This document shows positions 1-64,000 of a stretch of DNA of 64,000 bases, piece after piece (within the stretch, counting starts at the first letter, position 1; each line of letters starts with the position of its first letter). The translations under genes were made by a program, and so were the position numbers. The notes under the pieces were generated by a model. The model worked only from the letters and a program-made list of their open reading frames with translations. It searched no databases and was not told where the DNA came from. Source of the stretch: Lacinutrix sp. Bg11-31 (GTDB taxonomy: Bacteria > Bacteroidota > Bacteroidia > Flavobacteriales > Flavobacteriaceae); assembly GCF_002831665.1 (NCBI RefSeq), contig NZ_CP025118.1, forward strand, positions 2,480,001 through 2,544,000, read 5' to 3'.

Positions 1-397
1 ATTCTCCAATCGCTTTTTCTCCAGAGTGACCAAAAGGTGGATTCCCTATATCGTGTGCTAAAGCTGCAGCAGCTACAATAGCTCCAAAATCGTGTGCTTG
101 GTAGCCATGAATATTTTGCAAATGCGGATGTTTTTCTAATATTTTCTGTCCAACACGTCGTCCTAAAGAGCGACCAACAACACTAACTTCTAAACTGTGT
201 GTTAAACGCGTGTGCACAAAATCGGTTTGAGATAATGGAATAACTTGTGTCTTATCTTGAAGGCTTCTAAATTCCGAAGAAAAAATAATACGATCGTAAT
301 CGACCTCAAAACCTAAACGTGTTTCATCCTGTTCTTTACGTAATCTTTTATTTGTGTCGCCAAAACGTTTTAACGATAGTAGTTGTTCCCAATTCAT
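1..397 (-). CDS. dgt: dGTPase (deoxyguanosinetriphosphate triphosphohydrolase), 3' part outside window
   Basis: Partial gene: the N-terminal 132 residues, starting MNWEQLLSLKRFGDT at 397. The sequence carries the HD-domain pieces expected of the dGTPase family: FRSLQDKTQV, then HTRLTHSLEV with its metal-binding His, and further on ALAHDIGNPPFGHSG, the HD doublet. The enzyme hydrolyses dGTP to deoxyguanosine and triphosphate in the cytoplasm and helps balance dNTP pools. It is transcribed away from the TonB receptor gene, so the 180 bp between them is a divergent promoter region. The rest of the gene lies left of position 1, so activity cannot be judged. Confidence 0.9.
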   Translation of the reverse strand, partial: MNWEQLLSLKRFGDTNKRLRKEQDETRLGFEVDYDRIIFSSEFRSLQDKTQVIPLSQTDFVHTRLTHSLEVSVVGRSLGRRVGQKILEKHPHLQNIHGYQAHDFGAIVAAAALAHDIGNPPFGHSGEKAIGE

Positions 398-478
398 AGT
401 AAGCTATTAATTGCATGCAAGATATAAATTTCAATGTTAAATTAAGGTTTCCTAATTATAAAAACATAATCACCTTGA

Positions 479-529
479 TAACATTAAACTAACGTTTTGA
501 TGAAAAAGGTTTAACCTCTAGTTAACCTT
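479..529 (+). promoter_or_regulatory. Pho-box-like array of 11-bp direct repeats upstream of the TonB receptor
   Basis: Heptamers TAACATT (479), TAACGTT (490), TAACCTC (512) and TAACCTT (523) lie in one 11-bp register; the unit expected at 501 is degenerate. Seven bases plus a four-base spacer is the geometry of PhoB-bound Pho boxes in other phyla. The array ends just before a possible -7 element (TGACTTTA, 529-536). That places transcription start near 543 and favours translation start 577 over 538 for the following gene. The repeats are seen directly; that a PhoB-type regulator binds them is inference. Confidence 0.5.
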
Positions 530-576
530 GACTTTACATGTTGATGGTTTCTTTGCAGCAGAAATTAAACTATAAA

Positions 577-3402
577 ATGAAACAATTTTTATTTACTATT
601 ACCTTACTAACATCATTACTTACTTTCTCCCAGAACAGCACTTCTATTTCCGGAAAAGTATTAGACCAAGAGTTTAACAACCAACCGCTACCTTTTGCAA
701 ACGTTCTAATTAAAGGAACGGATAAAGGAACTTCTTCAGATTTTGATGGGCTTTATAAGATTGAAAATTTAGACGCTGGTTATTATATTATTGAATTTAG
801 CTTTATTGGCTACGAAACACAAAACATCCCTTTTCAATTAAAAGCAAATGAGAATAAGGTTTTAGACATTACTTTAAAAGCAAGCGCTGCTGCTCTAGAC
901 GAAGTTGTATTACAAACCACTACAAAACGTGAAAGCGAAACCGCTTTACTTTTAGACCAAAAGAAAGCAGTCGAAATTAAGCAAAGTATTGGAGCAGACG
1001 AATTATCTAGAAAAGGTGTTAGTGATGCTGCTGGTGCAGTTGCTAAAATCTCTGGTGTATCTAAACAAGAAGGATCAAGTAATGTTTATGTACGTGGACT
1101 TGGTGATAGATACTTAAACACTACTATGAATGGTTTATCATTGCCATCTAACGATGTTAATAAAAAGAACATCGACTTAAATTTATTTTCTTCAGACGTT
1201 ATACAAAACGTATCTATAAGTAAAGCATACTCTTCTAGATTCTATGGCGATTTTTCTGCTGGAAACATAGATATAACTTCAAAAGAACATAAAGGTAATT
1301 TATCTTTTAATGTATCGACTGGCTCTGGTTTTAACACAAACGCAATAGATAAAAACTTTGTAAGAAGTGAAGGCACTGGATATTTTGGTTACTATGGCAG
1401 ATATGAGCATAATCCTTTTGCTATTATTTTATCTCATGGTATCGATCCAGAAAATGTAAGCTCACCTATAAACATTAACTACGGAGCATCTATAGGTAAC
1501 ACGTTTGAATTTAATGACGAATCTCGTTTAAGTGTTTTTGCTACTGCTTCTTTCGAAAACAATTACGAGTACAGATTTGGTAAAGCAGTAGATTTTTCGA
1601 CTGTAGAAAAAAAGCGTTTTGATGCAGCCGAAGAATATGAGTATAGCACAACTACAACTGCTATGACAAACTTAAACTATAGAATAAATAGTGATAATAG
1701 TTTAAAATTCAACTCTGTATTTATTAATAGCTCTTCAGACGAAATTGGTTATTACGGTATTGATGGTAAAGGAAAAAACAGAGATGCAATTCTTAATACA
1801 GACGAAGGTTTTTACCAAATGAATGTACAGTTCGATCAAACTAGAATGTTTGTAAACCAATTATTAGGAAATCATAAATCTGGGAAATACGAATTAGATT
1901 GGGGATTTGGATACAATAAAGTATATGCAAACCAACCAGATAGAAAGCGTATAAGTTTAGAAAACTACCACCTTGCTTTTGATAATGATCCTACTACAAA
2001 CCCAAGTTTTTATAGTAATGTAGATTTCGATAATCAACGTTATTTCCAAAATATTGAAGACGATGAGTACAATAGTAAACTTAACTTAGCTTACGAAGCT
2101 AATGAGAACCTTAAATTAAATTTTGGTTACAACGGAAGATACAAAACAAGACAATTTGATAACATCCGTTATGGTTACGACATCCAGGATAATGGATATG
2201 CAGTAACAGATGTAAATAACTTTGATAGCTTCTTTACCTTATCGAACATTAGTTTTGATAGCAACACAACAGGATACGATATTTCAGTAATAAACGGCAT
2301 TCCTGTAAGCACAACAGATCCAAATCAAACTTTAGGAAATACTAACCTACCTGGCTTACCAGAAAACACTTATTCTGGTAAATTAAGTATTGCTGCTGGT
2401 TATGCAGATGCTGAAATTAAAGCTGGCGAAAAATGGTTATTTGTTCCTGGTGTTAGATTAGAATCTTTCGACCAGTCTATTAAATACAACGTTATTAACC
2501 TAGGTAATCAAGGAAACAGCGAACGCTCGTTTAAAGAGACTTTTATTCTTCCTACTTTAAATGTAAAATATGCTTTAAACGAAGATCAAAACCTACGTTT
2601 CTCTGCTAGTCAAACTGTTTCTGTTCCAGAATTTAAAGAAGTTGCTCCTTTTGTATACGAAGATGTATCTACAAGAATTGGTGGTAACCCAGATGTTTTA
2701 GGTTATTCTAAAATTTTAAATATTGATTTAAAATACGAATGGTTCTTTAGTAGAAGTGAAATCTTCTCTGTAGGTGCTTTTACTAAACAAATTAACGATC
2801 CAATTAACTTAGTTGTAGTTGGTGATGCCACTGGAACACAGCGTTATGTTAGAACGGGAGACAAAGCTACCGTATATGGTATTGAAGTAGAATTAAGAAA
2901 AAATATTTTAGTTGATAATGAAGATAATACAAACTTATCTTTTGGTATTAATGCTACTTACATGAAAACTAAGCAAGACTTGTACCCAACAATAGATGAA
3001 ACTTTCGATTTAGCTTTCAATAAAACGGAAGACGAACTACAAGGTGCTTCACCATTAATATTAAATGCAGACATAAGCTATTCTCCAACTTTTAAAAATT
3101 ACAAACCAGTAGCTAACCTAGTATTCTCTTATTTCTCAGACAGAATTGATGCTTTAGGATCTGGAGACTTAGGAAACATTGTAGAAAAAGGAGTTCCTAC
3201 TTTAGATTTTATTTGGAAAAACACCATAAACAAGGGTTTTGAAATCAACTTTAGTGCTAAAAACATATTAGATCCTTCTATACAATATGTAAGAGAAGAT
3301 GCCAGAGCTGGCGACATATTTGTGACTTCGGCAAACGGAAAAGGTATTACAAACTACAAACGCGGATTAAACATAAACCTTCAACTTAAATATAAATTTT
3401 AA
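577..3402 (+). CDS. TonB-dependent outer-membrane receptor with carboxypeptidase-like regulatory domain
   Basis: About 941 residues. I start at 577 (MKQFLFTITLLTSLLTFSQ) because that gives a clean signal peptide; the in-frame ATG at 538 adds 13 unhelpful residues and would lie at the transcription start. After the signal peptide comes a carboxypeptidase-D-like beta-sandwich (about residues 22-110, SGKVLDQ...PFANVLIKGT), then the plug domain with the subfamily motif YVRGLGDRY, then a long beta-barrel ending in an aromatic residue (QLKYKF). TonB receptors import scarce substrates across the outer membrane using TonB-ExbBD energy. The neighbours (beta-helix lipoprotein, phosphate-type porin, PiT) and the upstream repeat array suggest a phosphorus-containing ligand; that is inference. 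Confidence 0.9.
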   Translation: MKQFLFTITLLTSLLTFSQNSTSISGKVLDQEFNNQPLPFANVLIKGTDKGTSSDFDGLYKIENLDAGYYIIEFSFIGYETQNIPFQLKANENKVLDITLKASAAALDEVVLQTTTKRESETALLLDQKKAVEIKQSIGADELSRKGVSDAAGAVAKISGVSKQEGSSNVYVRGLGDRYLNTTMNGLSLPSNDVNKKNIDLNLFSSDVIQNVSISKAYSSRFYGDFSAGNIDITSKEHKGNLSFNVSTGSGFNTNAIDKNFVRSEGTGYFGYYGRYEHNPFAIILSHGIDPENVSSPININYGASIGNTFEFNDESRLSVFATASFENNYEYRFGKAVDFSTVEKKRFDAAEEYEYSTTTTAMTNLNYRINSDNSLKFNSVFINSSSDEIGYYGIDGKGKNRDAILNTDEGFYQMNVQFDQTRMFVNQLLGNHKSGKYELDWGFGYNKVYANQPDRKRISLENYHLAFDNDPTTNPSFYSNVDFDNQRYFQNIEDDEYNSKLNLAYEANENLKLNFGYNGRYKTRQFDNIRYGYDIQDNGYAVTDVNNFDSFFTLSNISFDSNTTGYDISVINGIPVSTTDPNQTLGNTNLPGLPENTYSGKLSIAAGYADAEIKAGEKWLFVPGVRLESFDQSIKYNVINLGNQGNSERSFKETFILPTLNVKYALNEDQNLRFSASQTVSVPEFKEVAPFVYEDVSTRIGGNPDVLGYSKILNIDLKYEWFFSRSEIFSVGAFTKQINDPINLVVVGDATGTQRYVRTGDKATVYGIEVELRKNILVDNEDNTNLSFGINATYMKTKQDLYPTIDETFDLAFNKTEDELQGASPLILNADISYSPTFKNYKPVANLVFSYFSDRIDALGSGDLGNIVEKGVPTLDFIWKNTINKGFEINFSAKNILDPSIQYVREDARAGDIFVTSANGKGITNYKRGLNINLQLKYKF

Positions 3403-3440
3403 CTACAACTCTTAATTAAAAACAAATTAAAAAGAACACG

Positions 3441-4607
3441 ATGAAAAAACAACTAATTTTAGGCTTAGCAATATTAGCTTCGGTATTTTCTTGCACAACA
3501 GACGATACTTCTGACATTGTAATAAACTCTACAACAAACAACACTACTGGTGGTGGAGGTGAAACTGATCCAGCAACAATTTTCTTATCTGGTACTTATA
3601 CTGAAGATTTAACTCTTGATGCTAACAACACATACAAAATCAATGGTTCTTTAATTATGGCAAGCGGAACAACTTTAACTATTCCTCCTTGCATGACTAT
3701 TGAAGCTTTATCTTCTGGTGCAGATGTTTATGTTGCCATTTCTCAAGGTGCTAAAATTATAGCAAACGGTACAGCAAGTTGTCCAATTGTATTTACTTCA
3801 GATTCATCTAATCCATTAGCTGGAGATTGGGGAGGATTAATTTTATTAGGAAAAGCGCCAATAAACTCTGTAACAGGAACAGCTACTGCTACTTCAGAAA
3901 TTGCTAGTTTACCTTACGGTGGAAATACTGCAAATGATAATTCTGGTTCTTTAAGCTATGTAAGAGTTGAATATTCTGGTGGTGCAGCAGATGGACAATC
4001 TGAAAACAACGGGTTTTCATTCTATGGTGTAGGAAATGGTACAACTGTAAACCACATACAAGCTATCGAAGGAAAAGATGATGGTATTGAGTTTTTTGGA
4101 GGTACAGTAAACGCTAGTTTTATCTCTGTTATAAATGCCGAAGATGACTCGGTAGATTGGACGGAAGGTTTTTCTGGAACATTAACAGATGTTTACATCT
4201 CTAATAGAGCTACAGATGATAAAGCAATTGAAGCAGATGGTTACAATACAGACTTTAGTAATGCTACTGGTGTTTTCTCTAAGCCAACATTAAACAATGT
4301 AACAATTGTTGGTGAAGGTTCTGCAAACTCTTCGGAAGCTGTAAGATTAAGAGCAGGTACTCAAGGTATCTTTTCTAACATTCATATTACTGGTTATGCT
4401 GAAGGTTTTGATTTAGACGATTTAGATACAGGAAATGGTGTAGTAAGCGACGATTTACAAGTTACTGGAGTTACTTTTGTTGATGTTACATTAAATATGA
4501 AAAACGATACAACTGTTACTTTTACAATTGCAGATTTTTACACAAATGAAGGTACTGCAACTGGTACAGACTATACTACTTGGGGAGCAAACTGGACTGT
4601 TCAATAA
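3441..4607 (+). CDS. beta-helix-type surface lipoprotein, partner of the TonB receptor
   Basis: 388 residues. The N-terminus MKKQLILGLAILASVFSC is a lipoprotein signal with its lipobox Cys at about residue 18, followed by a Thr/Asn/Gly-rich linker. The body is rich in short Gly-Asn-Thr-Val repeats of the kind that stack into a right-handed parallel beta-helix (for example SYVRVEYSGG, GTVNHIQAIEGKDDGIEFFGG). It begins 39 bp after the receptor gene and shares its transcript, so it may be the surface-exposed partner that captures ligand for the receptor. Homologues are often labelled 'multidrug transporter'; nothing here (no membrane helices) supports that. The substrate is unknown. Confidence 0.75.
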   Translation: MKKQLILGLAILASVFSCTTDDTSDIVINSTTNNTTGGGGETDPATIFLSGTYTEDLTLDANNTYKINGSLIMASGTTLTIPPCMTIEALSSGADVYVAISQGAKIIANGTASCPIVFTSDSSNPLAGDWGGLILLGKAPINSVTGTATATSEIASLPYGGNTANDNSGSLSYVRVEYSGGAADGQSENNGFSFYGVGNGTTVNHIQAIEGKDDGIEFFGGTVNASFISVINAEDDSVDWTEGFSGTLTDVYISNRATDDKAIEADGYNTDFSNATGVFSKPTLNNVTIVGEGSANSSEAVRLRAGTQGIFSNIHITGYAEGFDLDDLDTGNGVVSDDLQVTGVTFVDVTLNMKNDTTVTFTIADFYTNEGTATGTDYTTWGANWTVQ

Positions 4608-4626
4608 CGAGTAATAACTTTACAAA

Positions 4627-4665
4627 TAAAAAAAGCATCTTCAATTTGAAGATGCTTTTTTTATT
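4627..4665 (+). terminator. Rho-independent terminator, possibly bidirectional
   Basis: Inverted repeat AGCATCTTCAA / TTGAAGATGCT with A and T tracts on either side. It ends the receptor-lipoprotein transcript and can also serve the convergent minus-strand YwqK gene. Confidence 0.9.
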
Positions 4666-4682
4666 TGTTTAATTTCAATAAC

Positions 4683-5042
4683 TTAATTGTTATCAGCAAC
4701 AGGAGCTTTTATCTTCCATTCACTAACACTTGCAATAGCATTATTGTTATAATCTACTTCTTTAAGAGTGGCATCTTTCCAGATTAACCACTTGCCGACT
4801 TTTTTACCATTATCATAATTTGCAGAAACTTGTTTCTTGCCTTGTGCGTTATAACTAAGCCACTCTCCTTGTAATTTACCATCTACAGTATAAGCACCTG
4901 TTTGGCTTACAACTCCATTGTCATGATAATAAACAACTTCAATTAAATTAGTGTCTTTGTTAAGTTTTAAATCTCGCTTATCTTGAGCGAAAGTTACCAC
5001 AGCAATTAAAAAGGCAATTGAAAATAAAATTGATTTCTTCAT
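4683..5042 (-). CDS. secreted YwqK/MORN-repeat family protein
   Basis: 119 residues from the start at 5042 (MKKSILFSIAFLIAVVTFAQ), a clear signal peptide; a longer frame to 5060 adds six residues ahead of it. The mature part has MORN-like repeats of the YYHDNGVVSQTGAY / GKLQGEWLSYNAQGK / GKKVGKWLIWKD type, as in proteins annotated 'toxin-antitoxin system YwqK family antitoxin'. That name is historical: there is no toxin gene next to it, and export to the envelope argues against a classical antitoxin. It sits inside the phosphate-related block, 43 bp from a Pho-box-like array, although the array reads in the opposite direction. Role unknown. Confidence 0.75.
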   Translation of the reverse strand: MKKSILFSIAFLIAVVTFAQDKRDLKLNKDTNLIEVVYYHDNGVVSQTGAYTVDGKLQGEWLSYNAQGKKQVSANYDNGKKVGKWLIWKDATLKEVDYNNNAIASVSEWKIKAPVADNN

Positions 5043-5084
5043 AATTATGGGTTTTAACATTATAATCCAAATATAGTTATTTCA

Positions 5085-5124
5085 TAACATTTACGCAACA
5101 ATTACATAACATTAAATTAACATT
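5085..5124 (+). promoter_or_regulatory. four-unit Pho-box-like array (TAACATT every 11 bp)
   Basis: TAACATT (5085), CAACAAT (5096), TAACATT (5107) and TAACATT (5118), each separated by exactly four bases. This is the most regular array in the window. Read on the plus strand it points away from the YwqK gene and towards a gene-free stretch that ends in a terminator at 5316-5347. If the sites work in both orientations, it could also control the YwqK gene. Confidence 0.5.
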
Positions 5125-5182
5125 GGGCGTGTAAAATACTATATATCAATATGCTGTAAAAAATATTTAACATTAAAAAATT

Positions 5183-5211
5183 TAATATTTACTTAATATT
5201 AGGTTTACATT
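5183..5211 (+). promoter_or_regulatory. weaker 11-bp repeat array with possible -7 element
   Basis: TAATATT (5183), TAATATT (5194) and TTACATT (5205) are in 11-bp register, followed at once by TAACTTTA, close to the Bacteroidetes -7 consensus TAnnTTTG. It is more AT-rich and thus less certain than the array at 5085. If real, it would start a transcript near 5225. Confidence 0.3.
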
Positions 5212-5219
5212 AACTTTAA

Positions 5220-5347
5220 GTAAACTCACCATCTTTACCATGTCTTAAGACAAACCAATTAGTTTTTCATATAATCTATTAGTTTTTGTCGACTACATTA
5301 TTATGATTTCTAATGAGACTGCTTTTGGCCGAAGCAGTCTTTTTTTT
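5220..5347 (+). ncRNA. candidate small RNA, possibly phosphate-regulated
   Basis: No convincing open frame lies between 5130 and 5316 on the plus strand, yet the stretch has repeat arrays and a possible -7 element at its left edge and a strong intrinsic terminator at its right edge. The simplest reading is a roughly 120-nt small RNA; the exact start is not determined. A 29-codon frame from the ATG at 5303 runs through the terminator stem and is not believable. This rests only on the layout of signals. Confidence 0.3.
5316..5347 (+). terminator. intrinsic terminator not preceded by a gene on its strand
   Basis: Perfect 9-bp stem AGACTGCTT / AAGCAGTCT with a 7-base loop, followed directly by seven or more T. 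No plus-strand gene precedes it back to 4607, which has its own terminator. Confidence 0.8.
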
Positions 5348-5367
5348 ATTCAAAATCACTTAAAAAT

Positions 5368-5411
5368 TAATCATTTAGAAACATTTAGTTAACATTAGAG
5401 TCAGTTATTTG
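5368..5411 (+). promoter_or_regulatory. Pho-box-like array and -7 element of the porin gene
   Basis: TAATCAT (5368), AAACATT (5379) and TAACATT (5390) repeat every 11 bp. After a 7-bp gap comes GTTATTTG (5404-5411), a plausible -7 element, 25 bp before the porin start at 5437. An array followed closely by a -7 element matches an activator replacing the upstream promoter element. Confidence 0.45.
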
Positions 5412-5436
5412 CATCGACAAAAAACTAAAGATTATA

Positions 5437-6639
5437 ATGAGACTTAAAATTACACTTACAGCATTATTGCTGTGCGCCTTTATTTCTACAAATGCTCAAG
5501 AAATAAGTGACACTAAATTTGGAAAAGGATTAATAAACTTTACAGCCAAAGACAGCTCGTTTAGTATAAAATTCGCACCTCGTTTTCAAGTGCGCTCAAT
5601 GTCTTCTTGGGATCATGATGGAAATAAATACGAAAGTCCAGATCATAACTTTATTGTACGTCGTGCACGTTTAAAGTTTAGCGGATTTGCTTACACTACA
5701 AAATTAAAATATAAAATAGAATTAGGTTTATCGAATAGAGATGTTTCTGGCGCTAATGAATTTAACAGAAACACACCTCGTATTATTTTAGATGCTGTTT
5801 TAATGTGGAATTTTGCAGACAATTGGGAACTTTGGGCTGGACAAACAAAATTACCAGGTAATATTGAACGTGTTGTCTCTTCTGCAAATCTTCAATTAGT
5901 AGATCGTTCTTTATTAAACAGTCGTTTTAATATTGATCGCGATTTAGGTATTCAATTACGTCACAAATCTAACCTAGGAGGTAACTTTTTAATGCGTCAA
6001 AAATTATCAATCTCTCAAGGAGAAGGACGTAATGTTACCGAAGGAAACATTGGAGGTTTACAATATACTGGACGTGTTGAATTTTTACCACTTGGTGAGT
6101 TTAAATCTAAAGGCGATTATGTTCAAGCAGATTTAAAACGTGAAGTAACACCTAAATTAATGGTTGGTACTACTTACAACTATAACCAAGATGCTGTAAG
6201 AGAACGTAGCGGATTAGGTGATTACATGTTTAGAAGTGATGATTCATTATACGAAACAGACCAAACTACCATTTTTGTAGACGCTATGTTTAAATATCAA
6301 GGATTCTCTTTTATGGGTGAATATGCAACTCGTAGTGCAGAAAATGCAGTTGCTATAGATTTAGATGGTATACCAACTGGTGATGTCGTTTTAACTGGAA
6401 ACGCTTTAAATTTACAAGCTGGTTATCTATTTAAAAGTAATTACGAAATTGCTGGACGATTTACAACAGTAGATTATGATACTATTACAGGTAGTTTGCC
6501 TCAAGAACAATATACTCTAGGTGGATCTAAATACGTAGTAGGTCACAAATTAAAAGTACAAAGTGATATTAGCTACACTACTTTAGATGGAAATGATGAT
6601 AATATTACATTTAGAATAGGATTCGATTTTCATTTCTAA
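5437..6639 (+). CDS. phosphate-selective porin O/P family outer-membrane protein
   Basis: 400 residues with signal peptide MRLKITLTALLLCAFISTNAQ. The mature protein is a beta-barrel of alternating amphipathic strands (FAPRFQVRSMSSW, RRARLKFSGFAY, KLKYKIELGLSNRD) in the style of the OprO/OprP (Porin_O_P) family, ending with a strand closing on Phe (FRIGFDFHF). Members form anion-selective channels for phosphate or polyphosphate in the outer membrane, though many Bacteroidetes homologues are uncharacterised. It is encoded just upstream of a PiT phosphate transporter and is preceded by a Pho-box-like array, which supports a role in phosphate uptake. Confidence 0.85.
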   Translation: MRLKITLTALLLCAFISTNAQEISDTKFGKGLINFTAKDSSFSIKFAPRFQVRSMSSWDHDGNKYESPDHNFIVRRARLKFSGFAYTTKLKYKIELGLSNRDVSGANEFNRNTPRIILDAVLMWNFADNWELWAGQTKLPGNIERVVSSANLQLVDRSLLNSRFNIDRDLGIQLRHKSNLGGNFLMRQKLSISQGEGRNVTEGNIGGLQYTGRVEFLPLGEFKSKGDYVQADLKREVTPKLMVGTTYNYNQDAVRERSGLGDYMFRSDDSLYETDQTTIFVDAMFKYQGFSFMGEYATRSAENAVAIDLDGIPTGDVVLTGNALNLQAGYLFKSNYEIAGRFTTVDYDTITGSLPQEQYTLGGSKYVVGHKLKVQSDISYTTLDGNDDNITFRIGFDFHF

Positions 6640-6653
6640 ACAGAAATAAAACA

Positions 6654-6697
6654 TAACATTGAGATAACATTATACTCAATAACATTTATGATATTTG
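6654..6697 (+). promoter_or_regulatory. Pho-box-like repeats and -7 element of the PiT gene
   Basis: Exact TAACATT copies at 6654 and 6665 (11 bp apart) and a third at 6680 (15 bp on, out of register), then GATATTTG (6690-6697), a -7 element also seen before fbp. The PiT gene starts at 6721. The intervening TATACTCAAT has no recognisable heptamer. Confidence 0.45.
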
Positions 6698-6720
6698 CAA
6701 ACTTATTTTAATTAAAAATT

Positions 6721-9000
6721 ATGGATAATATTTATTTATTTATGTTGATTGCCATTACGGTTTTAGCAGTAGCTGATATTGTAGTTGGAGTTAGTAACGA
6801 CGCAATTAATTTCTTAAACTCAGCAATTGGTTCAAAAGCCATTTCTATGCGAACTATTATGATAGTAGCTAGTTTAGGTATTTTCATTGGAGCTGTATTC
6901 TCTAGCGGAATGATGGAAGTAGCACGTAAAGGTATTTTTGTCCCTAGCATGTTTAGTTTCGAAGAGATTATGTACATTTTTATGGCTGTAATGATTACAG
7001 ACATTTTATTACTAGATTTCTTTAACACTCTAGGCTTACCTACTTCTACAACAGTTTCTATTGTATTTAATTTGCTAGGTGCTGCAGTTGTAATGTCTTT
7101 AATAAAAATTAATGCTCCAGATAGCACACAAACTTTATCAGATATTAGTAGTTATATTAACACTAAAAAGGCCATTGAAATTATTAGAGGTATTGTAATG
7201 TCCGTTTTTATAGCCTTTACTGTTGGTGCGTTAGTACAATGGATATCTAGACTAGTCTTTACATTTCAGTATGAAAAAAGAATAAAAAACTTTGGTGCCT
7301 TTTTTGGTGCTTTCTGTTTAACAGCCATTACATACTTTATCTTTTTAAAAGGATTAAAAGGATCTCCATATTATAATGAGTTAAAAGATTTTATTGAAGG
7401 CCAAGAAATCCTTATTATCCTTGGCAGCTTTTTACTATGGACAGGTGTTTCGTTTGCATTTCAAGCCGTAACAAAAAAATCAATCTTATTAGTAGTAATC
7501 GCAGTAGGTACTTTTGGTTTAGCATTAGCATTCTCTGGTAACGATTTAGTAAACTTTATTGGTGTACCAATGGCAGCGTATCACTCTTACGAAGCATGGA
7601 TTGCTGGAGGTATGGATAGCACAATGTCTATGTCTATATTAAGCAAAAAAATGCCTGCAGAGCCTTTTCTACTGTTTATTGCTGGTGCAATAATGGTATT
7701 AACATTGTGGTTTTCTAAAAAAGCAAAAACAGTTGCAGAAACAGAGTTAAGTCTATCTCGTCAAGGAGATACCCACGAAAAATTTGAACCAAACATGCTA
7801 TCAAGAGGTGTTGTAAAAGGAACAACTTGGTTATCTAATGCCATAAATTCTATTATACCTAAGTCTCTTCAAGAAAGTATGGGTAAAAGTTTCGAAAAAC
7901 CTGATACTGCTGCTTTAAATAAAGACCAGAGTATAGATGCTCCTGCTTTCGATATGATTAGAGCTTCTGTAAACTTAATGGTTGCTGGTGTATTAATTGC
8001 TATCGCAACCTCAATGAAACTACCTTTGTCTACAACTTATGTAACATTTATGGTTGCTATGGGAACCTCTTTTGCCGATCGTGCTTGGGGAAGAGAAAGT
8101 GCTGTTTACAGAGTTGCTGGTGTATTAAATGTTATTGGTGGTTGGTTTGGTACTGCCTTTGGTGCTTTTGTAGCAGCTGGACTTGTCGTGTTTTTAATAA
8201 ACTGGAACCCACAAGTAATGACTCCTATTTTATTATTAATAACAGCTTTCTTATTAATTAGAAACTACTTATCACACAAAAAATCTTCAAACAAAACAGT
8301 AGAAGAAGATAGCTTAAAAGAAACAGGAAGTAGTTCTGTACAAGGTGTTATACATGAAAGTGCTAGTAATATTGCTAGTGTTGTAAAACGTGGAAACACT
8401 ATTTATAGTAATGCCATTAGAGGTCTTGCAAAACAAGATACTTCGCTACTTAAAAAGAATAAAAAACAAGTCACTAAATTATCTGACGAAGTAGATAGCT
8501 TAAGAGATAACATTTTCTACTTTATTAAAAATTTAGACGAAACAAGTTTAAGAGCGAGTAGTTTTTATATTAATATTTTAGGCTACTTACAAGATATGAC
8601 ACAGTCTTTAGAATACATATCTAAAACAAGTCATAAACACATTAATAATAATCACAAAAACCTTAAATTTAGTCAGATTAAAGAATTAAAAGAAGTTAAT
8701 GATGCATTAGAAGCACTTTTTAATGACACAAAAAATGCTTTCGATTCTAGATCTTTTGAACAAATTGGAGATATTATTGGTCGTAAAAAAGATTTATTTG
8801 ATTTAGTAACTTCTAAAATTGTAAAGCAAGTAGCACGTACAAGAACTGAAGAATCTAGCCCAAAAAACACAACATTATACTTCAGTTTATTACTAGAAAC
8901 TAAAGATTTATTATCGGCAACAATGAACTTACTAGAAGAATATCATGGCTCTCATGATAGTTCTGTAGAAATAGCAACTATTCCTGATACTGAAGAATAG
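6721..9000 (+). CDS. inorganic phosphate transporter, PiT family, with C-terminal PhoU-like domain
   Basis: 759 residues. The membrane part (about 1-520) has the two inverted PHO4 signatures: VVGVSNDAINFLNSAIGSKA near residues 21-40, and SGNDLVNFIGVPMAAYHS in the middle, with many hydrophobic helices. PiT proteins move phosphate, often as a metal-phosphate, across the inner membrane by proton or sodium symport. The last about 220 residues are soluble and helical (ASNIASVVKRGNTIYSNAIRG onward) and resemble the PhoU/DUF47 helical bundle. A fused regulator like this makes the protein much longer than a bare PiT of 350-500 residues. It probably sits in series with the porin just upstream. Confidence 0.9.
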   Translation: MDNIYLFMLIAITVLAVADIVVGVSNDAINFLNSAIGSKAISMRTIMIVASLGIFIGAVFSSGMMEVARKGIFVPSMFSFEEIMYIFMAVMITDILLLDFFNTLGLPTSTTVSIVFNLLGAAVVMSLIKINAPDSTQTLSDISSYINTKKAIEIIRGIVMSVFIAFTVGALVQWISRLVFTFQYEKRIKNFGAFFGAFCLTAITYFIFLKGLKGSPYYNELKDFIEGQEILIILGSFLLWTGVSFAFQAVTKKSILLVVIAVGTFGLALAFSGNDLVNFIGVPMAAYHSYEAWIAGGMDSTMSMSILSKKMPAEPFLLFIAGAIMVLTLWFSKKAKTVAETELSLSRQGDTHEKFEPNMLSRGVVKGTTWLSNAINSIIPKSLQESMGKSFEKPDTAALNKDQSIDAPAFDMIRASVNLMVAGVLIAIATSMKLPLSTTYVTFMVAMGTSFADRAWGRESAVYRVAGVLNVIGGWFGTAFGAFVAAGLVVFLINWNPQVMTPILLLITAFLLIRNYLSHKKSSNKTVEEDSLKETGSSSVQGVIHESASNIASVVKRGNTIYSNAIRGLAKQDTSLLKKNKKQVTKLSDEVDSLRDNIFYFIKNLDETSLRASSFYINILGYLQDMTQSLEYISKTSHKHINNNHKNLKFSQIKELKEVNDALEALFNDTKNAFDSRSFEQIGDIIGRKKDLFDLVTSKIVKQVARTRTEESSPKNTTLYFSLLLETKDLLSATMNLLEEYHGSHDSSVEIATIPDTEE

Positions 9001-9022
9001 ATTACACATTTAAGTATTAAGG

Positions 9023-9055
9023 AAGCCATCATTTTAAAATGATGGCTTTTTTGTT
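9023..9055 (+). terminator. terminator between convergent PiT and chrA
   Basis: Perfect 13-bp inverted repeat AAGCCATCATTTT / AAAATGATGGCTT followed by a T tract on the plus strand. Confidence 0.9.
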
Positions 9056-9063
9056 TTTAAAAA

Positions 9064-10182
9064 TCACAAGAACTCGATTAGAACATAACCAAGTAAAGCT
9101 CCCATTATAATAATCCAAATCGGGCTCACTTTCGTTCTAAAAACTAAAACTGTAGCAATTAAAGCTATTACTATTCCTCTCCAATCTAAGACTGTTTCTT
9201 TAGTCATGACAATTAATACTGAAAGCATAACAGCAACTGCTGCAACATTTACTGCATCTAAAAAATAACGCAGTACTTTAGAGTTTCGCATTTTTGGAAT
9301 AAACGGATTAAGAATTAAGACAAACAAAAAAGAAGGCAAAAACATTCCAGTTGTTGCTGCTAATGCTCCTGTAAATCCAGAAAGTTGATAGCCAATAAAA
9401 GTAGATGTTGATAATACAGGACCAGGTGTAAACTGCCCTACAGCAATAGCATCTATTAATTCTGTTCTAGTTAACCAGCCTCTTGTAACTAACTCTGCAT
9501 CTAAATAAGCAAATAACACATAACCACTTCCATATAAAATGGCGCCTACTTTTAAAAACACTAAGAAAATTTTTAATGTAGATAGTTTTGTTAATGCCAA
9601 ACCAGAAGAAAAAAGCATTGGCGAAAAACTATTTAAGCTTGTTGTCTTTTTTTCTTTAATATAAAAATATAGCATACCTAAAACTCCTGCGCTTAAAAGC
9701 GCTGTAATTTCATTTACACCTAGTAGTGTAACAATTAAAACTAACACGCCTAAAACAGTTAATTCTGTAGTTTTAACAGCTTTCTTGCCTAGCTTTAATA
9801 CAGCAGAAGCTATAATAGCTAATACCGCTGGTTTAATACCAAATATAAATGGTGCTACTTCTGGCAACTCACCATATTTAACATATAAGTATGCCAATAA
9901 AGCTGTTATTACTATTGCTGGAAAAATAAAAGATATACCTGCTACAAAAAGCCCTTTCTTTCCAGCGCGTTCGTAACCACAATGCATAGTCATTTCGGTA
10001 GAGTTTGGTCCTGGAATTAAATTAGTAGTCCCAATAAGATCTAAAAAATAATCTCGCGTCATCCATTTTCTTTTTGTTACAACCTCATCTTCCATCATAG
10101 CAATATGAGCTGCTGGACCACCAAAAGCAAAACATCCTAATTTAAAAAATACTTGTGCAACTTCTTTAAGCTTATTATTCAT
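9064..10182 (-). CDS. chrA: chromate transporter family protein (long-chain, two CHR domains)
   Basis: 372 residues with about 10-12 membrane helices in two homologous halves. Each half begins with the CHR-family signature: FFKLGCFAFGGPAAHIAMME near residues 12-31, and the GYVLFAYLDAE...GQFTPGPV region in the second half; the first half has the matching GTTNLIPGPNSTEM. Long-chain ChrA proteins export chromate, driven by the membrane potential, and are found in many bacteria with no chromate exposure. No chrB-like regulator is adjacent. The gene converges on the PiT gene and diverges from the OmpA lipoprotein gene. Confidence 0.88.
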   Translation of the reverse strand: MNNKLKEVAQVFFKLGCFAFGGPAAHIAMMEDEVVTKRKWMTRDYFLDLIGTTNLIPGPNSTEMTMHCGYERAGKKGLFVAGISFIFPAIVITALLAYLYVKYGELPEVAPFIFGIKPAVLAIIASAVLKLGKKAVKTTELTVLGVLVLIVTLLGVNEITALLSAGVLGMLYFYIKEKKTTSLNSFSPMLFSSGLALTKLSTLKIFLVFLKVGAILYGSGYVLFAYLDAELVTRGWLTRTELIDAIAVGQFTPGPVLSTSTFIGYQLSGFTGALAATTGMFLPSFLFVLILNPFIPKMRNSKVLRYFLDAVNVAAVAVMLSVLIVMTKETVLDWRGIVIALIATVLVFRTKVSPIWIIIMGALLGYVLIEFL

Positions 10183-10333
10183 TATTTGCTTTATAGTTTT
10201 AAAAGTATGAATATAATTAATCTATTGATAAACTAAACAGATTCCTATTTGTTAAAATTTATTTAAAATCTAAATTCTAAGAAGTCTACAAATACAAATT
10301 CAACGTAACTATATAAAACTCTAAAACTTAATT

Positions 10334-11191
10334 ATGACTATTAAAAAAACAGCAATCTCAGTATTCGCATTTATTATTTTAGCAAGTTGTGTTTCAAAAA
10401 AGAAATACGTTGCATTAGAACAAGAAAAAGGAGAAGTAATTAGTGAACTAACTAAGACTAAGGTTGAAAAAGAAGAACTTGAAGCAAAATTTGCTAAAAT
10501 TGAAGCTCGTGTAAGCGATTACAATGCAAAAATTAATTCTCTAGTTACAGACAACGAAGGTTTACAGTTGGAAAACGATAGCAAACTTGATATTTCACCA
10601 GATGGTACAGTAGCTTCAAATTTAACTAAACAGCAAATGCGTAACACATTAACTAAAGTAGATCCTTACAAATTGAGTCAGGCTAGAACTTTAAAAGATT
10701 CTATGAATCTTGCTGTAGAATACAGTTTAAATCGTGTAATTGATACAAGTTCTTTAAATGAAGATGAAGATATCTCTGTAAATATTAACGAAACTGTAGT
10801 TATGATTTCTATTAGTGATAAAATGCTTTTTAACAGCGGAAGCTACAAATTAAGCAATAAAGCTAACGGTATTTTACAAAAATTAGCAGATGTTATTAAC
10901 TCTGAACCAAGCATAGATGTTATGGTAGAAGGCCATACAGATGCAAGATCTATTAGTACTGCTAAAGTTTCAGATAACTGGGATTTAAGTGTTTTAAGAG
11001 CAACATCTGTCGTAAGAAAATTACAAAACAGCTTTAATGTATCTCCAGAAAAATTAATCGCTTCTGGACGTAGTAGTTACCAACCGTTAACAGATAACGA
11101 CTCTAGAGAGGGACGTTCTAAAAACAGACGTACTAGAATAATTCTACTTCCAAATATCGATAAGTTTTTTGCTTTAATGGCATCGAACTAA
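10334..11191 (+). CDS. OmpA-family peptidoglycan-binding lipoprotein
   Basis: 285 residues. The N-terminus MTIKKTAISVFAFIILASC is a lipoprotein signal with lipobox Cys 19. A Lys/Glu-rich coiled coil follows (about residues 25-85, EQEKGEVISELTKTKVEKEE). The C-terminal half is an OmpA-like domain with MLFNSGSYKLSNKANGILQKL, VEGHTDARSI and the NRRTRIIL ending, which holds the peptidoglycan-binding Asp/Arg positions. The protein should tether the outer membrane to peptidoglycan. Single-gene transcript with its own terminator. Confidence 0.9.
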   Translation: MTIKKTAISVFAFIILASCVSKKKYVALEQEKGEVISELTKTKVEKEELEAKFAKIEARVSDYNAKINSLVTDNEGLQLENDSKLDISPDGTVASNLTKQQMRNTLTKVDPYKLSQARTLKDSMNLAVEYSLNRVIDTSSLNEDEDISVNINETVVMISISDKMLFNSGSYKLSNKANGILQKLADVINSEPSIDVMVEGHTDARSISTAKVSDNWDLSVLRATSVVRKLQNSFNVSPEKLIASGRSSYQPLTDNDSREGRSKNRRTRIILLPNIDKFFALMASN

Positions 11192-11215
11192 TTGAAGTGA
11201 AAATTATATATTTAT

Positions 11216-11248
11216 AAAAAAAGCCATCTCAATTGAGATGGCTTTTTT
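11216..11248 (+). terminator. intrinsic terminator after the OmpA lipoprotein
   Basis: AAAAAAAGCCATCTCAA / TTGAGATGGCTTTTTT, a near-perfect A/T-flanked hairpin. It can also end the convergent transcript of the 11269-12222 gene. Confidence 0.9.
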
Positions 11249-11268
11249 GTACAAAATAAAGACTTTCT

Positions 11269-12222
11269 TTAAGCTGCCTTATCAATATCTAGAGAATTAA
11301 AACCTAATATTTCTTTAATCGAAGTCATAGCAACTTCAATCATAGAATTATATAATGGTTCGCCATCTACATATTCTAATAATTTAGAGACATTTATAAT
11401 AGGTCTCATACGACTCCTGTCCTTTGTGTAAAATATTTTAGTAGAACCATTACAACTAATCTCAAATGAAACATCGTCAATTCCATTAATATTCATAAAA
11501 TTGATCTTATCATGTTCATTTGACTCAGAAAAGAATAGATTATATAATTCATTCTTAATAACGTATATCTCTGTCTTGCTCTTAAACTTAATCTCTCTTG
11601 CAGATTGAGAAACTAAATCCGTAGCGACCTCCCTAAATAAGGATAATTGCACTGGCTCTTTAAAAGTGTTTTCAATTAACCTTACTTTCTTAAGCTTACC
11701 ATTAATAATAAAATTAGATAAGTAATTATAATTTAAAGCAGGTGTTAGGACAATTCTATAGTCATTATAGCCAGCAGATTTTAAGAATGTTTGTAATTGT
11801 CTTTCAAACATTATTTTAACACCATGTTTTGCTTTAGTTTCAAAAACTACATATCCATACTTTGAATTTTTAGGGATATAGCATAATGAAAATAGTTTTC
11901 TTGTTATTAACTCTGTATTACTAACTTTGTAATTTAAAGTATTAGTCTCTCCATTTCTTATTTCAGGTTCATCGCCTGTGTAAGCAGAATCAAAATGTGT
12001 GATTAGCATCCTTTCTGTTCTTAAAAAATCGATTTCAGAACTAATAGAAAAAACTCTTTTGTTTCCTTGACTGTCCATATAGTCAGCCTTATTCTTTCTT
12101 AAAGAATAATAAGACTGATTACAAACTTCTAATAAATCGTTTTCACCATTGAAATGACTTAAGACTTGTTCTTCTTTAGCTTTGTTAACGAGTGCCACTC
12201 GAAAAATAATAAATGTTTCCAT
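11269..12222 (-). CDS. protein of unknown function, 317 residues
   Basis: No family recognised. It starts METFIIFRVALVNKAKEEQVL and has no signal peptide or membrane segment, so it is probably cytoplasmic. Alternating strands (YGYVVFETKAKHGVKIMFERQLQTFL, then a FIINGKLKKVRLIE motif followed by a Lys/Arg-rich stretch) loosely recall accessory proteins that occur alone or in defence-related loci, but this is only an impression. The gene is isolated: a terminator lies downstream and 480 bp without genes lie upstream, unlike the tightly packed neighbours, which fits an acquired gene. Confidence 0.6.
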   Translation of the reverse strand: METFIIFRVALVNKAKEEQVLSHFNGENDLLEVCNQSYYSLRKNKADYMDSQGNKRVFSISSEIDFLRTERMLITHFDSAYTGDEPEIRNGETNTLNYKVSNTELITRKLFSLCYIPKNSKYGYVVFETKAKHGVKIMFERQLQTFLKSAGYNDYRIVLTPALNYNYLSNFIINGKLKKVRLIENTFKEPVQLSLFREVATDLVSQSAREIKFKSKTEIYVIKNELYNLFFSESNEHDKINFMNINGIDDVSFEISCNGSTKIFYTKDRSRMRPIINVSKLLEYVDGEPLYNSMIEVAMTSIKEILGFNSLDIDKAA

Positions 12223-12635
12223 TATGTTTCTCTTGTTTTCAGTTCTTGAATTCTTTTATTAACAAGAACCTGTTGATAATTAATTCGTCTTAAAACCCTT
12301 ATTAATACTGAGTTTTTATGACTAATCTTTTTTTAAGAAATATTTAACTTGGCAAGAAGAATCAAATTTTGTTTATTTTTTTGTTTCTTTGAAGAAGAAA
12401 GTAAGAGATTTTAATCTCGTATTTTTTAATACAAAATAGGCCGCAAACCAATTATTGTAAAAAAAGCCAAGAGGGATGTTTCTTAATGTCCCTTTTTTCA
12501 GTACTTATCTTCAGCTTTATTATTATCTACATATACCTTCTTTATTAATTTCCATTTTTACAAACTCTTTAAAAAAATACATAAAAAACTGATATACAGT
12601 TATTTATTGTCGTTTTTCCTTTTCAATTTACGCAC
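12223..12635. other. gene-free stretch, no clear element
   Basis: AT-rich intergenic DNA between the unknown gene and the nrdA terminator. I see a weak inverted repeat (AGGGA / TCCCT around 12470-12495, followed by T on the plus strand) and a GAGATT / AATCTC pair near 12410, but no open frame with a plausible start. The promoter of the 12222 gene must lie at its left edge. Confidence 0.5.
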
Positions 12636-12674
12636 TAAAAAAAGTGCCTTGAATTGTCTTTATCAAGGCACTTC
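12636..12674 (-). terminator. terminator of the nrdB-nrdA operon
   Basis: Read on the minus strand: AAGTGCCTTGA / TCAAGGCACTT with a loop of about 10 bases, followed by seven T. It lies 30 bp beyond the nrdA stop codon. Confidence 0.9.
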
Positions 12675-12703
12675 TATATTTAATTTCAATAAAATCTTAC
12701 TAA

Positions 12704-14497
12704 TTATCCTTCACAACTAGCACACTCTTTCTTTTGCTTGAATTTCTGTGCTGCATTCATACTGTGTTGGTAATACAGAGATTTAACTCCTAGTTTCCAA
12801 GCTGTAACATATATATTATTAATCTCTTTAACTGGCATATCTGGATGCACCATTATGTTTAAAGATTGTCCTTGATCTATATGGTTTTGTCTATTTGCTG
12901 CTTGATAGATTAATGTCATTTGGTCTATTTCAGAATAGGTTTTAAACACCTCTTTTTCCTGATCTGTAAGTCCTTCTAAATGCTGTACAGAACCATCATA
13001 ATCGCGTATACTCTTCCAGGTATCTACAGTGTTTAATCCTTTTTCTTTTAAAAGATCTACCAAAAACGGGTTTTTAATAGTCGTTTTTATTTTTGCTATA
13101 TCTTTTACATAACAGTTAGACCAAATTGGCTCAATACCTTGAGATACTTGTCCTAAAATAAAAGCAGATGATGTTGTTGGTGCTACTGCATTTAATGTAG
13201 TATTACGTCTTCCGTATCCTTTTAATACTTCTGGCTCGCCAAATAACTCCGCTAATCCTTCTGATGCTTTAATAGACTTTTCTTGAATGGTTTTAAATAT
13301 TTCACTATTTAAATTAAATGCTTCTTGACTATCGAAAGGCAACATTTTAGATTGTAATAAAGAGTGCCATCCTAAAGCACCTAAACCTAAAGCTCTGTTT
13401 TCTTTAGAGAAATTATAAGCTTTCTCCATGAACATGAATGTTTGCCTATCGTCTCTATTATCTGAATCTCTATAATCTTCTAACTTAGTAATAAACTCTT
13501 CTAAAACGGCATCTAAAAACTGCACCATAGTTTCTACTGCATCTGTATCTTTCCACTTATCGTAATGTAATACGTTTATAGAAGACAATACACATACAAA
13601 AGACCATCTTTCGTTTGTAGGCAACATGATTTCCGAACACAAATTACTTGCGTAAATTTCATGATTTTTATCTTGGTACACATCTGGAGCTGCATTATTA
13701 GCATTATCTCTAAAGAAGATATAAGGGTAACCTATCTCTCCTCTACGTTGTAATACTTTTGCCCAAACTGCTCTTTTTTCTTGATCTCCATCAATCATTT
13801 CTTGCATCCAGTCGTTTCCAACGGTTACACCATGTGTTAACTCTTGTATTGGATTTCCTTCTGTACCTATTTCTAAAAACTCACCAATATCTTGATGCTC
13901 GATAGGTAAATATGGAGAAAAACGACCTCTTCTTACAGAACCTTGACTTACTACATCTACCATTTTTTCAAACAGTTGCATGATATGTACAGCTCCAGAA
14001 GATTCTCCGTTATTTTTAACAGGAGCACCTCTATGGCGTAATTTACCAAAGTAACCAGAAGTACCACCTCCTAATTTAGACATCATTCCTACTTCAGACT
14101 GCGTATATAGAATATCTCCCATATCGTCATCTATATGCGAACCAAAACAACTAATTGGTAAACCTCTCTTTTTACCAAAGTTAGACCACACTGGAGAAGC
14201 TAATGAGTAATAGCCTTCTGCCATATAACCATAAAACTTATCTGCAAAACCATCTATTTTTAAAATAGATTCTGCATTTTCTGCAATTTCTCTAATACGT
14301 TCTTCTGGAGTTGTATCACCTGTTAGATAACCTGAAGCTAGAAATTTACGACTGTTTTCTGTTAACCATTTTATTTCTGGTTGTTTACTAGCTTCTTTTA
14401 GGGTTTCTTTTCTAGCGTTAATTAATTCATCGTTGTTAGATGTTTTAGCCTCTTGGCCTAGATTTGCTTCGGTGTTTTGTTTTGTTTGGTTGCTCAT
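12704..14497 (-). CDS. nrdA: ribonucleoside-diphosphate reductase, alpha (catalytic) subunit, without ATP-cone
   Basis: 597 residues, shorter than the roughly 760 of E. coli NrdA because the N-terminal ATP-cone is missing; the catalytic barrel starts soon after WLTENSRKFL. Active-site parts are visible: first redox Cys in PISCFGSHIDDD, the radical-site NLCSEIMLPT, the tyrosine pair in SLYYQHS, and the C-terminal shuttle pair ECASCEG. The enzyme reduces NDPs to dNDPs for DNA synthesis. It follows nrdB with a 2-bp gap. The allosteric ATP-cone has instead moved to the beta subunit, so overall activity control probably acts through NrdB. Confidence 0.95.
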   Translation of the reverse strand: MSNQTKQNTEANLGQEAKTSNNDELINARKETLKEASKQPEIKWLTENSRKFLASGYLTGDTTPEERIREIAENAESILKIDGFADKFYGYMAEGYYSLASPVWSNFGKKRGLPISCFGSHIDDDMGDILYTQSEVGMMSKLGGGTSGYFGKLRHRGAPVKNNGESSGAVHIMQLFEKMVDVVSQGSVRRGRFSPYLPIEHQDIGEFLEIGTEGNPIQELTHGVTVGNDWMQEMIDGDQEKRAVWAKVLQRRGEIGYPYIFFRDNANNAAPDVYQDKNHEIYASNLCSEIMLPTNERWSFVCVLSSINVLHYDKWKDTDAVETMVQFLDAVLEEFITKLEDYRDSDNRDDRQTFMFMEKAYNFSKENRALGLGALGWHSLLQSKMLPFDSQEAFNLNSEIFKTIQEKSIKASEGLAELFGEPEVLKGYGRRNTTLNAVAPTTSSAFILGQVSQGIEPIWSNCYVKDIAKIKTTIKNPFLVDLLKEKGLNTVDTWKSIRDYDGSVQHLEGLTDQEKEVFKTYSEIDQMTLIYQAANRQNHIDQGQSLNIMVHPDMPVKEINNIYVTAWKLGVKSLYYQHSMNAAQKFKQKKECASCEG

Positions 14498-14499
14498 AT

Positions 14500-15774
14500 T
14501 TAAAATAGGTCGTCGCTAGTTATACTTTTTGTTCTTTTACTATAATTTATTGATCGCTTAACAAAGAAATCTCCATGTTTAGTTCCAATTATCTCGTCGT
14601 CAAACCATTCGGTTTGTGCAATTAATTTTTCGTTTACTTCAAATACTTTTTCAATTCCAATACTTTCTAAAGAGTTGTTAAAACGGTTTTTAAGAAACTC
14701 GTTAATAACGTCTTTCGGTAAGAAATCTAATTCGCCTGCTTCGAAAATCCAGTCTACAATATTACTTTCAGACTCAAATGCTTCTTTACATAAATCTTGT
14801 ACTTGAGCTGCGTGTTCTGCATCAAACCATGTTGGGTTTTCGTCTTTAATTATTTTAAGAATATCAATCCCAAAATCACCATGAATTTGTTCTTCTTTAG
14901 AAGTTGCTTCAACTACATTAGACACACCTTTAAGCATGTTTTTATGCTTATTGAAAGCCATAATTATTAAAAACTGAGAAAATAAAGACACATGCTCTAT
15001 AAACAGTGAGAATAATAAAATAGATTCTGCAAATTCTTTATTGTCTTCGCTTTTTGCGTTTTTTAATGCTGTTTCTAAATACTGAACACGACGCATTATT
15101 ACCGGTTTCTTTTTTAGGTTTTTAAACTCATTGTTTAATCCTAAAATTTCTAACAAATGCGAATAAGCATCATGATGTCTAACTTCACTTTCTGCAAAAG
15201 TAGCCCCTACAGATCCTATTTCTGGCTTAGGCATTTTATTATACAAATCTCCCCAAAAACTTTTAACTGCAACTTCTATTTGCGAAATTGCTAGCATTGT
15301 GTTTTTAATAGCATTTTGCTCTACTATGGTTAATTTTGTTTTAAAGTCTTGTATATCACTTGTGAAATTAAACTCAGAGTGAATCCAGTAAGAGTGTCTA
15401 ATAGCATCTACATAATCATTAAGTGCTGGGTACTCGTAAGGTTTTAAGTTTATACGTTTTTCAAAAATATTTGTTTTTCTATTTCTAGTTTGCTCATCTC
15501 TATATAATATATAAGCTTTTGCAACATTAGGGAATTGACTTCCCATTAGTTTTTCTTCAACTAGATCTTGTACCTGCTCTACAGTTGGCACATATTTATA
15601 ATCCTTTTCCTTTCTATCTAATAACGTTTTTAAAACGCTTACAGAAATTGAATTCGCATCTTCTTTTGTTCCGTTACCTACAGAAAGCATTGCTTTTTCA
15701 ATAGCATTAGAGATTTTATTTAAAACAAAAGGGCTTGTTTCGTAATCTCTTTTTATAATTTGTGTAATCTCCAT
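14500..15774 (-). CDS. nrdB: ribonucleoside-diphosphate reductase, beta subunit, with N-terminal ATP-cone
   Basis: 424 residues from MEITQIIKRDYE; an upstream in-frame Met at 15825 adds 17 residues that do not belong to the cone. Residues 1 to about 95 are an ATP-cone, normally found on NrdA. The ferritin-like core keeps the metal ligands in SEVRHHDAYSHLL (Glu, His and the radical-site Tyr), FIEHVSLFSQ and EEQIHGDFG. The same arrangement was characterised in Leeuwenhoekiella blandensis, where dATP acts on NrdB oligomer state and the cofactor contains manganese; by analogy that may hold here. First gene of a two-gene operon. Confidence 0.95.
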   Translation of the reverse strand: MEITQIIKRDYETSPFVLNKISNAIEKAMLSVGNGTKEDANSISVSVLKTLLDRKEKDYKYVPTVEQVQDLVEEKLMGSQFPNVAKAYILYRDEQTRNRKTNIFEKRINLKPYEYPALNDYVDAIRHSYWIHSEFNFTSDIQDFKTKLTIVEQNAIKNTMLAISQIEVAVKSFWGDLYNKMPKPEIGSVGATFAESEVRHHDAYSHLLEILGLNNEFKNLKKKPVIMRRVQYLETALKNAKSEDNKEFAESILLFSLFIEHVSLFSQFLIIMAFNKHKNMLKGVSNVVEATSKEEQIHGDFGIDILKIIKDENPTWFDAEHAAQVQDLCKEAFESESNIVDWIFEAGELDFLPKDVINEFLKNRFNNSLESIGIEKVFEVNEKLIAQTEWFDDEIIGTKHGDFFVKRSINYSKRTKSITSDDLF

Positions 15775-16330
15775 ATTTCTTATATTAATAGCTAAAGTGA
15801 CACGAGAACGCTTAGTGTCATTCAATTTTAATGGTTAATCTGTAAAAATGGTTTAAAATTTTCCTTTTAAAAGGAATAATATGGTGAGCTTTCTAAAAAA
15901 ATTAATTTCTATTTCTATTTAAGAACATAAAAAATGTACTCTTTTTGCCCTCAACAAAGATTGCTAATTGTAGCTTAAAAAGAAAGGTCCTTTTGTAAAC
16001 GTTTTCAACAAGTTTTTAACAAAACGGTAAAGCCCTTTGTTTTAGGGCGTTCTCTATAAAATATGTAAATAATTGATTTTTAATTAGTTGAAATAATCAT
16101 AATCTCTTAGCAGCAGTGAAATAAGCATTCTTGATTTTTTTTTAATCACACTTATTTTGCTATAAAACTTAATTAAAATATTGAATGATATTTATGTAAA
16201 GACTTTAATCGATGATTTTGACAAATTAACGATACAACTACTTTATAAAATTAAAACAGAAGTCCACTTCTTGAAAAACAACATTAAAAATTTAAATGCA
16301 AGAATATTGTACATACTACTTTATAATTTC
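15775..16330. other. long AT-rich intergenic region upstream of nrdB
   Basis: Must hold the minus-strand nrdB promoter. Visible items: an AT-rich palindrome TTCCTTTTAAAAGGAA (about 15871-15886); a GCCCT / AGGGC hairpin (about 16033-16050) with no T tract; and AAAACGGTAAAG (16021), whose inverse complement occurs at 16445. A 73-codon TTG-start frame at 16181-16402 is low-complexity (Lys/Asn/Ile) and runs into a terminator, so I do not call it a gene. No NrdR-type box is recognisable. Confidence 0.4.
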
Positions 16331-16391
16331 AAAAAAAAAAAAAATCTAAAAAAAAAAAAAAAAAATGAGCAACACATTGTGTTGCTCATTT
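16331..16391 (-). terminator. strong minus-strand terminator with no known gene upstream
   Basis: Stem TGAGCAACACA / TGTGTTGCTCA (16365-16391). On the minus strand it is followed by about 17 T and, after a short break, 13 more T; on the plus strand only TTTT follows. No minus-strand gene exists between 16391 and 17400. A second hairpin, AAAGCAAC / GTTGCTTT (16422-16448), lies just before it on the minus strand, and TATATTTA near 16480 (minus strand) could be a promoter element. Together they could delimit a roughly 130-nt small RNA. Confidence 0.6.
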
Positions 16392-16683
16392 TCGGTGGTT
16401 GATTAATAGCGTAATCTTTATAAAGCAACTTATTAAAAAGGTTGCTTTACCGTTTTAAACTAATTAAAACTAATCTTAGATAAATATAGTTTCTATTCCT
16501 AAAATTAAAACCTGAAAATGTATAATTGGTCTAGCATTTTGTATGCTTGGTTTACATCAATACAAAACAGATTCTAAAAATGAAGAATACAATACTACTT
16601 ACACACCTTTATTTACCACTCACACATAATAGCAATACAAAGTCTTTTATATGTACTATATTTATGTAATAATCTTCTTAAAT

Positions 16684-17418
16684 ATGCTTAAAGCTGTAAT
16701 TGTTGACGATGAACCAAAGGCTATACAAGGCCTAAGTTGGGAACTTACTAATTTTAGTGATGAAATAGAAATTGTAAAAACGTTTTCTATACCAGAAGAT
16801 GCACTAGACTATTTAAGCAAGAATACTCCAGACTGTTTATTTCTAGACATACAAATGCCTACAATGGATGGTTTTCAGTTTTTAGAACAACTCAACCAAA
16901 AAGATATTGCTGTTATTATTACAACTGCTTATGACGAGTATGCTATTAAAGCGCTAAAAAACGAAGCATTAGATTATTTGCTTAAACCTGTAGATTCAGA
17001 CGATTTAAAATTAACCATTTCTAAAATTAAAAAATTTAGGTCTCGTATTATAAATTCTGATAAGATAGAAGACATACTAATAAATTTTACAAACACTAAA
17101 AACAAAAAGAAGATTACCATTAATACAGATGGTAAATTATTATTCTTAAATATTGAGGATATTATTTTTGTAGAGTCTGATGGTAATTACAGTACTATAT
17201 TTTTAAACGATGGACAAAAGGTATTAGTAACAAAAAAACTAAAAGAAGTAAATGCTTTATTACCTAAAGGCGATTTTTTTAGGATTCATAATTCATATGT
17301 AATAAACCTTTTAAAAATTAAAGAATTCTTAAAAACCGATGGTTATGTTATTATGGAATCTAATCACAAAATACCAGTTGCACGACAAAGAAAATCGGAC
17401 TTCCTGGAAAAACTATAA
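16684..17418 (+). CDS. LytTR-family response regulator transcription factor
   Basis: 244 residues from MLKAVIVDDEPKA; eleven hydrophobic codons upstream (from 16651) are not part of the receiver fold. Receiver domain, residues 1 to about 120: acidic VDDE, phospho-acceptor Asp in CLFLDIQMPTMDGF, Thr in ITTAYDE and Lys in LLKPVDS. LytTR DNA-binding domain, about 150-244: LLFLNIEDIIFVESDGNYS and FFRIHNSYVINL. It precedes its cognate-type kinase with a 2-bp gap. Proteins of this kind bind paired direct repeats upstream of targets; the targets here are unknown. Confidence 0.93.
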   Translation: MLKAVIVDDEPKAIQGLSWELTNFSDEIEIVKTFSIPEDALDYLSKNTPDCLFLDIQMPTMDGFQFLEQLNQKDIAVIITTAYDEYAIKALKNEALDYLLKPVDSDDLKLTISKIKKFRSRIINSDKIEDILINFTNTKNKKKITINTDGKLLFLNIEDIIFVESDGNYSTIFLNDGQKVLVTKKLKEVNALLPKGDFFRIHNSYVINLLKIKEFLKTDGYVIMESNHKIPVARQRKSDFLEKL

Positions 17419-17420
17419 TA

Positions 17421-19388
17421 ATGACATTAAAAATCATCTTGTATAAAAACCACTGCTTAACATTACTCTTATTGTTATGTACTATTACCCTAGTTCAAGC
17501 TCAAAAAAACAGACAAGATTTTAATGTATTTGCAGATAGTATTATAAAAGTAAACCATAAAAATTATAGCGATTTAGAATACGTAATTTATAAAAACAAG
17601 TACGACACTCTAAAAATGCGTGTATTATTAAACAAAAGTAAGGATGCAAATTATCCTCAAGGACAAAGTTTTGCTAATATTATGCTAGGTAATCAATACC
17701 GAAATAAATCTTTATTTAATAAGTCGAGAACATTTTTAAATAATGCATTACAAATATCTAAAGACCATAATTTATTAGAATTTAAGATTGTTAGCCTTAA
17801 CATGCTTGGTGTAATAGATAGAAGACAAGACAATGTGCGCTCAGCCTTAGATTACCATCAAGAAGCTTTAGCAATTGCAGAAGCACAACCAGTAAAAACA
17901 AAAAGCCTTCAAAAAAGTATTGCAGTAAGCCATAATAGTATGGGTAATATTTACCTAAGTATTAGGCAATATGATCAAGCATTAGAAGAGTTTAACAAAT
18001 CTCTCGCAATAGAAATTGCAGCAAAGAACGAACTAGGTCTAGCTATAAACTATCATAATATTGGTGCTGTTTACGAAGCACACGACAAACTTGAAGATGC
18101 ATTAGCAAGCTATTTTAAATCTTTAGAATATAATGAGCATATCGATTCCGACATCGGCAGAGTAATCTGTAAAAACAGTATTGGCGCTATTTATGTTAAG
18201 CAAAACAAACCTGAAGCTGCTCTAGAAATAATTGAACCAACAATAGCTTTAGCAGAAAAAAAAGGTGATAAATTTTATATTGCATCTGCTTACATAACAC
18301 TTGGCTGGGCACAAAGCCAATTAGGCAAGACTACTTTAGCTAAACAAAATTTAGAGAAAGGGTTAGAAATGGCAGAAAACTATAATTTAATGTCCTCTGT
18401 TGCAAGCGCAAATAAGCAACTTTCTTTGTTAAATGAAAAATTAGGAAATCCTTCATTAGCCTTAAAACAATACAAAACAGCAGTAGAAGTTGAACAAAGC
18501 ATAATAAATAAAGAGAATGCGCAATATATAAATAGCGTAAGGTTTGAATATGAAACCGAAAAGAAAAATACTCAAATAAAATTTTTGGCAAAACAGAATG
18601 AAGTAGCAAATTTAAAATTGGACGAAAACCGAAAAACTGCTATTGCCACTATTATTGCATTATTTCTCTTAGTTGCTGGATTATTCTTTTTTAATAGACA
18701 TAAACGAGTTAAAAACGAAAAGAAAATTTTAACCTTAGAGCAAGACATGTTGCGCAGCCAAATGAATCCTCATTTTATTTTTAACTCGCTTAACTCCATT
18801 AAACTTTATATTATTAACAACGAAAAAGAGAATGCGGTTTACTACCTCAACAAATTTTCTAAATTAATTCGTAAAATTTTAATTGCTTCAACTGAAAAAG
18901 AAATTTCTTTAGCCGAAGAATTAGAGACTATGGATTTATATATGAATATTGAAAATATTCGTTTTTCTAATGAAATAAGCTACAGTCATTCTGTAGATAA
19001 TGGTATTGATATTGGTAGCGTTAAAATTCCTTCATTGGTGCTTCAACCGTTTTTAGAGAATGCTTTATGGCATGGTTTATCTTCTAAAAAAGAAGACAAG
19101 ACAATGACAATTCATGTTTCTAAAAAAACTTCAGACTTTGTAATCATATGTATTACAGATAATGGTATAGGGAGAAAAGCTTCCGCAAAAATTAAAGAAA
19201 AAAAATTATTAAAAAGAAAATCTGTAGGTATTGATTTAACCAAGCAACGTTTGGAGCATTTTTCTAAAAATTACACCAATTCCTATAAATTAAATATAGA
19301 AGACCTATATAATAACGGAAAACCAATTGGTACTAAAGTTATTATAGAAATCCCTATTAAAGAAACACATGGTTTAAAAACAGCTTAA
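17421..19388 (+). CDS. TPR-containing LytS-type sensor histidine kinase
   Basis: 655 residues. Signal peptide to about residue 27 (TLVQAQ), then a periplasmic array of tetratricopeptide repeats (for example YLSIRQYDQALEEFNKSL, YEAHDKLEDALASYFKSL), one membrane helix near 405-422 (TAIATIIALFLLVAGLFFF), a short coiled coil and a His_kinase domain with NPHFIFNSLNSIKLYI, where the His is the phosphorylation site. The ATPase region has LQPFLENALWHGL and ITDNGIGRKAS. Periplasmic TPRs suggest sensing a protein or peptide. Two-component partner of the regulator just upstream. Confidence 0.93.
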   Translation: MTLKIILYKNHCLTLLLLLCTITLVQAQKNRQDFNVFADSIIKVNHKNYSDLEYVIYKNKYDTLKMRVLLNKSKDANYPQGQSFANIMLGNQYRNKSLFNKSRTFLNNALQISKDHNLLEFKIVSLNMLGVIDRRQDNVRSALDYHQEALAIAEAQPVKTKSLQKSIAVSHNSMGNIYLSIRQYDQALEEFNKSLAIEIAAKNELGLAINYHNIGAVYEAHDKLEDALASYFKSLEYNEHIDSDIGRVICKNSIGAIYVKQNKPEAALEIIEPTIALAEKKGDKFYIASAYITLGWAQSQLGKTTLAKQNLEKGLEMAENYNLMSSVASANKQLSLLNEKLGNPSLALKQYKTAVEVEQSIINKENAQYINSVRFEYETEKKNTQIKFLAKQNEVANLKLDENRKTAIATIIALFLLVAGLFFFNRHKRVKNEKKILTLEQDMLRSQMNPHFIFNSLNSIKLYIINNEKENAVYYLNKFSKLIRKILIASTEKEISLAEELETMDLYMNIENIRFSNEISYSHSVDNGIDIGSVKIPSLVLQPFLENALWHGLSSKKEDKTMTIHVSKKTSDFVIICITDNGIGRKASAKIKEKKLLKRKSVGIDLTKQRLEHFSKNYTNSYKLNIEDLYNNGKPIGTKVIIEIPIKETHGLKTA

Positions 19389-19391
19389 TAG

Positions 19392-19958
19392 CTATTTCAT
19401 TGTTGCAGCAACTTTTTCTAATTCGGTATACCAATCTTCGCCAAATTTCCTAATCAATGCTTCTTTTACAAACTTATAAACAGGCACTTGAAGCTCTTTG
19501 CCTAAGCTACAAGCATCGTCGCAAATTTCCCATTTATCATAATTCACAGCAGAAAACTCTGTATAATCCTTTATTCTAATAGGATATAAGTGACAAGACA
19601 CAGGTTTTTTCCATGTTATCTCACCTTGATTATAAGCTTCTTCGATAGCGCATAATGCAGTTTTTCTTTCATCAAAAATAACATAAGCACAATCTGCCCC
19701 ATTAATTAGAGGCGTTTCTAACTCATCGAAATCTGCTATTATAGAAGTGCCTTGTGCTTCGATAGCATCAATTCCTTCTTGTCTTAAAAACGGTTTTACT
19801 TTTGGATAAATGTCTTTAAGAATTTGCGCTTCTTCTATTGTTAATGGTGCACCAGCATCTCCATCAATACAACATGCACCTTTACATGCAGAAAGATTGC
19901 ACACAAAATCGTTTTCTATAATAGACTCTGAAACTATTGTTTTTCCTAATTGAAACAT
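19392..19958 (-). CDS. DUF3109 family cysteine-cluster protein
   Basis: 188 residues. The N-terminal part has CNLSACKGACCIDGDAGAPL and later SCHLYPIRI and CDDACSLG: eight or so cysteines in the pattern of the DUF3109/YkgJ-like families, probably binding zinc or an iron-sulphur cluster. No signal peptide. Function is unknown for the family. The gene converges on the histidine kinase with a 3-bp gap, so the two transcripts probably overlap at their ends. Confidence 0.85.
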   Translation of the reverse strand: MFQLGKTIVSESIIENDFVCNLSACKGACCIDGDAGAPLTIEEAQILKDIYPKVKPFLRQEGIDAIEAQGTSIIADFDELETPLINGADCAYVIFDERKTALCAIEEAYNQGEITWKKPVSCHLYPIRIKDYTEFSAVNYDKWEICDDACSLGKELQVPVYKFVKEALIRKFGEDWYTELEKVAATMK

Positions 19959-20053
19959 ACTTATTTTTAATCTCTAATAAAGTACAAAGATAGCGCGAAA
20001 TTCTTCAAGTAGAAGATAATAAACTTCAACTAAAATTTAACATTAAATTAATA

Positions 20054-20083
20054 TTGAAAATCTGTTATTAAGGAGTACTTTTG
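20054..20083 (+). promoter_or_regulatory. Bacteroidetes-type promoter of marC
   Basis: TTG (20054-20056), a 19-bp spacer, then TACTTTTG (20076-20083): both parts of the -33/-7 consensus. The start codon is at 20107. TAACATT (20038) and TAATATT (20049), 11 bp apart, overlap its upstream edge and weakly resemble the Pho-box-like units near 5 kb. Confidence 0.6.
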
Positions 20084-20106
20084 CCGAAAATTTAAGAAAC
20101 TGAGTT

Positions 20107-20688
20107 ATGAATTTCGATTTTAAAGAAATATTTACAGTATTTATGGTACTGTTTGCCGTAATAGATATTGTAGGTAACATTCCAATTATCATAGACTTAC
20201 GCAAAAAAGCTGGACACATACAAAGTGAAAAGGCTTCAATTATTGCTGGAGTAATATTAATTGCTTTTCTGTTTTTAGGAAAAAGTATATTAAACCTTAT
20301 TGGTATAGATGTAAGTTCTTTTGCTGTGGCAGGATCTTTTATTTTATTTTTTATTGCCCTAGAAATGATTTTAGGCATTACACTATATAAGGAAGAAGAC
20401 ACTAACCCAATGACTGCTTCTGTTTTTCCATTAGCTTTTCCATTAATTGCAGGTCCTGGAAGTTTAACTACACTACTATCGCTTAGAGCAGAATACGAAA
20501 TAAGCAACATTATTGTTGCCGTATTAATGAATGTTATTTTAATATATATCGTGCTAAAAACATCAAGTAGAATTGAACGCTTTATAGGACAGAATGGAAT
20601 AAGTATTATTAGAAAAGTATTTGGTGTTATACTATTAGCTATCTCAATTAAATTATTTGCTCATAACGTTAAAATTCTTTTTGCTTAA
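20107..20688 (+). CDS. MarC family integral membrane protein
   Basis: 193 residues with six predicted membrane helices. It has the family landmarks FAVIDIVGNIPIIIDL near the N-terminus and FPLAFPLIAGPGSLTTLLSL in the middle, a repeat-like Pro-Gly segment. MarC/YchE-type proteins (UPF0056) were once linked to multiple antibiotic resistance, but the transport role is not settled; an archaeal relative transports amino acids. It is followed after 97 bp by a small membrane protein and an oxidoreductase on the same strand. Confidence 0.88.
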   Translation: MNFDFKEIFTVFMVLFAVIDIVGNIPIIIDLRKKAGHIQSEKASIIAGVILIAFLFLGKSILNLIGIDVSSFAVAGSFILFFIALEMILGITLYKEEDTNPMTASVFPLAFPLIAGPGSLTTLLSLRAEYEISNIIVAVLMNVILIYIVLKTSSRIERFIGQNGISIIRKVFGVILLAISIKLFAHNVKILFA

Positions 20689-20785
20689 CTTTACAATATG
20701 AAACGAGCTTGTTAAAAACGTTATTATCTATCGGAATTAATAATAACAAACAGCATGTGACAATTGAAAATAAATATATAGACAC

Positions 20786-20983
20786 ATGAAAACACTCACA
20801 CTTGTACTTAATATTATCGCTGTTGTATTAATAATTTACAACGCAACAAAACTAAATTTTCAAGAATTTTTTCAAGGAGAAAGCATGATTGCCGCAATTA
20901 CTATACTAGCTTCACTTTGTGCTATCTTACTACTTCAGGTTTTAAGAGTTTCTAAAAAGATAGAAGAAAAAAGCAAAGGCTAA
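20786..20983 (+). CDS. small two-helix membrane protein, unknown function
   Basis: 65 residues with two hydrophobic segments (LTLVLNIIAVVLIIYNATKL and MIAAITILASLCAILLLQVL) and a charged C-terminal tail (SKKIEEKSKG). Its stop codon overlaps the next gene's start (TAATG), so translation of the two is probably coupled. Such small proteins are common ahead of this oxidoreductase in related genomes as far as I recall, but no function is known to me. Confidence 0.75.
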   Translation: MKTLTLVLNIIAVVLIIYNATKLNFQEFFQGESMIAAITILASLCAILLLQVLRVSKKIEEKSKG

Positions 20984-21591
20984 TGTTAGACACTATAATT
21001 ATTGGTGGTGGAGCAGCTGGCTTATCTTGTGCTTTGGTTTTAGGCTCTGGATTAAAAAAGCCATTTGCCGAAGATAAAAAAGTAGCCATAATTATACACC
21101 AAAAAACGTCTCACTTACAAAATGCTTTATTTAATAATGTACTAGGCTTAAAACCAGGTACTTTAGGTAAAGATATTTTAATCGATGGCATACAACAATT
21201 AACAGACTTGTATCCTGAGGTTTTTCAAATTGAAAATGAAAAAGTAAATAAAATTTCTAAAGTAGCTGAAGGTTTTTTAGTCACTACAAATAAAAAAACA
21301 TACAATACTAAACGTGTGGTTATTGCAGTTGGTTACACCAATTTATTAAACATCGAAGGTTTAGAAAGCTATACAAAACCACATCCAAGAGCTGCTATCG
21401 AAAAAGATAGAATCTGGCTTGAAAACACAAATCATTTAATTGAAGAAAACTTATATGTCGCAGGAACTTTAGCAGGATGGCGTAGCCAATTTGCAATAGC
21501 TTCTGGAAGTGGAGCCCATGTTGCTACAGATATTTTAACACTTTGGAATAATGGAAAACAGACAAAGGTTCACGATAAAACTAGTCTGTAA
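20983..21591 (+). CDS. short FAD/NAD(P)-dependent oxidoreductase, thioredoxin-reductase-like
   Basis: 202 residues, much shorter than thioredoxin reductase (about 310). The N-terminal Rossmann motif is TIIIGGGAAGLSCALVLGSG, the FAD-binding ATG-like segment is RVVIAVGYTN, and the C-terminal LYVAGTLAGWRSQFAIASGSG corresponds to the second FAD-binding motif. The NAD(P) domain and the CxxC redox pair of thioredoxin reductase are absent, so it does not reduce thioredoxin. Start overlaps the upstream stop; the end overlaps the convergent S41 peptidase gene by 11 bp. Confidence 0.8.
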   Translation: MLDTIIIGGGAAGLSCALVLGSGLKKPFAEDKKVAIIIHQKTSHLQNALFNNVLGLKPGTLGKDILIDGIQQLTDLYPEVFQIENEKVNKISKVAEGFLVTTNKKTYNTKRVVIAVGYTNLLNIEGLESYTKPHPRAAIEKDRIWLENTNHLIEENLYVAGTLAGWRSQFAIASGSGAHVATDILTLWNNGKQTKVHDKTSL

Positions 21592-23182
21592 ATTCTTTAT
21601 TTAAACTTAAGTTTATAACTTCATTAATCATGTTATCTCTTTGGTTTAAGACTTCTTCATAAGTGCCATTTCCAAAAAGCTGATCTGCAAGTGCTGCTTT
21701 TAAATATTGCTTCATCTCTTCTTTATAAGCAACAAAAACAATATTAGTTTTTCGTCTTCCATTTAAATAATCTTGAAAATCCTGAACCACTTGATCTGTA
21801 ATTTCAAAATTAATTAAAAAGTCTTCTTTAGCAATTTCTTCAAAAGCAGTTCTGTCTTTTTCCAATTGCTCGAAAGCAAAGTTATTTATATAACCACGTC
21901 GTTGTAAAAAAGTTATGGTTTCGTTTTGCATGCCTTCGTCTAAAGGCACAAAAACATCTGGAATTATTCCGCCACCACCATAAACAATTTTACCTTTTGG
22001 AGTTGTGAATTTTAAAGAATCTGCAATTTCAATTTTTTCTGGATCAAGTAACTCTCCACTATCTATTCTAGAATAATAATCGTCGAAATAGTCTCTATTC
22101 CCTTTTTCGTAAGCACGTTGTATAGAACGACCAGTTGGTGTGTAATATCTAGAAACGGTTAATCTTACAGCACTTCCATCTCCCAACTGCATTTCGCGTT
22201 GCACTAAACCTTTACCGTAAGAACGACGACCAACAATAGTCCCTTTATCATTATCCTGTAAAGCGCCTGCTACAATTTCGCTGGCTGAAGCAGAATTTTC
22301 GTCTATTAAAACATAAACATGACCATTTTCAAAAGATCCTTTACGTGTGGCAAAACTTTTTTCAATTTTACCTCTTTTGTTTTTAGTAAACAATATAAGT
22401 TTATCATCTTCTAAAAATTCGTCTACAATTTTTTCTGCTATTCCTAAAAAACCACCAGGATTCTCTCTTAAATCTAAAGCAATTTCTGTAGCTCCAGCTT
22501 TTTCAAGTTTGGTTAATGCTTTTTTAAATTCTTTATAAGTAGATTCTGCAAAACGGTTAATTTTTATATAGCCTAGAGTTTCTGTTAACATATAAGCAGC
22601 GTCAACACTAACAATTGGAATATTACCTCTAGTTATTTTGAATTTTAACGGCTTAGCCTCTCCTTTTCTAACAACTTCTAAAGTAACATCTGTGTTTTTT
22701 TCACCCTTGAGCTTTTTAACCAAATCACCATTTGTTAAATCTCTTCCAAATAACGAATCGCCATCAGCCGTAATTATTCTATCTCCACCTTTTAAACCAG
22801 CACGTTCACTAGGTCCATTCTCTATAGTTCTAATTACGGTAATAGTATCTTTATGTGTATAAAAGCTAATCCCAATACCAACAAAATCGCCTTTCATGTT
22901 CTCGGTAACGCTTTGCATATCTTCTTTAGGTATGTAAACAGAATGCGGATCGAGGTTTTCTAGAATACCATTAACTGTAACGTCTACTATACTATCCGTA
23001 TTTACATCTTCAACATAATCATGATCTATATAATCTATAAGTCTGTTAAGTTTGTCTTTTTTACTATTTGAGGTAAATAAACTATCAGATTTATCATTAA
23101 AATCCAAAGAGCCACCAATAAAAATACCAGCCGCAATTGCAGCCCCTAAAAGTAACGGTAGGTATTTTCTTTTTAATTTCAT
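21581..23182 (-). CDS. S41-family C-terminal processing peptidase (CtpA/Prc type)
   Basis: 533 residues. A membrane anchor or signal at 1-25 (LPLLLGAAIAAGIFIGGSL), a PDZ domain with GIGISFYTHKDTITVIRTIENGPSERAGL, then the protease domain with the catalytic Ser in DENSASASEIVAGAL and the Lys in GRRSYGKGLVQ. It should cut envelope proteins at their C-terminal ends in the periplasm. Length and domain order fit the bacterial CtpA family; the C-terminal about 100 residues are an extra helical region common in Bacteroidetes. Upstream on the same strand lies dCMP deaminase (16-bp gap). Confidence 0.92.
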   Translation of the reverse strand: MKLKRKYLPLLLGAAIAAGIFIGGSLDFNDKSDSLFTSNSKKDKLNRLIDYIDHDYVEDVNTDSIVDVTVNGILENLDPHSVYIPKEDMQSVTENMKGDFVGIGISFYTHKDTITVIRTIENGPSERAGLKGGDRIITADGDSLFGRDLTNGDLVKKLKGEKNTDVTLEVVRKGEAKPLKFKITRGNIPIVSVDAAYMLTETLGYIKINRFAESTYKEFKKALTKLEKAGATEIALDLRENPGGFLGIAEKIVDEFLEDDKLILFTKNKRGKIEKSFATRKGSFENGHVYVLIDENSASASEIVAGALQDNDKGTIVGRRSYGKGLVQREMQLGDGSAVRLTVSRYYTPTGRSIQRAYEKGNRDYFDDYYSRIDSGELLDPEKIEIADSLKFTTPKGKIVYGGGGIIPDVFVPLDEGMQNETITFLQRRGYINNFAFEQLEKDRTAFEEIAKEDFLINFEITDQVVQDFQDYLNGRRKTNIVFVAYKEEMKQYLKAALADQLFGNGTYEEVLNQRDNMINEVINLSLNKEFTD

Positions 23183-23198
23183 TTATATTAAACTTTTT

Positions 23199-23630
23199 TT
23201 AAGCTGTTAACTCTTCAATTTTAACAATTTCGATGCCTGCTTTTTCTAAAAACATCAAACCAGAATCGTCTTTATATCCATCTTTATAAACCACACGAAC
23301 TATACCTGCTTGATGTATTAACTTACTGCATTCTTTACAAGGTGATAATGTTATATATAAAGTTGCGCCTTTACAAGATTGTGTTGATGATGCTACTTTT
23401 AAAATAGCGTTAGCTTCTGCGTGTAAAACGTACCATTTTGTATAACCTTCGTCGTCTTCGCAATAGTTCTCGAAACCCGTTGGAGTACCATTAAAACCGT
23501 CGCTAATAATCATGCGTCCTTTTACAATTAATGCACCAACTTGCTTACGTTCGCAATGCGATAATTTGCCCCATTCTTTTGCGATCCTTAAATAAGCTTT
23601 ATCGTATTTGTTTTGTTTAATTTTTGACAT
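23199..23630 (-). CDS. deoxycytidylate (dCMP) deaminase family protein
   Basis: 143 residues from MSKIKQNKYDKAYLRIAKEW; the frame is open to 23684 but the extra 18 residues have no family counterpart. Zinc site: His and catalytic Glu in LHAEANAILKV, and two Cys in SPCKECSKLIHQAGI. The enzyme converts dCMP to dUMP for thymidylate synthesis. In Bacteroidetes it is commonly placed next to the CtpA-type peptidase, as here, although no functional link is known. Confidence 0.9.
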   Translation of the reverse strand: MSKIKQNKYDKAYLRIAKEWGKLSHCERKQVGALIVKGRMIISDGFNGTPTGFENYCEDDEGYTKWYVLHAEANAILKVASSTQSCKGATLYITLSPCKECSKLIHQAGIVRVVYKDGYKDDSGLMFLEKAGIEIVKIEELTA

Positions 23631-23815
23631 ATTTACTATTAAGTCTTTCTGATTTTTTTTAATACTGAAATACCCGAAGTTCATTCAGTTTAATATCAAA
23701 TATAGAAAATTCATTGCGCATACTACACTACTAACAACGAATATAGCGTGTTAGTATTTTAATTACAATTCAATTAATGAAGATTTATGAAGATTTATGA
23801 AAACTTTATCGTATG

Positions 23816-24406
23816 CTATTTTAATAAAGGGCTCTTTATTAACATAGGAATAACCAAACCTACTACTATTGCAGATACAACCATGATCCAATCTCGTTTA
23901 GTAAACCTAAAAACAGTTTGCGTAATATATCCCAAAAACAGAATAATAAATACAATTATTACCTGAGCTATTTCTATACCTAAAGCAAATTCAAGAAGTG
24001 TTAAAAGCTTATTACTCTCTCCTCCTACTAACAGCTTAAATTCTCTAGCAAAACCTAAACCGTGCACTAAACCAAAAAACAATGTTGAGATAAAAAGCAC
24101 ACCTATTTTCTCTTTCTGCGCTCCTTTTCCAGAGGTAAACACATTAAAAAGTGCAACAATTAAAATAGTAACAGGAATTAAAAACTCTACAAGATCCCCA
24201 GAAACCTTGACTGCTCCATATGTAGAAAGTATAAGTGATAAAGTATGCCCAACGGTAAAAATAGTTACTAGCATAAAAACACGTTTCCAATCTTTAAATA
24301 AATAAGGAACTGTTAAAACTATTAAAAATAAAACGTGATCGTAAGCATTAATATCTAGTACGTGATTAATACCATACTGTATGTTAAACCATAACTCTTG
24401 TAGCAT
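23816..24406 (-). CDS. HupE/UreJ-family membrane protein
   Basis: 196 residues from MLQELWFNIQYG; an upstream Met at 24460 would add 18 residues overlapping the tRNA terminator. Six to seven membrane helices, with HVLDINAYDHVLFLIVLTVP, TVGHTLSLILS and FFGLVHGLGFA, the conserved His-rich signature of HupE/UreJ proteins. Relatives carry nickel or cobalt, but no hydrogenase or urease genes are in this window, and the Bacteroidetes branch is uncharacterised. Confidence 0.82.
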   Translation of the reverse strand: MLQELWFNIQYGINHVLDINAYDHVLFLIVLTVPYLFKDWKRVFMLVTIFTVGHTLSLILSTYGAVKVSGDLVEFLIPVTILIVALFNVFTSGKGAQKEKIGVLFISTLFFGLVHGLGFAREFKLLVGGESNKLLTLLEFALGIEIAQVIIVFIILFLGYITQTVFRFTKRDWIMVVSAIVVGLVIPMLIKSPLLK

Positions 24407-24445
24407 TGTAGATAATATTTTGGGTGATGTAAATATATAATAAAA

Positions 24446-24483
24446 AGAGAAAAGCATCAACTATAAAGTTAATGCTTTTTTTA
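24446..24483 (-). terminator. terminator of the tRNA-Leu transcript
   Basis: Stem AAGCATTAACTT / AGTTGATGCTT with one mismatch, read on the minus strand just after the tRNA; T-rich on both sides. Confidence 0.75.
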
Positions 24484-24486
24484 TTG

Positions 24487-24568
24487 TACTCAAAGTGGGA
24501 ATCGAACCCACACTTCCGAAGAAATTGGATTTTGAATCCAACGCGTCTACCAATTCCGCCATTTGAGC
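24487..24568 (-). tRNA. tRNA-Leu (anticodon CAA)
   Basis: Minus-strand 82-nt cloverleaf starting GCTCAAATGGCGGAATTGG. D-loop GGTAGACGC; anticodon arm GGATT-CAA-AATCC giving CAA (decodes UUG); long variable arm typical of tRNA-Leu; T-arm GTGGGTTCGATTCCCAC; acceptor 3' strand TTTGAGT with discriminator A. The CCA end is not encoded. UUG is a minor Leu codon here, where UUA dominates. Confidence 0.96.
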
Positions 24569-24654
24569 AATTACTGGAATACAAAAATATATCTTTTTTT
24601 GCGTAAATACCTTAAAAATAGTAGTGATTATGCTTCATAGATGAAAAAAAGTTA

Positions 24655-24662
24655 TAAATTTG
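24655..24662 (+). promoter_or_regulatory. -7 promoter element upstream of prs
   Basis: TAAATTTG, a full match to TAnnTTTG, 52 bp before the prs start. The leader carries a GTAGTG / CACTAC inverted pair (about 24681-24698). No clear TTG lies at the -33 position. Confidence 0.45.
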
Positions 24663-24714
24663 CACCTCATTAAAAATAACGTAGTGTTTTCCACTACTTT
24701 AAAACATTTTTACG

Positions 24715-25656
24715 ATGCCAAATACTAAGCCAGACGCAAAAATTTTTTCAATAACGCAAAGTAAAGCTTTAGCCGAGAAAATTGCTGCAGCTTACGGAGT
24801 GCGATTAGGTAACGTAATTACATCGACTTATAGTGACGGTGAATTCCAGCCATCTTACGAAGAGTCTATTCGTGGTACAAGAATTTTTATAATTGGATCT
24901 ACAAATCCAAGTTCTGAAAATTTAATGGAAATGTTATTAATGATTGATGCTGCAAAGCGTGCTTCTGCAAGACATATTACAGCAGTTTTACCATACTTTG
25001 GTTGGGCAAGACAAGATAGAAAAGACAAACCAAGAGTGCCAATTGCAGCAAAATTAGTTGCGAAAATGCTAGAAGTAGCAGGAGCTACTCGAATAATTAC
25101 CATGGATTTACATGCAGATCAAATCCAAGGGTTCTTTGAAAAACCAGTAGATCATTTATTTGCATCCACTGTATTTTTACCTTATCTAAAGGAGTTAAAT
25201 TTAGATAATTTAATGATTGCTTCTCCAGATATGGGTGGAAGCAAAAGAGCTTATGCCTATTCTAAAGCATTAGAAAGCGATGTAGTAATATGTTATAAAC
25301 AACGCGCCAAAGCTAATGTGATTTCTCACATGGAATTAATTGGTGACGTAACAGGTAAAAACGTAGTTTTAGTAGACGACATGGTTGACACTGCTGGAAC
25401 ATTAACAAAAGCGGCCGATTTAATGATGGAACGCGGTGCACTAAGCGTAAGAGCAATATGTACACATCCAATATTATCTGGCAGTGCTTACGAAAGAATA
25501 GAAAATTCTAAATTAGAGGAATTAATTGTAACAGATTCTATTCCGCTAAAACAAGAAAGTAAAAAAATTAAAGTTATAAGTTGTGCAAATTTATTTGCAG
25601 AAGTAATGCATAATGTACATTTCAATAAATCTATAAGCTCTAAATTTTTAATGTAA
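24715..25656 (+). CDS. prs: ribose-phosphate pyrophosphokinase
   Basis: 313 residues, full length. Makes PRPP from ribose-5-phosphate and ATP for nucleotide, His and Trp synthesis. Visible: ATP-site region YFGWARQDRKDKPRVPIAAK, the divalent metal/PRPP signature ITMDLHADQIQGFF, and the PRPP loop VVLVDDMVDTAGTLTKAADL. It heads the prs-rplY-pth run, a very common order in Bacteroidetes, with 52 bp to rplY. Confidence 0.97.
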   Translation: MPNTKPDAKIFSITQSKALAEKIAAAYGVRLGNVITSTYSDGEFQPSYEESIRGTRIFIIGSTNPSSENLMEMLLMIDAAKRASARHITAVLPYFGWARQDRKDKPRVPIAAKLVAKMLEVAGATRIITMDLHADQIQGFFEKPVDHLFASTVFLPYLKELNLDNLMIASPDMGGSKRAYAYSKALESDVVICYKQRAKANVISHMELIGDVTGKNVVLVDDMVDTAGTLTKAADLMMERGALSVRAICTHPILSGSAYERIENSKLEELIVTDSIPLKQESKKIKVISCANLFAEVMHNVHFNKSISSKFLM

Positions 25657-25708
25657 CCCTTTAGGTTATCCAAATAAATATATTAATAATTAAATTTAAA
25701 TAACAAAA

Positions 25709-26323
25709 ATGAAGTCAATTACAATCAACGGATCTCAAAGAGAAAGCGTGGGCGGCAAAGCAACTAAAGCCTTACGTAATGCTGGTCAGGTTCCTTGCGT
25801 ATTATACGGAGGAGACAAATCAGTACATTTTTCAGCAGCTGAATTAGCATTCTCAAAATTGGTGTACACACCTAATGCGCATACAGTTGTAATCGAATTA
25901 GCCAGTGGAGACACTTTTAATGCTATTCTACAAGACATCCAATTTCACCCAGTTACAGATAGAATTTTACACGTAGATTTCTACCAAGTATTCGAGGATA
26001 AAGAAATTACTATGGATATTCCAGTAAACTATGTTGGGAACCCAAGAGGAGTTAAAAATGGTGGTGTTTTACGTAAAAACAAACGTAGCTTAAGAGTTAA
26101 AGCTTTACCAGGAAACTTACCAGATTTTATCGATGCCAACATCGAAGATCTTAAAATTGGTGACAAACTTTACATCAGTAAATTAGCATCTGAAGATTAC
26201 ACATTCATGCACCCAGACAATACTGTTGTGTGTTTAGTAAGACGTTCTAGAGCTGCTATTACAGTAGACGAAGATGAAGAAGGAGAAGAAGGAGATGCAC
26301 CTGAAGAAGCTGCAGCTGAATAA
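25709..26323 (+). CDS. rplY: 50S ribosomal protein L25/general stress protein Ctc
   Basis: 204 residues, the long (TL5/Ctc) form with two domains: the N-terminal 5S rRNA-binding domain ([41 protein letters not shown]) and a C-terminal beta domain. The last about 20 residues are an acidic tail of Asp/Glu/Ala. Follows prs and is followed by a terminator, so pth has its own promoter. Confidence 0.96.
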
Positions 26324-26349
26324 AGATTCATTCTTTTAAAAAAATTATT

Positions 26350-26385
26350 AAAGCATCCTGAAATATTCAGGATGCTTTTTTATTT
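26350..26385 (+). terminator. terminator after rplY
   Basis: AAAGCATCCTGAA / TTCAGGATGCTTTTTT, perfect stem with T tract. Confidence 0.92.
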
Positions 26386-26405
26386 TTACTAAAATAATTC
26401 TAAAT

Positions 26406-27041
26406 ATGTTTGACTGTATTATTCAATTTTTCAAAAAAAACAAGAAAGCAAGCATTAGTGAAGAACAAGACCTTATGAAGAAATTTTTAATTGTTGGCTT
26501 AGGAAATATTGGCGAAAAGTATGCAAATACACGCCATAATATTGGGTTTAAAGTATTAGATAATTTTGCTAAAACTGAAGCATTAACTTTTGAAACTCAA
26601 AAACTAGGAGATATTGCCACTTATAAATTAAAAGGTAGAACTTTTATTTTGTTGAAACCAAATACTTATATGAATTTAAGTGGAAAGGCAATCTTATATT
26701 GGCTAACTAAAGAAAAAATTCCTTTAGAAAATTTATTAGTTATTACAGACGATTTAAACCTTCCATTTGGGAGTATTCGCATAAAAACAAAAGGAAGTGA
26801 TGGTGGGCATAATGGCTTAAAAGACACTCAAGACAAGCTAAACACTACAAAGTACAATCGTTTTAGATTTGGTATTAGTGATGCGTTTACAAAAGGTAGA
26901 CAAGTCGATTATGTTTTAGGAGAATGGACTAATGAAGAAAACAGTAAATTAGACGAACGTTTAGAAAAAGGGATAGAAATAATAAAATCTTTTGGCCTAG
27001 CAGGAATAAGCAACACTATGAATGGTTTTAATGGAAAATAA
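26406..27041 (+). CDS. pth: peptidyl-tRNA hydrolase
   Basis: 211 residues. Core motifs: FLIVGLGNIGEKYANTRHNIGF (with Asn and the catalytic His), KPNTYMNLSGKA and GGHNGLKD. It recycles peptidyl-tRNAs dropped by ribosomes. I keep the first ATG at 26406 because flavobacterial Pth proteins often carry a basic N-terminal extension like this one (FFKKNKKASI); the alternative start MKKFLIVG is at 26475 and gives 188 residues, the size of E. coli Pth. Confidence 0.95.
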   Translation: MFDCIIQFFKKNKKASISEEQDLMKKFLIVGLGNIGEKYANTRHNIGFKVLDNFAKTEALTFETQKLGDIATYKLKGRTFILLKPNTYMNLSGKAILYWLTKEKIPLENLLVITDDLNLPFGSIRIKTKGSDGGHNGLKDTQDKLNTTKYNRFRFGISDAFTKGRQVDYVLGEWTNEENSKLDERLEKGIEIIKSFGLAGISNTMNGFNGK

Positions 27042-27126
27042 ATTAACATCAAGAATTTCTTTATAGTACAAATTTTTACTATTTTTATGAAAATTTTAAT
27101 ACATAATTAATTTATACCATATTGAC

Positions 27127-29229
27127 ATGAAAAAAATTACTTTCAAACTATTACTCCTTACATTGTTTTGCTTACCCACTCTAGTGTTAGCGCAAAGCAA
27201 AACTGGTGATCAAATCAATAAATGTGGATCTGATCTATACAATGCTCAATTATTAGAAGACAATCCAAATATGATGGGTAGTGATTCTTTTAAATCTAAA
27301 ATAGCTACTGAAATAGCTAAAGCTAAAGCTTTAAGAACCTCAAACTCAAATGGGATGGTTGTTGTAACTATACCTGTAGTTATACATGTATTCCATAATG
27401 GAGAACCAATAGGAACAGGACCAAACATTTCATACGATCAAGCTGTTTCTCAAATTACAGTAATGAATGAAGACTTTAGAATGATGATGGGTACGCCAGG
27501 TCAAAGTACTATGGGTGGAGTTGATTCAGAAGTTCAATTTGTATTAGCACAACGTACGCCAGATGGCTGTCCAACAAATGGAATAGATAGAGTTAATATT
27601 TGTCAAGATGGTATTACTGGTGTTGGAGCCAATAACGACCAAATTACTAACGATTTAATTGCACAAATGCAAGTTTTAAAACCTGCTTCAATTTGGGACT
27701 CTTCTCAATACATGAATATGTGGTCTGTAGCTTTTAATAATGGAGGATTATTAGGTTACGCTCAATTTCCAGGTGGAGGAGCAACTACTGATGGTGTAGT
27801 TTCTAATTATACAACATTTGGTAGTTCAGATTATGGAACATTCCCTTTAAACGCACCTTATAATAAAGGTCGTACTATGACTCATGAAGTTGGACACTAT
27901 TTAGGATTATTCCACACTTTTCAAGGTGGTTGTACTGGTGGTGACCAAGTAGCAGATACTCCTGCTGTAGCAACTCCAAATTTTGGATGTCCTGCAGGAA
28001 CAGATAGCTGCCCTACTGATGCTGGTGTAGATATGGTTGAAAACTACATGGACTACACAGATGATACATGTATGAACACATATACTCAAGGGCAAAAAGA
28101 TAGAGTTCAAGCAGTTTTGGCAAATGTAAGAAGTGGTTTAACAACATCTAATGCTGCCACTCCTCCAACATCTGTAGCTACAGACGTTGAAATTGCCGTA
28201 GAAAGTACTAACGTAGCTTGCGGAACAGAACTAAATCCTGCTGTTATTATTACTAACTGGGGAACAGCAACATTAACAACAGCAACAATTGCTTACGATA
28301 TAGATAATGGTACATCAACAAATTATACTTGGTCTGGAGCTCTAGCTTATGGAGAGTCTGAAATAGTAACATTACCTTCAATGACATCTTCTACAGGTAA
28401 TCATGATATTAATGTATCTGTATCTACAGCAGGAGATGCTCGTGCTTGTAATGATACAGATTCTAATTGCTTTACTTTAACTGCAGCAGCTGGACCTTGT
28501 GCTTCTGTTGGTAACTCTACAGACACTTATTTAACGAGCACAACAGGTGTTATTTTTAATACAATTATTAATTTAAATAATAACCCTGGTCATCCTAACG
28601 ATGTGGATAATGGCTATTCAGATTTTACAGCAATGTCTACTGACGTAATTAAAGAAACTTCACATGCTTTAACTGTTAATGTAAATACTGATGGTAATTA
28701 TTATGTAAGTACCAAAGTATGGATTGACTGGAACCAAAATTGTAGTTTTAATGACGCAGGAGAAGAATATGATCTTGGTGAATCTCAAAATGTAGACCAT
28801 GGACCAAGTTCAGGTTCTCCATTTGCAATTACTATACCTGCTGGAGCTACAGTAGGAACAACAGTTATGCGTGTTATTACAAAATGGGCAGGTAACACTG
28901 GAGGAGCAAATGCTCCTGTAGCTTGTGATAATGCTCATGACGGAGAAACTGAAGATTATACACTTAATGTTTTAGCAGCATTAAGCGTAGATGAGTTTGG
29001 TTTATCTGGAGTTTCAATATTCCCTAACCCTACAAATGACATATTAAACATAAAAGGATTAGAGACAACTCTAGAAAGCGTTGAAGTATATAGTGTTACT
29101 GGTAAAAGAGTAATAACTGCTTCAACTAACTTAGAAACAATAAATGTTAGCGCAATTGCTAATGGTGTTTACTTTTTAAAATTAAACACAGCTAATGCAT
29201 CAAAAACAATAAAGTTTATTAAAGAGTAA
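27127..29229 (+). CDS. secreted M43-family (pappalysin-like) zinc metalloprotease with T9SS sorting domain
   Basis: 700 residues. Signal peptide to about residue 23 (LPTLVLAQ). Catalytic domain to about residue 340, with zinc motif MTHEVGHYLGLFHTF near 250 (HExxHxxGxxH) and the downstream Met-turn in VENYMDYTDDTCMNT. Then a CARDB-like beta-sandwich, a GEVED-type domain ending GETEDYTLNV, and a type-A C-terminal signal (about 630-700: VSIFPNPTNDILNIKG, GVYFLKL, KTIKFIKE). It is thus exported by Sec and then by the type IX system, to the surface or medium, for protein breakdown. Single-gene unit with a strong terminator. Confidence 0.92.
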   Translation: MKKITFKLLLLTLFCLPTLVLAQSKTGDQINKCGSDLYNAQLLEDNPNMMGSDSFKSKIATEIAKAKALRTSNSNGMVVVTIPVVIHVFHNGEPIGTGPNISYDQAVSQITVMNEDFRMMMGTPGQSTMGGVDSEVQFVLAQRTPDGCPTNGIDRVNICQDGITGVGANNDQITNDLIAQMQVLKPASIWDSSQYMNMWSVAFNNGGLLGYAQFPGGGATTDGVVSNYTTFGSSDYGTFPLNAPYNKGRTMTHEVGHYLGLFHTFQGGCTGGDQVADTPAVATPNFGCPAGTDSCPTDAGVDMVENYMDYTDDTCMNTYTQGQKDRVQAVLANVRSGLTTSNAATPPTSVATDVEIAVESTNVACGTELNPAVIITNWGTATLTTATIAYDIDNGTSTNYTWSGALAYGESEIVTLPSMTSSTGNHDINVSVSTAGDARACNDTDSNCFTLTAAAGPCASVGNSTDTYLTSTTGVIFNTIINLNNNPGHPNDVDNGYSDFTAMSTDVIKETSHALTVNVNTDGNYYVSTKVWIDWNQNCSFNDAGEEYDLGESQNVDHGPSSGSPFAITIPAGATVGTTVMRVITKWAGNTGGANAPVACDNAHDGETEDYTLNVLAALSVDEFGLSGVSIFPNPTNDILNIKGLETTLESVEVYSVTGKRVITASTNLETINVSAIANGVYFLKLNTANASKTIKFIKE

Positions 29230-29249
29230 TTTTACTCATTAAATATTTA

Positions 29250-29285
29250 AAAGCGGATTGAAAGTAATTTCAATCCGCTTTTTCT
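29250..29285 (+). terminator. terminator after the M43 protease
   Basis: AAAGCGGATTGAAA / TTTCAATCCGCTTTTT, 13-14 bp stem and T tract. Confidence 0.93.
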
Positions 29286-29310
29286 ATTTTTGTAATTAAA
29301 TTGTTAAGCG

Positions 29311-30231
29311 TTGAAACCAGATCTAATCGAAAAAAGAAATACAGTAGTAACCATTGGCACCTTTGACGGTGTGCATATTGGGCATCAAAAAATAATTGAG
29401 CGCCTTATTGAAGTTGGAGAACTTAAGGATCTCACACCAACAATTCTTACTTTTTTTCCACATCCAAGAATGGTACTGCAAAAAGATGCAGACATAAAAC
29501 TCTTAAATACTTTAAATGAAAAAGAACAAATACTTAAACAGTTTGGTCTTGAAAATTTAGTAGTTAAAAAATTCACTAAAGCATTTTCTCGATTAACCGC
29601 TGAGGAATTTGTTGAAACCATTTTAGTTAAACAATTAAATGTAAAACATGTAATAATAGGTTACGATCATCATTTTGGTAGAAACAGAACTGCTAATATT
29701 GACGATTTGAGAGCTTTTGGTAAGCATTATAATTTTGAGGTAGAAGAAATAACAGCTCAAGATATAAACGATGTAGCAGTAAGCTCTACTAAAATTAGAA
29801 CAGCATTAACCGAAGGAGATATACAAACTGCAAACAGTTTTTTAGGCTACCCGTTTATTATCTCAGGAAACGTTGTTAGGGGTAAAGGTTTGGGAAGAAC
29901 AATAGATTTCCCTACTGCAAATATTAAGATTAGTGAAAATTACAAACTAATACCAAAACAAGGTGTTTATGTCGTTAAATCTATCATCGATAAAGAAACC
30001 GTTTTTGGCATGATGAATATTGGCACAAACCCAACTGTTAATGGAAAAACGGAAACAATAGAAGTTCATTTTTTTAATTTTAAAAAAAAGATATACAATA
30101 AAACATTAACCATCGAGCTATTAGAAAGGCTTCGTGATGAAGAAAAATTTGAATCGATTGATACGCTTAAGCAACAACTATTAAAAGATAAAACCAACGC
30201 TTTACAGTTTATAAGTAATCATGCTCAATAA
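29311..30231 (+). CDS. ribF: bifunctional riboflavin kinase/FAD synthetase
   Basis: 306 residues with a TTG start at 29311: an in-frame TAA lies at 29305, so no earlier start exists, and the first ATG is far inside the domain. N-terminal FMN adenylyltransferase: TIGTFDGVHIGHQKII (nucleotidyltransferase GxxHxGH type) and GYDHHFGRNR. C-terminal riboflavin kinase: GKGLGRTIDFPTANIKI and GMMNIGTNPTV. It makes FMN and FAD. The N-terminus is some 10 residues shorter than usual for the group. It overlaps the next gene by 11 bp. Confidence 0.94.
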   Translation: MKPDLIEKRNTVVTIGTFDGVHIGHQKIIERLIEVGELKDLTPTILTFFPHPRMVLQKDADIKLLNTLNEKEQILKQFGLENLVVKKFTKAFSRLTAEEFVETILVKQLNVKHVIIGYDHHFGRNRTANIDDLRAFGKHYNFEVEEITAQDINDVAVSSTKIRTALTEGDIQTANSFLGYPFIISGNVVRGKGLGRTIDFPTANIKISENYKLIPKQGVYVVKSIIDKETVFGMMNIGTNPTVNGKTETIEVHFFNFKKKIYNKTLTIELLERLRDEEKFESIDTLKQQLLKDKTNALQFISNHAQ

Positions 30232-31531
30232 ATTTCTTTTTAAACATATAGACAATAGCGCTTTAATAGTTTTTAGAATTATTTTTGGGCTGTTATGTTT
30301 TTTAGAATCTGTTGGTGCCATTTTTACAGGATGGATAACACGAACACTTGTAGAGCCTAAATTTACATTTACTTTTTTAGGTTTCGGATGGTTACAACCA
30401 TTACCAGGAAATTGGATGTATATATATTATGTGGTTATGGGTAGTTTTGGCTTACTTATAATGCTAGGCTATAAATATAGATTGAGCGCGTTTATGTTTT
30501 TTACAATGTGGAGTTCTGTTTATTTTATGCAAAAAACGTCTTATAATAACCATTATTATTTATTGGTTTTACTAAGTGCTTTTATGGTTATTTTACCTGC
30601 AAACAAATATGCATCTATAGATGTAAAACTGAACCCTAAAATAAAAAGCATCTCGATGCCTGCTTGGTGTAAATGGATATTTGTAATTCAGTTATTAATA
30701 CTCTACACTTACGCATCCAAAGCAAAGATGTATCCAGACTGGCTAGATTTAACTATGCCAACAATACTTATGCAAGGCAAAGTAAATTACCCTATTATTG
30801 GTGGCTTTTTACAAAATAGTTTTATGCCATATCTTGTTGGTTATGGTGGTATTATATTTGATGGTTTAATTATTCCTTTATTACTTTTTAAACGCACTAG
30901 AAAGTATGCTTTTTTTGCTTCAATTTTCTTTCATTTATTTAACTCCTTTGTTTTTCAGGTTGGTGTATTCCCTTATTTATCTTTAGCCTTTTCATTATTC
31001 TTTTTTAGTCCTGAAACGATTAGAACTATTTTTTTGAAAGGAAAAGAATATTATAGCAAAGCCGAAATTGTAATACCAAGTTACAAACCAATTTTAGTAA
31101 CTTTAGGAAGCCTCTATTTTATTATTCAGATACTATTACCAATACGTCATCATTTTATTGAAGATGATGTTTTATGGACCGAAGAAGGCCATAGGCTATC
31201 TTGGCGTATGATGTTACGTTCTAAGTCTGGTTATACTAGTTTTAAGGTTGTTAATATTAACACTAAAGCAGAAACACCAATTAACTTAAACTCCTATCTT
31301 ACAAAAAAACAAATTCGTTTGGTAAGCGCTAAACCAGATGGCATGTGGCAATTTGCACAATATTTAAAAAAAGAATACAAAAATAAAGGCGAAGACATAC
31401 AGGTTTTTGTTAATTCTAGAATAAGTGTAAACGGCAAACCGCAAAAAGCATTTATTGACAAAAAAGTAGATCTTGCAAATGTAGAATGGAATTACTTTAC
31501 ACATAACGACTGGATATTACCTTCAAAATAA
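30221..31531 (+). CDS. HTTM-domain membrane protein (vitamin K-dependent carboxylase-like)
   Basis: 436 residues. The N-terminal about 285 residues form the HTTM fold (horizontally transferred transmembrane domain): VFRIIFGLLCFLESVGAIFT, MWSSVYFMQKTSYNNHYYLL, and further helices up to VGVFPYLSLAFSLFFF. The C-terminal part is soluble (LPIRHHFIEDDVLWTEEGHRLSWRMM) and resembles the gamma-carboxylase lumenal region. Bacterial members have no proven reaction. Start codon lies within the end of ribF, so the two are coupled. Confidence 0.85.
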   Translation: MLNKFLFKHIDNSALIVFRIIFGLLCFLESVGAIFTGWITRTLVEPKFTFTFLGFGWLQPLPGNWMYIYYVVMGSFGLLIMLGYKYRLSAFMFFTMWSSVYFMQKTSYNNHYYLLVLLSAFMVILPANKYASIDVKLNPKIKSISMPAWCKWIFVIQLLILYTYASKAKMYPDWLDLTMPTILMQGKVNYPIIGGFLQNSFMPYLVGYGGIIFDGLIIPLLLFKRTRKYAFFASIFFHLFNSFVFQVGVFPYLSLAFSLFFFSPETIRTIFLKGKEYYSKAEIVIPSYKPILVTLGSLYFIIQILLPIRHHFIEDDVLWTEEGHRLSWRMMLRSKSGYTSFKVVNINTKAETPINLNSYLTKKQIRLVSAKPDGMWQFAQYLKKEYKNKGEDIQVFVNSRISVNGKPQKAFIDKKVDLANVEWNYFTHNDWILPSK

Positions 31532-31597
31532 AAACAATTACCAATACTTGTTTTTTGGCTAACAAAATCTTACTATTTTTACCACTTTAAAACAAGA

Positions 31598-31688
31598 GTT
31601 ACGATTTCGCGTTAGGGATGGAAACGGCATCCTTTTTTATTTTTATTAAAAAAGATATAGTGTACAGCCCGACCTTTAGGTAACGCCC
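31598..31688 (+). ncRNA. structured flavobacterial repeat, copy 1 (possible flavo-1 RNA)
   Basis: Runs from GTTACGATTTCGCGTTAGGG to CTTTAGGTAACGCCC. Closing pair GCGTTA / TAACGC, inner hairpin GGATG-GAAACGG-CATCC, an AT hairpin TTTTTT/AAAAAA and a terminal CCTTTAGG element. The inverse copy at 38494-38594 shares all the outer parts, and similarity continues for about 25 bp past TAACGCCC (TTACAAGCAAAA in both). Preceded by CTATTTTTACC, a weak -7-like element. It resembles intergenic elements I know from many flavobacteria and possibly Rfam's flavo-1; the family name is from memory. It lies just upstream of serS. Confidence 0.5.
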
Positions 31689-31724
31689 AATTAAGTAAGT
31701 TCATTACAAGCAAAAACAAAAAAT

Positions 31725-32996
31725 ATGTTACAAGTACCATTTATTAGAGACAACAAAGAAGCTGTAATTACAGGTTTGGCAAAACGAAATTTTGATGCTA
31801 AAGATTTAGTAGAAGAAGTAATTAATTTAGACGAAGAACGTCGTGCGTTACAAACTAAATTAGATAACACTTTAGCCGAATCTAATACGCTTTCTAAGGA
31901 AATTGGAAACTTGTACAAATCTGGAAAAGCTGATGAAGCAAACCTGCTTAAAGAAAAAACGAGTGCTTTAAAGGAGGATTCTAAAACATTATCTGAAGAT
32001 TTAAGTGCTGCTGAAGAAAAACTGCAAGGCTTACTATATAAATTACCAAACGTGCCTCATGAAAGTGTTCCTGCAGGAAAATCTGAAGAGGATAACGAAG
32101 AGATTTTTAACGAAGGTAGCATTCCTAAATTATACGATGGTGCGCAACCACATTGGGAGTTAGCAAAAAAGTACGACATTATTGATTTCGAGTTAGGGAC
32201 TAAAATTGCTGGAGCAGGATTTCCTGTGTATAAAGGAAAAGGTGCAAGGTTACAGCGTGCTTTAATCGCTTATTTTTTAGATAAAAATACTGCTGCTGGT
32301 TATACAGAATACCAATTACCGCATTTAGTAAACGAGGCGTCTTGTTATGGTACTGGACAATTACCTGATAAAGAAGGGCAAATGTATCATGACTCTCGAG
32401 ACGATTTATATTTAATTCCAACTGCAGAAGTACCTGGAACAAACATTTTTAGAGATGTTTTATTAAATGAAAGTGAACTACCTATTGGAATTACAGGTTA
32501 CACACCTTGTTTTAGGCGTGAAGCTGGAAGTTATGGTGCACACGTTCGTGGTTTAAATAGATTACATCAGTTTGATAAAGTTGAAATTATTAGAGTGGAA
32601 CATCCAGATAACTCTTACAAAGCTTTTGAAGATATGATTGAGCATGTAAAAGGTATTTTACGCGAGCTTAAATTACCGTTTAGAATCTTAAGATTATGTG
32701 GTGGAGATACTGGTTTTCCTGCTGCTATGACTTACGATTTTGAAGTATTCTCGACTGCTCAAGACCGTTGGTTAGAGATTTCTAGTGTTTCTAATTTTGA
32801 AACGTACCAAGCAAGCCGTTTAAAACTTCGTTTTAAAAATAGTGATGGTAAGAATGAATTAGCGCATACACTAAACGGAAGTTCTTTAGCATTACCTCGA
32901 GTTTTAGCTGGAATTCTAGAAAACTACCAAACAGAAAAAGGGATTGAAATTCCTGAAGCTTTAGTGCCTTATACTGGTTTTTCTATCATTGATTAA
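31725..32996 (+). CDS. serS: seryl-tRNA synthetase
   Basis: 423 residues. N-terminal tRNA-binding coiled-coil arm (about 30-100, EERRALQTKLDNTLAESNTLSKE), then the class II core: motif 2 PCFRREAGSYGAHVRGLNRLHQF and motif 3 LNGSSLALPRVLAGILENYQ. It charges tRNA-Ser (and tRNA-Sec where present) with serine. Full length. The structured repeat ends 36 bp before its start; I do not read that as a T-box or leader because the second copy has no downstream gene. Confidence 0.97.
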   Translation: MLQVPFIRDNKEAVITGLAKRNFDAKDLVEEVINLDEERRALQTKLDNTLAESNTLSKEIGNLYKSGKADEANLLKEKTSALKEDSKTLSEDLSAAEEKLQGLLYKLPNVPHESVPAGKSEEDNEEIFNEGSIPKLYDGAQPHWELAKKYDIIDFELGTKIAGAGFPVYKGKGARLQRALIAYFLDKNTAAGYTEYQLPHLVNEASCYGTGQLPDKEGQMYHDSRDDLYLIPTAEVPGTNIFRDVLLNESELPIGITGYTPCFRREAGSYGAHVRGLNRLHQFDKVEIIRVEHPDNSYKAFEDMIEHVKGILRELKLPFRILRLCGGDTGFPAAMTYDFEVFSTAQDRWLEISSVSNFETYQASRLKLRFKNSDGKNELAHTLNGSSLALPRVLAGILENYQTEKGIEIPEALVPYTGFSIID

Positions 32997-33150
32997 TAGT
33001 GTAATATTTCTTACAAAATCGCTCTGTATTTTAAAAAAACACGATAAAGAGATAAAAAAATAAGCTGTTTAACGAATAATCTGATTTTTATTTCTTTTTT
33101 AGGAATATTTATATCATATTTATAATTCTCAAAACAAAACAACTAGTAAA

Positions 33151-33276
33151 ATGAAAAATTTTAAACGCTTATTCCTACTTGCTGCGTTAATTGTTTTAGC
33201 AATGAAAGTTTTTGCGTCGGATTTCGACAAACTTATAATAGACAAAACAACTACCATTGTAATGGTAAGTAAATAA
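33151..33276 (+). CDS. 41-residue secreted peptide, unknown function
   Basis: Reads MKNFKRLFLLAALIVLAMKV and then FASDFDKLIIDKTTTIVMVSK. The first about 22 residues make a textbook signal peptide (FKR basic start, long hydrophobic run, VFAS cleavage-like end), leaving a mature peptide of only about 19 residues. It lies in a 459-bp gap between serS and the TPR gene and is followed by an intrinsic terminator at 33363, which argues for a real transcript. Upstream TATATCATATTTATAATT could hold a promoter. No function known to me; the whole call rests on the signal peptide and terminator. Confidence 0.6.
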   Translation: MKNFKRLFLLAALIVLAMKVFASDFDKLIIDKTTTIVMVSK

Positions 33277-33362
33277 AATTAGTTTTCAAATTACAAAGAT
33301 TCCCAGTCGAGTAATTGAATCGTTAAATATAATGATTAATAGCACATTTATTTAGATTGGCT

Positions 33363-33392
33363 AATGCCTGATTAATTTCAGGCATTTTTTTT
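33363..33392 (+). terminator. terminator after the small secreted peptide
   Basis: AATGCCTGA / TCAGGCATT with a short ATTAATT loop, followed by eight T. Confidence 0.9.
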
Positions 33393-33455
33393 GTCTTATA
33401 TTTTAATTTTACTGCTTAAGGCATAACATTTGCTATATTTACGGAAAGACTTTTT

Positions 33456-35231
33456 ATGCGGTTACTTTTTATTTTATGTTTTTTATTTAGCCTCAATGCG
33501 TTTTCGCAAGAGGATATTGTTGCGCGTGAATATTTTAAAAAAGGTAAATTTGAAAAAGCCTTGATTTCTTACCAAAAACTATATTCTAAAAACATAAAAG
33601 ATAGAAAATATTTAAGCGCGTTAGTAAAAACACATCAGCAGTTAGAACAATACAAAGAAGCAGAAGCCTTACTTTTAAAATACACTACTCTTGTAAATTA
33701 TCCTCCAGCACTTATAGAATTGGGTTACAATTACAAACTACAAAACGACACTTTAAATGCTAATATTAATTACCAAAAAGCATTACATGAATTAGAATTA
33801 AAGCCTAACTATGCTGGAATAATTGGGCGTACGTTTGAAGATTATTCGCTTTTAGACCAAGCTATTGAAACTTATAAAAAAGCGATGGTTGCAAAACCAG
33901 GATTAAATTACAATATGCAACTAGCTCGTATTTATGGAGAGCAAGGTAATATTGAAAAAATGTTTAACAGTTACATTGAGTTTTCTGAAATTAATATAAC
34001 CTATATAAACACTATAAAAAGAGAATTTAGTAGTTTTATAAGTGAAAATAAAGACAATGAAAACAATACTATTTTAAGAAAAATTATCCTTAAAAAAATC
34101 CAAACAGATCCAGATTTAAAATGGAATGATTTGTTGAGCTGGTTATTTATACAGCAAAAAGACTATAAAAAGGCTTTTACACAAGAAAAGGCTATTTATA
34201 AAAGGCAAATGGAATCTTTAGATCGCGTAGAAGAATTAGCAAATATTGCATACACACAAAAACAACCAGAAGTCGCTAAAGAGATATTTCAATTTATTGT
34301 AGACAATACTCAGGATATAGATATTAAAATTAATGGGCATTACAATCTTCTTCAAATTGAAACAGAACAAGCAACCAAAAAAGATTACAAAGCGATAAAC
34401 GAAAGTTATTTAACTTTATTAGAAACTTTTGGAAAAACAGGAAGAACAATAGACTTACAGATTGCTTATGGTCATTTTTTAGCATTCTATCTTGACCAAA
34501 CTAATGAAGCAGTTGCATTTTTAAAAGACAGCTTAAAACTTGAGCTTGGTAATTACCAGTTAGCACAAATTAAGTTGGAGCTAGGTGATATTCTCGTTTT
34601 AGAAGAAAAATTTAACGAAGCATTAATTTACTATACTCAAATACAGCGTAGTCTTAAAAATAGCACTATTTCTCAAGAAGCGCGTTTTAAAGTAGCTAAA
34701 ACAAGTTACTATAAAGGCGATTTTAAATGGGCAGAATCTCAGCTTAAAATATTAAAAGCATCTACATCACAGCTTACTGCAAACGATGCTTTAGATTTAA
34801 AATTATTAATAGGAGACAACAAATCTGAAGATTCTTTACAAACCGCTTTAAAACTGTATGCTAAAGCAGATTTGTTTGCCTTTCAGAATAAAAAAGAGGA
34901 ATCTATCACGCTCTTAAATACTATTTTAAAAGACCATAAAACAGAAGCTATTGTTGCACAAACACTTTTAAAACAAGCACAATTGTTTGAAGAAAAAGAG
35001 CAATTTAATAAAGCAAAGGAAAATTACGAACGTATTATTTTAGAATTTAAAGAGGGCATATTAGTAGATGATGCTATTTATGCTTTAGCAGAAATATTCG
35101 CCAATAAGCTAGAGCAACCTAAAAAAGCAAAAGCACTTTACGAAAGCATTATTTTTGAGCATGCAGATAGTATTTATTTTGTAGAATCTAGAAAGAAATA
35201 TCGCGCTTTACGTGGTGATGCAATTAATTGA
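33456..35231 (+). CDS. secreted/periplasmic tetratricopeptide-repeat protein
   Basis: 591 residues. Signal peptide to about residue 18 (FLFSLNAFSQ). The rest is a helical repeat array; TPR-type units include REYFKKGKFEKALISYQKLY, LDQAIETYKKAM and EEKFNEALIYYTQIQ, and later EEKEQFNKAKENYERIIL, KKAKALYESIIFEHADS. The last repeats look like the BamD/YbgF outer-membrane-assembly type. No catalytic domain, so it is a scaffold in the periplasm. Function unknown. Confidence 0.85.
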   Translation: MRLLFILCFLFSLNAFSQEDIVAREYFKKGKFEKALISYQKLYSKNIKDRKYLSALVKTHQQLEQYKEAEALLLKYTTLVNYPPALIELGYNYKLQNDTLNANINYQKALHELELKPNYAGIIGRTFEDYSLLDQAIETYKKAMVAKPGLNYNMQLARIYGEQGNIEKMFNSYIEFSEINITYINTIKREFSSFISENKDNENNTILRKIILKKIQTDPDLKWNDLLSWLFIQQKDYKKAFTQEKAIYKRQMESLDRVEELANIAYTQKQPEVAKEIFQFIVDNTQDIDIKINGHYNLLQIETEQATKKDYKAINESYLTLLETFGKTGRTIDLQIAYGHFLAFYLDQTNEAVAFLKDSLKLELGNYQLAQIKLELGDILVLEEKFNEALIYYTQIQRSLKNSTISQEARFKVAKTSYYKGDFKWAESQLKILKASTSQLTANDALDLKLLIGDNKSEDSLQTALKLYAKADLFAFQNKKEESITLLNTILKDHKTEAIVAQTLLKQAQLFEEKEQFNKAKENYERIILEFKEGILVDDAIYALAEIFANKLEQPKKAKALYESIIFEHADSIYFVESRKKYRALRGDAIN

Positions 35232-35307
35232 TTAGACAAGCAAACGGTCTTCAATTGCCAGGTAAATAACCATAAAATATTATCTTTTAAATTAATCTCA
35301 CAAAACC

Positions 35308-35817
35308 ATGATAGTTGCAGAAACCAACAGGCTAATAATCTCAGAGTTTACAATTAAAGACGCGCCTTTCTTTATGGAATTAGTGAATACTCCAAACTGG
35401 TTAAAATATATTGGAGAAAGAAATATTAAAACCATAAAACAAGCTGAAGAAAGAATAACAAACAGTCATTTAAATAGTTATAAAAACCATGGTTTTGGTT
35501 TTTATGTTTTACGTTTAAAAGAAAGTTTAAAACCCGTAGGAACGTGCGGTCTAATTAAAAGAGATACATTAGAAAATATTGATCTTGGTTTTGCTATGTT
35601 ACCAGAATACGAAGGTTTAGGATTTGGTTTTGAATCCTCGCAAGCCATTATTAAATTAGCAAAAGAGAAATTTAAAATTGAAAAAATAGTAGCAATAGCA
35701 CTAGAAATAAATAAGAATTCTATAAAATTGTTAGAAAAATTAGGCTTTCACTTTGAAAAAAAAGTAAAACCTTTTGAGGATAACGAAGAACTGCTGTTAT
35801 TTGCAAAAAAATTATAA
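35308..35817 (+). CDS. GNAT-family N-acetyltransferase (RimJ/RimL-like)
   Basis: 169 residues. Begins with ETNRLIISEFTIKDAPFFMEL, the RimJ/RimL-type start, and has the acetyl-CoA segment LGFAMLPEYEGLGFGFESSQAII and EKIVAIALEINKNSIKLLEKLGF. It would transfer an acetyl group to an amine of a protein or small molecule; the substrate cannot be told. It is followed 6 bp later by a DUF4286 gene and probably co-transcribed. Confidence 0.87.
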   Translation: MIVAETNRLIISEFTIKDAPFFMELVNTPNWLKYIGERNIKTIKQAEERITNSHLNSYKNHGFGFYVLRLKESLKPVGTCGLIKRDTLENIDLGFAMLPEYEGLGFGFESSQAIIKLAKEKFKIEKIVAIALEINKNSIKLLEKLGFHFEKKVKPFEDNEELLLFAKKL

Positions 35818-35823
35818 TATAAA

Positions 35824-36147
35824 ATGATAATTTACAACGTTACAATAAACATAGACGATAGTGCTCACGACCAATGGCTAATATGGATTAAAGAACATAT
35901 TCCACAAGTATTAGCAACAGGTAAGTTTAAAGAGGCAAAACTTACTAAAGTTTTAATAGAAGAAGAAATGGGTGGACAAACCTACTCTATTCAATACAGA
36001 GCGCATTCTCGCGAAGCATTAGACTTGTATTACAAAGAAGATGCAGACCGTTTACGCAATAATGGCGCAAAATTATTTGCAGATAAAATGCTTGCTTTTA
36101 GAACAGAACTAGAAGTTATAGATGAATATTCAGTAGATATTAAATAA
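35824..36147 (+). CDS. DUF4286 family protein
   Basis: 107 residues. IIYNVTINIDDSAHDQWLIW at the start and HIPQVLATGKFKEAKLTKVL, then YSIQYRAHSREALDLYYKED: the pattern of DUF4286, a small ferredoxin-like alpha/beta fold. No signal peptide. Position directly before rsmA is usual for Bacteroidetes. Function unknown. Confidence 0.85.
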   Translation: MIIYNVTINIDDSAHDQWLIWIKEHIPQVLATGKFKEAKLTKVLIEEEMGGQTYSIQYRAHSREALDLYYKEDADRLRNNGAKLFADKMLAFRTELEVIDEYSVDIK

Positions 36148-36206
36148 TAGAGTTAATTTTGTTGTTCTGTATTTAAAGCAGAATTTATCTAAAAAAGTAT
36201 TCTCCA

Positions 36207-37016
36207 ATGGCAAAAAAATTCCACAATCCACACCAAGTAAAAGCAAAGAAGTTTTTAGGTCAGCATTTTTTAGAAGACGAAACTATTGCAGAACAAATTG
36301 GTGATGCATTATCATTAGAAGGTTACGACAAAGTATTAGAAATTGGTCCAGGAATGGGAGTTCTAACCAAATTTTTACTAAAAAAACCAATAACACTTTA
36401 CGCTATCGAAATAGATAGAGAAAGTGTAGAGTATCTAAAAAACAACTACTTAAATCTTGCACCAAGAATTATTGAAAAAGATTTTTTAAAGTACGATATT
36501 TCAGAAACCTTTGGAGACGAACCTTTTGCAATATGTGGTAATTTCCCTTATAATATTTCTACACAAATTGTTTTTAAAACTTTAGAATTAAGACATCAAA
36601 TTCCTGAATTTTCAGGGATGTTTCAAAAAGAAGTAGCAAAACGTATTTGCTCTCAAAACGGTAGTAAAGTTTATGGAATTCTCTCAGTTTTAGTGCAAGC
36701 TTTTTATAATGCTGAATACTTATTTACTGTACCACCAACCGTTTTTAATCCACCACCAAAAGTAGAATCTGGAGTATTAAAGCTTACTCGTAAAGCCGAT
36801 TTTAGTTTACCATGCGACGAGAAACTATTTTTTAGAGTAGTAAAACAAGCCTTTATGCATCGCAGAAAAACATTACGTAACAGTTTAAAAACACTCGAAT
36901 TAAGCGATAATTTAAAAGCAAATGTTATATTTGACAAACGTCCTGAACAGCTAGATGTTCAAGCTTTTATTGATTTAACAAGTTTAATAGAAAAAGACGA
37001 AAAGCAAATAGATTAA
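36207..37016 (+). CDS. rsmA: 16S rRNA dimethyladenosine transferase (KsgA)
   Basis: 269 residues. Dimethylates two adjacent adenines near the 3' end of 16S rRNA late in 30S assembly. SAM-binding motif [16 protein letters not shown], ligand acidic residue in [13 protein letters not shown], catalytic motif [15 protein letters not shown] (NxPY), and the C-terminal [11 protein letters not shown] plus [12 protein letters not shown]. Full length; mgtE follows after 62 bp. Confidence 0.96.
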
Positions 37017-37078
37017 TACCAAATATTTACCAAAACCTTTAGGCAAAACTTGAGGTAACATATTGGAAAATATTAAAA

Positions 37079-38461
37079 ATGTTTTTAGTGGAAGAACAAG
37101 ACGAAAATATCAAATTCTCAATAAACGACCAGCTTATTGAAAACGTAGAGCAATTAGTAGATTCTAAAAACGATAACGGTATTTTAGACCTGCTAAACGA
37201 GTACCACCACGCAGACATTGCAGAAATACTTGAAGATCTAAGCACAGATCAAGCCTCATACATTATTAGACTTTTAGATAGTGAAAAAACATCCGAAATC
37301 CTTATGGAAATGGATGAAGATGATCGTGAGAAAATCTTAGCAACACTATCTACAAAAGAAATTGCAGAGGAAATAGAGGAGCTTGATACAGATGATGCTG
37401 CTGATATGATTTCGGAGCTTTCCGAAGAACGACAAGAAGAAGTTATAGCATACATTGAAGATGCAGAACACAAAGCCGAAATCCAGGAACTTCTTACTTA
37501 CGACGAAGATACTGCTGGAGGATTAATGGCAAAAGAGTTAATAAGAGTAAACGAGAACTGGACTGTAACAGAATGTGTAAGAGAGATGCGAGCACAAGCA
37601 GAAAACGTAACAAGAGTACACTCAATTTATGTTGTCGATGGAGACGAAAAACTAATAGGTCGCTTATCTTTAAAAGACTTGTTAATGGCCTCTCCACGAG
37701 CTCATATTTCTACAGTTTACGTACCAAAAGTAGACTATGTAGATGTTAATGAAGATGTAGAAGAAGTCGCCAGAATCATGCAAAAATACGACTTGGAAGC
37801 CATTCCCGTAGTCGATATAAACAAGATATTAGTTGGTAGAATTACCATTGACGATATTGTAGATGTAATAAAAGAAGAAGCCGAAAAAGATTACCAAATG
37901 GCAGCCGGTATTTCGCGAGATGTAGAAGCAGACGATAGTATTAAAAAACTAACAATAGCAAGACTACCTTGGCTCTTAATTGGTATGTTTGGTGGCTTAG
38001 GCGCTGCAAGTATTATAGAATCCTTTAACGATAGTATGGGAGATTTTATAGTACTCCTTAGTTTCGTCCCATTAATTCAAGCAACTGCCGGAAATGTAGG
38101 TGTACAATCGTCGGCAATTGTAGTGCAAGCACTTGCAAATAACAGTCTCGATGGTAATATTTTAAAACGCCTTTTTAAAGAATTTCTTTTAGGTTTAGTA
38201 AACGGTTTTGCTATTGCAATAATAGGCCTATTAATCACCCATTTTGCTTTTGGCACACCATACAACGTTTCAATTACCATTGCCATTGCCTTAGTTGCTG
38301 TTATTGTTATGGCTGCGTTAATTGGCACATTTGTACCAATATTTTTAGACAAAAGAGGTATCGATCCTGCTGTTGCAACAGGACCATTTATCACTACAAG
38401 TAACGATGTATTTGGTATCTTAACTTACTTTTTAATTGCTAAATTTATTTTAGGTTTTTAA
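37079..38461 (+). CDS. mgtE: magnesium transporter MgtE
   Basis: 460 residues. Acidic N-terminal domain (about 1-135, LNEYHHADIAEILEDLSTDQ, DTDDAADMISEL), paired CBS domains (about 140-260, DEDTAGGLMAKELIRVNENW), the plug helix, and five membrane helices with the pore signature VPLIQATAGNVGVQSSAIVVQ and FITTSNDVFGILTYFLIA at the end. Mg2+ binding to the N and CBS domains closes the channel. I see no M-box-type leader in the 62 bp upstream. Confidence 0.95.
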   Translation: MFLVEEQDENIKFSINDQLIENVEQLVDSKNDNGILDLLNEYHHADIAEILEDLSTDQASYIIRLLDSEKTSEILMEMDEDDREKILATLSTKEIAEEIEELDTDDAADMISELSEERQEEVIAYIEDAEHKAEIQELLTYDEDTAGGLMAKELIRVNENWTVTECVREMRAQAENVTRVHSIYVVDGDEKLIGRLSLKDLLMASPRAHISTVYVPKVDYVDVNEDVEEVARIMQKYDLEAIPVVDINKILVGRITIDDIVDVIKEEAEKDYQMAAGISRDVEADDSIKKLTIARLPWLLIGMFGGLGAASIIESFNDSMGDFIVLLSFVPLIQATAGNVGVQSSAIVVQALANNSLDGNILKRLFKEFLLGLVNGFAIAIIGLLITHFAFGTPYNVSITIAIALVAVIVMAALIGTFVPIFLDKRGIDPAVATGPFITTSNDVFGILTYFLIAKFILGF

Positions 38462-38493
38462 TATATTTTGCTTGTAACAAATTTTACTTTTTT

Positions 38494-38594
38494 GGGCGTT
38501 ACCTAAAGGTCAGGCTGTCACTACTCGCTTTTTTTGAGAAAAACAAAAAAGAGCTCAAACATGCCGTTCCATCCTTAACGCAAATCTTCGTAAC
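38494..38594 (-). ncRNA. structured flavobacterial repeat, copy 2 (possible flavo-1 RNA), inverted
   Basis: Minus strand: GTTACGAAGATTTGCGTTAAGG, then a GGATGGAACGGCATG hairpin, a long AT hairpin (GCTC.../...GAGC around TTTTTTGTTTTTC), and ending with GACCTTTAGGTAACGCCC. Same outer ends as copy 1 and the same TTACAAGCAAAA just beyond. It lies after the plus-strand mgtE gene and in the opposite direction, with no minus-strand gene after it, so it is not a leader: either an independent RNA or a mobile palindromic repeat. Confidence 0.5.
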
Positions 38595-38662
38595 TTTAAA
38601 AGCTGTTTAATAAAAATAGTTCAGTCAAAAAAAAATAAAACGAATAGGCAATACCTTTTAAT

Positions 38663-39601
38663 ATGAAAATCCTTCACTTAGATTCAAATCATCCTTTATT
38701 AATAAACCAATTAAACGATTTAGGTTTTACTAATCATGAAAACTATTCAGATTCAAAAGAAATCATTCAAAAGATAATTCACGAATACGATGGTTTCATT
38801 ATTAGAAGTCGTTTTAGTATTAATCGTGAATTTATAGATTCAGCCAAAAACTTAAAATTTATAGGTCGCGTAGGCGCAGGATTAGAAAACATAGACTGCG
38901 ATTATGCTCAATCAAAAGGAATAACCTTAATTGCAGCTCCAGAAGGCAATAGAAATGCCGTTGGCGAACATAGTCTAGCTATGCTCCTATCTTTATTCAA
39001 TAAACTTAACAAAGCAGATAGTGAAGTTAGAGAAGGCAAATGGTTGCGCGAAGACAATCGTGGACTAGAATTAGATGGTAAAACTGTAGGACTTATTGGC
39101 TACGGAAACATGGGAAAAGCATTCGCAAAAAAACTTCGCGGTTTCGATGTGCAAGTACTTTGTTACGACCTAAAACCAAATATTGGAGATGATAATGCAA
39201 CACAAGTATCGCTAGAAGAACTTCAACAAAAAGCAGATGTTTTAAGTCTACACACACCAGAAACAGCTTTAACTGTTGGTATGGTTAATCAAACGTTTAT
39301 CAATTCGTTTAAAAAAAACTTTTGGTTAATTAATACAGCAAGAGGCAAAAGTGTAGTCACTTCAGATTTAGTTTCTGCATTAAAAAGTGGTAAAATCTTA
39401 GGAGCAGGATTAGATGTTTTGGAATACGAAAAAGCATCGTTCGAAAATCTGTTTAGCCACGATAATATGCCAGAGGCTTTTAAATATTTAATTCAGTCTG
39501 AAAACGTGTTATTATCACCTCACGTCGCTGGTTGGACTATTGAAAGCAAAGAAAAATTGGCACAAACTATAGTCGATAAGATTAAAGCAGAATTTTATTA
39601 A
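38663..39601 (+). CDS. D-isomer-specific 2-hydroxyacid dehydrogenase (phosphoglycerate dehydrogenase-like)
   Basis: 312 residues. NAD-binding motif TVGLIGYGNMGKAFAKKL, catalytic Arg in NTARGKSVVTSDLVSALKSG, Glu in LDVLEYEK and His in LLSPHVAGWTIES. The N-terminal substrate domain is KFIGRVGAGLENIDCDYA with EGNRNAVGEHSLAML. There is no ACT domain, so it is the short form; serine-pathway phosphoglycerate dehydrogenase is the best guess, but other 2-hydroxyacids are possible. Confidence 0.82.
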   Translation: MKILHLDSNHPLLINQLNDLGFTNHENYSDSKEIIQKIIHEYDGFIIRSRFSINREFIDSAKNLKFIGRVGAGLENIDCDYAQSKGITLIAAPEGNRNAVGEHSLAMLLSLFNKLNKADSEVREGKWLREDNRGLELDGKTVGLIGYGNMGKAFAKKLRGFDVQVLCYDLKPNIGDDNATQVSLEELQQKADVLSLHTPETALTVGMVNQTFINSFKKNFWLINTARGKSVVTSDLVSALKSGKILGAGLDVLEYEKASFENLFSHDNMPEAFKYLIQSENVLLSPHVAGWTIESKEKLAQTIVDKIKAEFY

Positions 39602-39629
39602 CTTTATGCTTTAACTAACTTTAAGCAAA

Positions 39630-40085
39630 ATGACCTCTAAAGCAAAAACTCCCGAAGATTATATTGCGCAACTTCCCGAAGACAGAAAAGAAGCAATTAC
39701 AAAGTTAAACAACCTTATAATAAAGCACATGCCAAAAGGCTTAGAGGCAGGAATGAGTTATGGAATGTTAGCTTACTATGTGCCAAAATCTATTTACCCA
39801 AATGGATACCATTGCAAACCATTTCCACCTTTACCATTTATAAATGTAGCTTCTCAGAAAAATTTTATAGCATTATATCATTCAGGAATGTACGCTAAAA
39901 AAGAGCTGCACGATTGGTTTGTAACAGAATATCCTAAACATTGCAAATACAAACTAGACATGGGAAAAAGCTGTATTAGGTTTAAAAAAACAGACGATAT
40001 TCCTTATAGTTTAATCGAGGAACTTCTTAGTAAAATGAGTGTAGAACAATGGATAGAAATTTACGAGAAAGCAATTAAGAAATAA
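39630..40085 (+). CDS. DUF1801 (YdhG-like) family protein
   Basis: 151 residues. TPEDYIAQLPEDRKEAITKLN, GMSYGMLAYYVPKS, YHSGMYAKKELHDWF and CIRFKKTDDIPYSLIEELL: the alpha+beta fold of DUF1801, related to the iron-chaperone frataxin-like YdhG group. No signal. The role is unknown. Begins 28 bp after the dehydrogenase gene. Confidence 0.85.
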   Translation: MTSKAKTPEDYIAQLPEDRKEAITKLNNLIIKHMPKGLEAGMSYGMLAYYVPKSIYPNGYHCKPFPPLPFINVASQKNFIALYHSGMYAKKELHDWFVTEYPKHCKYKLDMGKSCIRFKKTDDIPYSLIEELLSKMSVEQWIEIYEKAIKK

Positions 40086-40184
40086 TTATTAGTTTAATAC
40101 TATTCAGGAATTCAATTTGTGAAATTCTGAAATAAATTATAACTAGATTCCCTTTTTCAAGGGAATAAAAACAAAATAGTTTTT

Positions 40185-40571
40185 ATGAAAAAAAGAGTTA
40201 CAGGAATTGGAGGATTATTTTTTAAAAGTAAAGATCCAAAAGCAGCAAAAGATTGGTACAGTAAACATTTAGGTTTTAATACAGACGATTATGGTTGTAC
40301 TTTCTGGACAAAAGATAAAGAAGGAAAGGATTGCTCGACACAATGGTCTCCTTTTAAGGACGATACAACATATTTTGAGCCTTCAAAAAAAGAGTTCATG
40401 TTTAATTATCGTGTAGAAAACTTACACGAACTATTAGCTGCTTTAAAAGAAGAAGGCGTTACTATTGTTGGAAAAGTTGAAGAATACGACTACGGGAAAT
40501 TTGGTTGGATTTTAGATAATGATGGTAACAAGATAGAACTCTGGGAACCAATAGATAAGGCTTTTTTGTAG
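40185..40571 (+). CDS. VOC-superfamily (glyoxalase-like) protein
   Basis: 128 residues. A single VOC module pair: GIGGLFFKSKDPKAAKDWYSKHLGF at the start (with DYGCTFWTKDKEG), MFNYRVENLHELLAALKEEGV in the middle and GWILDNDGNKIELWEP at the end, which holds the metal-ligand Glu. Could be a lyase, dioxygenase or binding protein; the substrate is not evident. Confidence 0.85.
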   Translation: MKKRVTGIGGLFFKSKDPKAAKDWYSKHLGFNTDDYGCTFWTKDKEGKDCSTQWSPFKDDTTYFEPSKKEFMFNYRVENLHELLAALKEEGVTIVGKVEEYDYGKFGWILDNDGNKIELWEPIDKAFL

Positions 40572-40629
40572 GCAACCCTTTTTTTAGTACTTTTAAAGAA
40601 TAATTAATCAACTACTAAAACAAAAAATA

Positions 40630-41079
40630 ATGTCTGACGAAAAAAATTTAAAAGACGGTCTTGACGATATGTTAGGAGACGCAAAAGATGGTGCAAAAAA
40701 AGCAGCAGATAAGGCTAGTGAATTAGCAGAAGATGCTAAAGAAAAAGCAAGTGAATTTGCAGACGATGCTAAAGAAACTATTAGTGATTTTACCGATAGT
40801 GCAAAAGAAGCATTTACAGGCGCTACTGGTGAAAACAAAAAAGTTTTAGCTGGAGTTTTAGGTATATTATTAGGAGCTTTTGGAGTTCATAAGTTTATTT
40901 TAGGTTACACTAAAGAAGGTATTATTATGGCTGTAGTAGGCGTGTTAGGTTTCTTTTTATGTGGTATACCAACAATGATAGTAAGTGTAGTAGGTTTAGT
41001 TGAAGGTATAATGTATATAACTAAAACAGACGAAGAATTTTACAATACTTACCAAGTAGGTAGAAAACCTTGGTTCTAA
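40630..41079 (+). CDS. TM2-domain membrane protein with amphipathic N-terminal repeats
   Basis: 149 residues. The first about 68 residues are Ala/Lys/Asp/Glu-rich with an 11-residue repeat (AKDGAKKAADK, EDAKEKASEFA, DDAKETISDFT), as in YtxH or late-embryogenesis-like amphipathic helices. The C-terminal part is a TM2 domain: KVLAGVLGILLGAFGVHKFI and GFFLCGIPTMIVSVVGLVEG, two helices with a GXHKF turn. Probably an inner-membrane protein with a cytoplasmic stress-type helix; role unknown. Own terminator. Confidence 0.82.
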   Translation: MSDEKNLKDGLDDMLGDAKDGAKKAADKASELAEDAKEKASEFADDAKETISDFTDSAKEAFTGATGENKKVLAGVLGILLGAFGVHKFILGYTKEGIIMAVVGVLGFFLCGIPTMIVSVVGLVEGIMYITKTDEEFYNTYQVGRKPWF

Positions 41080-41088
41080 ATAAAAATT

Positions 41089-41124
41089 AAAAAACCGAAT
41101 ATTTTATAGTATTCGGTTTTTTGT
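41089..41124 (+). terminator. terminator after the TM2 protein
   Basis: AAAAAACCGAATA / TATTCGGTTTTTT, T tract on both strands. Confidence 0.9.
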
Positions 41125-41140
41125 TTAAATATAAAACGTA

Positions 41141-41152
41141 ATATTGCAATAT
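41141..41152 (+). promoter_or_regulatory. palindrome upstream of the ArsR gene, candidate operator
   Basis: ATATTGCAATAT, a perfect 12-bp palindrome 17 bp before the ArsR start codon. A near copy, GTATTGTAATAT, lies just after that gene (41503-41514). ArsR-family repressors bind such dyads and usually repress their own gene. Confidence 0.4.
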
Positions 41153-41169
41153 CACAATTACATAAAACA

Positions 41170-41499
41170 ATGGGCTTTACTAAAAAACACATTTTTGACG
41201 AGCAGCAAAATCAAATAGCAAGTTTTACAAAAATGATTGGGCATCCTGCTAGAGTATCAATTATTCAGCATATTAGCCTAAACAAAGATTGTAACTGTAA
41301 TAGTCTTGTAAAAGCAATTGGATTAGCACAACCAACTATTTCGCAGCATCTTGCCGAAATAAGAAAAACGGGATTATTAAAACAAACCATTAAAGGTAAA
41401 AACCTGTTTTATAGTATAAACCAGGATAAATTAAATGAGTCTAGACGTTTAATAAACGACTTCTTTGTAAAGACACAGGTTAACTGCTCTAAAGAATAA
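41170..41499 (+). CDS. ArsR-family winged-helix repressor
   Basis: 109 residues. HPARVSIIQHISLNKDCNCNSLVKAIGLAQPTISQHLAEIR contains the helix-turn-helix; the DCNCNSL segment sits where ArsR/SmtB sensors have their alpha-3 metal-binding ELCVCDL motif, so a thiol-bound metal or arsenite is possible. The C-terminus has one more Cys (VNCSKE). No arsenic or metal export genes follow: the next gene is on the other strand, so its target must be elsewhere or lost. Confidence 0.85.
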   Translation: MGFTKKHIFDEQQNQIASFTKMIGHPARVSIIQHISLNKDCNCNSLVKAIGLAQPTISQHLAEIRKTGLLKQTIKGKNLFYSINQDKLNESRRLINDFFVKTQVNCSKE

Positions 41500-41539
41500 A
41501 CAGTATTGTAATATAAGTTCTGTTTTCTTTTGCAAATAA

Positions 41540-42559
41540 TTACAAACCGTAATCTAGAGGTAAAACATCACCTATTCTTTGATTACCCATAAAACCACTA
41601 AAAATAACTTTATCTATTGGAGAGTGATTACCTTGATTATCTATTTCAAAACTTTCTACTTTACTTTCGACACTAGACCTATTACCATCACATAAAACAT
41701 CTAACTTTGATGTTATTGCAACTTTGGTAATATTTAAGCTGTCATTTTTTAAAATTCTAATATGACGAGATGGCTCTCTTTTAGTACTGTTTTTGAAAAT
41801 TTGAAAATTTTCTTCATTAAGGCTATTACTTGCAATAGACCTCATAAAATGTAAGGTAGAACCTTTATAAGCTTTTTCTCTATTTAACAAAGCTAGCTTA
41901 TGTTTACCTGAGTCTATATTCTCAAAAAACGTAGTCCCTGAGTAAGACATAAATGTGACCGTTTTAGATAACTTCTCTAAGTTTTTTCTGCCTTTTATTT
42001 TTATATCATAGTTAATATAAAAGTCTTCAATATCGTATGTTAAAACATAATCTAAACTTTCGTTTTTAACAATTACAGGAGCTTTGGCAGAAACTATTAG
42101 TTGCTTGGTTTCTCTTTCAAAATTTAAAACAAGAACCTCTTCATTTAAAATCACACATTTCTTTCCAAATTCTGAACGACCTAAAAACTCTCTTCTAAAT
42201 TCTTTAAGTTTAAATTCTCTAGACCATTCATCTCTACTTTCTAAAACAACTTCTGATAAAACGTTTAAATCGACTTCTAATTTAAATGTTTTTTTACTTT
42301 CGAAATTTTTAACACTATGAATTTCTGTTTTAAAACCTACAAAAGACACAACTAAAGGTGTGCTTATATGTTGCTTTAAATTAATATAAAACTCACCATC
42401 AAAATTTGTGGTTGTACCAATAGATGTATTATCGAAATATACCGAAGCTCCAAAAATAGGTTCATTAGTTTTTTCATTTAAAACCACTCCTTTTAATTCC
42501 TGAGCAATAGAGGTTAAAAATGACAAAATAAACAATGATATTAAAACTACGTTTTTCAT
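41540..42559 (-). CDS. secreted carboxypeptidase-regulatory-domain protein, copy B
   Basis: 339 residues from MKNVVLISLFILSFLTSIAQ (signal peptide); an upstream in-frame Met at 42592 is dispensable. Residues about 20-100 are a carboxypeptidase-D-like sandwich (GVVLNEKTNEPIFGASVYFD, GTTTNFDGEF). The rest is a beta-rich domain of unknown function with the conserved REFLGRSEFGKKCVILNEE and STLHFMRSIASNSL. It is a clear tandem paralogue of the gene at 42725. Probably periplasmic or surface-bound. Confidence 0.85.
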   Translation of the reverse strand: MKNVVLISLFILSFLTSIAQELKGVVLNEKTNEPIFGASVYFDNTSIGTTTNFDGEFYINLKQHISTPLVVSFVGFKTEIHSVKNFESKKTFKLEVDLNVLSEVVLESRDEWSREFKLKEFRREFLGRSEFGKKCVILNEEVLVLNFERETKQLIVSAKAPVIVKNESLDYVLTYDIEDFYINYDIKIKGRKNLEKLSKTVTFMSYSGTTFFENIDSGKHKLALLNREKAYKGSTLHFMRSIASNSLNEENFQIFKNSTKREPSRHIRILKNDSLNITKVAITSKLDVLCDGNRSSVESKVESFEIDNQGNHSPIDKVIFSGFMGNQRIGDVLPLDYGL

Positions 42560-42724
42560 ATAAGAAATCTGATTTAAGTATTTAGTATTCAACTAAGGTA
42601 TTGTAGCTTATTAAAATTAAATTTTGAAGAATTAATTCTAAAAAAATTATATATGCTATATAAGTACTCCGAATTTAAACAATATATATAAAGAGAGAAT
42701 AAATAATAACAAAATTAAAGTTTA

Positions 42725-43747
42725 TTAGAACAACCCGTAATCTAAAGGTAAAACATCTCCTACTCTCTGCTTTGCCATAAAGCCTCCAAATAATACTTTA
42801 TCTATTGGAGAGTAATTACCATAAGCATCAATAAAAAAGCGCTTAACCTGGCTTTGAATCGATGATTGTTTTCCTTTACAAAGAACGTTAAGCTTTTGAG
42901 AAAGTGACACCTCTGTTAGGTTTAAAGTATCGTTCTTAAAGGTTTTAATATGTAACGAAGGATCTGTTTGATAACTCCCTTTAAAAATTTTAAACTTTTC
43001 TTCCTTAAGTTTATTACTTGCAATCGCTCTCATAAAGTGTAATGTCGAACCTGTATACGCTTTTACTCTATTTCTTAAAGCACGCTTATGGTTTTTAGAC
43101 TCTATATTCTCGAAAAAGGTGGTTCCAGAATAACCAACAGAAGCTACTGTTATAAATACTTTTTCTAAGTCTATATTAGCTTCTGTATCCATATTATAGT
43201 TAATATGAAAATTGTTTATATCATATTTTACAATATAATCTAAGGCTTCGTTTTTAACTATAATTGGCGCCTTTGCAGAAGCTATTAATTGTTTCGTATC
43301 ACGTTTAAAATTTAAAACAAGAGCAGCTTCATTTAAGATAGTGCATTTTTCTGCGAATTCTGAGCGTCCTAAAAACTCTCTTTTAAATTTTTTAAGTTTA
43401 AACTCGCGAGACCATTCGTCTTTACTATCTAAAACAACTTCGGATAATGTATTTACATCTTCTTTTAGTTTAAAGATCTTATTAGTTTCAAAATTTTCTA
43501 TTTTATAAATTATTCTTTCATATCCAACAAAAGAAATGACCAAAGGTGCATTAATTGTTTGTTTTAATGTAATTACGAATTCTCCATCAAAATTTGTAGT
43601 AGTGCCAATAGACGTATTATCGAAATATACTGAAGCTCCAATTATAGGTTCATTAGTGTTTTCGTTTAAAACAACACCCTTTAATTCTTGAGCAAATGAA
43701 GTTAAAAAAAAGAAAAAGAGTACTAACAGTAGTAAAACATTTTTCAT
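42725..43747 (-). CDS. secreted carboxypeptidase-regulatory-domain protein, copy A
   Basis: 340 residues from MKNVLLLLVLFFFFLTSFAQ. Same layout as copy B: carboxypeptidase-like sandwich (GVVLNENTNEPIIGASVYFD), then KREFLGRSEFAEKCTILNE and GSTLHFMRAIASNKL, and the same end LPLDYGLF. Copies A and B look well over half identical by eye. It begins 13 bp after the OlsF gene ends, so it lies in that operon; the 165-bp gap before copy B marks the duplication boundary. Confidence 0.85.
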   Translation of the reverse strand: MKNVLLLLVLFFFFLTSFAQELKGVVLNENTNEPIIGASVYFDNTSIGTTTNFDGEFVITLKQTINAPLVISFVGYERIIYKIENFETNKIFKLKEDVNTLSEVVLDSKDEWSREFKLKKFKREFLGRSEFAEKCTILNEAALVLNFKRDTKQLIASAKAPIIVKNEALDYIVKYDINNFHINYNMDTEANIDLEKVFITVASVGYSGTTFFENIESKNHKRALRNRVKAYTGSTLHFMRAIASNKLKEEKFKIFKGSYQTDPSLHIKTFKNDTLNLTEVSLSQKLNVLCKGKQSSIQSQVKRFFIDAYGNYSPIDKVLFGGFMAKQRVGDVLPLDYGLF

Positions 43748-43760
43748 ATAAACAAAGCCA

Positions 43761-45584
43761 TTAATCCTCGGCAATACTTCCAGGGAATTTACTTTCTAGT
43801 TCAGCTTGAAACTCCTCCATTACTGGACGCACTGTACTCTCTGGTAAATCTGATATTTTAATGTACATTAAACCATCTACTGCATCATTAAATAAAGGGT
43901 CGACATTAAAGCCTATAAGTCTACAATTTTGTTTAATGTACTTTTTAAGTAGTACAGGCAAACGTAAAGCACCTGGTTCTATTTCGTCTATAATCTTATC
44001 GAATTTATTTAAATCGGCTTCTGTAGCGTCGAAAACAAAGTCTTTATCTGCATCGTTTAGTTTTACCTTAAATTCTTTTTTAGGGTGTACATATTGGGCC
44101 ACGTAAGGATCGTAATAGTGCGATTTCATAAACTCTATCATTAACGATTTAGAGAAGTTTGAAAACTGGTTACTAATACTAACACCACCAATAAGATATT
44201 TATGTTCTGGGTAACGTAAAGTGGTGTGTACAATACCTTTCCAAAGTAAAAATAGAGGCATTGGTTTTTGTTGGTATTCCTTTATAATAAAAGCACGTCC
44301 AAGCTCTAAAGACTCGCTCATCATTTTATAAAGCTCTGGCTCAAAACGAAATAAGTCTTGAAGGTAAAAACCATCGATACCATATTTTTCGAAAATCTTA
44401 GCTCCTAATCCCATTCTGTATGCTCCAGCTAATTTATTAGCTTCACAATCCCATAGAAACATGTGGTGATAATAACCATCGAACGCGTCTAAGTCAATAG
44501 CTTCATTTGTACCTTCTCCTACTTCTCTAAATGTAATTTCGCGTAAACGTCCAATTTCTCTTAGTATGTTTGGAATTTTTCTTGCTGATGATAAAAAGAC
44601 TTCATAATTTTTGCTTTTTAATAATCTACTATCATCTTCACGAAGGAACTCTACTTCTTTTAACATTACTTTCGTGCTAACAGGAGTCACTATTTTTTTT
44701 GGTATCTTAACTGGCTTTGGCACTTTTAAAGTTGAAGAAATTGTATCTCTTAAATTCTCTTTAGGCTCAAAAGCATTAGATAACATATAGGTTTTTTTTC
44801 GAACAAATTCTGAAAAACTCTGAAGTGTTTCATGTTCGTTTTGGTCTTTTACAGAAATTGGTCGCCCTATTCTTACCTTAATTACACGTCTCTTTTGTGT
44901 TAATATTTCTGAAGGTAATTTTGCTGTTCTAAACGTATCACTAATTTTAGACAACGTATAAAAAAGTTTACTATTCTTAGCATGAAAATAAATTGGAACA
45001 ATAGGTACGTTAGCTTTTTGAGCAAGTTTCATTGCTGCTTCCTCCCAAGGTTTATCTACCATTAGTTTACCATCCTTATAAGTAGAGACCTCACCTGCTG
45101 GAAAGATACCTAATGGGTGACCTTCTTTTAAATGTCTAATAGCGCTTTTAAAACCTGCAATACTTGATTTTACATCTTTACGGTCTTCAAAAGGATTAAC
45201 AGGCATTATATAAGGCTTTAGTGGCTCTATACGATGCAATAAAAAGTTAGCAATTATTTTAAAATCAGCTCTTTGTTCGAGCATTAATTTTAACAACAAG
45301 ATGCCATCAATACCTCCTAATGGATGGTTTGATACTGTTATATAAGCACCATCTTTGGGAAGTCTTTTTAAATCTTCTTCTGGTATTTCGAATTTAATTT
45401 GAAACTCATTTAAAATAGCATCTAAAAACTCGACTTCACTTAAGTGCTTGTTACGGTTATAGAATTTATTAAGTGTAGAGATTTTTAAAACCTTCATCAA
45501 TAACCAACCTATAAACGTTCCAAATACACCGTATTTTTCAAGGTTTATTGCTTTTGAAACTTCTTTTGCAGTGACTAAAGACAT
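43761..45584 (-). CDS. olsF: bifunctional ornithine-lipid synthase, OlsF type (lysophospholipid acyltransferase + GNAT N-acyltransferase)
   Basis: 607 residues from MSLVTAKEVSKAI. N-terminal half: PlsC/OlsA-like acyltransferase with VSNHPLGGIDGILLL (NHxxxxD) and GIFPAGEVSTYKDG. C-terminal half, from about residue 330: OlsB-like acyltransferase of the GNAT superfamily, REITFREVGEGTNEAID, YYHHMFLWDCEANKLAGAYR and ELGRAFIIKEYQQKPMPL. In OlsF of Flavobacterium johnsoniae and Serratia the two domains together make ornithine lipids, phosphorus-free membrane lipids. This domain order matches. It shares an operon with lysC. Confidence 0.85.
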   Translation of the reverse strand: MSLVTAKEVSKAINLEKYGVFGTFIGWLLMKVLKISTLNKFYNRNKHLSEVEFLDAILNEFQIKFEIPEEDLKRLPKDGAYITVSNHPLGGIDGILLLKLMLEQRADFKIIANFLLHRIEPLKPYIMPVNPFEDRKDVKSSIAGFKSAIRHLKEGHPLGIFPAGEVSTYKDGKLMVDKPWEEAAMKLAQKANVPIVPIYFHAKNSKLFYTLSKISDTFRTAKLPSEILTQKRRVIKVRIGRPISVKDQNEHETLQSFSEFVRKKTYMLSNAFEPKENLRDTISSTLKVPKPVKIPKKIVTPVSTKVMLKEVEFLREDDSRLLKSKNYEVFLSSARKIPNILREIGRLREITFREVGEGTNEAIDLDAFDGYYHHMFLWDCEANKLAGAYRMGLGAKIFEKYGIDGFYLQDLFRFEPELYKMMSESLELGRAFIIKEYQQKPMPLFLLWKGIVHTTLRYPEHKYLIGGVSISNQFSNFSKSLMIEFMKSHYYDPYVAQYVHPKKEFKVKLNDADKDFVFDATEADLNKFDKIIDEIEPGALRLPVLLKKYIKQNCRLIGFNVDPLFNDAVDGLMYIKISDLPESTVRPVMEEFQAELESKFPGSIAED

Positions 45585-45627
45585 TATTAATATTAATTTT
45601 TTTAAGCTTACAAATGTAAGCAATAGA

Positions 45628-46878
45628 TTATTGAGTTACAACTTGTACAGTTTCTTGAAATAACTGCTTCAACAACACTGTTTTATCCTGTTCTAAATTT
45701 TTAATTGATGCTTCGTCATAATGCCTAATGGTATATAATGATACACTTTCATGACATTCTACTTTAAATTTAGCTTTTAAATGTAACAGTAATTTTTCTA
45801 AATTATTATAAGTGTTTTCAAAACAAACCGAAAAACTAATAGCAGAGTTTTGAATCATATCAACCTTCATTTTATAAAGCGCTAGTAAGTTAAAAATTTC
45901 ACTAATATTTTCTTCTACTACATATGAAAAATCTAAAGTAGATAAGGATACTAAAACTTGATTTTGTTTTAAAATAAAACAAGGTACTTTTGGCTCAATA
46001 CCTTGAGACTTATTTACTGTTGTTCCAGGATTTTCTGGATTTAAAAACGACTTTACATGCAAAGGAATTTCTTTGCGTTGTAATGGTTGTAAAGTTTTTG
46101 GATGAATTACAGATGCTCCATAAAAGGCAAGTTCTATAGCTTCGGTATAAGAAATAGTATTTAATAATTGTGTATTATTAAAATAACGTGGATCTCCATT
46201 TAAAACGCCAGGAACATCTTTCCAAATGGTTACACTTTGGGCATTTAAGCAATATGCGAAAATCGCAGCTGTGTAATCACTTCCTTCTCTTCCTAAAGTG
46301 GTTGTGAAATTGTTACTATCGCTAGCTATAAAACCTTGAGTAATATATAAAGTAGATTCTTTAACCTTGTTAATAATATTATTCTGGGTGGTTTCCCAAT
46401 TTACATTTGCACGACGATAATAATCGTCTGTTTTTATACATTGTCTTACATCTAACCATGTGTTAGTTAAATGCATTTCGTTTAAATAATGACTAATAAT
46501 GGTTGTAGAAACTAATTCGCCATAACCTATAACTTGATCGTAAATAAAATTATAATTTGGTGATTTATTACTTATAAAAAACTGTAGTAATTCTTTAAAA
46601 TGCGCATCAACAGTATTAAAGACAGCGTGTTGTTTGTTGTTAAACAAATCCATCATAATATCGCGATGGTAGTTTTTTACGGTTTCTAATTCAGACTTAA
46701 AAGCATTGCTTTCATTTAAATATTTATCGATTACAACTTCTAGTGCATTTGTAGTTTTACCCATTGCAGACACTACAATAAGCCTATTTTCATAACCTAC
46801 TTTTTCTAGTACTTTTACAACGTTTTTTACTCCGTTGGCATCTTTTACTGAAGCACCTCCAAACTTAAATACCTGCAC
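45628..46878 (-). CDS. aspartate kinase (monofunctional)
   Basis: 416 residues. GTG start; its G is shared with the upstream gene's TAG stop (TAGTG), so translation is coupled. Kinase motif VFKFGGASVKD at the N-terminus, FTTTLGREGSDYTAAIFAYC (Asp/phosphate site), WKDVPGVLNGDPRYF, and a C-terminal ACT-type pair (VLVSLSTLDFSYVVEEN). It phosphorylates aspartate for lysine, threonine, methionine and diaminopimelate synthesis. Confidence 0.9.
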   Translation of the reverse strand: MQVFKFGGASVKDANGVKNVVKVLEKVGYENRLIVVSAMGKTTNALEVVIDKYLNESNAFKSELETVKNYHRDIMMDLFNNKQHAVFNTVDAHFKELLQFFISNKSPNYNFIYDQVIGYGELVSTTIISHYLNEMHLTNTWLDVRQCIKTDDYYRRANVNWETTQNNIINKVKESTLYITQGFIASDSNNFTTTLGREGSDYTAAIFAYCLNAQSVTIWKDVPGVLNGDPRYFNNTQLLNTISYTEAIELAFYGASVIHPKTLQPLQRKEIPLHVKSFLNPENPGTTVNKSQGIEPKVPCFILKQNQVLVSLSTLDFSYVVEENISEIFNLLALYKMKVDMIQNSAISFSVCFENTYNNLEKLLLHLKAKFKVECHESVSLYTIRHYDEASIKNLEQDKTVLLKQLFQETVQVVTQ

Positions 46879-47357
46879 TATATATTATTTAAATAATTTT
46901 TAATTCCGTTTTCATCTAGATGTACAACATCCCAATCGCGTTTAACATTTGCACCTTTTTTTTCGTAGAAAGCAATTGCAGGCTCATTCCAGTCTATAAC
47001 CTCCCAACTTATGCGTTTAACACCCATTTTATTACCGTATTTTACAACCTCATCTAAGAGCACAGTGCCTAATCCGCTTCCTCTCATGCTTTTTTTAACA
47101 ATTAAATCTTCAAGATGTAAAATTTCTCCTTTCCAAGTAGAATAACGTTTATAAACTAAGGCTGCTCCAACAACCTCGTTACCAGATTCTACAACAAAAC
47201 AAGTAAATTTTGACTGTTTTCCATAACCATCTTCTTCAAGATTTTGCACTGTAATCTCAACAGCATCAGGTTCTTTTTCGAAAACAGCAAGCTCAACGAT
47301 TAGATTATGAACACTTTTCATATCCTTTTTAGTTGCTAGACGTATTGAGTTCTTCAT
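46878..47357 (-). CDS. GNAT-family N-acetyltransferase (diamine acetyltransferase-like)
   Basis: 159 residues from MKNSIRLATKKDMKSVHNLI; the frame is open up to 47495 but those extra residues read like non-coding DNA. Acetyl-CoA site KKSMRGSGLGTVLLDEVVKYG, then SWEVIDWNEPAIAFYEKKGA, as in the spermidine/thialysine acetyltransferase group. Substrate unproven. It is the first gene of a run into aspartate kinase and OlsF, with 120 bp to the divergent fbp gene. Confidence 0.85.
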   Translation of the reverse strand: MKNSIRLATKKDMKSVHNLIVELAVFEKEPDAVEITVQNLEEDGYGKQSKFTCFVVESGNEVVGAALVYKRYSTWKGEILHLEDLIVKKSMRGSGLGTVLLDEVVKYGNKMGVKRISWEVIDWNEPAIAFYEKKGANVKRDWDVVHLDENGIKNYLNNI

Positions 47358-47427
47358 ATTTAAAACATTTGAAAACCAAATATAGTTTAAAGTTAAATAA
47401 GCTAACATAATTACTTTTACGAAAACC

Positions 47428-47456
47428 TTGTAGTTGGTTAAAAAAAACGATATTTG
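47428..47456 (+). promoter_or_regulatory. promoter of fbp
   Basis: TTG (47428-47430), 18-bp spacer, GATATTTG (47449-47456). It covers the upstream TTG codon at 47454, so translation must start at the ATG at 47478. Confidence 0.5.
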
Positions 47457-47477
47457 CAAAAGCGAAAGTCTAAAACT

Positions 47478-48482
47478 ATGTCTAGAAAAAATCAAACTTT
47501 AGGAGAATTTATTATTGAAAACCAATCATCTTTTAAATACACTTCTGGTGAATTATCAAGATTAATAAACTCCATTCGTCTAGCTGCGAAAGTAGTAAAT
47601 CACGAAGTTAACAAAGCTGGTTTGGTAGATATTTTAGGAGCTGCAGGAGACACCAATATTCAAGGTGAAGACCAACAGAAACTAGACGTTTATGCTAACG
47701 AAAAATTTATACAAACCTTAACAAACAGAAATATTGTTTGTGGTATTGCAAGTGAAGAAGAAGACGATTTTATTTCTATAAATAGCCAAGACGAAAACAA
47801 CCAAAATAAATATGTAGTATTAATAGACCCATTAGATGGCTCAAGTAACATTGATGTTAATGTTTCTGTAGGTACTATTTTTTCAATTTACAGACGTATA
47901 ACACCAGTTGGGACACCTGTTACAATAGACGATTTTCTTCAAAAAGGAAATCAGCAGGTAGCAGCTGGTTACGTGGTTTATGGGACTTCTACAATGTTGG
48001 TTTACACAACTGGAGATGGTGTAAACGGATTTACATTAAATCCAGCTTTAGGAACACTTTATTTATCGCATCCAAACATGAAGTTCCCTGAAGATGGTAA
48101 CATTTACTCTATAAACGAAGGTAATTACAACCATTTCCCTCAAGGTGTTAAAGACTATTTAAAATATTGCCAAAAAGAAGAAGACAATAGACCTTACACT
48201 TCAAGATATATTGGCTCTTTGGTTTCCGATTTTCATAGAAACATGATAAAAGGAGGTATTTACATGTATCCAAAAAGCTCTAAAAACGCTGCTGGAAAAT
48301 TACGTTTACTTTACGAATGTAATCCTATGGCTTTTATCGCAGAACAAGCCAGTGGTAAGGCTAGTGATGGTTTTACAAGAATTTTAGATATAGAACCAAC
48401 AGAGTTACACCAACGTGTTCCTTTTTTCTGCGGAAGTAAAAATATGGTAGAAAAAGCTGAAGAGTTTATGCAAAAGGCATAA
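47478..48482 (+). CDS. fbp: fructose-1,6-bisphosphatase, class I
   Basis: 334 residues from [20 protein letters not shown]; the TTG at 47454 would lie inside the promoter. Metal-binding motifs are ASEEEDDF, and [21 protein letters not shown] (the DPLDGSSN signature); substrate contact region [23 protein letters not shown]. It removes the 1-phosphate of fructose-1,6-bisphosphate in gluconeogenesis. Confidence 0.96.
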
Positions 48483-48557
48483 TAAACATGTTATACCAAT
48501 ACGCATTCAAAACAAATTATATAACTCACTTTAAAACATAATTGGCTTTATTCTAAT

Positions 48558-48565
48558 TAATTTTG
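48558..48565 (+). promoter_or_regulatory. -7 promoter element of the GTPase cluster
   Basis: TAATTTTG, full match to TAnnTTTG, 29 bp before the first gene of the cluster; a TTG lies 13 bp upstream, closer than the usual spacing. Confidence 0.35.
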
Positions 48566-48599
48566 CTATTTTTACCGTGTTTTATTAAATTAAATGGTA

Positions 48600-48953
48600 A
48601 TGGCAAAGAACGATAATAGCATAACTAACAATACAAACGCAACCGATTCTACTTCTAAAATTGATGCGATTAAGCAGCTTATTTTTGGAGAAAATATCCA
48701 AGAATATAATCATGAATTTGAAGCTGTAAAACAAGACATACTCAAGAAGAAGAAAGAATTAGAGAACTTACTTGATGATGTTAAGTCTGAGTTACTTCAA
48801 AATATTGATAACTTAAGTACAGATATTAATATTAGAATTACAGAACTAGAAAACACGCTAGAAGACAAAGCAGAGACTCTGGATGAGAAAAAATTAGACC
48901 GCAAACTTTTTGGTGATCTACTAATTAAACTTGGCGAGAAAATAAGTAACTAA
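48600..48953 (+). CDS. small coiled-coil protein, first gene of the GTPase cluster
   Basis: 117 residues from the ATG at 48600 (MAKNDNSITNNTN); an ATG two codons upstream (48594) is equally possible. A disordered Asn/Thr-rich start, then a motif KIDAIKQLIFGENIQEYNHEFE and a continuous coiled coil (about 45-95, DILKKKKELENLLDDVKSEL) ending GDLLIKLGEKISN. No membrane segment. It begins 15 bp before the next gene and is probably its partner, for example as a dimer scaffold. Function unknown. Confidence 0.75.
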   Translation: MAKNDNSITNNTNATDSTSKIDAIKQLIFGENIQEYNHEFEAVKQDILKKKKELENLLDDVKSELLQNIDNLSTDINIRITELENTLEDKAETLDEKKLDRKLFGDLLIKLGEKISN

Positions 48954-48968
48954 TTTGATTCTCACGCC

Positions 48969-49775
48969 ATGAATCAAGACGAAAAACTTTCTATTTTAAA
49001 GGACATCTTACTAACAGATGAGCGTGAGTACGCCAAAAAAGTTGAAGAAAAACTTAAGATAGTTGAAGACATTATTAATAAACAGAATCAACTATCTAAA
49101 CGTGTAGATCCTATTATAGATCAAAAACTCAATGATTTTGTTACAGAAATACCAAAAACTTTAGGACCTGTAATTACCGAAGCATTAAAGAGTGAAATTA
49201 AAAACTCTCAAGATGCTGTTGTAGAAGCATTATTTCCAATTATTGGAAAAATGATAAAAAAGTATGTACAACAAGAGATGCAAATTCTATCTGAACAGAT
49301 AAACGCAAAAATGAATACCGCATTTTCTTTTGAAGCATTAAAGCGCAAATTTAAATCTAAAAGAACAGGAGTTAGTGAAGCAGACTTAATAATACAAGAA
49401 CTCGCACAACCAGTTATAGAACAAGTTATGGTTATCGAAAAAGGTTCTGGTATTATAATTTCAGAACACTCTAAAACACAAGCTATAGAAGAAGACATGG
49501 TTGCTGGTATGCTTACTGCTATTAAAAGTTTTGCAGAAGATGCCTTCGAAAAAGACAAACAACAATTACAATACATCGAATATGACAACTTTCATATTCA
49601 CCTACAAAACTTCTCGTCTTATTACATGGCTATAATTATCTCTGGACCATATAATGTTATTTTTAAAAGTAAGCTAGAAAACAAACTATTAGATTTTGCA
49701 CAGAATTATATTAACAAAGATGATATAAAAGATAGCGATTCGTTTTCTAAAAAGTTGGAACTATATTTTCAATAA
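48969..49775 (+). CDS. coiled-coil protein with predicted roadblock/longin-like C-terminal domain
   Basis: 268 residues. N-terminal helices (about 1-110) with Lys/Glu coiled coil and a long hydrophobic/charged helix VVEALFPIIGKMIKKYVQQE. From about residue 150 it is an alpha/beta domain: VMVIEKGSGIIISEHS, DMVAGMLTAIKSFAEDAFEK, FHIHLQNFSSYYMAIIISGP. That strand-helix order, with the SG...I turn, looks like the roadblock/longin folds that regulate small GTPases, as MglB does for MglA. It lies immediately before the GTPase gene. In other Bacteroidetes similar proteins may carry an OmpA domain at the end; this one stops before it. Fold assignment is inference. Confidence 0.55.
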   Translation: MNQDEKLSILKDILLTDEREYAKKVEEKLKIVEDIINKQNQLSKRVDPIIDQKLNDFVTEIPKTLGPVITEALKSEIKNSQDAVVEALFPIIGKMIKKYVQQEMQILSEQINAKMNTAFSFEALKRKFKSKRTGVSEADLIIQELAQPVIEQVMVIEKGSGIIISEHSKTQAIEEDMVAGMLTAIKSFAEDAFEKDKQQLQYIEYDNFHIHLQNFSSYYMAIIISGPYNVIFKSKLENKLLDFAQNYINKDDIKDSDSFSKKLELYFQ

Positions 49776-49816
49776 CAAATATCGGTTCAAAAACATATAA
49801 AATGCTTGGTTTTTAT

Positions 49817-49824
49817 TACTTTTG
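49817..49824 (+). promoter_or_regulatory. -7 element before the small GTPase gene
   Basis: TACTTTTG, full match to TAnnTTTG, 43 bp before the GTPase start. It allows the GTPase and kinases to be transcribed apart from the two upstream genes. Confidence 0.35.
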
Positions 49825-49866
49825 CTACATTATGCTAATTCAAAAACTAAAGCTATATTTCAATTA

Positions 49867-50361
49867 ATGAAAGTCTCTAAAAAAATAGTCTTATTAGGTC
49901 ATTTTGGTGTTGGTAAATCCTCTCTCATTAGGCGCTTTGTAGAAAACACCTTTTCTGAAGACTATAAAGTAACCATAGGTGTACATATTTTTAAAAAAAA
50001 TGTTACAATTCCTGAAAAAGGCGCAGATGTATCTCTAGTTATTTGGGATTTAGAAGGTAATGATGATATAAATAATACTAGACTATCTTATCTTTTAGGT
50101 ACTCATGCATTTATTTATGTTTACGATGTTACTAGACCTGCTACCTACGAAAACTTACAAACTGAAATAAACTTCCTAAAAGAAAAGCAAAAAAACACAC
50201 CTATAACTGTTGTTGGAAACAAAGAAGACTTGGTCACCAAGGCATATTTAAAGCAGAACAACGATAATTTTGGTAGTTTAACAGATTTATATGTAAGTGC
50301 AAAGACAGGAGACAAAGTTGATTTAATTTTCTCTAATTTAGCTGAGGCGCTTATTAAATAA
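49867..50361 (+). CDS. Ras/Rab-like small GTPase
   Basis: 164 residues from MKVSKKIVLLGHFGVGKSS; the frame extends upstream to 49822 but only the ATG at 49867 places the P-loop at the usual spot. G1 GHFGVGKS (11-18), switch I Thr36 in KVTIGVHIF, G3 WDLEGND (Asp61, Gly64), G4 NKED and G5 SAK. The residue after G3 Gly is Asn65 where Ras has Gln61, so hydrolysis may need a partner. No C-terminal Cys for lipidation. Small single-domain GTPases of this type (prokaryotic Ras superfamily, as MglA or Rup proteins) act as nucleotide switches. Confidence 0.9.
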   Translation: MKVSKKIVLLGHFGVGKSSLIRRFVENTFSEDYKVTIGVHIFKKNVTIPEKGADVSLVIWDLEGNDDINNTRLSYLLGTHAFIYVYDVTRPATYENLQTEINFLKEKQKNTPITVVGNKEDLVTKAYLKQNNDNFGSLTDLYVSAKTGDKVDLIFSNLAEALIK

Positions 50362-50380
50362 GCAAAAGAACAGCTTTATA

Positions 50381-51904
50381 ATGCTAGAAGAATACAAGAA
50401 AAAATACACAAAAGTAGTTTTACAATATTCTATATTAAACTTCAATGGAAACGTTTTAGAATCTGACGATGCCTTGTTTTTAGGCTTTTCAAATAAATAT
50501 ATTGGAGATATTCATCCGTTTTTTGAAACACTCACTTCACTTCTAATTGCCGAAGAGAATGAAACTATCTTTTCCTGTATTCATCTTAATATTGTAGATA
50601 AAACTATTACAGCAGATATTATTTTACAAACATTTAATGATGGTAAAAACCCACTATTAATTATTCATGATTTAACTTCTCATTATAAAAACTACCAAAC
50701 CACTGCACAAGTAAGAAATGAATCTGTTATAAACTCACAAATTCTAGAGCTTAAAAACACGTATTTAAAAGAGAAAGAGTCTTTTAAAAATACTTTTATT
50801 GCAAATTTTAGTCATGAGTTGCGAGATCCACTAACTGGTATTTTAACTTTTACAGATATATTAAGTAAAACTAATTTAGACTTACAACAAAAGGATTACG
50901 TTCAAATATTAAATTCCTCATCAAGTTTTTTAAAGAAAATGATTGATGACATTCTTGATATTTCTAAAATTGAATCTGGAAATCTTGAATTAGCTATTGA
51001 ACCTTTTAATTTCCATGCGTTATTAGAAGAAATCAAGTTTACGTACAAGATTATTGCCGAACAAAAAGGACTAACATTTCGCTTTAACTTTGACGAGAAA
51101 TTGCCAAAAATTATTGGTGGAGACGCAAAAAGACTACAGCAAGTTTTAACCAATTTACTGGATAATGCAGTAAAATTCACTAATCATGGTGGTATTACTT
51201 TTAATGTATCTTTAAACCAACTTAGAGCGCAAAAAGCAAGTATTCACTTTGAAATAATTGATACTGGAATAGGCATAGAAAAAGAAAATCTAAACAAAAT
51301 ATTTACAAGTTTCACACAAGTAAGCAGGGCTAACGAGTTTAAAGGCACAGGATTAGGTTTAGCAATCGTAAAATACTTAGTAGAGCTTACTAAGAGCAAA
51401 ATAAGTGTAAGTTCAGAATACGGAAAAGGTTCAAAATTTTCAACAAACATTAATTTTATTTCCTCATCCTCTTTAACACTTAAAGAAAGTAAAAACAAAA
51501 AGAAGTCCATATTGGACACTTCAAAAAAATACAATATATTATTAGTTGAAGATTCTGAAATAACTCAACTCTCTGTATTAAAAATTTTAGCATCTCAAGG
51601 TCATTTTTTCTTAGACATTGCTACTAAACCAGACGAGGTTATCACAAGGATAACTAGTTTAGATCATGAAGTAGATTTGGTTTTAATGGATATAAAGCTC
51701 AAAGAATTTCAAGGTGACGCTATTGCAAAGCAAATTAGAAAACTCCCAGAACGACACCAGAAAAAAGTACCAATTGTTGCTATGACGGCAAAACTTTATA
51801 AAGAAGATTTAAAACGCTATAAAAAAGCTGGAATAGACGATGTTTTAAAGAAGCCTTTTAACGAGAGTCAGTTATTAGAAATAATTACAAAAAACTTAAA
51901 GTAA
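50381..51904 (+). CDS. hybrid sensor histidine kinase, intact receiver
   Basis: 507 residues, soluble. An N-terminal PAS-like sensor (about 1-105, with GDIHPFFETLTSLL), a linker helix, HisKA with NFSHELRDPLTGIL (His145), HATPase with LLDNAVKFTNHGG, IIDTGIGIEKEN and GTGLGLAIVKYLV, and a C-terminal receiver with ILLVEDSEI, LVLMDIKL (Asp437), VAMTAK and LKKPF, all key residues in place. No signal peptide or membrane helix, so it senses a cytoplasmic signal, possibly the GTPase encoded 19 bp upstream. No DNA-binding output. Confidence 0.92.
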   Translation: MLEEYKKKYTKVVLQYSILNFNGNVLESDDALFLGFSNKYIGDIHPFFETLTSLLIAEENETIFSCIHLNIVDKTITADIILQTFNDGKNPLLIIHDLTSHYKNYQTTAQVRNESVINSQILELKNTYLKEKESFKNTFIANFSHELRDPLTGILTFTDILSKTNLDLQQKDYVQILNSSSSFLKKMIDDILDISKIESGNLELAIEPFNFHALLEEIKFTYKIIAEQKGLTFRFNFDEKLPKIIGGDAKRLQQVLTNLLDNAVKFTNHGGITFNVSLNQLRAQKASIHFEIIDTGIGIEKENLNKIFTSFTQVSRANEFKGTGLGLAIVKYLVELTKSKISVSSEYGKGSKFSTNINFISSSSLTLKESKNKKKSILDTSKKYNILLVEDSEITQLSVLKILASQGHFFLDIATKPDEVITRITSLDHEVDLVLMDIKLKEFQGDAIAKQIRKLPERHQKKVPIVAMTAKLYKEDLKRYKKAGIDDVLKKPFNESQLLEIITKNLK

Positions 51905-51979
51905 GAAAGCGAACATTTTATATTATTATTACAAAATATAGTATCTTTAAAGTTCTAATTTTTTGTCAATACATAAAAT

Positions 51980-53509
51980 ATGCTCGAAAATTATACTATT
52001 CCTTATAAGGAAATCACTAATCAAATACTACTTATTAGTGATGAAGGGATTATTTTAGATGCTCAATCTATTCTTTTTAAAAACTGCATAGGTAAATCTA
52101 TTAAGAGCTTACATCCTTTCTTTGAAAGTTTATTAGACTTGTTACCTCAAAAAAATAAGACCTTTAATTTTGAATGCATCAATTTAGATATTGATGGTGT
52201 TAACTATACTATTGATACTGTTTTGCATACTAGTGACAAAAAAAAACCTTCTGCTTTTGTTTTTCAAGAATTAACAAAACAATATATTCTACACCAAAAG
52301 GCTGCACAAAAAAGAAATGTATCTGAAATTAAATCTCAACTTCTTGATTACAATAATATTATATTACAAGAAAAAGAAGCCTTTAAAAACAATTTTATTG
52401 CAAATTTTAGTCATGAAATTAAAATGCCTATTAATAACATTAATGGCTTTATTTCACTTTTAGAAAACACTAATTTAGAACAAAACCAACGCTACAACCT
52501 TAACGTAATTAAAAATACAAACGATAAGTTAAAAACAATGGTTAACGATATTATTGATATCTCAAAAATTGAAATTGATCGATTTTCTATACTCACAACA
52601 CGTTATAATCTACTCGAAGAATTAAACATTATTATTGCTATATATACTCTTAAGTGCAAAGAAAAAGGACTAACATTAAAATATAGTATTGATCCTGAAT
52701 GTCCTAAATATGTAATTGCAGATAAGTATAGGCTTGCCCAAATAGTAAACAACCTTATTGGTAATGCTATTAAATTTACGCCAACAGGTACCATAGAGCT
52801 AAAAGCAAAATGTGTTACTAAAACTAGCGATTCTGCCACACTAATGTTTAGTATAAAAGATACCGGAATTGGTATTGATACTGCACAAATAGACTCTATT
52901 TTTAATAGTTTTCATCAAGTTAATAACAGCATGGTTAATAATGGCGCAGGATTAGGTCTTGCTATAACAAAAAAACTTGTTCTTGCATTGGATGGTGAAA
53001 TAAAAGCAGAAAGTAAAATTGGCAAAGGCTCTATATTTTCGGTTACTTTAGACTTTAAAATAGCGCCTAACCAAAAAGAAGATAAGCTAATCACTAAAAT
53101 CTCTAAAGACACAGCTAAAAATGAAATTAAAATTTTACTTGCTGAACCATTACGAAGTAATCAAGAAAAACTTCTAGAGATTATTAGTAAATTAAAAAAT
53201 TGTGATGTTGTTATTGTAGAAAATGGAGATCAAGTTATAGAAGAGTTATATAAATCTACTTTTAATTTAGTATTACTAAATCTTAAATTACCTAAAATGG
53301 ATGGCATGGACACTACACGCTACATAAGGCATTCAGACTATAAAGACATTAACAAAATACCTATTGTTGTAATAAGCGAAAACCCATCTAAAGAAGAAGA
53401 AAACGATTGTAAGCAGAGAAGCGTAAATAGTTATATTGGTAAGCCTTTTGATAAAGCCGAAATACTAAGAAAATTAAAATATATTATACAAAAAAAGCAA
53501 GCTATATAG
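51980..53509 (+). CDS. hybrid sensor histidine kinase, degenerate receiver
   Basis: 509 residues; paralogue of the kinase just upstream with the same length and domain order. N-terminal sensor (IKSLHPFFESLLDLL), HisKA NFSHEIKMPINNING (His145), HATPase LIGNAIKFTPTG, KDTGIGIDTAQ, GAGLGLAITKKL are intact. The C-terminal receiver is not: the phospho-acceptor is Asn434 (LVLLNLKLPKMDG) and the acidic pair is lost (ILLAEPLRS), although the Lys in YIGKPF remains. So it cannot take phosphate in the normal way and is likely a protein-interaction or pseudo-receiver module. The stop codon lies in the terminator stem. Confidence 0.92.
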   Translation: MLENYTIPYKEITNQILLISDEGIILDAQSILFKNCIGKSIKSLHPFFESLLDLLPQKNKTFNFECINLDIDGVNYTIDTVLHTSDKKKPSAFVFQELTKQYILHQKAAQKRNVSEIKSQLLDYNNIILQEKEAFKNNFIANFSHEIKMPINNINGFISLLENTNLEQNQRYNLNVIKNTNDKLKTMVNDIIDISKIEIDRFSILTTRYNLLEELNIIIAIYTLKCKEKGLTLKYSIDPECPKYVIADKYRLAQIVNNLIGNAIKFTPTGTIELKAKCVTKTSDSATLMFSIKDTGIGIDTAQIDSIFNSFHQVNNSMVNNGAGLGLAITKKLVLALDGEIKAESKIGKGSIFSVTLDFKIAPNQKEDKLITKISKDTAKNEIKILLAEPLRSNQEKLLEIISKLKNCDVVIVENGDQVIEELYKSTFNLVLLNLKLPKMDGMDTTRYIRHSDYKDINKIPIVVISENPSKEEENDCKQRSVNSYIGKPFDKAEILRKLKYIIQKKQAI

Positions 53510-53521
53510 CTTGCTTTTTAA
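53493..53521 (+). terminator. bidirectional terminator overlapping the kinase stop codon
   Basis: AAAAGCAAGCTAT / ATAGCTTGCTTTT, perfect 13-bp palindrome with A and T tracts; the TAG at 53507 lies in its 3' arm. Confidence 0.88.
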
Positions 53522-53540
53522 ATTATTTAAATGAAATAAG

Positions 53541-53972
53541 TTATCTATTCATTCCTTTTATTTCGTCTATAAACGTATCTAAGTCTACACCATTACTAAC
53601 TAAAGTTAATGCTTTACCAACTACGTATTTTACGTTGTCTGGATTAAATCCTAATCCAACAGCAATTTTACGTAATAAAATCTCCTCATGATCACCTTTA
53701 ATATGATCTACATAAACCATGCGTGATAAATCAAATAAACGTTCCAAACGAATATCGTAAGAACTTGGTGGATTAATTGGGTGCGATTGGTAATCCTTTA
53801 ATATTATCTTATAATCGTTTTCACCAATATCTAAATTACGTGCTAAACGATCTAAAAATGTTTTTTCTTCGTCCGTAATAATTCCATCGTCCATTGCCAC
53901 TTTTACAATTGATGCAAAATGGTCCTCGTTACGCTTTTTAAATCCGCTATCGAATAAATCTGAAAATGACAT
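53541..53972 (-). CDS. TerB-like tellurite-resistance-family protein
   Basis: 143 residues from MSFSDLFDSGFKKRNEDHFA; the frame reaches 54014 but the extra 14 residues do not fit. All-helical, with acidic patch VAMDDGIITDEEKTFLDRLARNL and KIAVGLGFNPDNVKYV, matching the TerB/DjlA-like helical domain that may bind metal. Tellurite resistance itself is not implied: no other ter genes are present. Convergent with the kinase gene. Confidence 0.82.
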   Translation of the reverse strand: MSFSDLFDSGFKKRNEDHFASIVKVAMDDGIITDEEKTFLDRLARNLDIGENDYKIILKDYQSHPINPPSSYDIRLERLFDLSRMVYVDHIKGDHEEILLRKIAVGLGFNPDNVKYVVGKALTLVSNGVDLDTFIDEIKGMNR

Positions 53973-54056
53973 ATATTTTATTGTTTTAGAGTAGCAAAGA
54001 TAGTTAAAGTTCAAATCTTTTAAAATGAAATCTTTCTTTTTTTATTACTACAAGTA

Positions 54057-54241
54057 TTAATATAAATTATGCATTTCAAATACAATTTCACCACCTCCAA
54101 TTATATCTTTATGAGACAGAACATTGTCTTTCAAAACTCTCCCATTAACTGAAACACTTTTTACATAAACATGATCTTTACTTTGCTTAGTAGCTTTAAT
54201 TCTAAGCGTATTTCCATTACCAAGCAACCATCCTATCGTTT
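54057..54241 (-). pseudogene. C-terminal remnant of a glycoside hydrolase (GH92-type resemblance)
   Basis: A 62-codon open frame on the minus strand, with stop at 54057-54059 and preceded in frame by TAG, with no start codon. It reads GWLLGNGNTLRIKATKQS, then HVYVKSVSVNGRVLKDN and LSHKDIIGGGEIVFEM. The NG-x-LxIxA ... VxSVxxNG ... SHxDIxxGGxLxFxM pattern is that of the C-terminal beta-sandwich of GH92-type alpha-mannosidases. Nothing of the catalytic part lies upstream (54242-54377 is non-coding). It is therefore a decayed gene end. Confidence 0.5.
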
Positions 54242-54350
54242 TCTACACGAATAAAGCACGTTCTTATTGTCATGATGGTAAACATAACTCAAACAAAGCA
54301 ATTACTTTATAATAATAATTTCATAATTACCATTTAACCATTCTATCTCT

Positions 54351-54358
54351 TATATTTG
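54351..54358 (+). promoter_or_regulatory. -7 promoter element of mfd
   Basis: TATATTTG, full match to TAnnTTTG, 20 bp before the GTG start. No clear TTG at -33. Confidence 0.4.
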
Positions 54359-54377
54359 TTGTCCAATACTTTAATAC

Positions 54378-57300
54378 GTGAGCAAACTGCTAATCTCGCA
54401 AACATATGCACAGTCTTTGCAACTGCAAAAACTACAAACCGCTATTGCCAAAACTCAAGAAAAAACAAATAAAACGCATATAAAAGGCCTTGTTGGCTCT
54501 GCACTTTCGTTTGTAATACACGAAAGCTTTAAAACTGCCGAAAAACCTTTTCTTTTAATTTTTAACGACAAAGAAGAAGCTGCTTTTTATCTTAACGATT
54601 TAGAGCAACTTATAAACGGTAAAGATGTTTTATTCTATCCTGGAAGTTATAGAAGACCATACCAGATTGAAGAAACAGATAATGCTAATATACTGCTACG
54701 TGCAGAGGTTTTAAACAGAATAAACTCGCGTAAGAAACCTGCAATAATTGTAACCTATCCAGACGCACTTTTTGAGAAAGTAGTTACAAGGAAAGAGCTG
54801 GAACGTAACACGTTAAAAATTAATGTTGGCGACGATTTAAATATCGATTTTGTAAACGAAGTATTATTCGAATACAAATTTAAACGTGTCGATTTTGTTA
54901 CAGAACCTGGAGAATTTTCGGTTAGAGGTGGTATTGTAGATGTATTTTCTTTTTCGCATGACGAACCTTACAGAATTGAATTTTTTGGAGACGAAGTCGA
55001 TAGTATTAGAACCTTCGATGTAGAAACACAACTCTCTAACGAGCAGATTAAAAAAATTGGCATTATTCCAAATGTTGAAAACAAGTTTTTAGACGAGTCT
55101 CGTGAGAGTTTCTTAAAATACATTGCTTCAAAAACCGTAGTTTTTACAAAAAATGTAGAAGTGCTTTTCTCAAGAATAGACGAATTCTTCATAAAAGCCG
55201 AAGACGCCTTCAAAAGCCTTTCAACCGAAGTAAAACATGCAGAGCCTGTAGAGTTATTCTGTAATTCAACATTACTAAAAAAACAGCTTTTAGATTTTAA
55301 TGTGGTAGAGTTTGGTACAGATTCTTGGCTAAAACCACAAGAAGAAATCTTATTTAACACCACACCACAACCTGCATTTAATAAACAGTTCGATTTACTT
55401 ATTAATAACCTAAACGAAAGCCATAACAACGGTTTTACAAATTACATTGCCTGTGTAAGCGAGCAACAAGCTAAACGTTTTCATGATATTTTTGATGATG
55501 TAGAGCAAGATGTAAAATACCAAACCATAACACTATCACTTTTTCAAGGTTTTATAGACCATGGTAATAAAATGGTGGTTTATACAGACCATCAAATTTT
55601 TGAGCGTTACCATAAATTTCATCTAAAAAATGGATACGCAAAAAAGCAAGCGATTACTTTAAAAGAAATTACTAATCTCGATATTGGAGATTATGTTACA
55701 CATATAGATCATGGAATTGGTAAGTTTGGTGGACTAAAAAAAATAGATGTAGAAGGGAAAAAGCAAGAAGCTATAAAATTAGTTTATGGCGAACGCGATG
55801 TATTATATTTAAGCATTCATTCTTTACATAAAATCACTAAATTTAATGGTAAAGACGGGAAGCCACCAAAGGTTTACAAACTTGGTAGTAAAGCATGGAA
55901 GGTATTAAAAGAAAAAACCAAATCTAGAGTTAAGCACGTTGCTTTTAATTTAATAAAGCTTTATGCTAAGCGCAAACTAGAGAAAGGTTATCAATACAAA
56001 GAGGACAGTTATTTACAACACGAGCTCGAAGCGTCTTTTATTTACGAAGACACTCCAGATCAAATTACTGCAACTGCAGATATTAAGGCAGATATGGAAA
56101 GCCAACGACCAATGGATCGTTTAATTTGTGGCGATGTAGGTTTTGGAAAAACCGAAGTTGCCATTCGTGCTGCTTTTAAGGCGGTCGATAATGGTAAACA
56201 AGTCGCGGTTTTAGTGCCAACGACCATATTGGCATTTCAACATAATAAAACCTTTAAAGAGCGTTTAAAAGAATTTCCTGTAACTGTAGATTATGTTAAC
56301 CGTTTTCGTACTGCAAAACAAAAACGAGAGACTTTAGAGAAGCTAGAAAAAGGCCATGTAGATATTATTATTGGCACGCATCAACTGGTAAATAAAAAAG
56401 TAAAATTTAAAGATTTAGGTTTATTAATTGTAGACGAAGAGCAAAAATTTGGTGTCGCAGTAAAAGAGAAATTAAAAACAATAAAAGACAATGTAGATGT
56501 CTTGACTTTAACTGCTACTCCTATTCCAAGGACGCTTCAGTTTAGCTTAATGGCTGCACGAGATTTATCGGTAATTACTACTGCTCCTCCTAATCGTTAC
56601 CCTATAGAGAGCAATGTTATTCGTTTTAGTGAAGACACCATTCGCGATGCTGTGAGTTATGAAATTCAGCGTGGCGGACAAGTATTCTTCATTCATAATC
56701 GTATAGAAAACATTAAAGAAGTTGCTGGTATGATACAGCGTTTGGTTCCAGATGCTAAAGTTGGTGTTGGCCACGGACAAATGGAAGGTAAAAAACTAGA
56801 AACTTTAATGCTCTCTTTTATGGAAGGCGCTTTTGATGTTTTAGTAAGTACAACTATTATAGAAAGCGGTCTCGATGTACCAAATGCAAATACTATTTTT
56901 ATTAATAATGCCAATAATTTTGGACTAAGCGATTTACACCAAATGCGTGGTCGTGTAGGACGAAGCAACAAAAAGGCCTTCTGTTATTTTATTACGCCTG
57001 AGTATTCTGCAATGACAGACGATGCAAGAAAACGTATTCAGGCCTTAGAACAATTTACTGCTTTAGGAAGCGGATTTAATATTGCGATGAAGGATTTAGA
57101 AATTCGTGGTGCTGGAGATTTATTAGGTGGTGAACAAAGTGGTTTTATAAATGAAATTGGCTTCGACACCTACCAGAAAATATTAAATGAAGCTATTGAA
57201 GAGCTTAAAGAAAATGAGTTTAAGGATTTATATGATGAAGATCCCGAGGACAAAGAATATGTAAAAGACATGACTATTGATAGTGATTTAGAACTACTAT

Positions 57301-57725
57301 TCCCAGACGATTATGTTAATAACATAGCCGAAAGACTAAACCTTTACACACAACTTAATAATTTTAAAACTGAAGAAGAGTTAGCTAAGTTTGAAACCGA
57401 ATTAATAGATAGATTTGGAGAATTGCCAACGCAAGTAGTCGATTTATTAGATAGTGTACGCTTAAAATGGACTGCTACCAAATTAGGAATCGAAAAAGTG
57501 ATTATGAAAAACGGTAAACTTGTAGGTTACTTTATTAATGATCAGCAAAGTCGCTTTTACCAAAGTACAAATTTTAATAAACTATTAAAATACGTACAGC
57601 AAAATCCTAGAGCTGGTAAAATGAAAGAAAAACAAACTAGAAAAGGCTTGCGTTTATTACTTACCTTTGATAACATTAAAACCGTAGAACAAGCATTGGC
57701 AGTACTTAAACCTATATTGAATTAA
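54378..57725 (+). CDS. mfd: transcription-repair coupling factor
   Basis: 1115 residues with a GTG start. UvrB-like N-terminal part (PGSYRRPYQIEETDNANILL and DIDFVNEVLFEYKFKRVDFVTEPGEFSVRGGIVDVFSF), RNA-polymerase-interaction domain (IGDYVTHIDHGIGKFGGL), then a RecG-like helicase: GDVGFGKTEVAIRAAF (Walker A), VDEEQKFGV (DEEQ), TLTATPIPRTL and QMRGRVGRSNKKAFCY. C-terminal TRCF domain to the end. It removes RNA polymerase stalled at lesions and recruits UvrA. Full length. Confidence 0.97.
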   Translation: MSKLLISQTYAQSLQLQKLQTAIAKTQEKTNKTHIKGLVGSALSFVIHESFKTAEKPFLLIFNDKEEAAFYLNDLEQLINGKDVLFYPGSYRRPYQIEETDNANILLRAEVLNRINSRKKPAIIVTYPDALFEKVVTRKELERNTLKINVGDDLNIDFVNEVLFEYKFKRVDFVTEPGEFSVRGGIVDVFSFSHDEPYRIEFFGDEVDSIRTFDVETQLSNEQIKKIGIIPNVENKFLDESRESFLKYIASKTVVFTKNVEVLFSRIDEFFIKAEDAFKSLSTEVKHAEPVELFCNSTLLKKQLLDFNVVEFGTDSWLKPQEEILFNTTPQPAFNKQFDLLINNLNESHNNGFTNYIACVSEQQAKRFHDIFDDVEQDVKYQTITLSLFQGFIDHGNKMVVYTDHQIFERYHKFHLKNGYAKKQAITLKEITNLDIGDYVTHIDHGIGKFGGLKKIDVEGKKQEAIKLVYGERDVLYLSIHSLHKITKFNGKDGKPPKVYKLGSKAWKVLKEKTKSRVKHVAFNLIKLYAKRKLEKGYQYKEDSYLQHELEASFIYEDTPDQITATADIKADMESQRPMDRLICGDVGFGKTEVAIRAAFKAVDNGKQVAVLVPTTILAFQHNKTFKERLKEFPVTVDYVNRFRTAKQKRETLEKLEKGHVDIIIGTHQLVNKKVKFKDLGLLIVDEEQKFGVAVKEKLKTIKDNVDVLTLTATPIPRTLQFSLMAARDLSVITTAPPNRYPIESNVIRFSEDTIRDAVSYEIQRGGQVFFIHNRIENIKEVAGMIQRLVPDAKVGVGHGQMEGKKLETLMLSFMEGAFDVLVSTTIIESGLDVPNANTIFINNANNFGLSDLHQMRGRVGRSNKKAFCYFITPEYSAMTDDARKRIQALEQFTALGSGFNIAMKDLEIRGAGDLLGGEQSGFINEIGFDTYQKILNEAIEELKENEFKDLYDEDPEDKEYVKDMTIDSDLELLFPDDYVNNIAERLNLYTQLNNFKTEEELAKFETELIDRFGELPTQVVDLLDSVRLKWTATKLGIEKVIMKNGKLVGYFINDQQSRFYQSTNFNKLLKYVQQNPRAGKMKEKQTRKGLRLLLTFDNIKTVEQALAVLKPILN

Positions 57726-57776
57726 AAAAACATCTTTGGCAAAGTTTTTGCCTTACACAATATAAAACCATTAACA

Positions 57777-59147
57777 ATGACTAGAAAATTACTTTTTTTA
57801 CTCGCTATATTACCTTCGGTATTATTCGCACAACATACAATTAAAGGCACTTTTACGCCTGCCGAAGATTTTAAATTCGCATTCTTATATCGCGTAACTG
57901 CAGAAACTTCATTATTTGTGGCTAATGCAGATGTGGCAGAAGATGGCACTTTCGAAATGGCATTAGACGAAGCTACTATTCCTGGAACTTATCGCTTAGT
58001 TTACTCGCAACCTCAAGAGCAATTTAATTTCGATTTTATAATAAATAATAAAGAAGATATTGTTTTAAAATTCGATTTAGAAAAAGGATTAACTTTCGAT
58101 AAATCTACAGAAAACAAAATGTACAACTCTTACAACCGTAGCATGGCTTTAGTAAACAAGAGTATACGCAATTATTACGGCTCTGGTAAAGAAGATAAAA
58201 CTGGCTATTCTAAGATTTTTAATATTTTAAAAGACACTCAAAAAGAGTTCGAAAAAGCTTCAGATGGCATGATAGCTAATAACTTTATAAAAGCCTGTAG
58301 CCCATATATTCCAAACGGATTAGAAGATGTTTCTACATTTTCTAAAAACATAAAATCTAATTATTTCTCGAATATCAATTTTGGTAACAAAACACTTCAG
58401 GATTCTAACTTTTTAATTAAAACTACTATAGATTATGTTATTGGTTTTATAGACCGAAAAAATCCTGATGCCTCTTACATGGAAAACGTAGATACAGTTG
58501 TAAAAGCGATTGGAGATAACCCGAAAATTAAAGGAATTCTTTTAGAAGTTTTATGGAATCAGTTTTCTATTGAAAATAATGAGGTTGTAGCTAATTATAT
58601 TGGCTCTAAATACTTGTTAAATAGCGCTCGCGCTAATAATGATAACGAATTAGCAAATAACATTATCTATTTTAAAAATGCGTCTATAGGTAATATAGGT
58701 CCAGATTTTAACATTGAAATAAAAGACGAAAAAGACAAAATAAAAGTATCTAAACTTAGCAAATTAGAAGGTTCTAACAACTATTTATTATTCTTTTGGA
58801 GTACAACATGTTCTCACTGTTTAGATGAAATACCTCAGTTAAAAGAATTTATAAAATCTAAAACAAAAGAAGACATCCAAGTTATTGCAATAGCATTAGA
58901 TAACGATTTATACCGTTGGAAAGAACTAACATACGATTATCCAGATTTTCTACACGTTTTTGGAGAAGGCAAATGGGATAACCCAATAGGCGACCAATAC
59001 AATGTAACAGCAACACCTAGTTATTTTGTATTAGATAAAGACAAAAAAATTATTGGTAAACCTGAAGACATTAACACTTTTAAAAAATATTTTGAAGGTT
59101 TAGCTAAAGCAAAAAAAGCAGACTCAGTTCTTGAGAAGAAGGAGTAG
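57777..59147 (+). CDS. TlpA-like thioredoxin-fold protein with N-terminal DUF4369-type domain
   Basis: 456 residues. Signal peptide to about residue 19 (PSVLFAQ), a DUF4369-like beta domain (TIKGTFTPAEDFKFAFLYR), a helical middle and a C-terminal thioredoxin domain from about residue 310 with the redox pair in FFWSTTCSHCLDEIPQL and cis-Pro in NVTATPSYFVLDKD. It is a periplasmic thiol-disulphide enzyme, as used in envelope biogenesis or cytochrome c maturation; the partner is unknown. Confidence 0.9.
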   Translation: MTRKLLFLLAILPSVLFAQHTIKGTFTPAEDFKFAFLYRVTAETSLFVANADVAEDGTFEMALDEATIPGTYRLVYSQPQEQFNFDFIINNKEDIVLKFDLEKGLTFDKSTENKMYNSYNRSMALVNKSIRNYYGSGKEDKTGYSKIFNILKDTQKEFEKASDGMIANNFIKACSPYIPNGLEDVSTFSKNIKSNYFSNINFGNKTLQDSNFLIKTTIDYVIGFIDRKNPDASYMENVDTVVKAIGDNPKIKGILLEVLWNQFSIENNEVVANYIGSKYLLNSARANNDNELANNIIYFKNASIGNIGPDFNIEIKDEKDKIKVSKLSKLEGSNNYLLFFWSTTCSHCLDEIPQLKEFIKSKTKEDIQVIAIALDNDLYRWKELTYDYPDFLHVFGEGKWDNPIGDQYNVTATPSYFVLDKDKKIIGKPEDINTFKKYFEGLAKAKKADSVLEKKE

Positions 59148-59170
59148 ATTGTTTTAGAATATAGAATTGT

Positions 59171-59199
59171 AAAAGCGAAGTTTAATACTTCGCTTTTTT
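59171..59199 (+). terminator. terminator after the TlpA-like gene
   Basis: AAAAGCGAAG / CTTCGCTTTTTT with a TTTAATA loop. Confidence 0.9.
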
Positions 59200-59238
59200 G
59201 TTTTTAATAGTTTAATTTTTCTTAAATTTACAATCTAC

Positions 59239-60423
59239 ATGACTGATATACATAAAATTAAACTTTAAAAATTACTACACAGAGCACAACATAGTATTGG
59301 TATTAATTTCGACCACAATTCTAGTTTAACTGCTATCGTTAGAACATTACCACGTGCAAAGTGGAGTAATACACATAAAGTATGGTATATTAAAAACAAT
59401 CCATCAAATTTAAAACTTATCTATAAAAACTTTAAAGGCAAGGCCGTTATAGATGGAGACACGTTTTTTAGTAAAGTCATTGTTAAACAAGAAGTAGTAA
59501 TAATCCCAAAGCATAAAAGAGTATTAAATAGAGAACAAAAATTATTACTAAATAATTTTTACAAATATTTAAAAGGAAAGCGCTACAGCCAAAGCACCAT
59601 AAATACCTACTCGTATTCTATTGCAGATTTTATTGAGTTTCACACAAATAAAAGCTTAGAAACACTAACCAATAAAGATGTCGAGCTTTATATAGAGACT
59701 GTATATATAAAGCGAAATTACAGTGTTAGTACACAACGTCAATTTATTAGTGCTCTAAAATTGTTTATTATTTTTGAGCCTATTACTAAAATAAGCAATC
59801 TAGAATTAACACGACCAAGTAGAGATCGCGCATTACCTTCTGTTTTATCTCAAAAAGAAATAATACATCTAATTAGTAAAGCAAAAAATTTAAAACATCG
59901 TGCTATAATAGCCTTACTATACTCTGGCGGATTACGTATAAGTGAGTTAATAAATTTAAGAATTGAAGATTTCCATATTAACAGAAGACAAATTTTTATA
60001 AGAAACAGTAAGGGTAGAAAAGACAGGTATGTTACATTAGCTGAAAGTTTTTTACCTTTATTACAAAACTATCTAGTTACCTACTCTCCAAAGCATTATT
60101 TTGTAGAAGGCCAAATAAAGCAACAATATACTGCTGGTAGTGTTAGAAAATTTATAAAAAAATATAAAAATGAATGTGGCATAAAAACAAACGTTACACC
60201 ACATACGCTAAGACATAGTTATGCAACTCATTTATTAGAAAATGGCGTTAATTTAAGACACATTCAAGAGCTTTTAGGACACAGTAAACCTGAAACCACA
60301 ATGATTTACACACATGTTGCCAGAAAAGATCTACTATCTATTAAAAGCCCATTAGATTTTGCTGTAGAACAATTAAAAAAAACCGATAAAGACGAACAAA
60401 ACTTCCTCTTATCCGGAAAATAA
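59239..60423 (+). pseudogene. tyrosine recombinase (XerD-like), interrupted by an in-frame stop
   Basis: The full open frame starts at ATG 59239 (MTDIHKIKL), hits TAA at 59266-59268, and then stays open to 60423. Past the stop, the reading KLLHRAQHSIGINFDHN and VRTLPRAKWSNTHKVWYIKN is the normal N-terminus of flavobacterial integrases, so the TAA falls inside the conserved region. No in-frame ATG or GTG follows before a TTG at 59761, within the core-binding domain. The catalytic set is intact: SGGLRISEL (Arg), GRKDRYV (Lys), HTLRHSYATHLL, LGHSKPETTMIYTHV (Tyr). Could be suppressed, truncated or dead. No IntI-specific extra segment is visible. Cassettes follow 38 bp downstream. Confidence 0.8.
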
Positions 60424-60441
60424 CAAGGGATAATTAGTATA

Positions 60442-60466
60442 TTTATCCACATATAACACGTTGTGT
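60442..60466 (+). other. first cassette boundary, candidate attI-like site
   Basis: Between the recombinase stop and the first cassette gene lies TTATCCACATATAACACG, then TTGTGT. GTTGTGTGCC (60460-60469) is complementary to the 3' motif GGCACACAAC of the same cassette (61002-61011). Only this half of the palindrome occurs here; the long hairpin seen at the other boundaries is absent. That is what an attI or an array start would look like. Confidence 0.45.
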
Positions 60467-60471
60467 GCCAT

Positions 60472-61020
60472 TTGAGAAAAACCGAAAATACATTGAAAAC
60501 TGAAATTATAAACCAACCATATTCTGGAGAATTTAAAGAAAGGATTTATGATATTGAAAGTCCTTGGAATTCTCAATCTTGGACTTGGATTAAGTTTATC
60601 GATGAAAATTTAAATGAAACTGTTGGACAATTTCGTGGAACGCCAAAAGAAGTGAAGTATTCGGAAAATCGGAATGAAATTATTGTTCTGACTTCTGATT
60701 ATGTTTACAGACTAAACGCTTCTGACTTGAACATAATAGAAACGGAAAGTCAACCTCAATATCAGGATTTAGAAGTTTCACCTGATGGAATTTTCTTTTT
60801 TCATAATTACTATGAAATTGAAAAAATGAACAGTTCATTATCTGACTTGACTGAAATCCAAAGTCCATTTAAAATGGATGACATCCGATTTAGAAAATGG
60901 AACGGAAATATATTGGAATTTGAGTGTGAGGAATTTACTAATTGGAGTAGAAATGAAATAATGGAATTAGACACAAACGAATGGAAAATAAAAATAAAAA
61001 CGGCACACAACACCGTATAA
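60472..61020 (+). CDS. cassette gene 1, unknown function
   Basis: 182 residues with a TTG start at 60472 (reading RKTENTLKTEIINQ...); a GTG at 60463 or a TTG at 60493 is also possible. By analogy with cassettes 2 and 3, translation begins about 12 bases into the cassette, without a clear ribosome-binding site. Soluble, Glu/Asn/Trp-rich, with strands such as SWTWIKFIDENLNETVG and EIIVLTSDYVYRLNA that look like a small beta-propeller. The stop codon is inside the attC-like element (GTATAA). Codon use (more TTG, CTG, GGA) differs from core genes. No family recognised. Confidence 0.6.
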   Translation: MRKTENTLKTEIINQPYSGEFKERIYDIESPWNSQSWTWIKFIDENLNETVGQFRGTPKEVKYSENRNEIIVLTSDYVYRLNASDLNIIETESQPQYQDLEVSPDGIFFFHNYYEIEKMNSSLSDLTEIQSPFKMDDIRFRKWNGNILEFECEEFTNWSRNEIMELDTNEWKIKIKTAHNTV

Positions 61021-61136
61021 AAATAATTGCGGTTTAGTGCTTAATCAAAGGTCGTTGCGTGTTTGTAACGTCTGATTTTCCTTCGGAAAATCCTCGCATA
61101 CAAACCCGCAACTATTCTTATACATAAACGTTCTAC
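61002..61136 (+). repeat. attC-like hairpin element 1
   Basis: Begins GGCACACAACACCGTATAA and ends TATACATAAACGTTCTAC. Nested arms: GTATA / TATAC, TTGCGG / CCGCAA, GTTGCG-GTTTGT / ACAAAC-CGCAAC, and a tip GATTTTCC-TTC-GGAAAATC. The outer ACACAAC pairs with the 5' end of its own cassette; the closing GTTCTAC starts the next cassette. Almost the same inner sequence recurs at 63741. Confidence 0.7.
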
Positions 61137-61141
61137 GCAAT

Positions 61142-61735
61142 TTGAAAAACTTACTCAAAATATTAATTCTGACTTTGATTTTGGCTTCTTGTAAAAAAGA
61201 AACTGAAAAGAAAACGGAATTGAGAAAACCTGAATTTAATCTCAAAACGGACATAACCGATTTTAAGAAAAAAATGACTGAATCGGACACAATCAAAATT
61301 TGGTTTAACCATTCTGTTTGTACATATCAAGGAGCTGAACGAATTGAAATAACAAAAAAATCTGATTTAATAAAAATAAGAACTGAATTTAAGGAAGATA
61401 CTTTTGACCAAAATCCTGAATGGAAAATTGTGTACGAAAAACAAATACCAATTACTGATACGATTTGGAAAATGGAGGAATTCTTTAAACGGAATTCTAA
61501 CCGAAAAAAATCTGAAGAAAAAGAATATGGAACTCTACAAGTTTCATACAATGGAAATAAAATTCATTATTTCACTAAAGGTTTAGGCGATTTAAATATG
61601 TTTATGGCTGACTATTTTGAGACAATGAAAAAGATACATCCAGAGAATACGAATAATATTTATGGAGTTGAAATCATCGAATTTGATGATATAAAAAACG
61701 GAGAAATAAAAGAAACGGAATTAGAACCTGAATAA
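61142..61735 (+). CDS. cassette gene 2, lipoprotein of unknown function
   Basis: 197 residues with a TTG start (61142), reading KNLLKILILTLILASC: a lipoprotein signal with lipobox Cys at about residue 17, then a Lys/Glu linker (KKETEKKTELRK). The mature part has DTIKIWFNHSVCTYQGAERI and KIHYFTKGLGDLNMFMADYF. An extracytoplasmic protein, no family recognised. It starts 11 bases after the cassette boundary (GTT at 61130-61132) and stops 7 bases before the next attC-like element. Confidence 0.7.
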   Translation: MKNLLKILILTLILASCKKETEKKTELRKPEFNLKTDITDFKKKMTESDTIKIWFNHSVCTYQGAERIEITKKSDLIKIRTEFKEDTFDQNPEWKIVYEKQIPITDTIWKMEEFFKRNSNRKKSEEKEYGTLQVSYNGNKIHYFTKGLGDLNMFMADYFETMKKIHPENTNNIYGVEIIEFDDIKNGEIKETELEPE

Positions 61736-61740
61736 AAACT

Positions 61741-61870
61741 GCGTAGAACACCGTGTATAATTAATGGCTAGTTCTAGCTTACTTACGAAAATCCTCGCGG
61801 ATTTTCTATCTGTGTTTTATTTGCTAACTTTAGTGCTTAAAACACGCAACTAATCATACACAAAACCGTC
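61741..61870 (+). repeat. attC-like hairpin element 2, 3' end altered
   Basis: Starts GCGTAGAACACCGTGTATAA; GTAGAAC is complementary to GTTCTAC at the start of its cassette (61130-61136). Arms GTGTATAATTA / TAATCATACAC and tip GAAAATCC-TCGC-GGATTTTC; the middle diverges from elements 1 and 3. It ends CATACACAAAACCGTC where the others have ACCGTTNNNN or AACGTTNNNN; the break falls at the core position and IS110-type DNA follows. Confidence 0.65.
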
Positions 61871-61904
61871 CAAGATCAATTCCTAATAAATATTCTGTTT
61901 TTTT

Positions 61905-62897
61905 TTAAGCTGCATGCTGTTGTAAAACAACATAAGGTGTTCCTCTTTTCACAACAGCAAAAGCTCTTGCAATTAGTTTGTTTCTAACATTATTTATGGC
62001 TAACATTTTATCTTTTCCTTCTGCTACTTTTCGCTTATAATATTGTCTTAATTCACTATCATGTTGTATTGCAGAAACGCTTGCCATACTTAATAAGCTT
62101 TTCATTTTTCTGTCTCCTAAATAATGACATTGTTTTCGCTTATAGATACTGGTTCCAGAACGATGCTCGAATGGCGCTGTTCCACAATAACTAGAAAAAG
62201 CACGCCAACTTGCAAAGCGTGTAAAGTTTCCTGTATGGTAAATTAATTGACTAGCAACTACTAAACCTACTCCTTTTAAACTCGATAATAATTCATAATT
62301 TTTTTGCATCGATTCATCTTGAGAAATAATCTCTTTTATCCTATCCTCTACTGATTTTACTTGCTTAGATAAATAGTCTATACTGCGTTTTAAGCTTATG
62401 CAACCAGAATCTGTGGTTGGACTAGATAAAAGTATTTTCATTTCTTTTAAAGTACCTTTAAGACCTGCATTATTTCTAACTAATTGATCCCGTAAAGCTA
62501 ACAGTCTTCCAAGCTCTAAATGAGACATACTTTTTACTGTACTTGGTTCCAACTCTTCTCTATAAAGCCAAGCATAACGTGCTATTAAAGCCGCATCAAG
62601 CTTGTCTGTCTTTTCTTTTACAATTCCCGATGAACGTTTTATTTTTAAAGGACTTTCTTCTACATAAACTATAGATTGACTAGCGAAATAAAGCGCTAAT
62701 TTTAATGAGTAATATCCTGTATTCTCAAAACAATAAAAAACGTCAATTTCATTGGTATACTTTGAAACCCATTTTAAAAGACTTTTATAACCTACTACAT
62801 CGTTAATAAACTCCTTATGTACTTCTGCTTGATAACAAAAGGCATCTATTGTTTTTTTTGAAACATCGATTCCAACGACTTCTTTGTAATTTTTCAT
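61905..62897 (-). CDS. IS110-family transposase (DEDD recombinase)
   Basis: 330 residues. N-terminal RuvC-like DEDD domain: VVGIDVSKKTIDAFCY, YCFENTGYYSLKLALYF and KEKTDKLDAALIARYAW. C-terminal Tnp_20-type domain: LSSLKGVGLVVASQLIYHTG, SWRAFSSYCGTAPFEHRSGTS and YLGDRKMKSLLSMAS, with the catalytic Ser region. Length and both domains are intact, so it may be active. It points against the cassette genes. Confidence 0.92.
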   Translation of the reverse strand: MKNYKEVVGIDVSKKTIDAFCYQAEVHKEFINDVVGYKSLLKWVSKYTNEIDVFYCFENTGYYSLKLALYFASQSIVYVEESPLKIKRSSGIVKEKTDKLDAALIARYAWLYREELEPSTVKSMSHLELGRLLALRDQLVRNNAGLKGTLKEMKILLSSPTTDSGCISLKRSIDYLSKQVKSVEDRIKEIISQDESMQKNYELLSSLKGVGLVVASQLIYHTGNFTRFASWRAFSSYCGTAPFEHRSGTSIYKRKQCHYLGDRKMKSLLSMASVSAIQHDSELRQYYKRKVAEGKDKMLAINNVRNKLIARAFAVVKRGTPYVVLQQHAA

Positions 62898-63002
62898 ATT
62901 TTTACAATTAGAGTGAATAAATATGTTGCGTTAACTACTTCCTTTATCGGGAGATTTTGACTCCTGGTATTCCAAATGGTTCTTGGCAACTGTATAGAAA
63001 GA

Positions 63003-63180
63003 GAGGACTCGTACGTGTAAGGGAACGTTATTCTAAAACACGTTATAGTTCTCCTCTTTTTCTATCTAAAGATATTTATTACAAACTAAAGGAGGACTCG
63101 TACGTGTAAGGGAACGTTATTCTAAAACACGTTATAGTTCTCCTCTTTTTCTATCTAAAGATATTTATTACAAACTAAAG
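63003..63180. repeat. tandem duplication of an 89-bp unit
   Basis: Two copies, 63003-63091 and 63092-63180, identical as far as I can read, starting GAGGACTCGTACGTGTAAGG and ending ATTTATTACAAACTAAAG. The unit lies upstream of the transposase, at the inferred right side of the IS. It contains AACGTTATTC and AACACGTTATAG, which resemble the cassette core. In one frame it reads like coding sequence (RGLVRVRERYSKTRYSSPL), but 89 is not a multiple of three. The last bases run directly into cassette 3 (GAACACGTTGTGC). Confidence 0.85.
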
Positions 63181-63200
63181 GAACACGTTGTGCTTAATTT

Positions 63201-63740
63201 ATGAAAAACATACTGCTGACATTAATAATCCTGACTTTGATTTCTTGCAATCAACTCACAAAAGAAGTTGAAAGTTCATTTTCGACCATTGGAATTAAAC
63301 TGGATAGCCTGAATAAAATTGAGGAAAATAAGATTGAAAAACATTTTAATGAAATTAACTCAAAACGAATAAAAAAATATGACGGAGAGAATTCCGCAAT
63401 GATTTATTATTCTGCAATCAAACATAATAGAATTGTTGATTCACTAATTTTAAAACTCAAATCAATTGGAGAAAAAGATTTAGAGAAGAAAAAATTAGTC
63501 GAACAATTTGAATATGCAAAAACTGACTTGAGGAATAAACTGAACACGATAACGGAATTCAATACCAAAGCGGAAATTGATTCATTACTAAAACCATCAA
63601 AGGATTTAGAAATTTTGCCGAATTTTGCTATTATTTCGGAATTTCAAAGTGGAAAATTGAATTCGACTAAAAGTGCGGAATTATTACTAAAAAAATTGAA
63701 CGATAAAACAAAAAGCGAAAAGGAACTGAATAAAAACTAA
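63201..63740 (+). CDS. cassette gene 3, lipoprotein of unknown function
   Basis: 179 residues. MKNILLTLIILTLISC is a lipoprotein signal with lipobox Cys 16. The mature protein is charged and mostly helical (EENKIEKHFNEINSKRIKKYD, GEKDLEKKKLVEQFEYAKTD), perhaps a coiled-coil periplasmic protein. No family recognised. ATG start 13 bases into the cassette; the stop TAA (63738-63740) directly abuts the attC-like element. Its leucine codons are often CTG or TTG, in contrast to TTA in the chromosomal genes. Confidence 0.75.
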   Translation: MKNILLTLIILTLISCNQLTKEVESSFSTIGIKLDSLNKIEENKIEKHFNEINSKRIKKYDGENSAMIYYSAIKHNRIVDSLILKLKSIGEKDLEKKKLVEQFEYAKTDLRNKLNTITEFNTKAEIDSLLKPSKDLEILPNFAIISEFQSGKLNSTKSAELLLKKLNDKTKSEKELNKN

Positions 63741-63873
63741 GCACAACACCGTATATAAAAAATTGCTTGTGTTAGGCTTAAACAAAGGTCGTTGCACGTT
63801 TGCTACGTCTGAATTTCCCTCGGAAATTCCTCGCACGCAAACCCGCAACTTTCCATATACAAAACCGTTGTAA
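63741..63873 (+). repeat. attC-like hairpin element 3
   Basis: Starts GCACAACACCGTATATAA and ends CATATACAAAACCGTTGTAA. GCACAAC is complementary to GTTGTGC at the start of cassette 3 (63187-63193); with flanks the match is 10 bases. Arms GTATAT / ATATAC and GTTGCACGTTTGC / GCAAACCCGCAAC, tip GAATTTCC-CTC-GGAAATTC. The core of GGTCGTTGC... to ...CCCGCAAC closely matches element 1. Confidence 0.7.
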
Positions 63874-64000
63874 CCAATTAAAACACAGATGACGTAAAGA
63901 TGTCATATGGATGACGACACCAATGCCAATGCTTTTATTTAGCTTTGCTTTCAACAATTAAACATCTCTCAATTGAAGAATAAAGATTTAGCAAAAAGAG
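63868..64000 (+). other. start of a fourth cassette, cut by the window end
   Basis: Begins TTGTAACCAATTAAAACAC after the core G at 63867. No convincing open frame is seen in these 133 bases: the ATGs at 63890, 63902 and 63911 soon reach stops. If the pairing rule holds, this cassette should end with GGTTACAAC followed by a hairpin element. Confidence 0.4.

Follow-up and report, generated by a model that had tools for sequence, protein, structure and literature searches.

A probable integron-like cassette capture system with a Xer/IntI-like tyrosine recombinase at the head of its arrays

The window, by which we mean the whole 64,000-nucleotide stretch of Lacinutrix sp. Bg11-31 analysed here, ends in a gene-cassette array that very probably belongs to an integron-like cassette capture system, with a Xer/IntI-like tyrosine recombinase at the head of the array. 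The system works like an integron but is not a classical one. An initial annotation of the window had already proposed an integron-like element distinct from classical integrons, and the proposal holds for end pairing, junctions, core, the missing insertion of the recombinase and its place at the attI end.

In the mechanism that we favour, single-gene cassettes, probably without promoters of their own, would be excised as circles. Circularisation would bring the 7-nt variable box that follows the 5' GTT together with the complementary bases that precede the 3' AAC, closing the foot of a long hairpin, which would consist of an R box, an unpaired spacer, a 16-bp stem and a variable tip. The likely substrate is the single-stranded bottom strand, marked by conserved G.T wobbles (A.C mismatches on the top strand). 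The array-head recombinase, the candidate catalyst, would join the folded site either to a further attC or to the attI next to its gene, the exchange taking place inside CGTT.

Cassettes and their paired ends

Table 1. Features of the array locus, in window coordinates
Feature	Position	Strand	Details
Tyrosine recombinase heading the array	59239..60423	+	Xer/IntI-like catalytic domain, extra N-terminal domain
attI-like site	60424..60462	+	From recombinase stop to first core; first core 37 nt past the recombinase
Cassette 1	60460..61132	+	Core GTTGTGTGCC 60460-60469; ORF 60463-61020; inverse core GGCACACAAC 61002-61011
attC-like site 1	61009..61132	+	
Cassette 2	61130..61870	+	Core GTTCTACGC 61130-61138; ORF 61142-61735; inverse core GCGTAGAAC 61741-61749
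attC-like site 2	61747..61870	+	Ends in CGTC where the IS110 element borders it
IS110-family element	61872..63184 (borders approximate)	-	At 3' end of attC 2
Cassette 3	63187..63869	+	Core GTTGTGCTTA 63187-63196; ORF 63201-63740; inverse core TAAGCACAAC 63738-63747
attC-like site 3	63745..63869	+	
Cassette 4, start only	63867..64000	+	Core GTTGTAACC; continues beyond window end

The three pairings between the ends of one and the same unit that the initial annotation reported (GTTGTGTGCC with GGCACACAAC, GTTCTACGC with GCGTAGAAC and GTTGTGCTTA with TAAGCACAAC) are all found. Of the three units described there as consecutive, 1 and 2 do adjoin, but 2 and 3 are separated by an IS110-family element at the attC end, which has its transposase at 61905-62897 and, at its other end, an 89-bp tandem repeat (63003-63180). 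The constant hairpin-bearing part is present too, although it measures 124-125 nt from AAC to GTT and not 130-135 bp. The initial annotation suggested following the array past position 64000, and sites do continue at genome positions 2545157 and 2547268. The ORFs of cassettes 1, 2 and 3 give no match in Pfam and NCBIfam, and in Rfam the sole match over 59000-64000 at E of 1 or less falls far below threshold.

That the two ends of a cassette pair by rule, as had been claimed from three cases, is borne out by 222 of 231 cassettes shorter than 900 bp, where at least 6 of the 7 positions match (273/317 for all scored intervals). The same is seen in 3.9% of random pairings and in 26/321 cases when the two flanks of one site are compared. 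Pairing drops with the length of the interval, to 34/42 for intervals of 900-1500 bp, 16/38 for those of 1.5-3 kb and 1/6 for longer ones, which we read as missed sites or insertions. Homologous elements elsewhere without end pairing had been named as evidence against the integron reading; at least one pairing cassette is found in 16 of the 17 stretches with scored intervals, the sole exception being G009, where 0/2 intervals pair.

The genome has 43 copies of the pattern AACACCGTNTA, versus 4 of the reversed pattern, and the 359 sites in 20 stretches have a single orientation per stretch. An ORF is forward in 189/195 cassettes that have one of at least 60 aa, and the longest ORF is forward in 217/270 of all cassettes. 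The start codon is preceded by a median of 28 nt, and the stop is followed by a median of 13 nt and then a site of about 124 nt. The core differs from the classical GTTRRRY, as first noted in the window: only 13/325 cores have it. This contrast is softer than it looks, and a weak criterion, because three control integrons from outside Bacteroidota show GTTRRRY in just 5/13 cores.

Site fold, junctions and cassette movement

The predicted stem of the site is 97.1% paired, and its covariation score exceeds that of 500/500 shuffles and of every slid version. Two other covariation measures are weak: there are 6 doubly changed pairs versus a shuffled mean of 4.1 (15/500 equally high) and 7 pair types versus 6.1 (122/500 equally high). 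When the bottom strand is folded in silico, as the initial annotation suggested, its predicted hairpin is the more stable one in 254/258 sites.

We find 225 near-identical cassette pairs in 31 clusters, non-independent pairs (two clusters have 14 and 12), and these cassettes recur beside different neighbours. One cassette from an array of the window's own genome is 99.8% identical to a cassette with other neighbours in another genome. At the 5' junction, identity is 1.00 from base -1 onward and 0.57 at -2 (221 pairs); at the 3' junction, it is 1.00 through GTT and 0.50 at the following base (218 pairs). Homology ends inside CGTT, which agrees with the junctions predicted for recurring cassettes. 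Units that never vary at this junction would have spoken for a plain repeat; here units change neighbours at GTT, in comparisons that include no same-species strain pairs. The shared loci of G012 and G004 have a common attI-like stretch followed by a different gene at or near GTT, a comparison that is suggestive only because the site model finds no attC there. We also considered tet(X3) as a cassette and rejected it: a core behind a palindrome is present, but the matching inverse core was not found.

At an E-value of at most 1.2e-4, the genome has 73 sites, so that the system reaches well past the 3.5 kb initially annotated. Of these sites, 28 belong to a 34 kb array (G000:C1:149-183 kb) with a second, intact recombinase at its head. 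This second recombinase, at 185 kb, has 38% identity to the one in the window. The window recombinase, with an in-frame TAA at codon 10 (59266-59268), may therefore be a truncated or inactive copy. It may be dead, and the intact one at 185 kb may serve both arrays. Outside the two arrays there are 40 sites. We set aside 7 that lack the initial AAC; among the remaining 33, a matching upstream core is missing for 19. Lone copies may include degraded ones. A DNA similarity search of the site against plasmids gives no match.

Sites that are mutually similar, present in many copies and often without a partner core outside arrays are what one would also expect of an ordinary REP/MITE-like family of intergenic palindromic repeats, shuffled by homologous recombination between repeats. 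We regard this explanation as scarcely credible, and reject it for the arrays: the complementarity of the variable boxes is between adjacent sites and not within one, the homology of recurring cassettes stops inside CGTT, and a single array mixes site sequence families.

Recombinases at the head of arrays

Sites are present at 19 of 29 recombinase loci. The recombinase occupies the attI end in 19/19 of these, for 293/293 sites, and the first core is 37-239 nt from the recombinase match in 15/19. No site was found at the other 10 loci, six with less than 310 nt of contig on the expected side and three with about 2 kb; at the G037 locus there is none within 20 kb. Among 40 genomes, which are related and thus not 40 independent cases, sites and recombinase occur together in 24, sites alone in 2, the recombinase alone in 1 and neither in 13. 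The initial annotation suggested a system of Flavobacteriaceae. It is indeed found there, with sites in 167/199 genomes and 166/198 sampled genera of the family, but it extends past one family: the recombinase is present in 133/247 genomes of the class. In 17 class-level stretches, hand-picked partly for model matches (20 were fetched; one, of 1.9 kb, was unused and three were merged), chains of cassettes identified blind to the motif have at least three cassettes in 8 cases and fewer in 9.

Housekeeping XerC and XerD might act on the sites instead, with the adjacent recombinase as a passenger. They are related enzymes, present in this genome at 257978 and 1275641, and two array-head recombinases appear broken: the one in the window and that of the 152-site G008 stretch, whose coding sequence changes frame, either by mutation or through an assembly error. 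The constant place of the recombinase at the attI end, in both architectures, and its joint presence or absence with sites in most of the 40 genomes make this quite improbable. XerCD are near-universal, whereas the sites are not. The array recombinases form a clade separate from the genome's own XerC and XerD, and all 7 scanned score 159-195 bits with the XerC/XerD profiles, below cut-offs of 329.6 and 335.15.

This recombinase lacks the IntI-specific insertion, as had been observed in the window. The KDR-LRH segment is 69-70 aa long in 28/28 array recombinases (the split G008 one excluded), versus 111 aa in 25/30 IntI rows (for the remaining 5 rows a wrong frame had been picked); in a second alignment, it is 108 aa in 14/14 IntI. 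For the integron integrase profile TIGR02249 (cut-off 265 bits), 7/7 array recombinases are below, at 175.5-211.2 bits (for some, match extents only). The best NCBIfam match is recomb_XerA_Arch (NF040815), whose 220-bit cut-off is passed by 4/7 array recombinases and also by the genome's own XerD. In a structure search, the best match is the archaeal Xer 4a8e, with VchIntIA among the nearest. Many array recombinases have an extra N-terminal domain.

These data bear on whether the system is a divergent ordinary integron, with an IntI that lost its insertion and ordinary attC sites. The cassette logic is identical, VchIntIA is structurally near, the control integrons themselves keep GTTRRRY in a minority of their cores, and the genome's two array recombinases reach 211.2 and 208.8 bits with TIGR02249, versus 139.7 for its XerD and 117.1 for its XerC. 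Even so, we consider this origin unlikely, given the sub-threshold TIGR02249 scores, the short KDR-LRH segment and the tree, in which IntI form one clade (SH-aLRT 100) and the Bacteroidota recombinases a separate one (97). The tree indicates, with moderate support, that the latter fall outside the IntI branch: the joining forks have support of 83-87 by a quick method with no bootstrap. Other phyla contribute eighteen recombinases, each lacking the insertion (66-73 aa versus 108 in IntI); they are placed beside the IntI clade, beside the Bacteroidota clade or with XerCD. A TIGR02249 search of 296 genomes of the phylum gives 84 above the cut-off. A true IntI in the window's family was looked for and not found: the 86 genomes with a match at E of at most 1e-50 comprise 1 from the window's class and 85 from other classes, with none from the family or order; the negatives listed include at least 20 genomes of the family, and there are 190 further negatives.

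We put forward only tentatively, as somewhat short of an even chance, that integrons arose twice. The Bacteroidota machine would then derive from a XerA-like recombinase, independently of IntI, would use wobble-marked folded single-stranded sites without the insertion, and would be the main cassette reservoir of the phylum.

Comparison with known systems

Integrons, the textbook platform for gene capture and shuffling, have IntI as their defining enzyme. Should the adjacent recombinase prove to be the catalyst, the IntI insertion would be dispensable for recombining folded attC-like sites. The same integron logic would then operate with another recombinase, widespread in one family and with relatives throughout the class, and the cassettes make a large survey set of mostly uncharacterised genes.

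In those titles and abstract openings of openly licensed papers that our searches listed, we found no description of this system, which is not proof of its absence from print. The IntegronFinder 2.0 paper, in the part available, has one complete integron in Bacteroidetes proper, in Salinibacter ruber (PMC9024848). The nearest report is on Riemerella anatipestifer, where a gene integrated independently of homology, each time together with 27 bp of upstream and 140 bp of downstream sequence; the 140-bp segment is attC-like, and the available text leaves the mechanism open (PMC13148043). We count this independent publication in favour of the cassette reading, since the cassettes here have a median of 28 nt ahead of the start codon and, behind the stop, 13 nt plus a site of about 124 nt. 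By this published description, the Riemerella unit is alike in its flavobacterial host, short 5' leader, gene and 140-bp attC-like 3' segment. The main text of the report never uses the word recombinase, and the part available describes no attI and no cassette array (PMC13148043). The system proposed here is a candidate for a concrete mechanism of the homology-free integration that this partial text describes (PMC13148043).

Among Xer recombinases, the XerA type (NF040815) gives the array recombinases their best NCBIfam match and the archaeal Xer 4a8e their best structure match. They score far under the XerC and XerD cut-offs and form a clade apart from the genome's own XerC and XerD; they differ from XerA-type and XerC/XerD recombinases in heading cassette arrays and, for many, in the extra N-terminal domain.

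In replication orientation, the system appears opposite to sedentary chromosomal integrons as described in the available part of PMC11023631; we take our own side from GC skew and not from dnaA, because dnaA (1.62 Mb) is distant from the GC-skew turning points. With classical and sedentary chromosomal integrons the system shares one-gene cassettes in a single orientation, complementarity between a cassette's own ends, the GTT junction, a hairpin with bottom-strand preference, large arrays headed by a recombinase and attI, and sites elsewhere without a recombinase. It differs from classical integrons in a recombinase without the IntI insertion and under the IntI cut-off, in having 7 variable bases and then a fixed A after GTT, in carrying A.C/G.T marks both within the stem and at position 11, and in a recombinase that reads towards the array in 12/19 loci and away from it in 7/19. 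The system offers a test case for whether integrons evolved once or twice.

Cassette ends, junctions and predicted fold

The paired ends of the three window units reported in the initial annotation, with their coordinates, are confirmed at the sequence level. The units had also been called consecutive, which holds for units 1 and 2 but not for units 2 and 3, which are separated by an IS110-family element. A cassette here is a one-gene unit that runs from a 5' core (GTT plus a variable box) to an attC-like site, in which the box before AAC is the inverse core. A DNA profile run on 20 stretches of the own and related genomes hit 402 times. Where hits overlapped, the weaker were removed, most of which read one palindromic site on the opposite strand, and 359 remained. 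Inside each of the 20 stretches, the sites have a single orientation. Among the 339 intervals between neighbours, 317 are scorable (22 have no clear AAC or GTT), and in each of these the 7-base box that follows GTT was set against the complement of the 7-base box preceding the next AAC. The ends pair at 6 or 7 of 7 positions in 222/231 intervals shorter than 900 bp, 34/42 at 900-1500 bp, 16/38 at 1.5-3 kb and 1/6 above, for controls of 3.9% in random pairing and 26/321 for both flanks of the same site. End-paired cassettes are present in all stretches that have scored intervals, except that of the related genome G009 (0/2). The eighth core base is A in 273/273 matching cassettes and stands opposite C in 249, which in the predicted pairing would be a top-strand mismatch and a bottom-strand G.T wobble.

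Near-identical cassettes (at least 90% in identity and length) form 225 pairs in 31 clusters among the matching ones, pairs inside one cluster not being independent. For 221 pairs the upstream neighbours differ; at their 5' junction, identity is 0.57 at the base ahead of CGTT and 1.00 from its C onwards. At the 3' junction (218 pairs), it stays at 1.00 up to the end of GTT and falls to 0.50 with the following base. Because CGTT is itself near-invariant, the junctions do not resolve the exact exchange bond.

The 16-bp stem of the site is 97.1% paired, with a covariation score above 500/500 shuffles and above every slid version. Six stem pairs are changed on both sides (15/500 shuffles as high), and the diversity of pair types is unremarkable (122/500). 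All 24 distinct site sequences have G.T at two of the stem pairs. With the two cassette ends joined and DNA parameters, the predicted fold of the bottom strand is more stable than that of the top in 254/258 cases, by a median of 4.1 kcal/mol; the 258 are those of 270 eligible cassettes with a normal-length site. An ORF of at least 60 aa is found in 195/270 cassettes (forward in 189/195); if the longest ORF of each of the 270 is taken, 217 are forward and 53 reverse. Forward ORFs start a median of 28 nt after the core and stop 13 nt before the inverse core. We scanned 91 cassette proteins, and among the matches listed are AAA/OLD-type, TIR, SEFIR and FRG domains; the window's three cassette proteins have no family match in Pfam and NCBIfam at E<=0.001.

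Arrays and isolated sites in the own genome

The chromosome (G000 in the table) is 3.665 Mb long, and the window takes up its positions 2480001-2544000. A site-start pattern matches this genome 43 times, part of these not being sites, versus 4 for the reversed form. A covariance model built from 28 of the 43 has 75 matches at E<=1, of which 73 reach 1.2e-4 or better; E-values are rough, and the 28 sites used for training are bound to match.

Coordinates of the features discussed (L-numbers are sequence stretches compared)
Feature	Location	Remarks
Window recombinase frame	window 59239-60423	stop at codon 10, TAA in frame at 59266-59268
IS110-family element	window 61872-63184	sits in attC family; also L321, L147, L148, L034, L032
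Second own array	G000 149-183 kb	28 sites, all same strand
Isolated cassettes after attI-like stretch	genome 3319754, 3468931, 3551709 (L040, L042, L321)	3' of three chromosomal genes
Split recombinase, related genome	G008:C1:834259-835400	heads a 152-site stretch
Chryseobacterium plasmid	L323 7119-9250	cassette with 7/7 end pairing
Winogradskyella phage Peternella_1 cassette	L375 2260-2625	6/7 end pairing
Polaribacter phage P12002S cassette	L376 1492-1848	7/7 end pairing; site match limited to its first part
Plasmid pHH1107	L322 4001-4900	tet(X3)-adjacent recombinase

Directly upstream of the second array, and in the same direction, is an intact recombinase of 376 aa with 38% identity to that of the window. 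The first cassette closes with a site of another sequence family and still obeys the pairing rule. Some cassettes of this array (L031, L032) are repeated: 2/4, 8/14 and 18/25/26 are of equal length with the first 70 ORF residues in common, and 25 adjoins 26. Another 40 sites lie outside both arrays. Leaving out 7 for want of AAC, 14/33 have their own core at most 3.5 kb upstream (11 at 7/7), for 41/634 when other sites' boxes serve as control, and a recurrent TATATAA-like stretch precedes several. The three isolated cassettes of the table follow a similar attI-like stretch of ~95 bp, with no recombinase seen alongside; at one of these loci, two other genomes (L346, L347) have the stretch and then a different gene.

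By exact 25-base matches in the stretches compared, 6/6 distinct left ends of the IS110-family element come after an attC 3' tail, and 3/4 right ends have AACACGTT and a core next; the fourth is the first copy of the 89-bp sequence that stands twice in tandem in the window. In this the element resembles the IS1111 group, which targets attC of classical integrons.

The 73 sites form 28 places, of which 26 agree with two fitted turning points (~0.81 and 2.77 Mb). GC skew in 20 samples turns at ~1.25 and 2.95 Mb, and site orientation agrees with it in 24/28 places. By inference from the skew, the attC-like bottom strand would be on the lagging-strand template, the opposite of the rule for sedentary chromosomal integrons in PMC11023631.

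The array recombinase and its distribution

Among 40 genomes taken by kinship, the own included, 26 have sites and 25 the recombinase (both in 24, sites only in 2, recombinase only in 1, neither in 13). Sites accompany 19/29 recombinase loci; there the recombinase is at the attI end for 293/293 sites, reading towards the array in 12 loci and away in 7. Ahead of the first core is a palindrome or TATATACAATT-like stretch, as judged by eye. In G008 the recombinase is broken up into several frames, which reflects either mutation or an assembly error.

For the two own array recombinases, NCBIfam ranks XerA first (230.3 and 225 bits) and the integron integrase second (211.2 and 208.8, for a cut-off of 265). 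The IntI-specific insertion, which the initial annotation had not seen, is indeed missing: the KDR-LRH segment is 69-70 aa in 28/28 array recombinases, 75-77 in the own XerC and XerD, and 111 in 25/30 IntI rows, the remaining 5 being wrongly picked frames. Both trees were made by a quick method. In the first, a branch at 87 splits off the 28 array recombinases, and IntI is at 100. The second adds 12 Bacteroidota rows and the partial tet(X3)-linked recombinase; Bacteroidota recombinases form a clade at 97 (with 11 of the 12 inside) and IntI is apart at 100. The 18 rows of other phyla in this tree are without the insertion (66-73 aa; IntI 108 in 14/14). A structure predicted for the window recombinase from 14 sequences has a mean pLDDT of 81 and a pTM of 0.60. 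Foldseek places it nearest to archaeal Xer 4a8e and XerA, with VchIntIA next; TM-scores over the query are 0.37-0.54.

Within the family Flavobacteriaceae, 167/199 genomes have attC-like sites (E<=1e-4, with no more than 17 scored in each). Among 247 genomes of the class, sites are found in 27 (E<=0.001) versus the recombinase in 133 (E<=1e-60), so the site model is largely a family model. A search blind to site sequence looked for chains of at least three end-paired cassettes in the window and 80 recombinase contigs, 81 sources in all. Chains appear in 8/81, the window not among them: four Flavobacteriaceae (Winogradskyella ursingii, Seonamhaeicola aphaedonensis, Algibacter onchidii and one more), one Bacteroidetes MAG and, outside, Pseudoalteromonas, a Calditrichia MAG and Paraglaciecola. 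The last three (KDR-LRH segment 89, 108 and 109 aa; GTTRRRY in 5/13 cores) we take for classical integrons on sequence grounds, and therefore for positive controls. Reversed controls reached three cassettes in 1/81 and shuffled ones never. A chosen, non-random set of 17 class-level stretches has chains in 8 (one of these in the window's family); its reversed controls reached no more than two cassettes.

The Chryseobacterium plasmid has a related recombinase, after which come genes on the same strand, two weak attC matches and the cassette, with an IS110 transposase in the same row. The two phage cassettes are small, and phages may carry cassettes between hosts. The tet(X3)-adjacent recombinase of Acinetobacter-type plasmids belongs by tree to the array recombinase clade (55% identity over part); ahead of tet(X3) in pHH1107 are a palindrome and a cassette-type core GTT...ATT, for which a matching inverse core was looked for and not found.

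Comparison with known systems

The cassette system works in the manner of an integron. Two firm features (insertion and profile cut-off) and one soft one (core) place it outside the classical integrons; the core contrast is soft given the GTTRRRY count in the controls. Integrons may have had one origin or two. Searches of openly licensed papers gave no description of this system, PMC13148043 (below) coming nearest. The IntegronFinder 2.0 paper (PMC9024848) names one complete integron in Bacteroidetes proper, that of Salinibacter ruber. For Riemerella anatipestifer, PMC13148043 describes homology-free integration of a gene, each time together with 27 bp on its 5' side and 140 bp on its 3' side; the 3' part is attC-like, and the mechanism is left open there. 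Because the reported unit fits the cassette format here, the comparison suggests that the Riemerella integration and these cassettes could be one mechanism.
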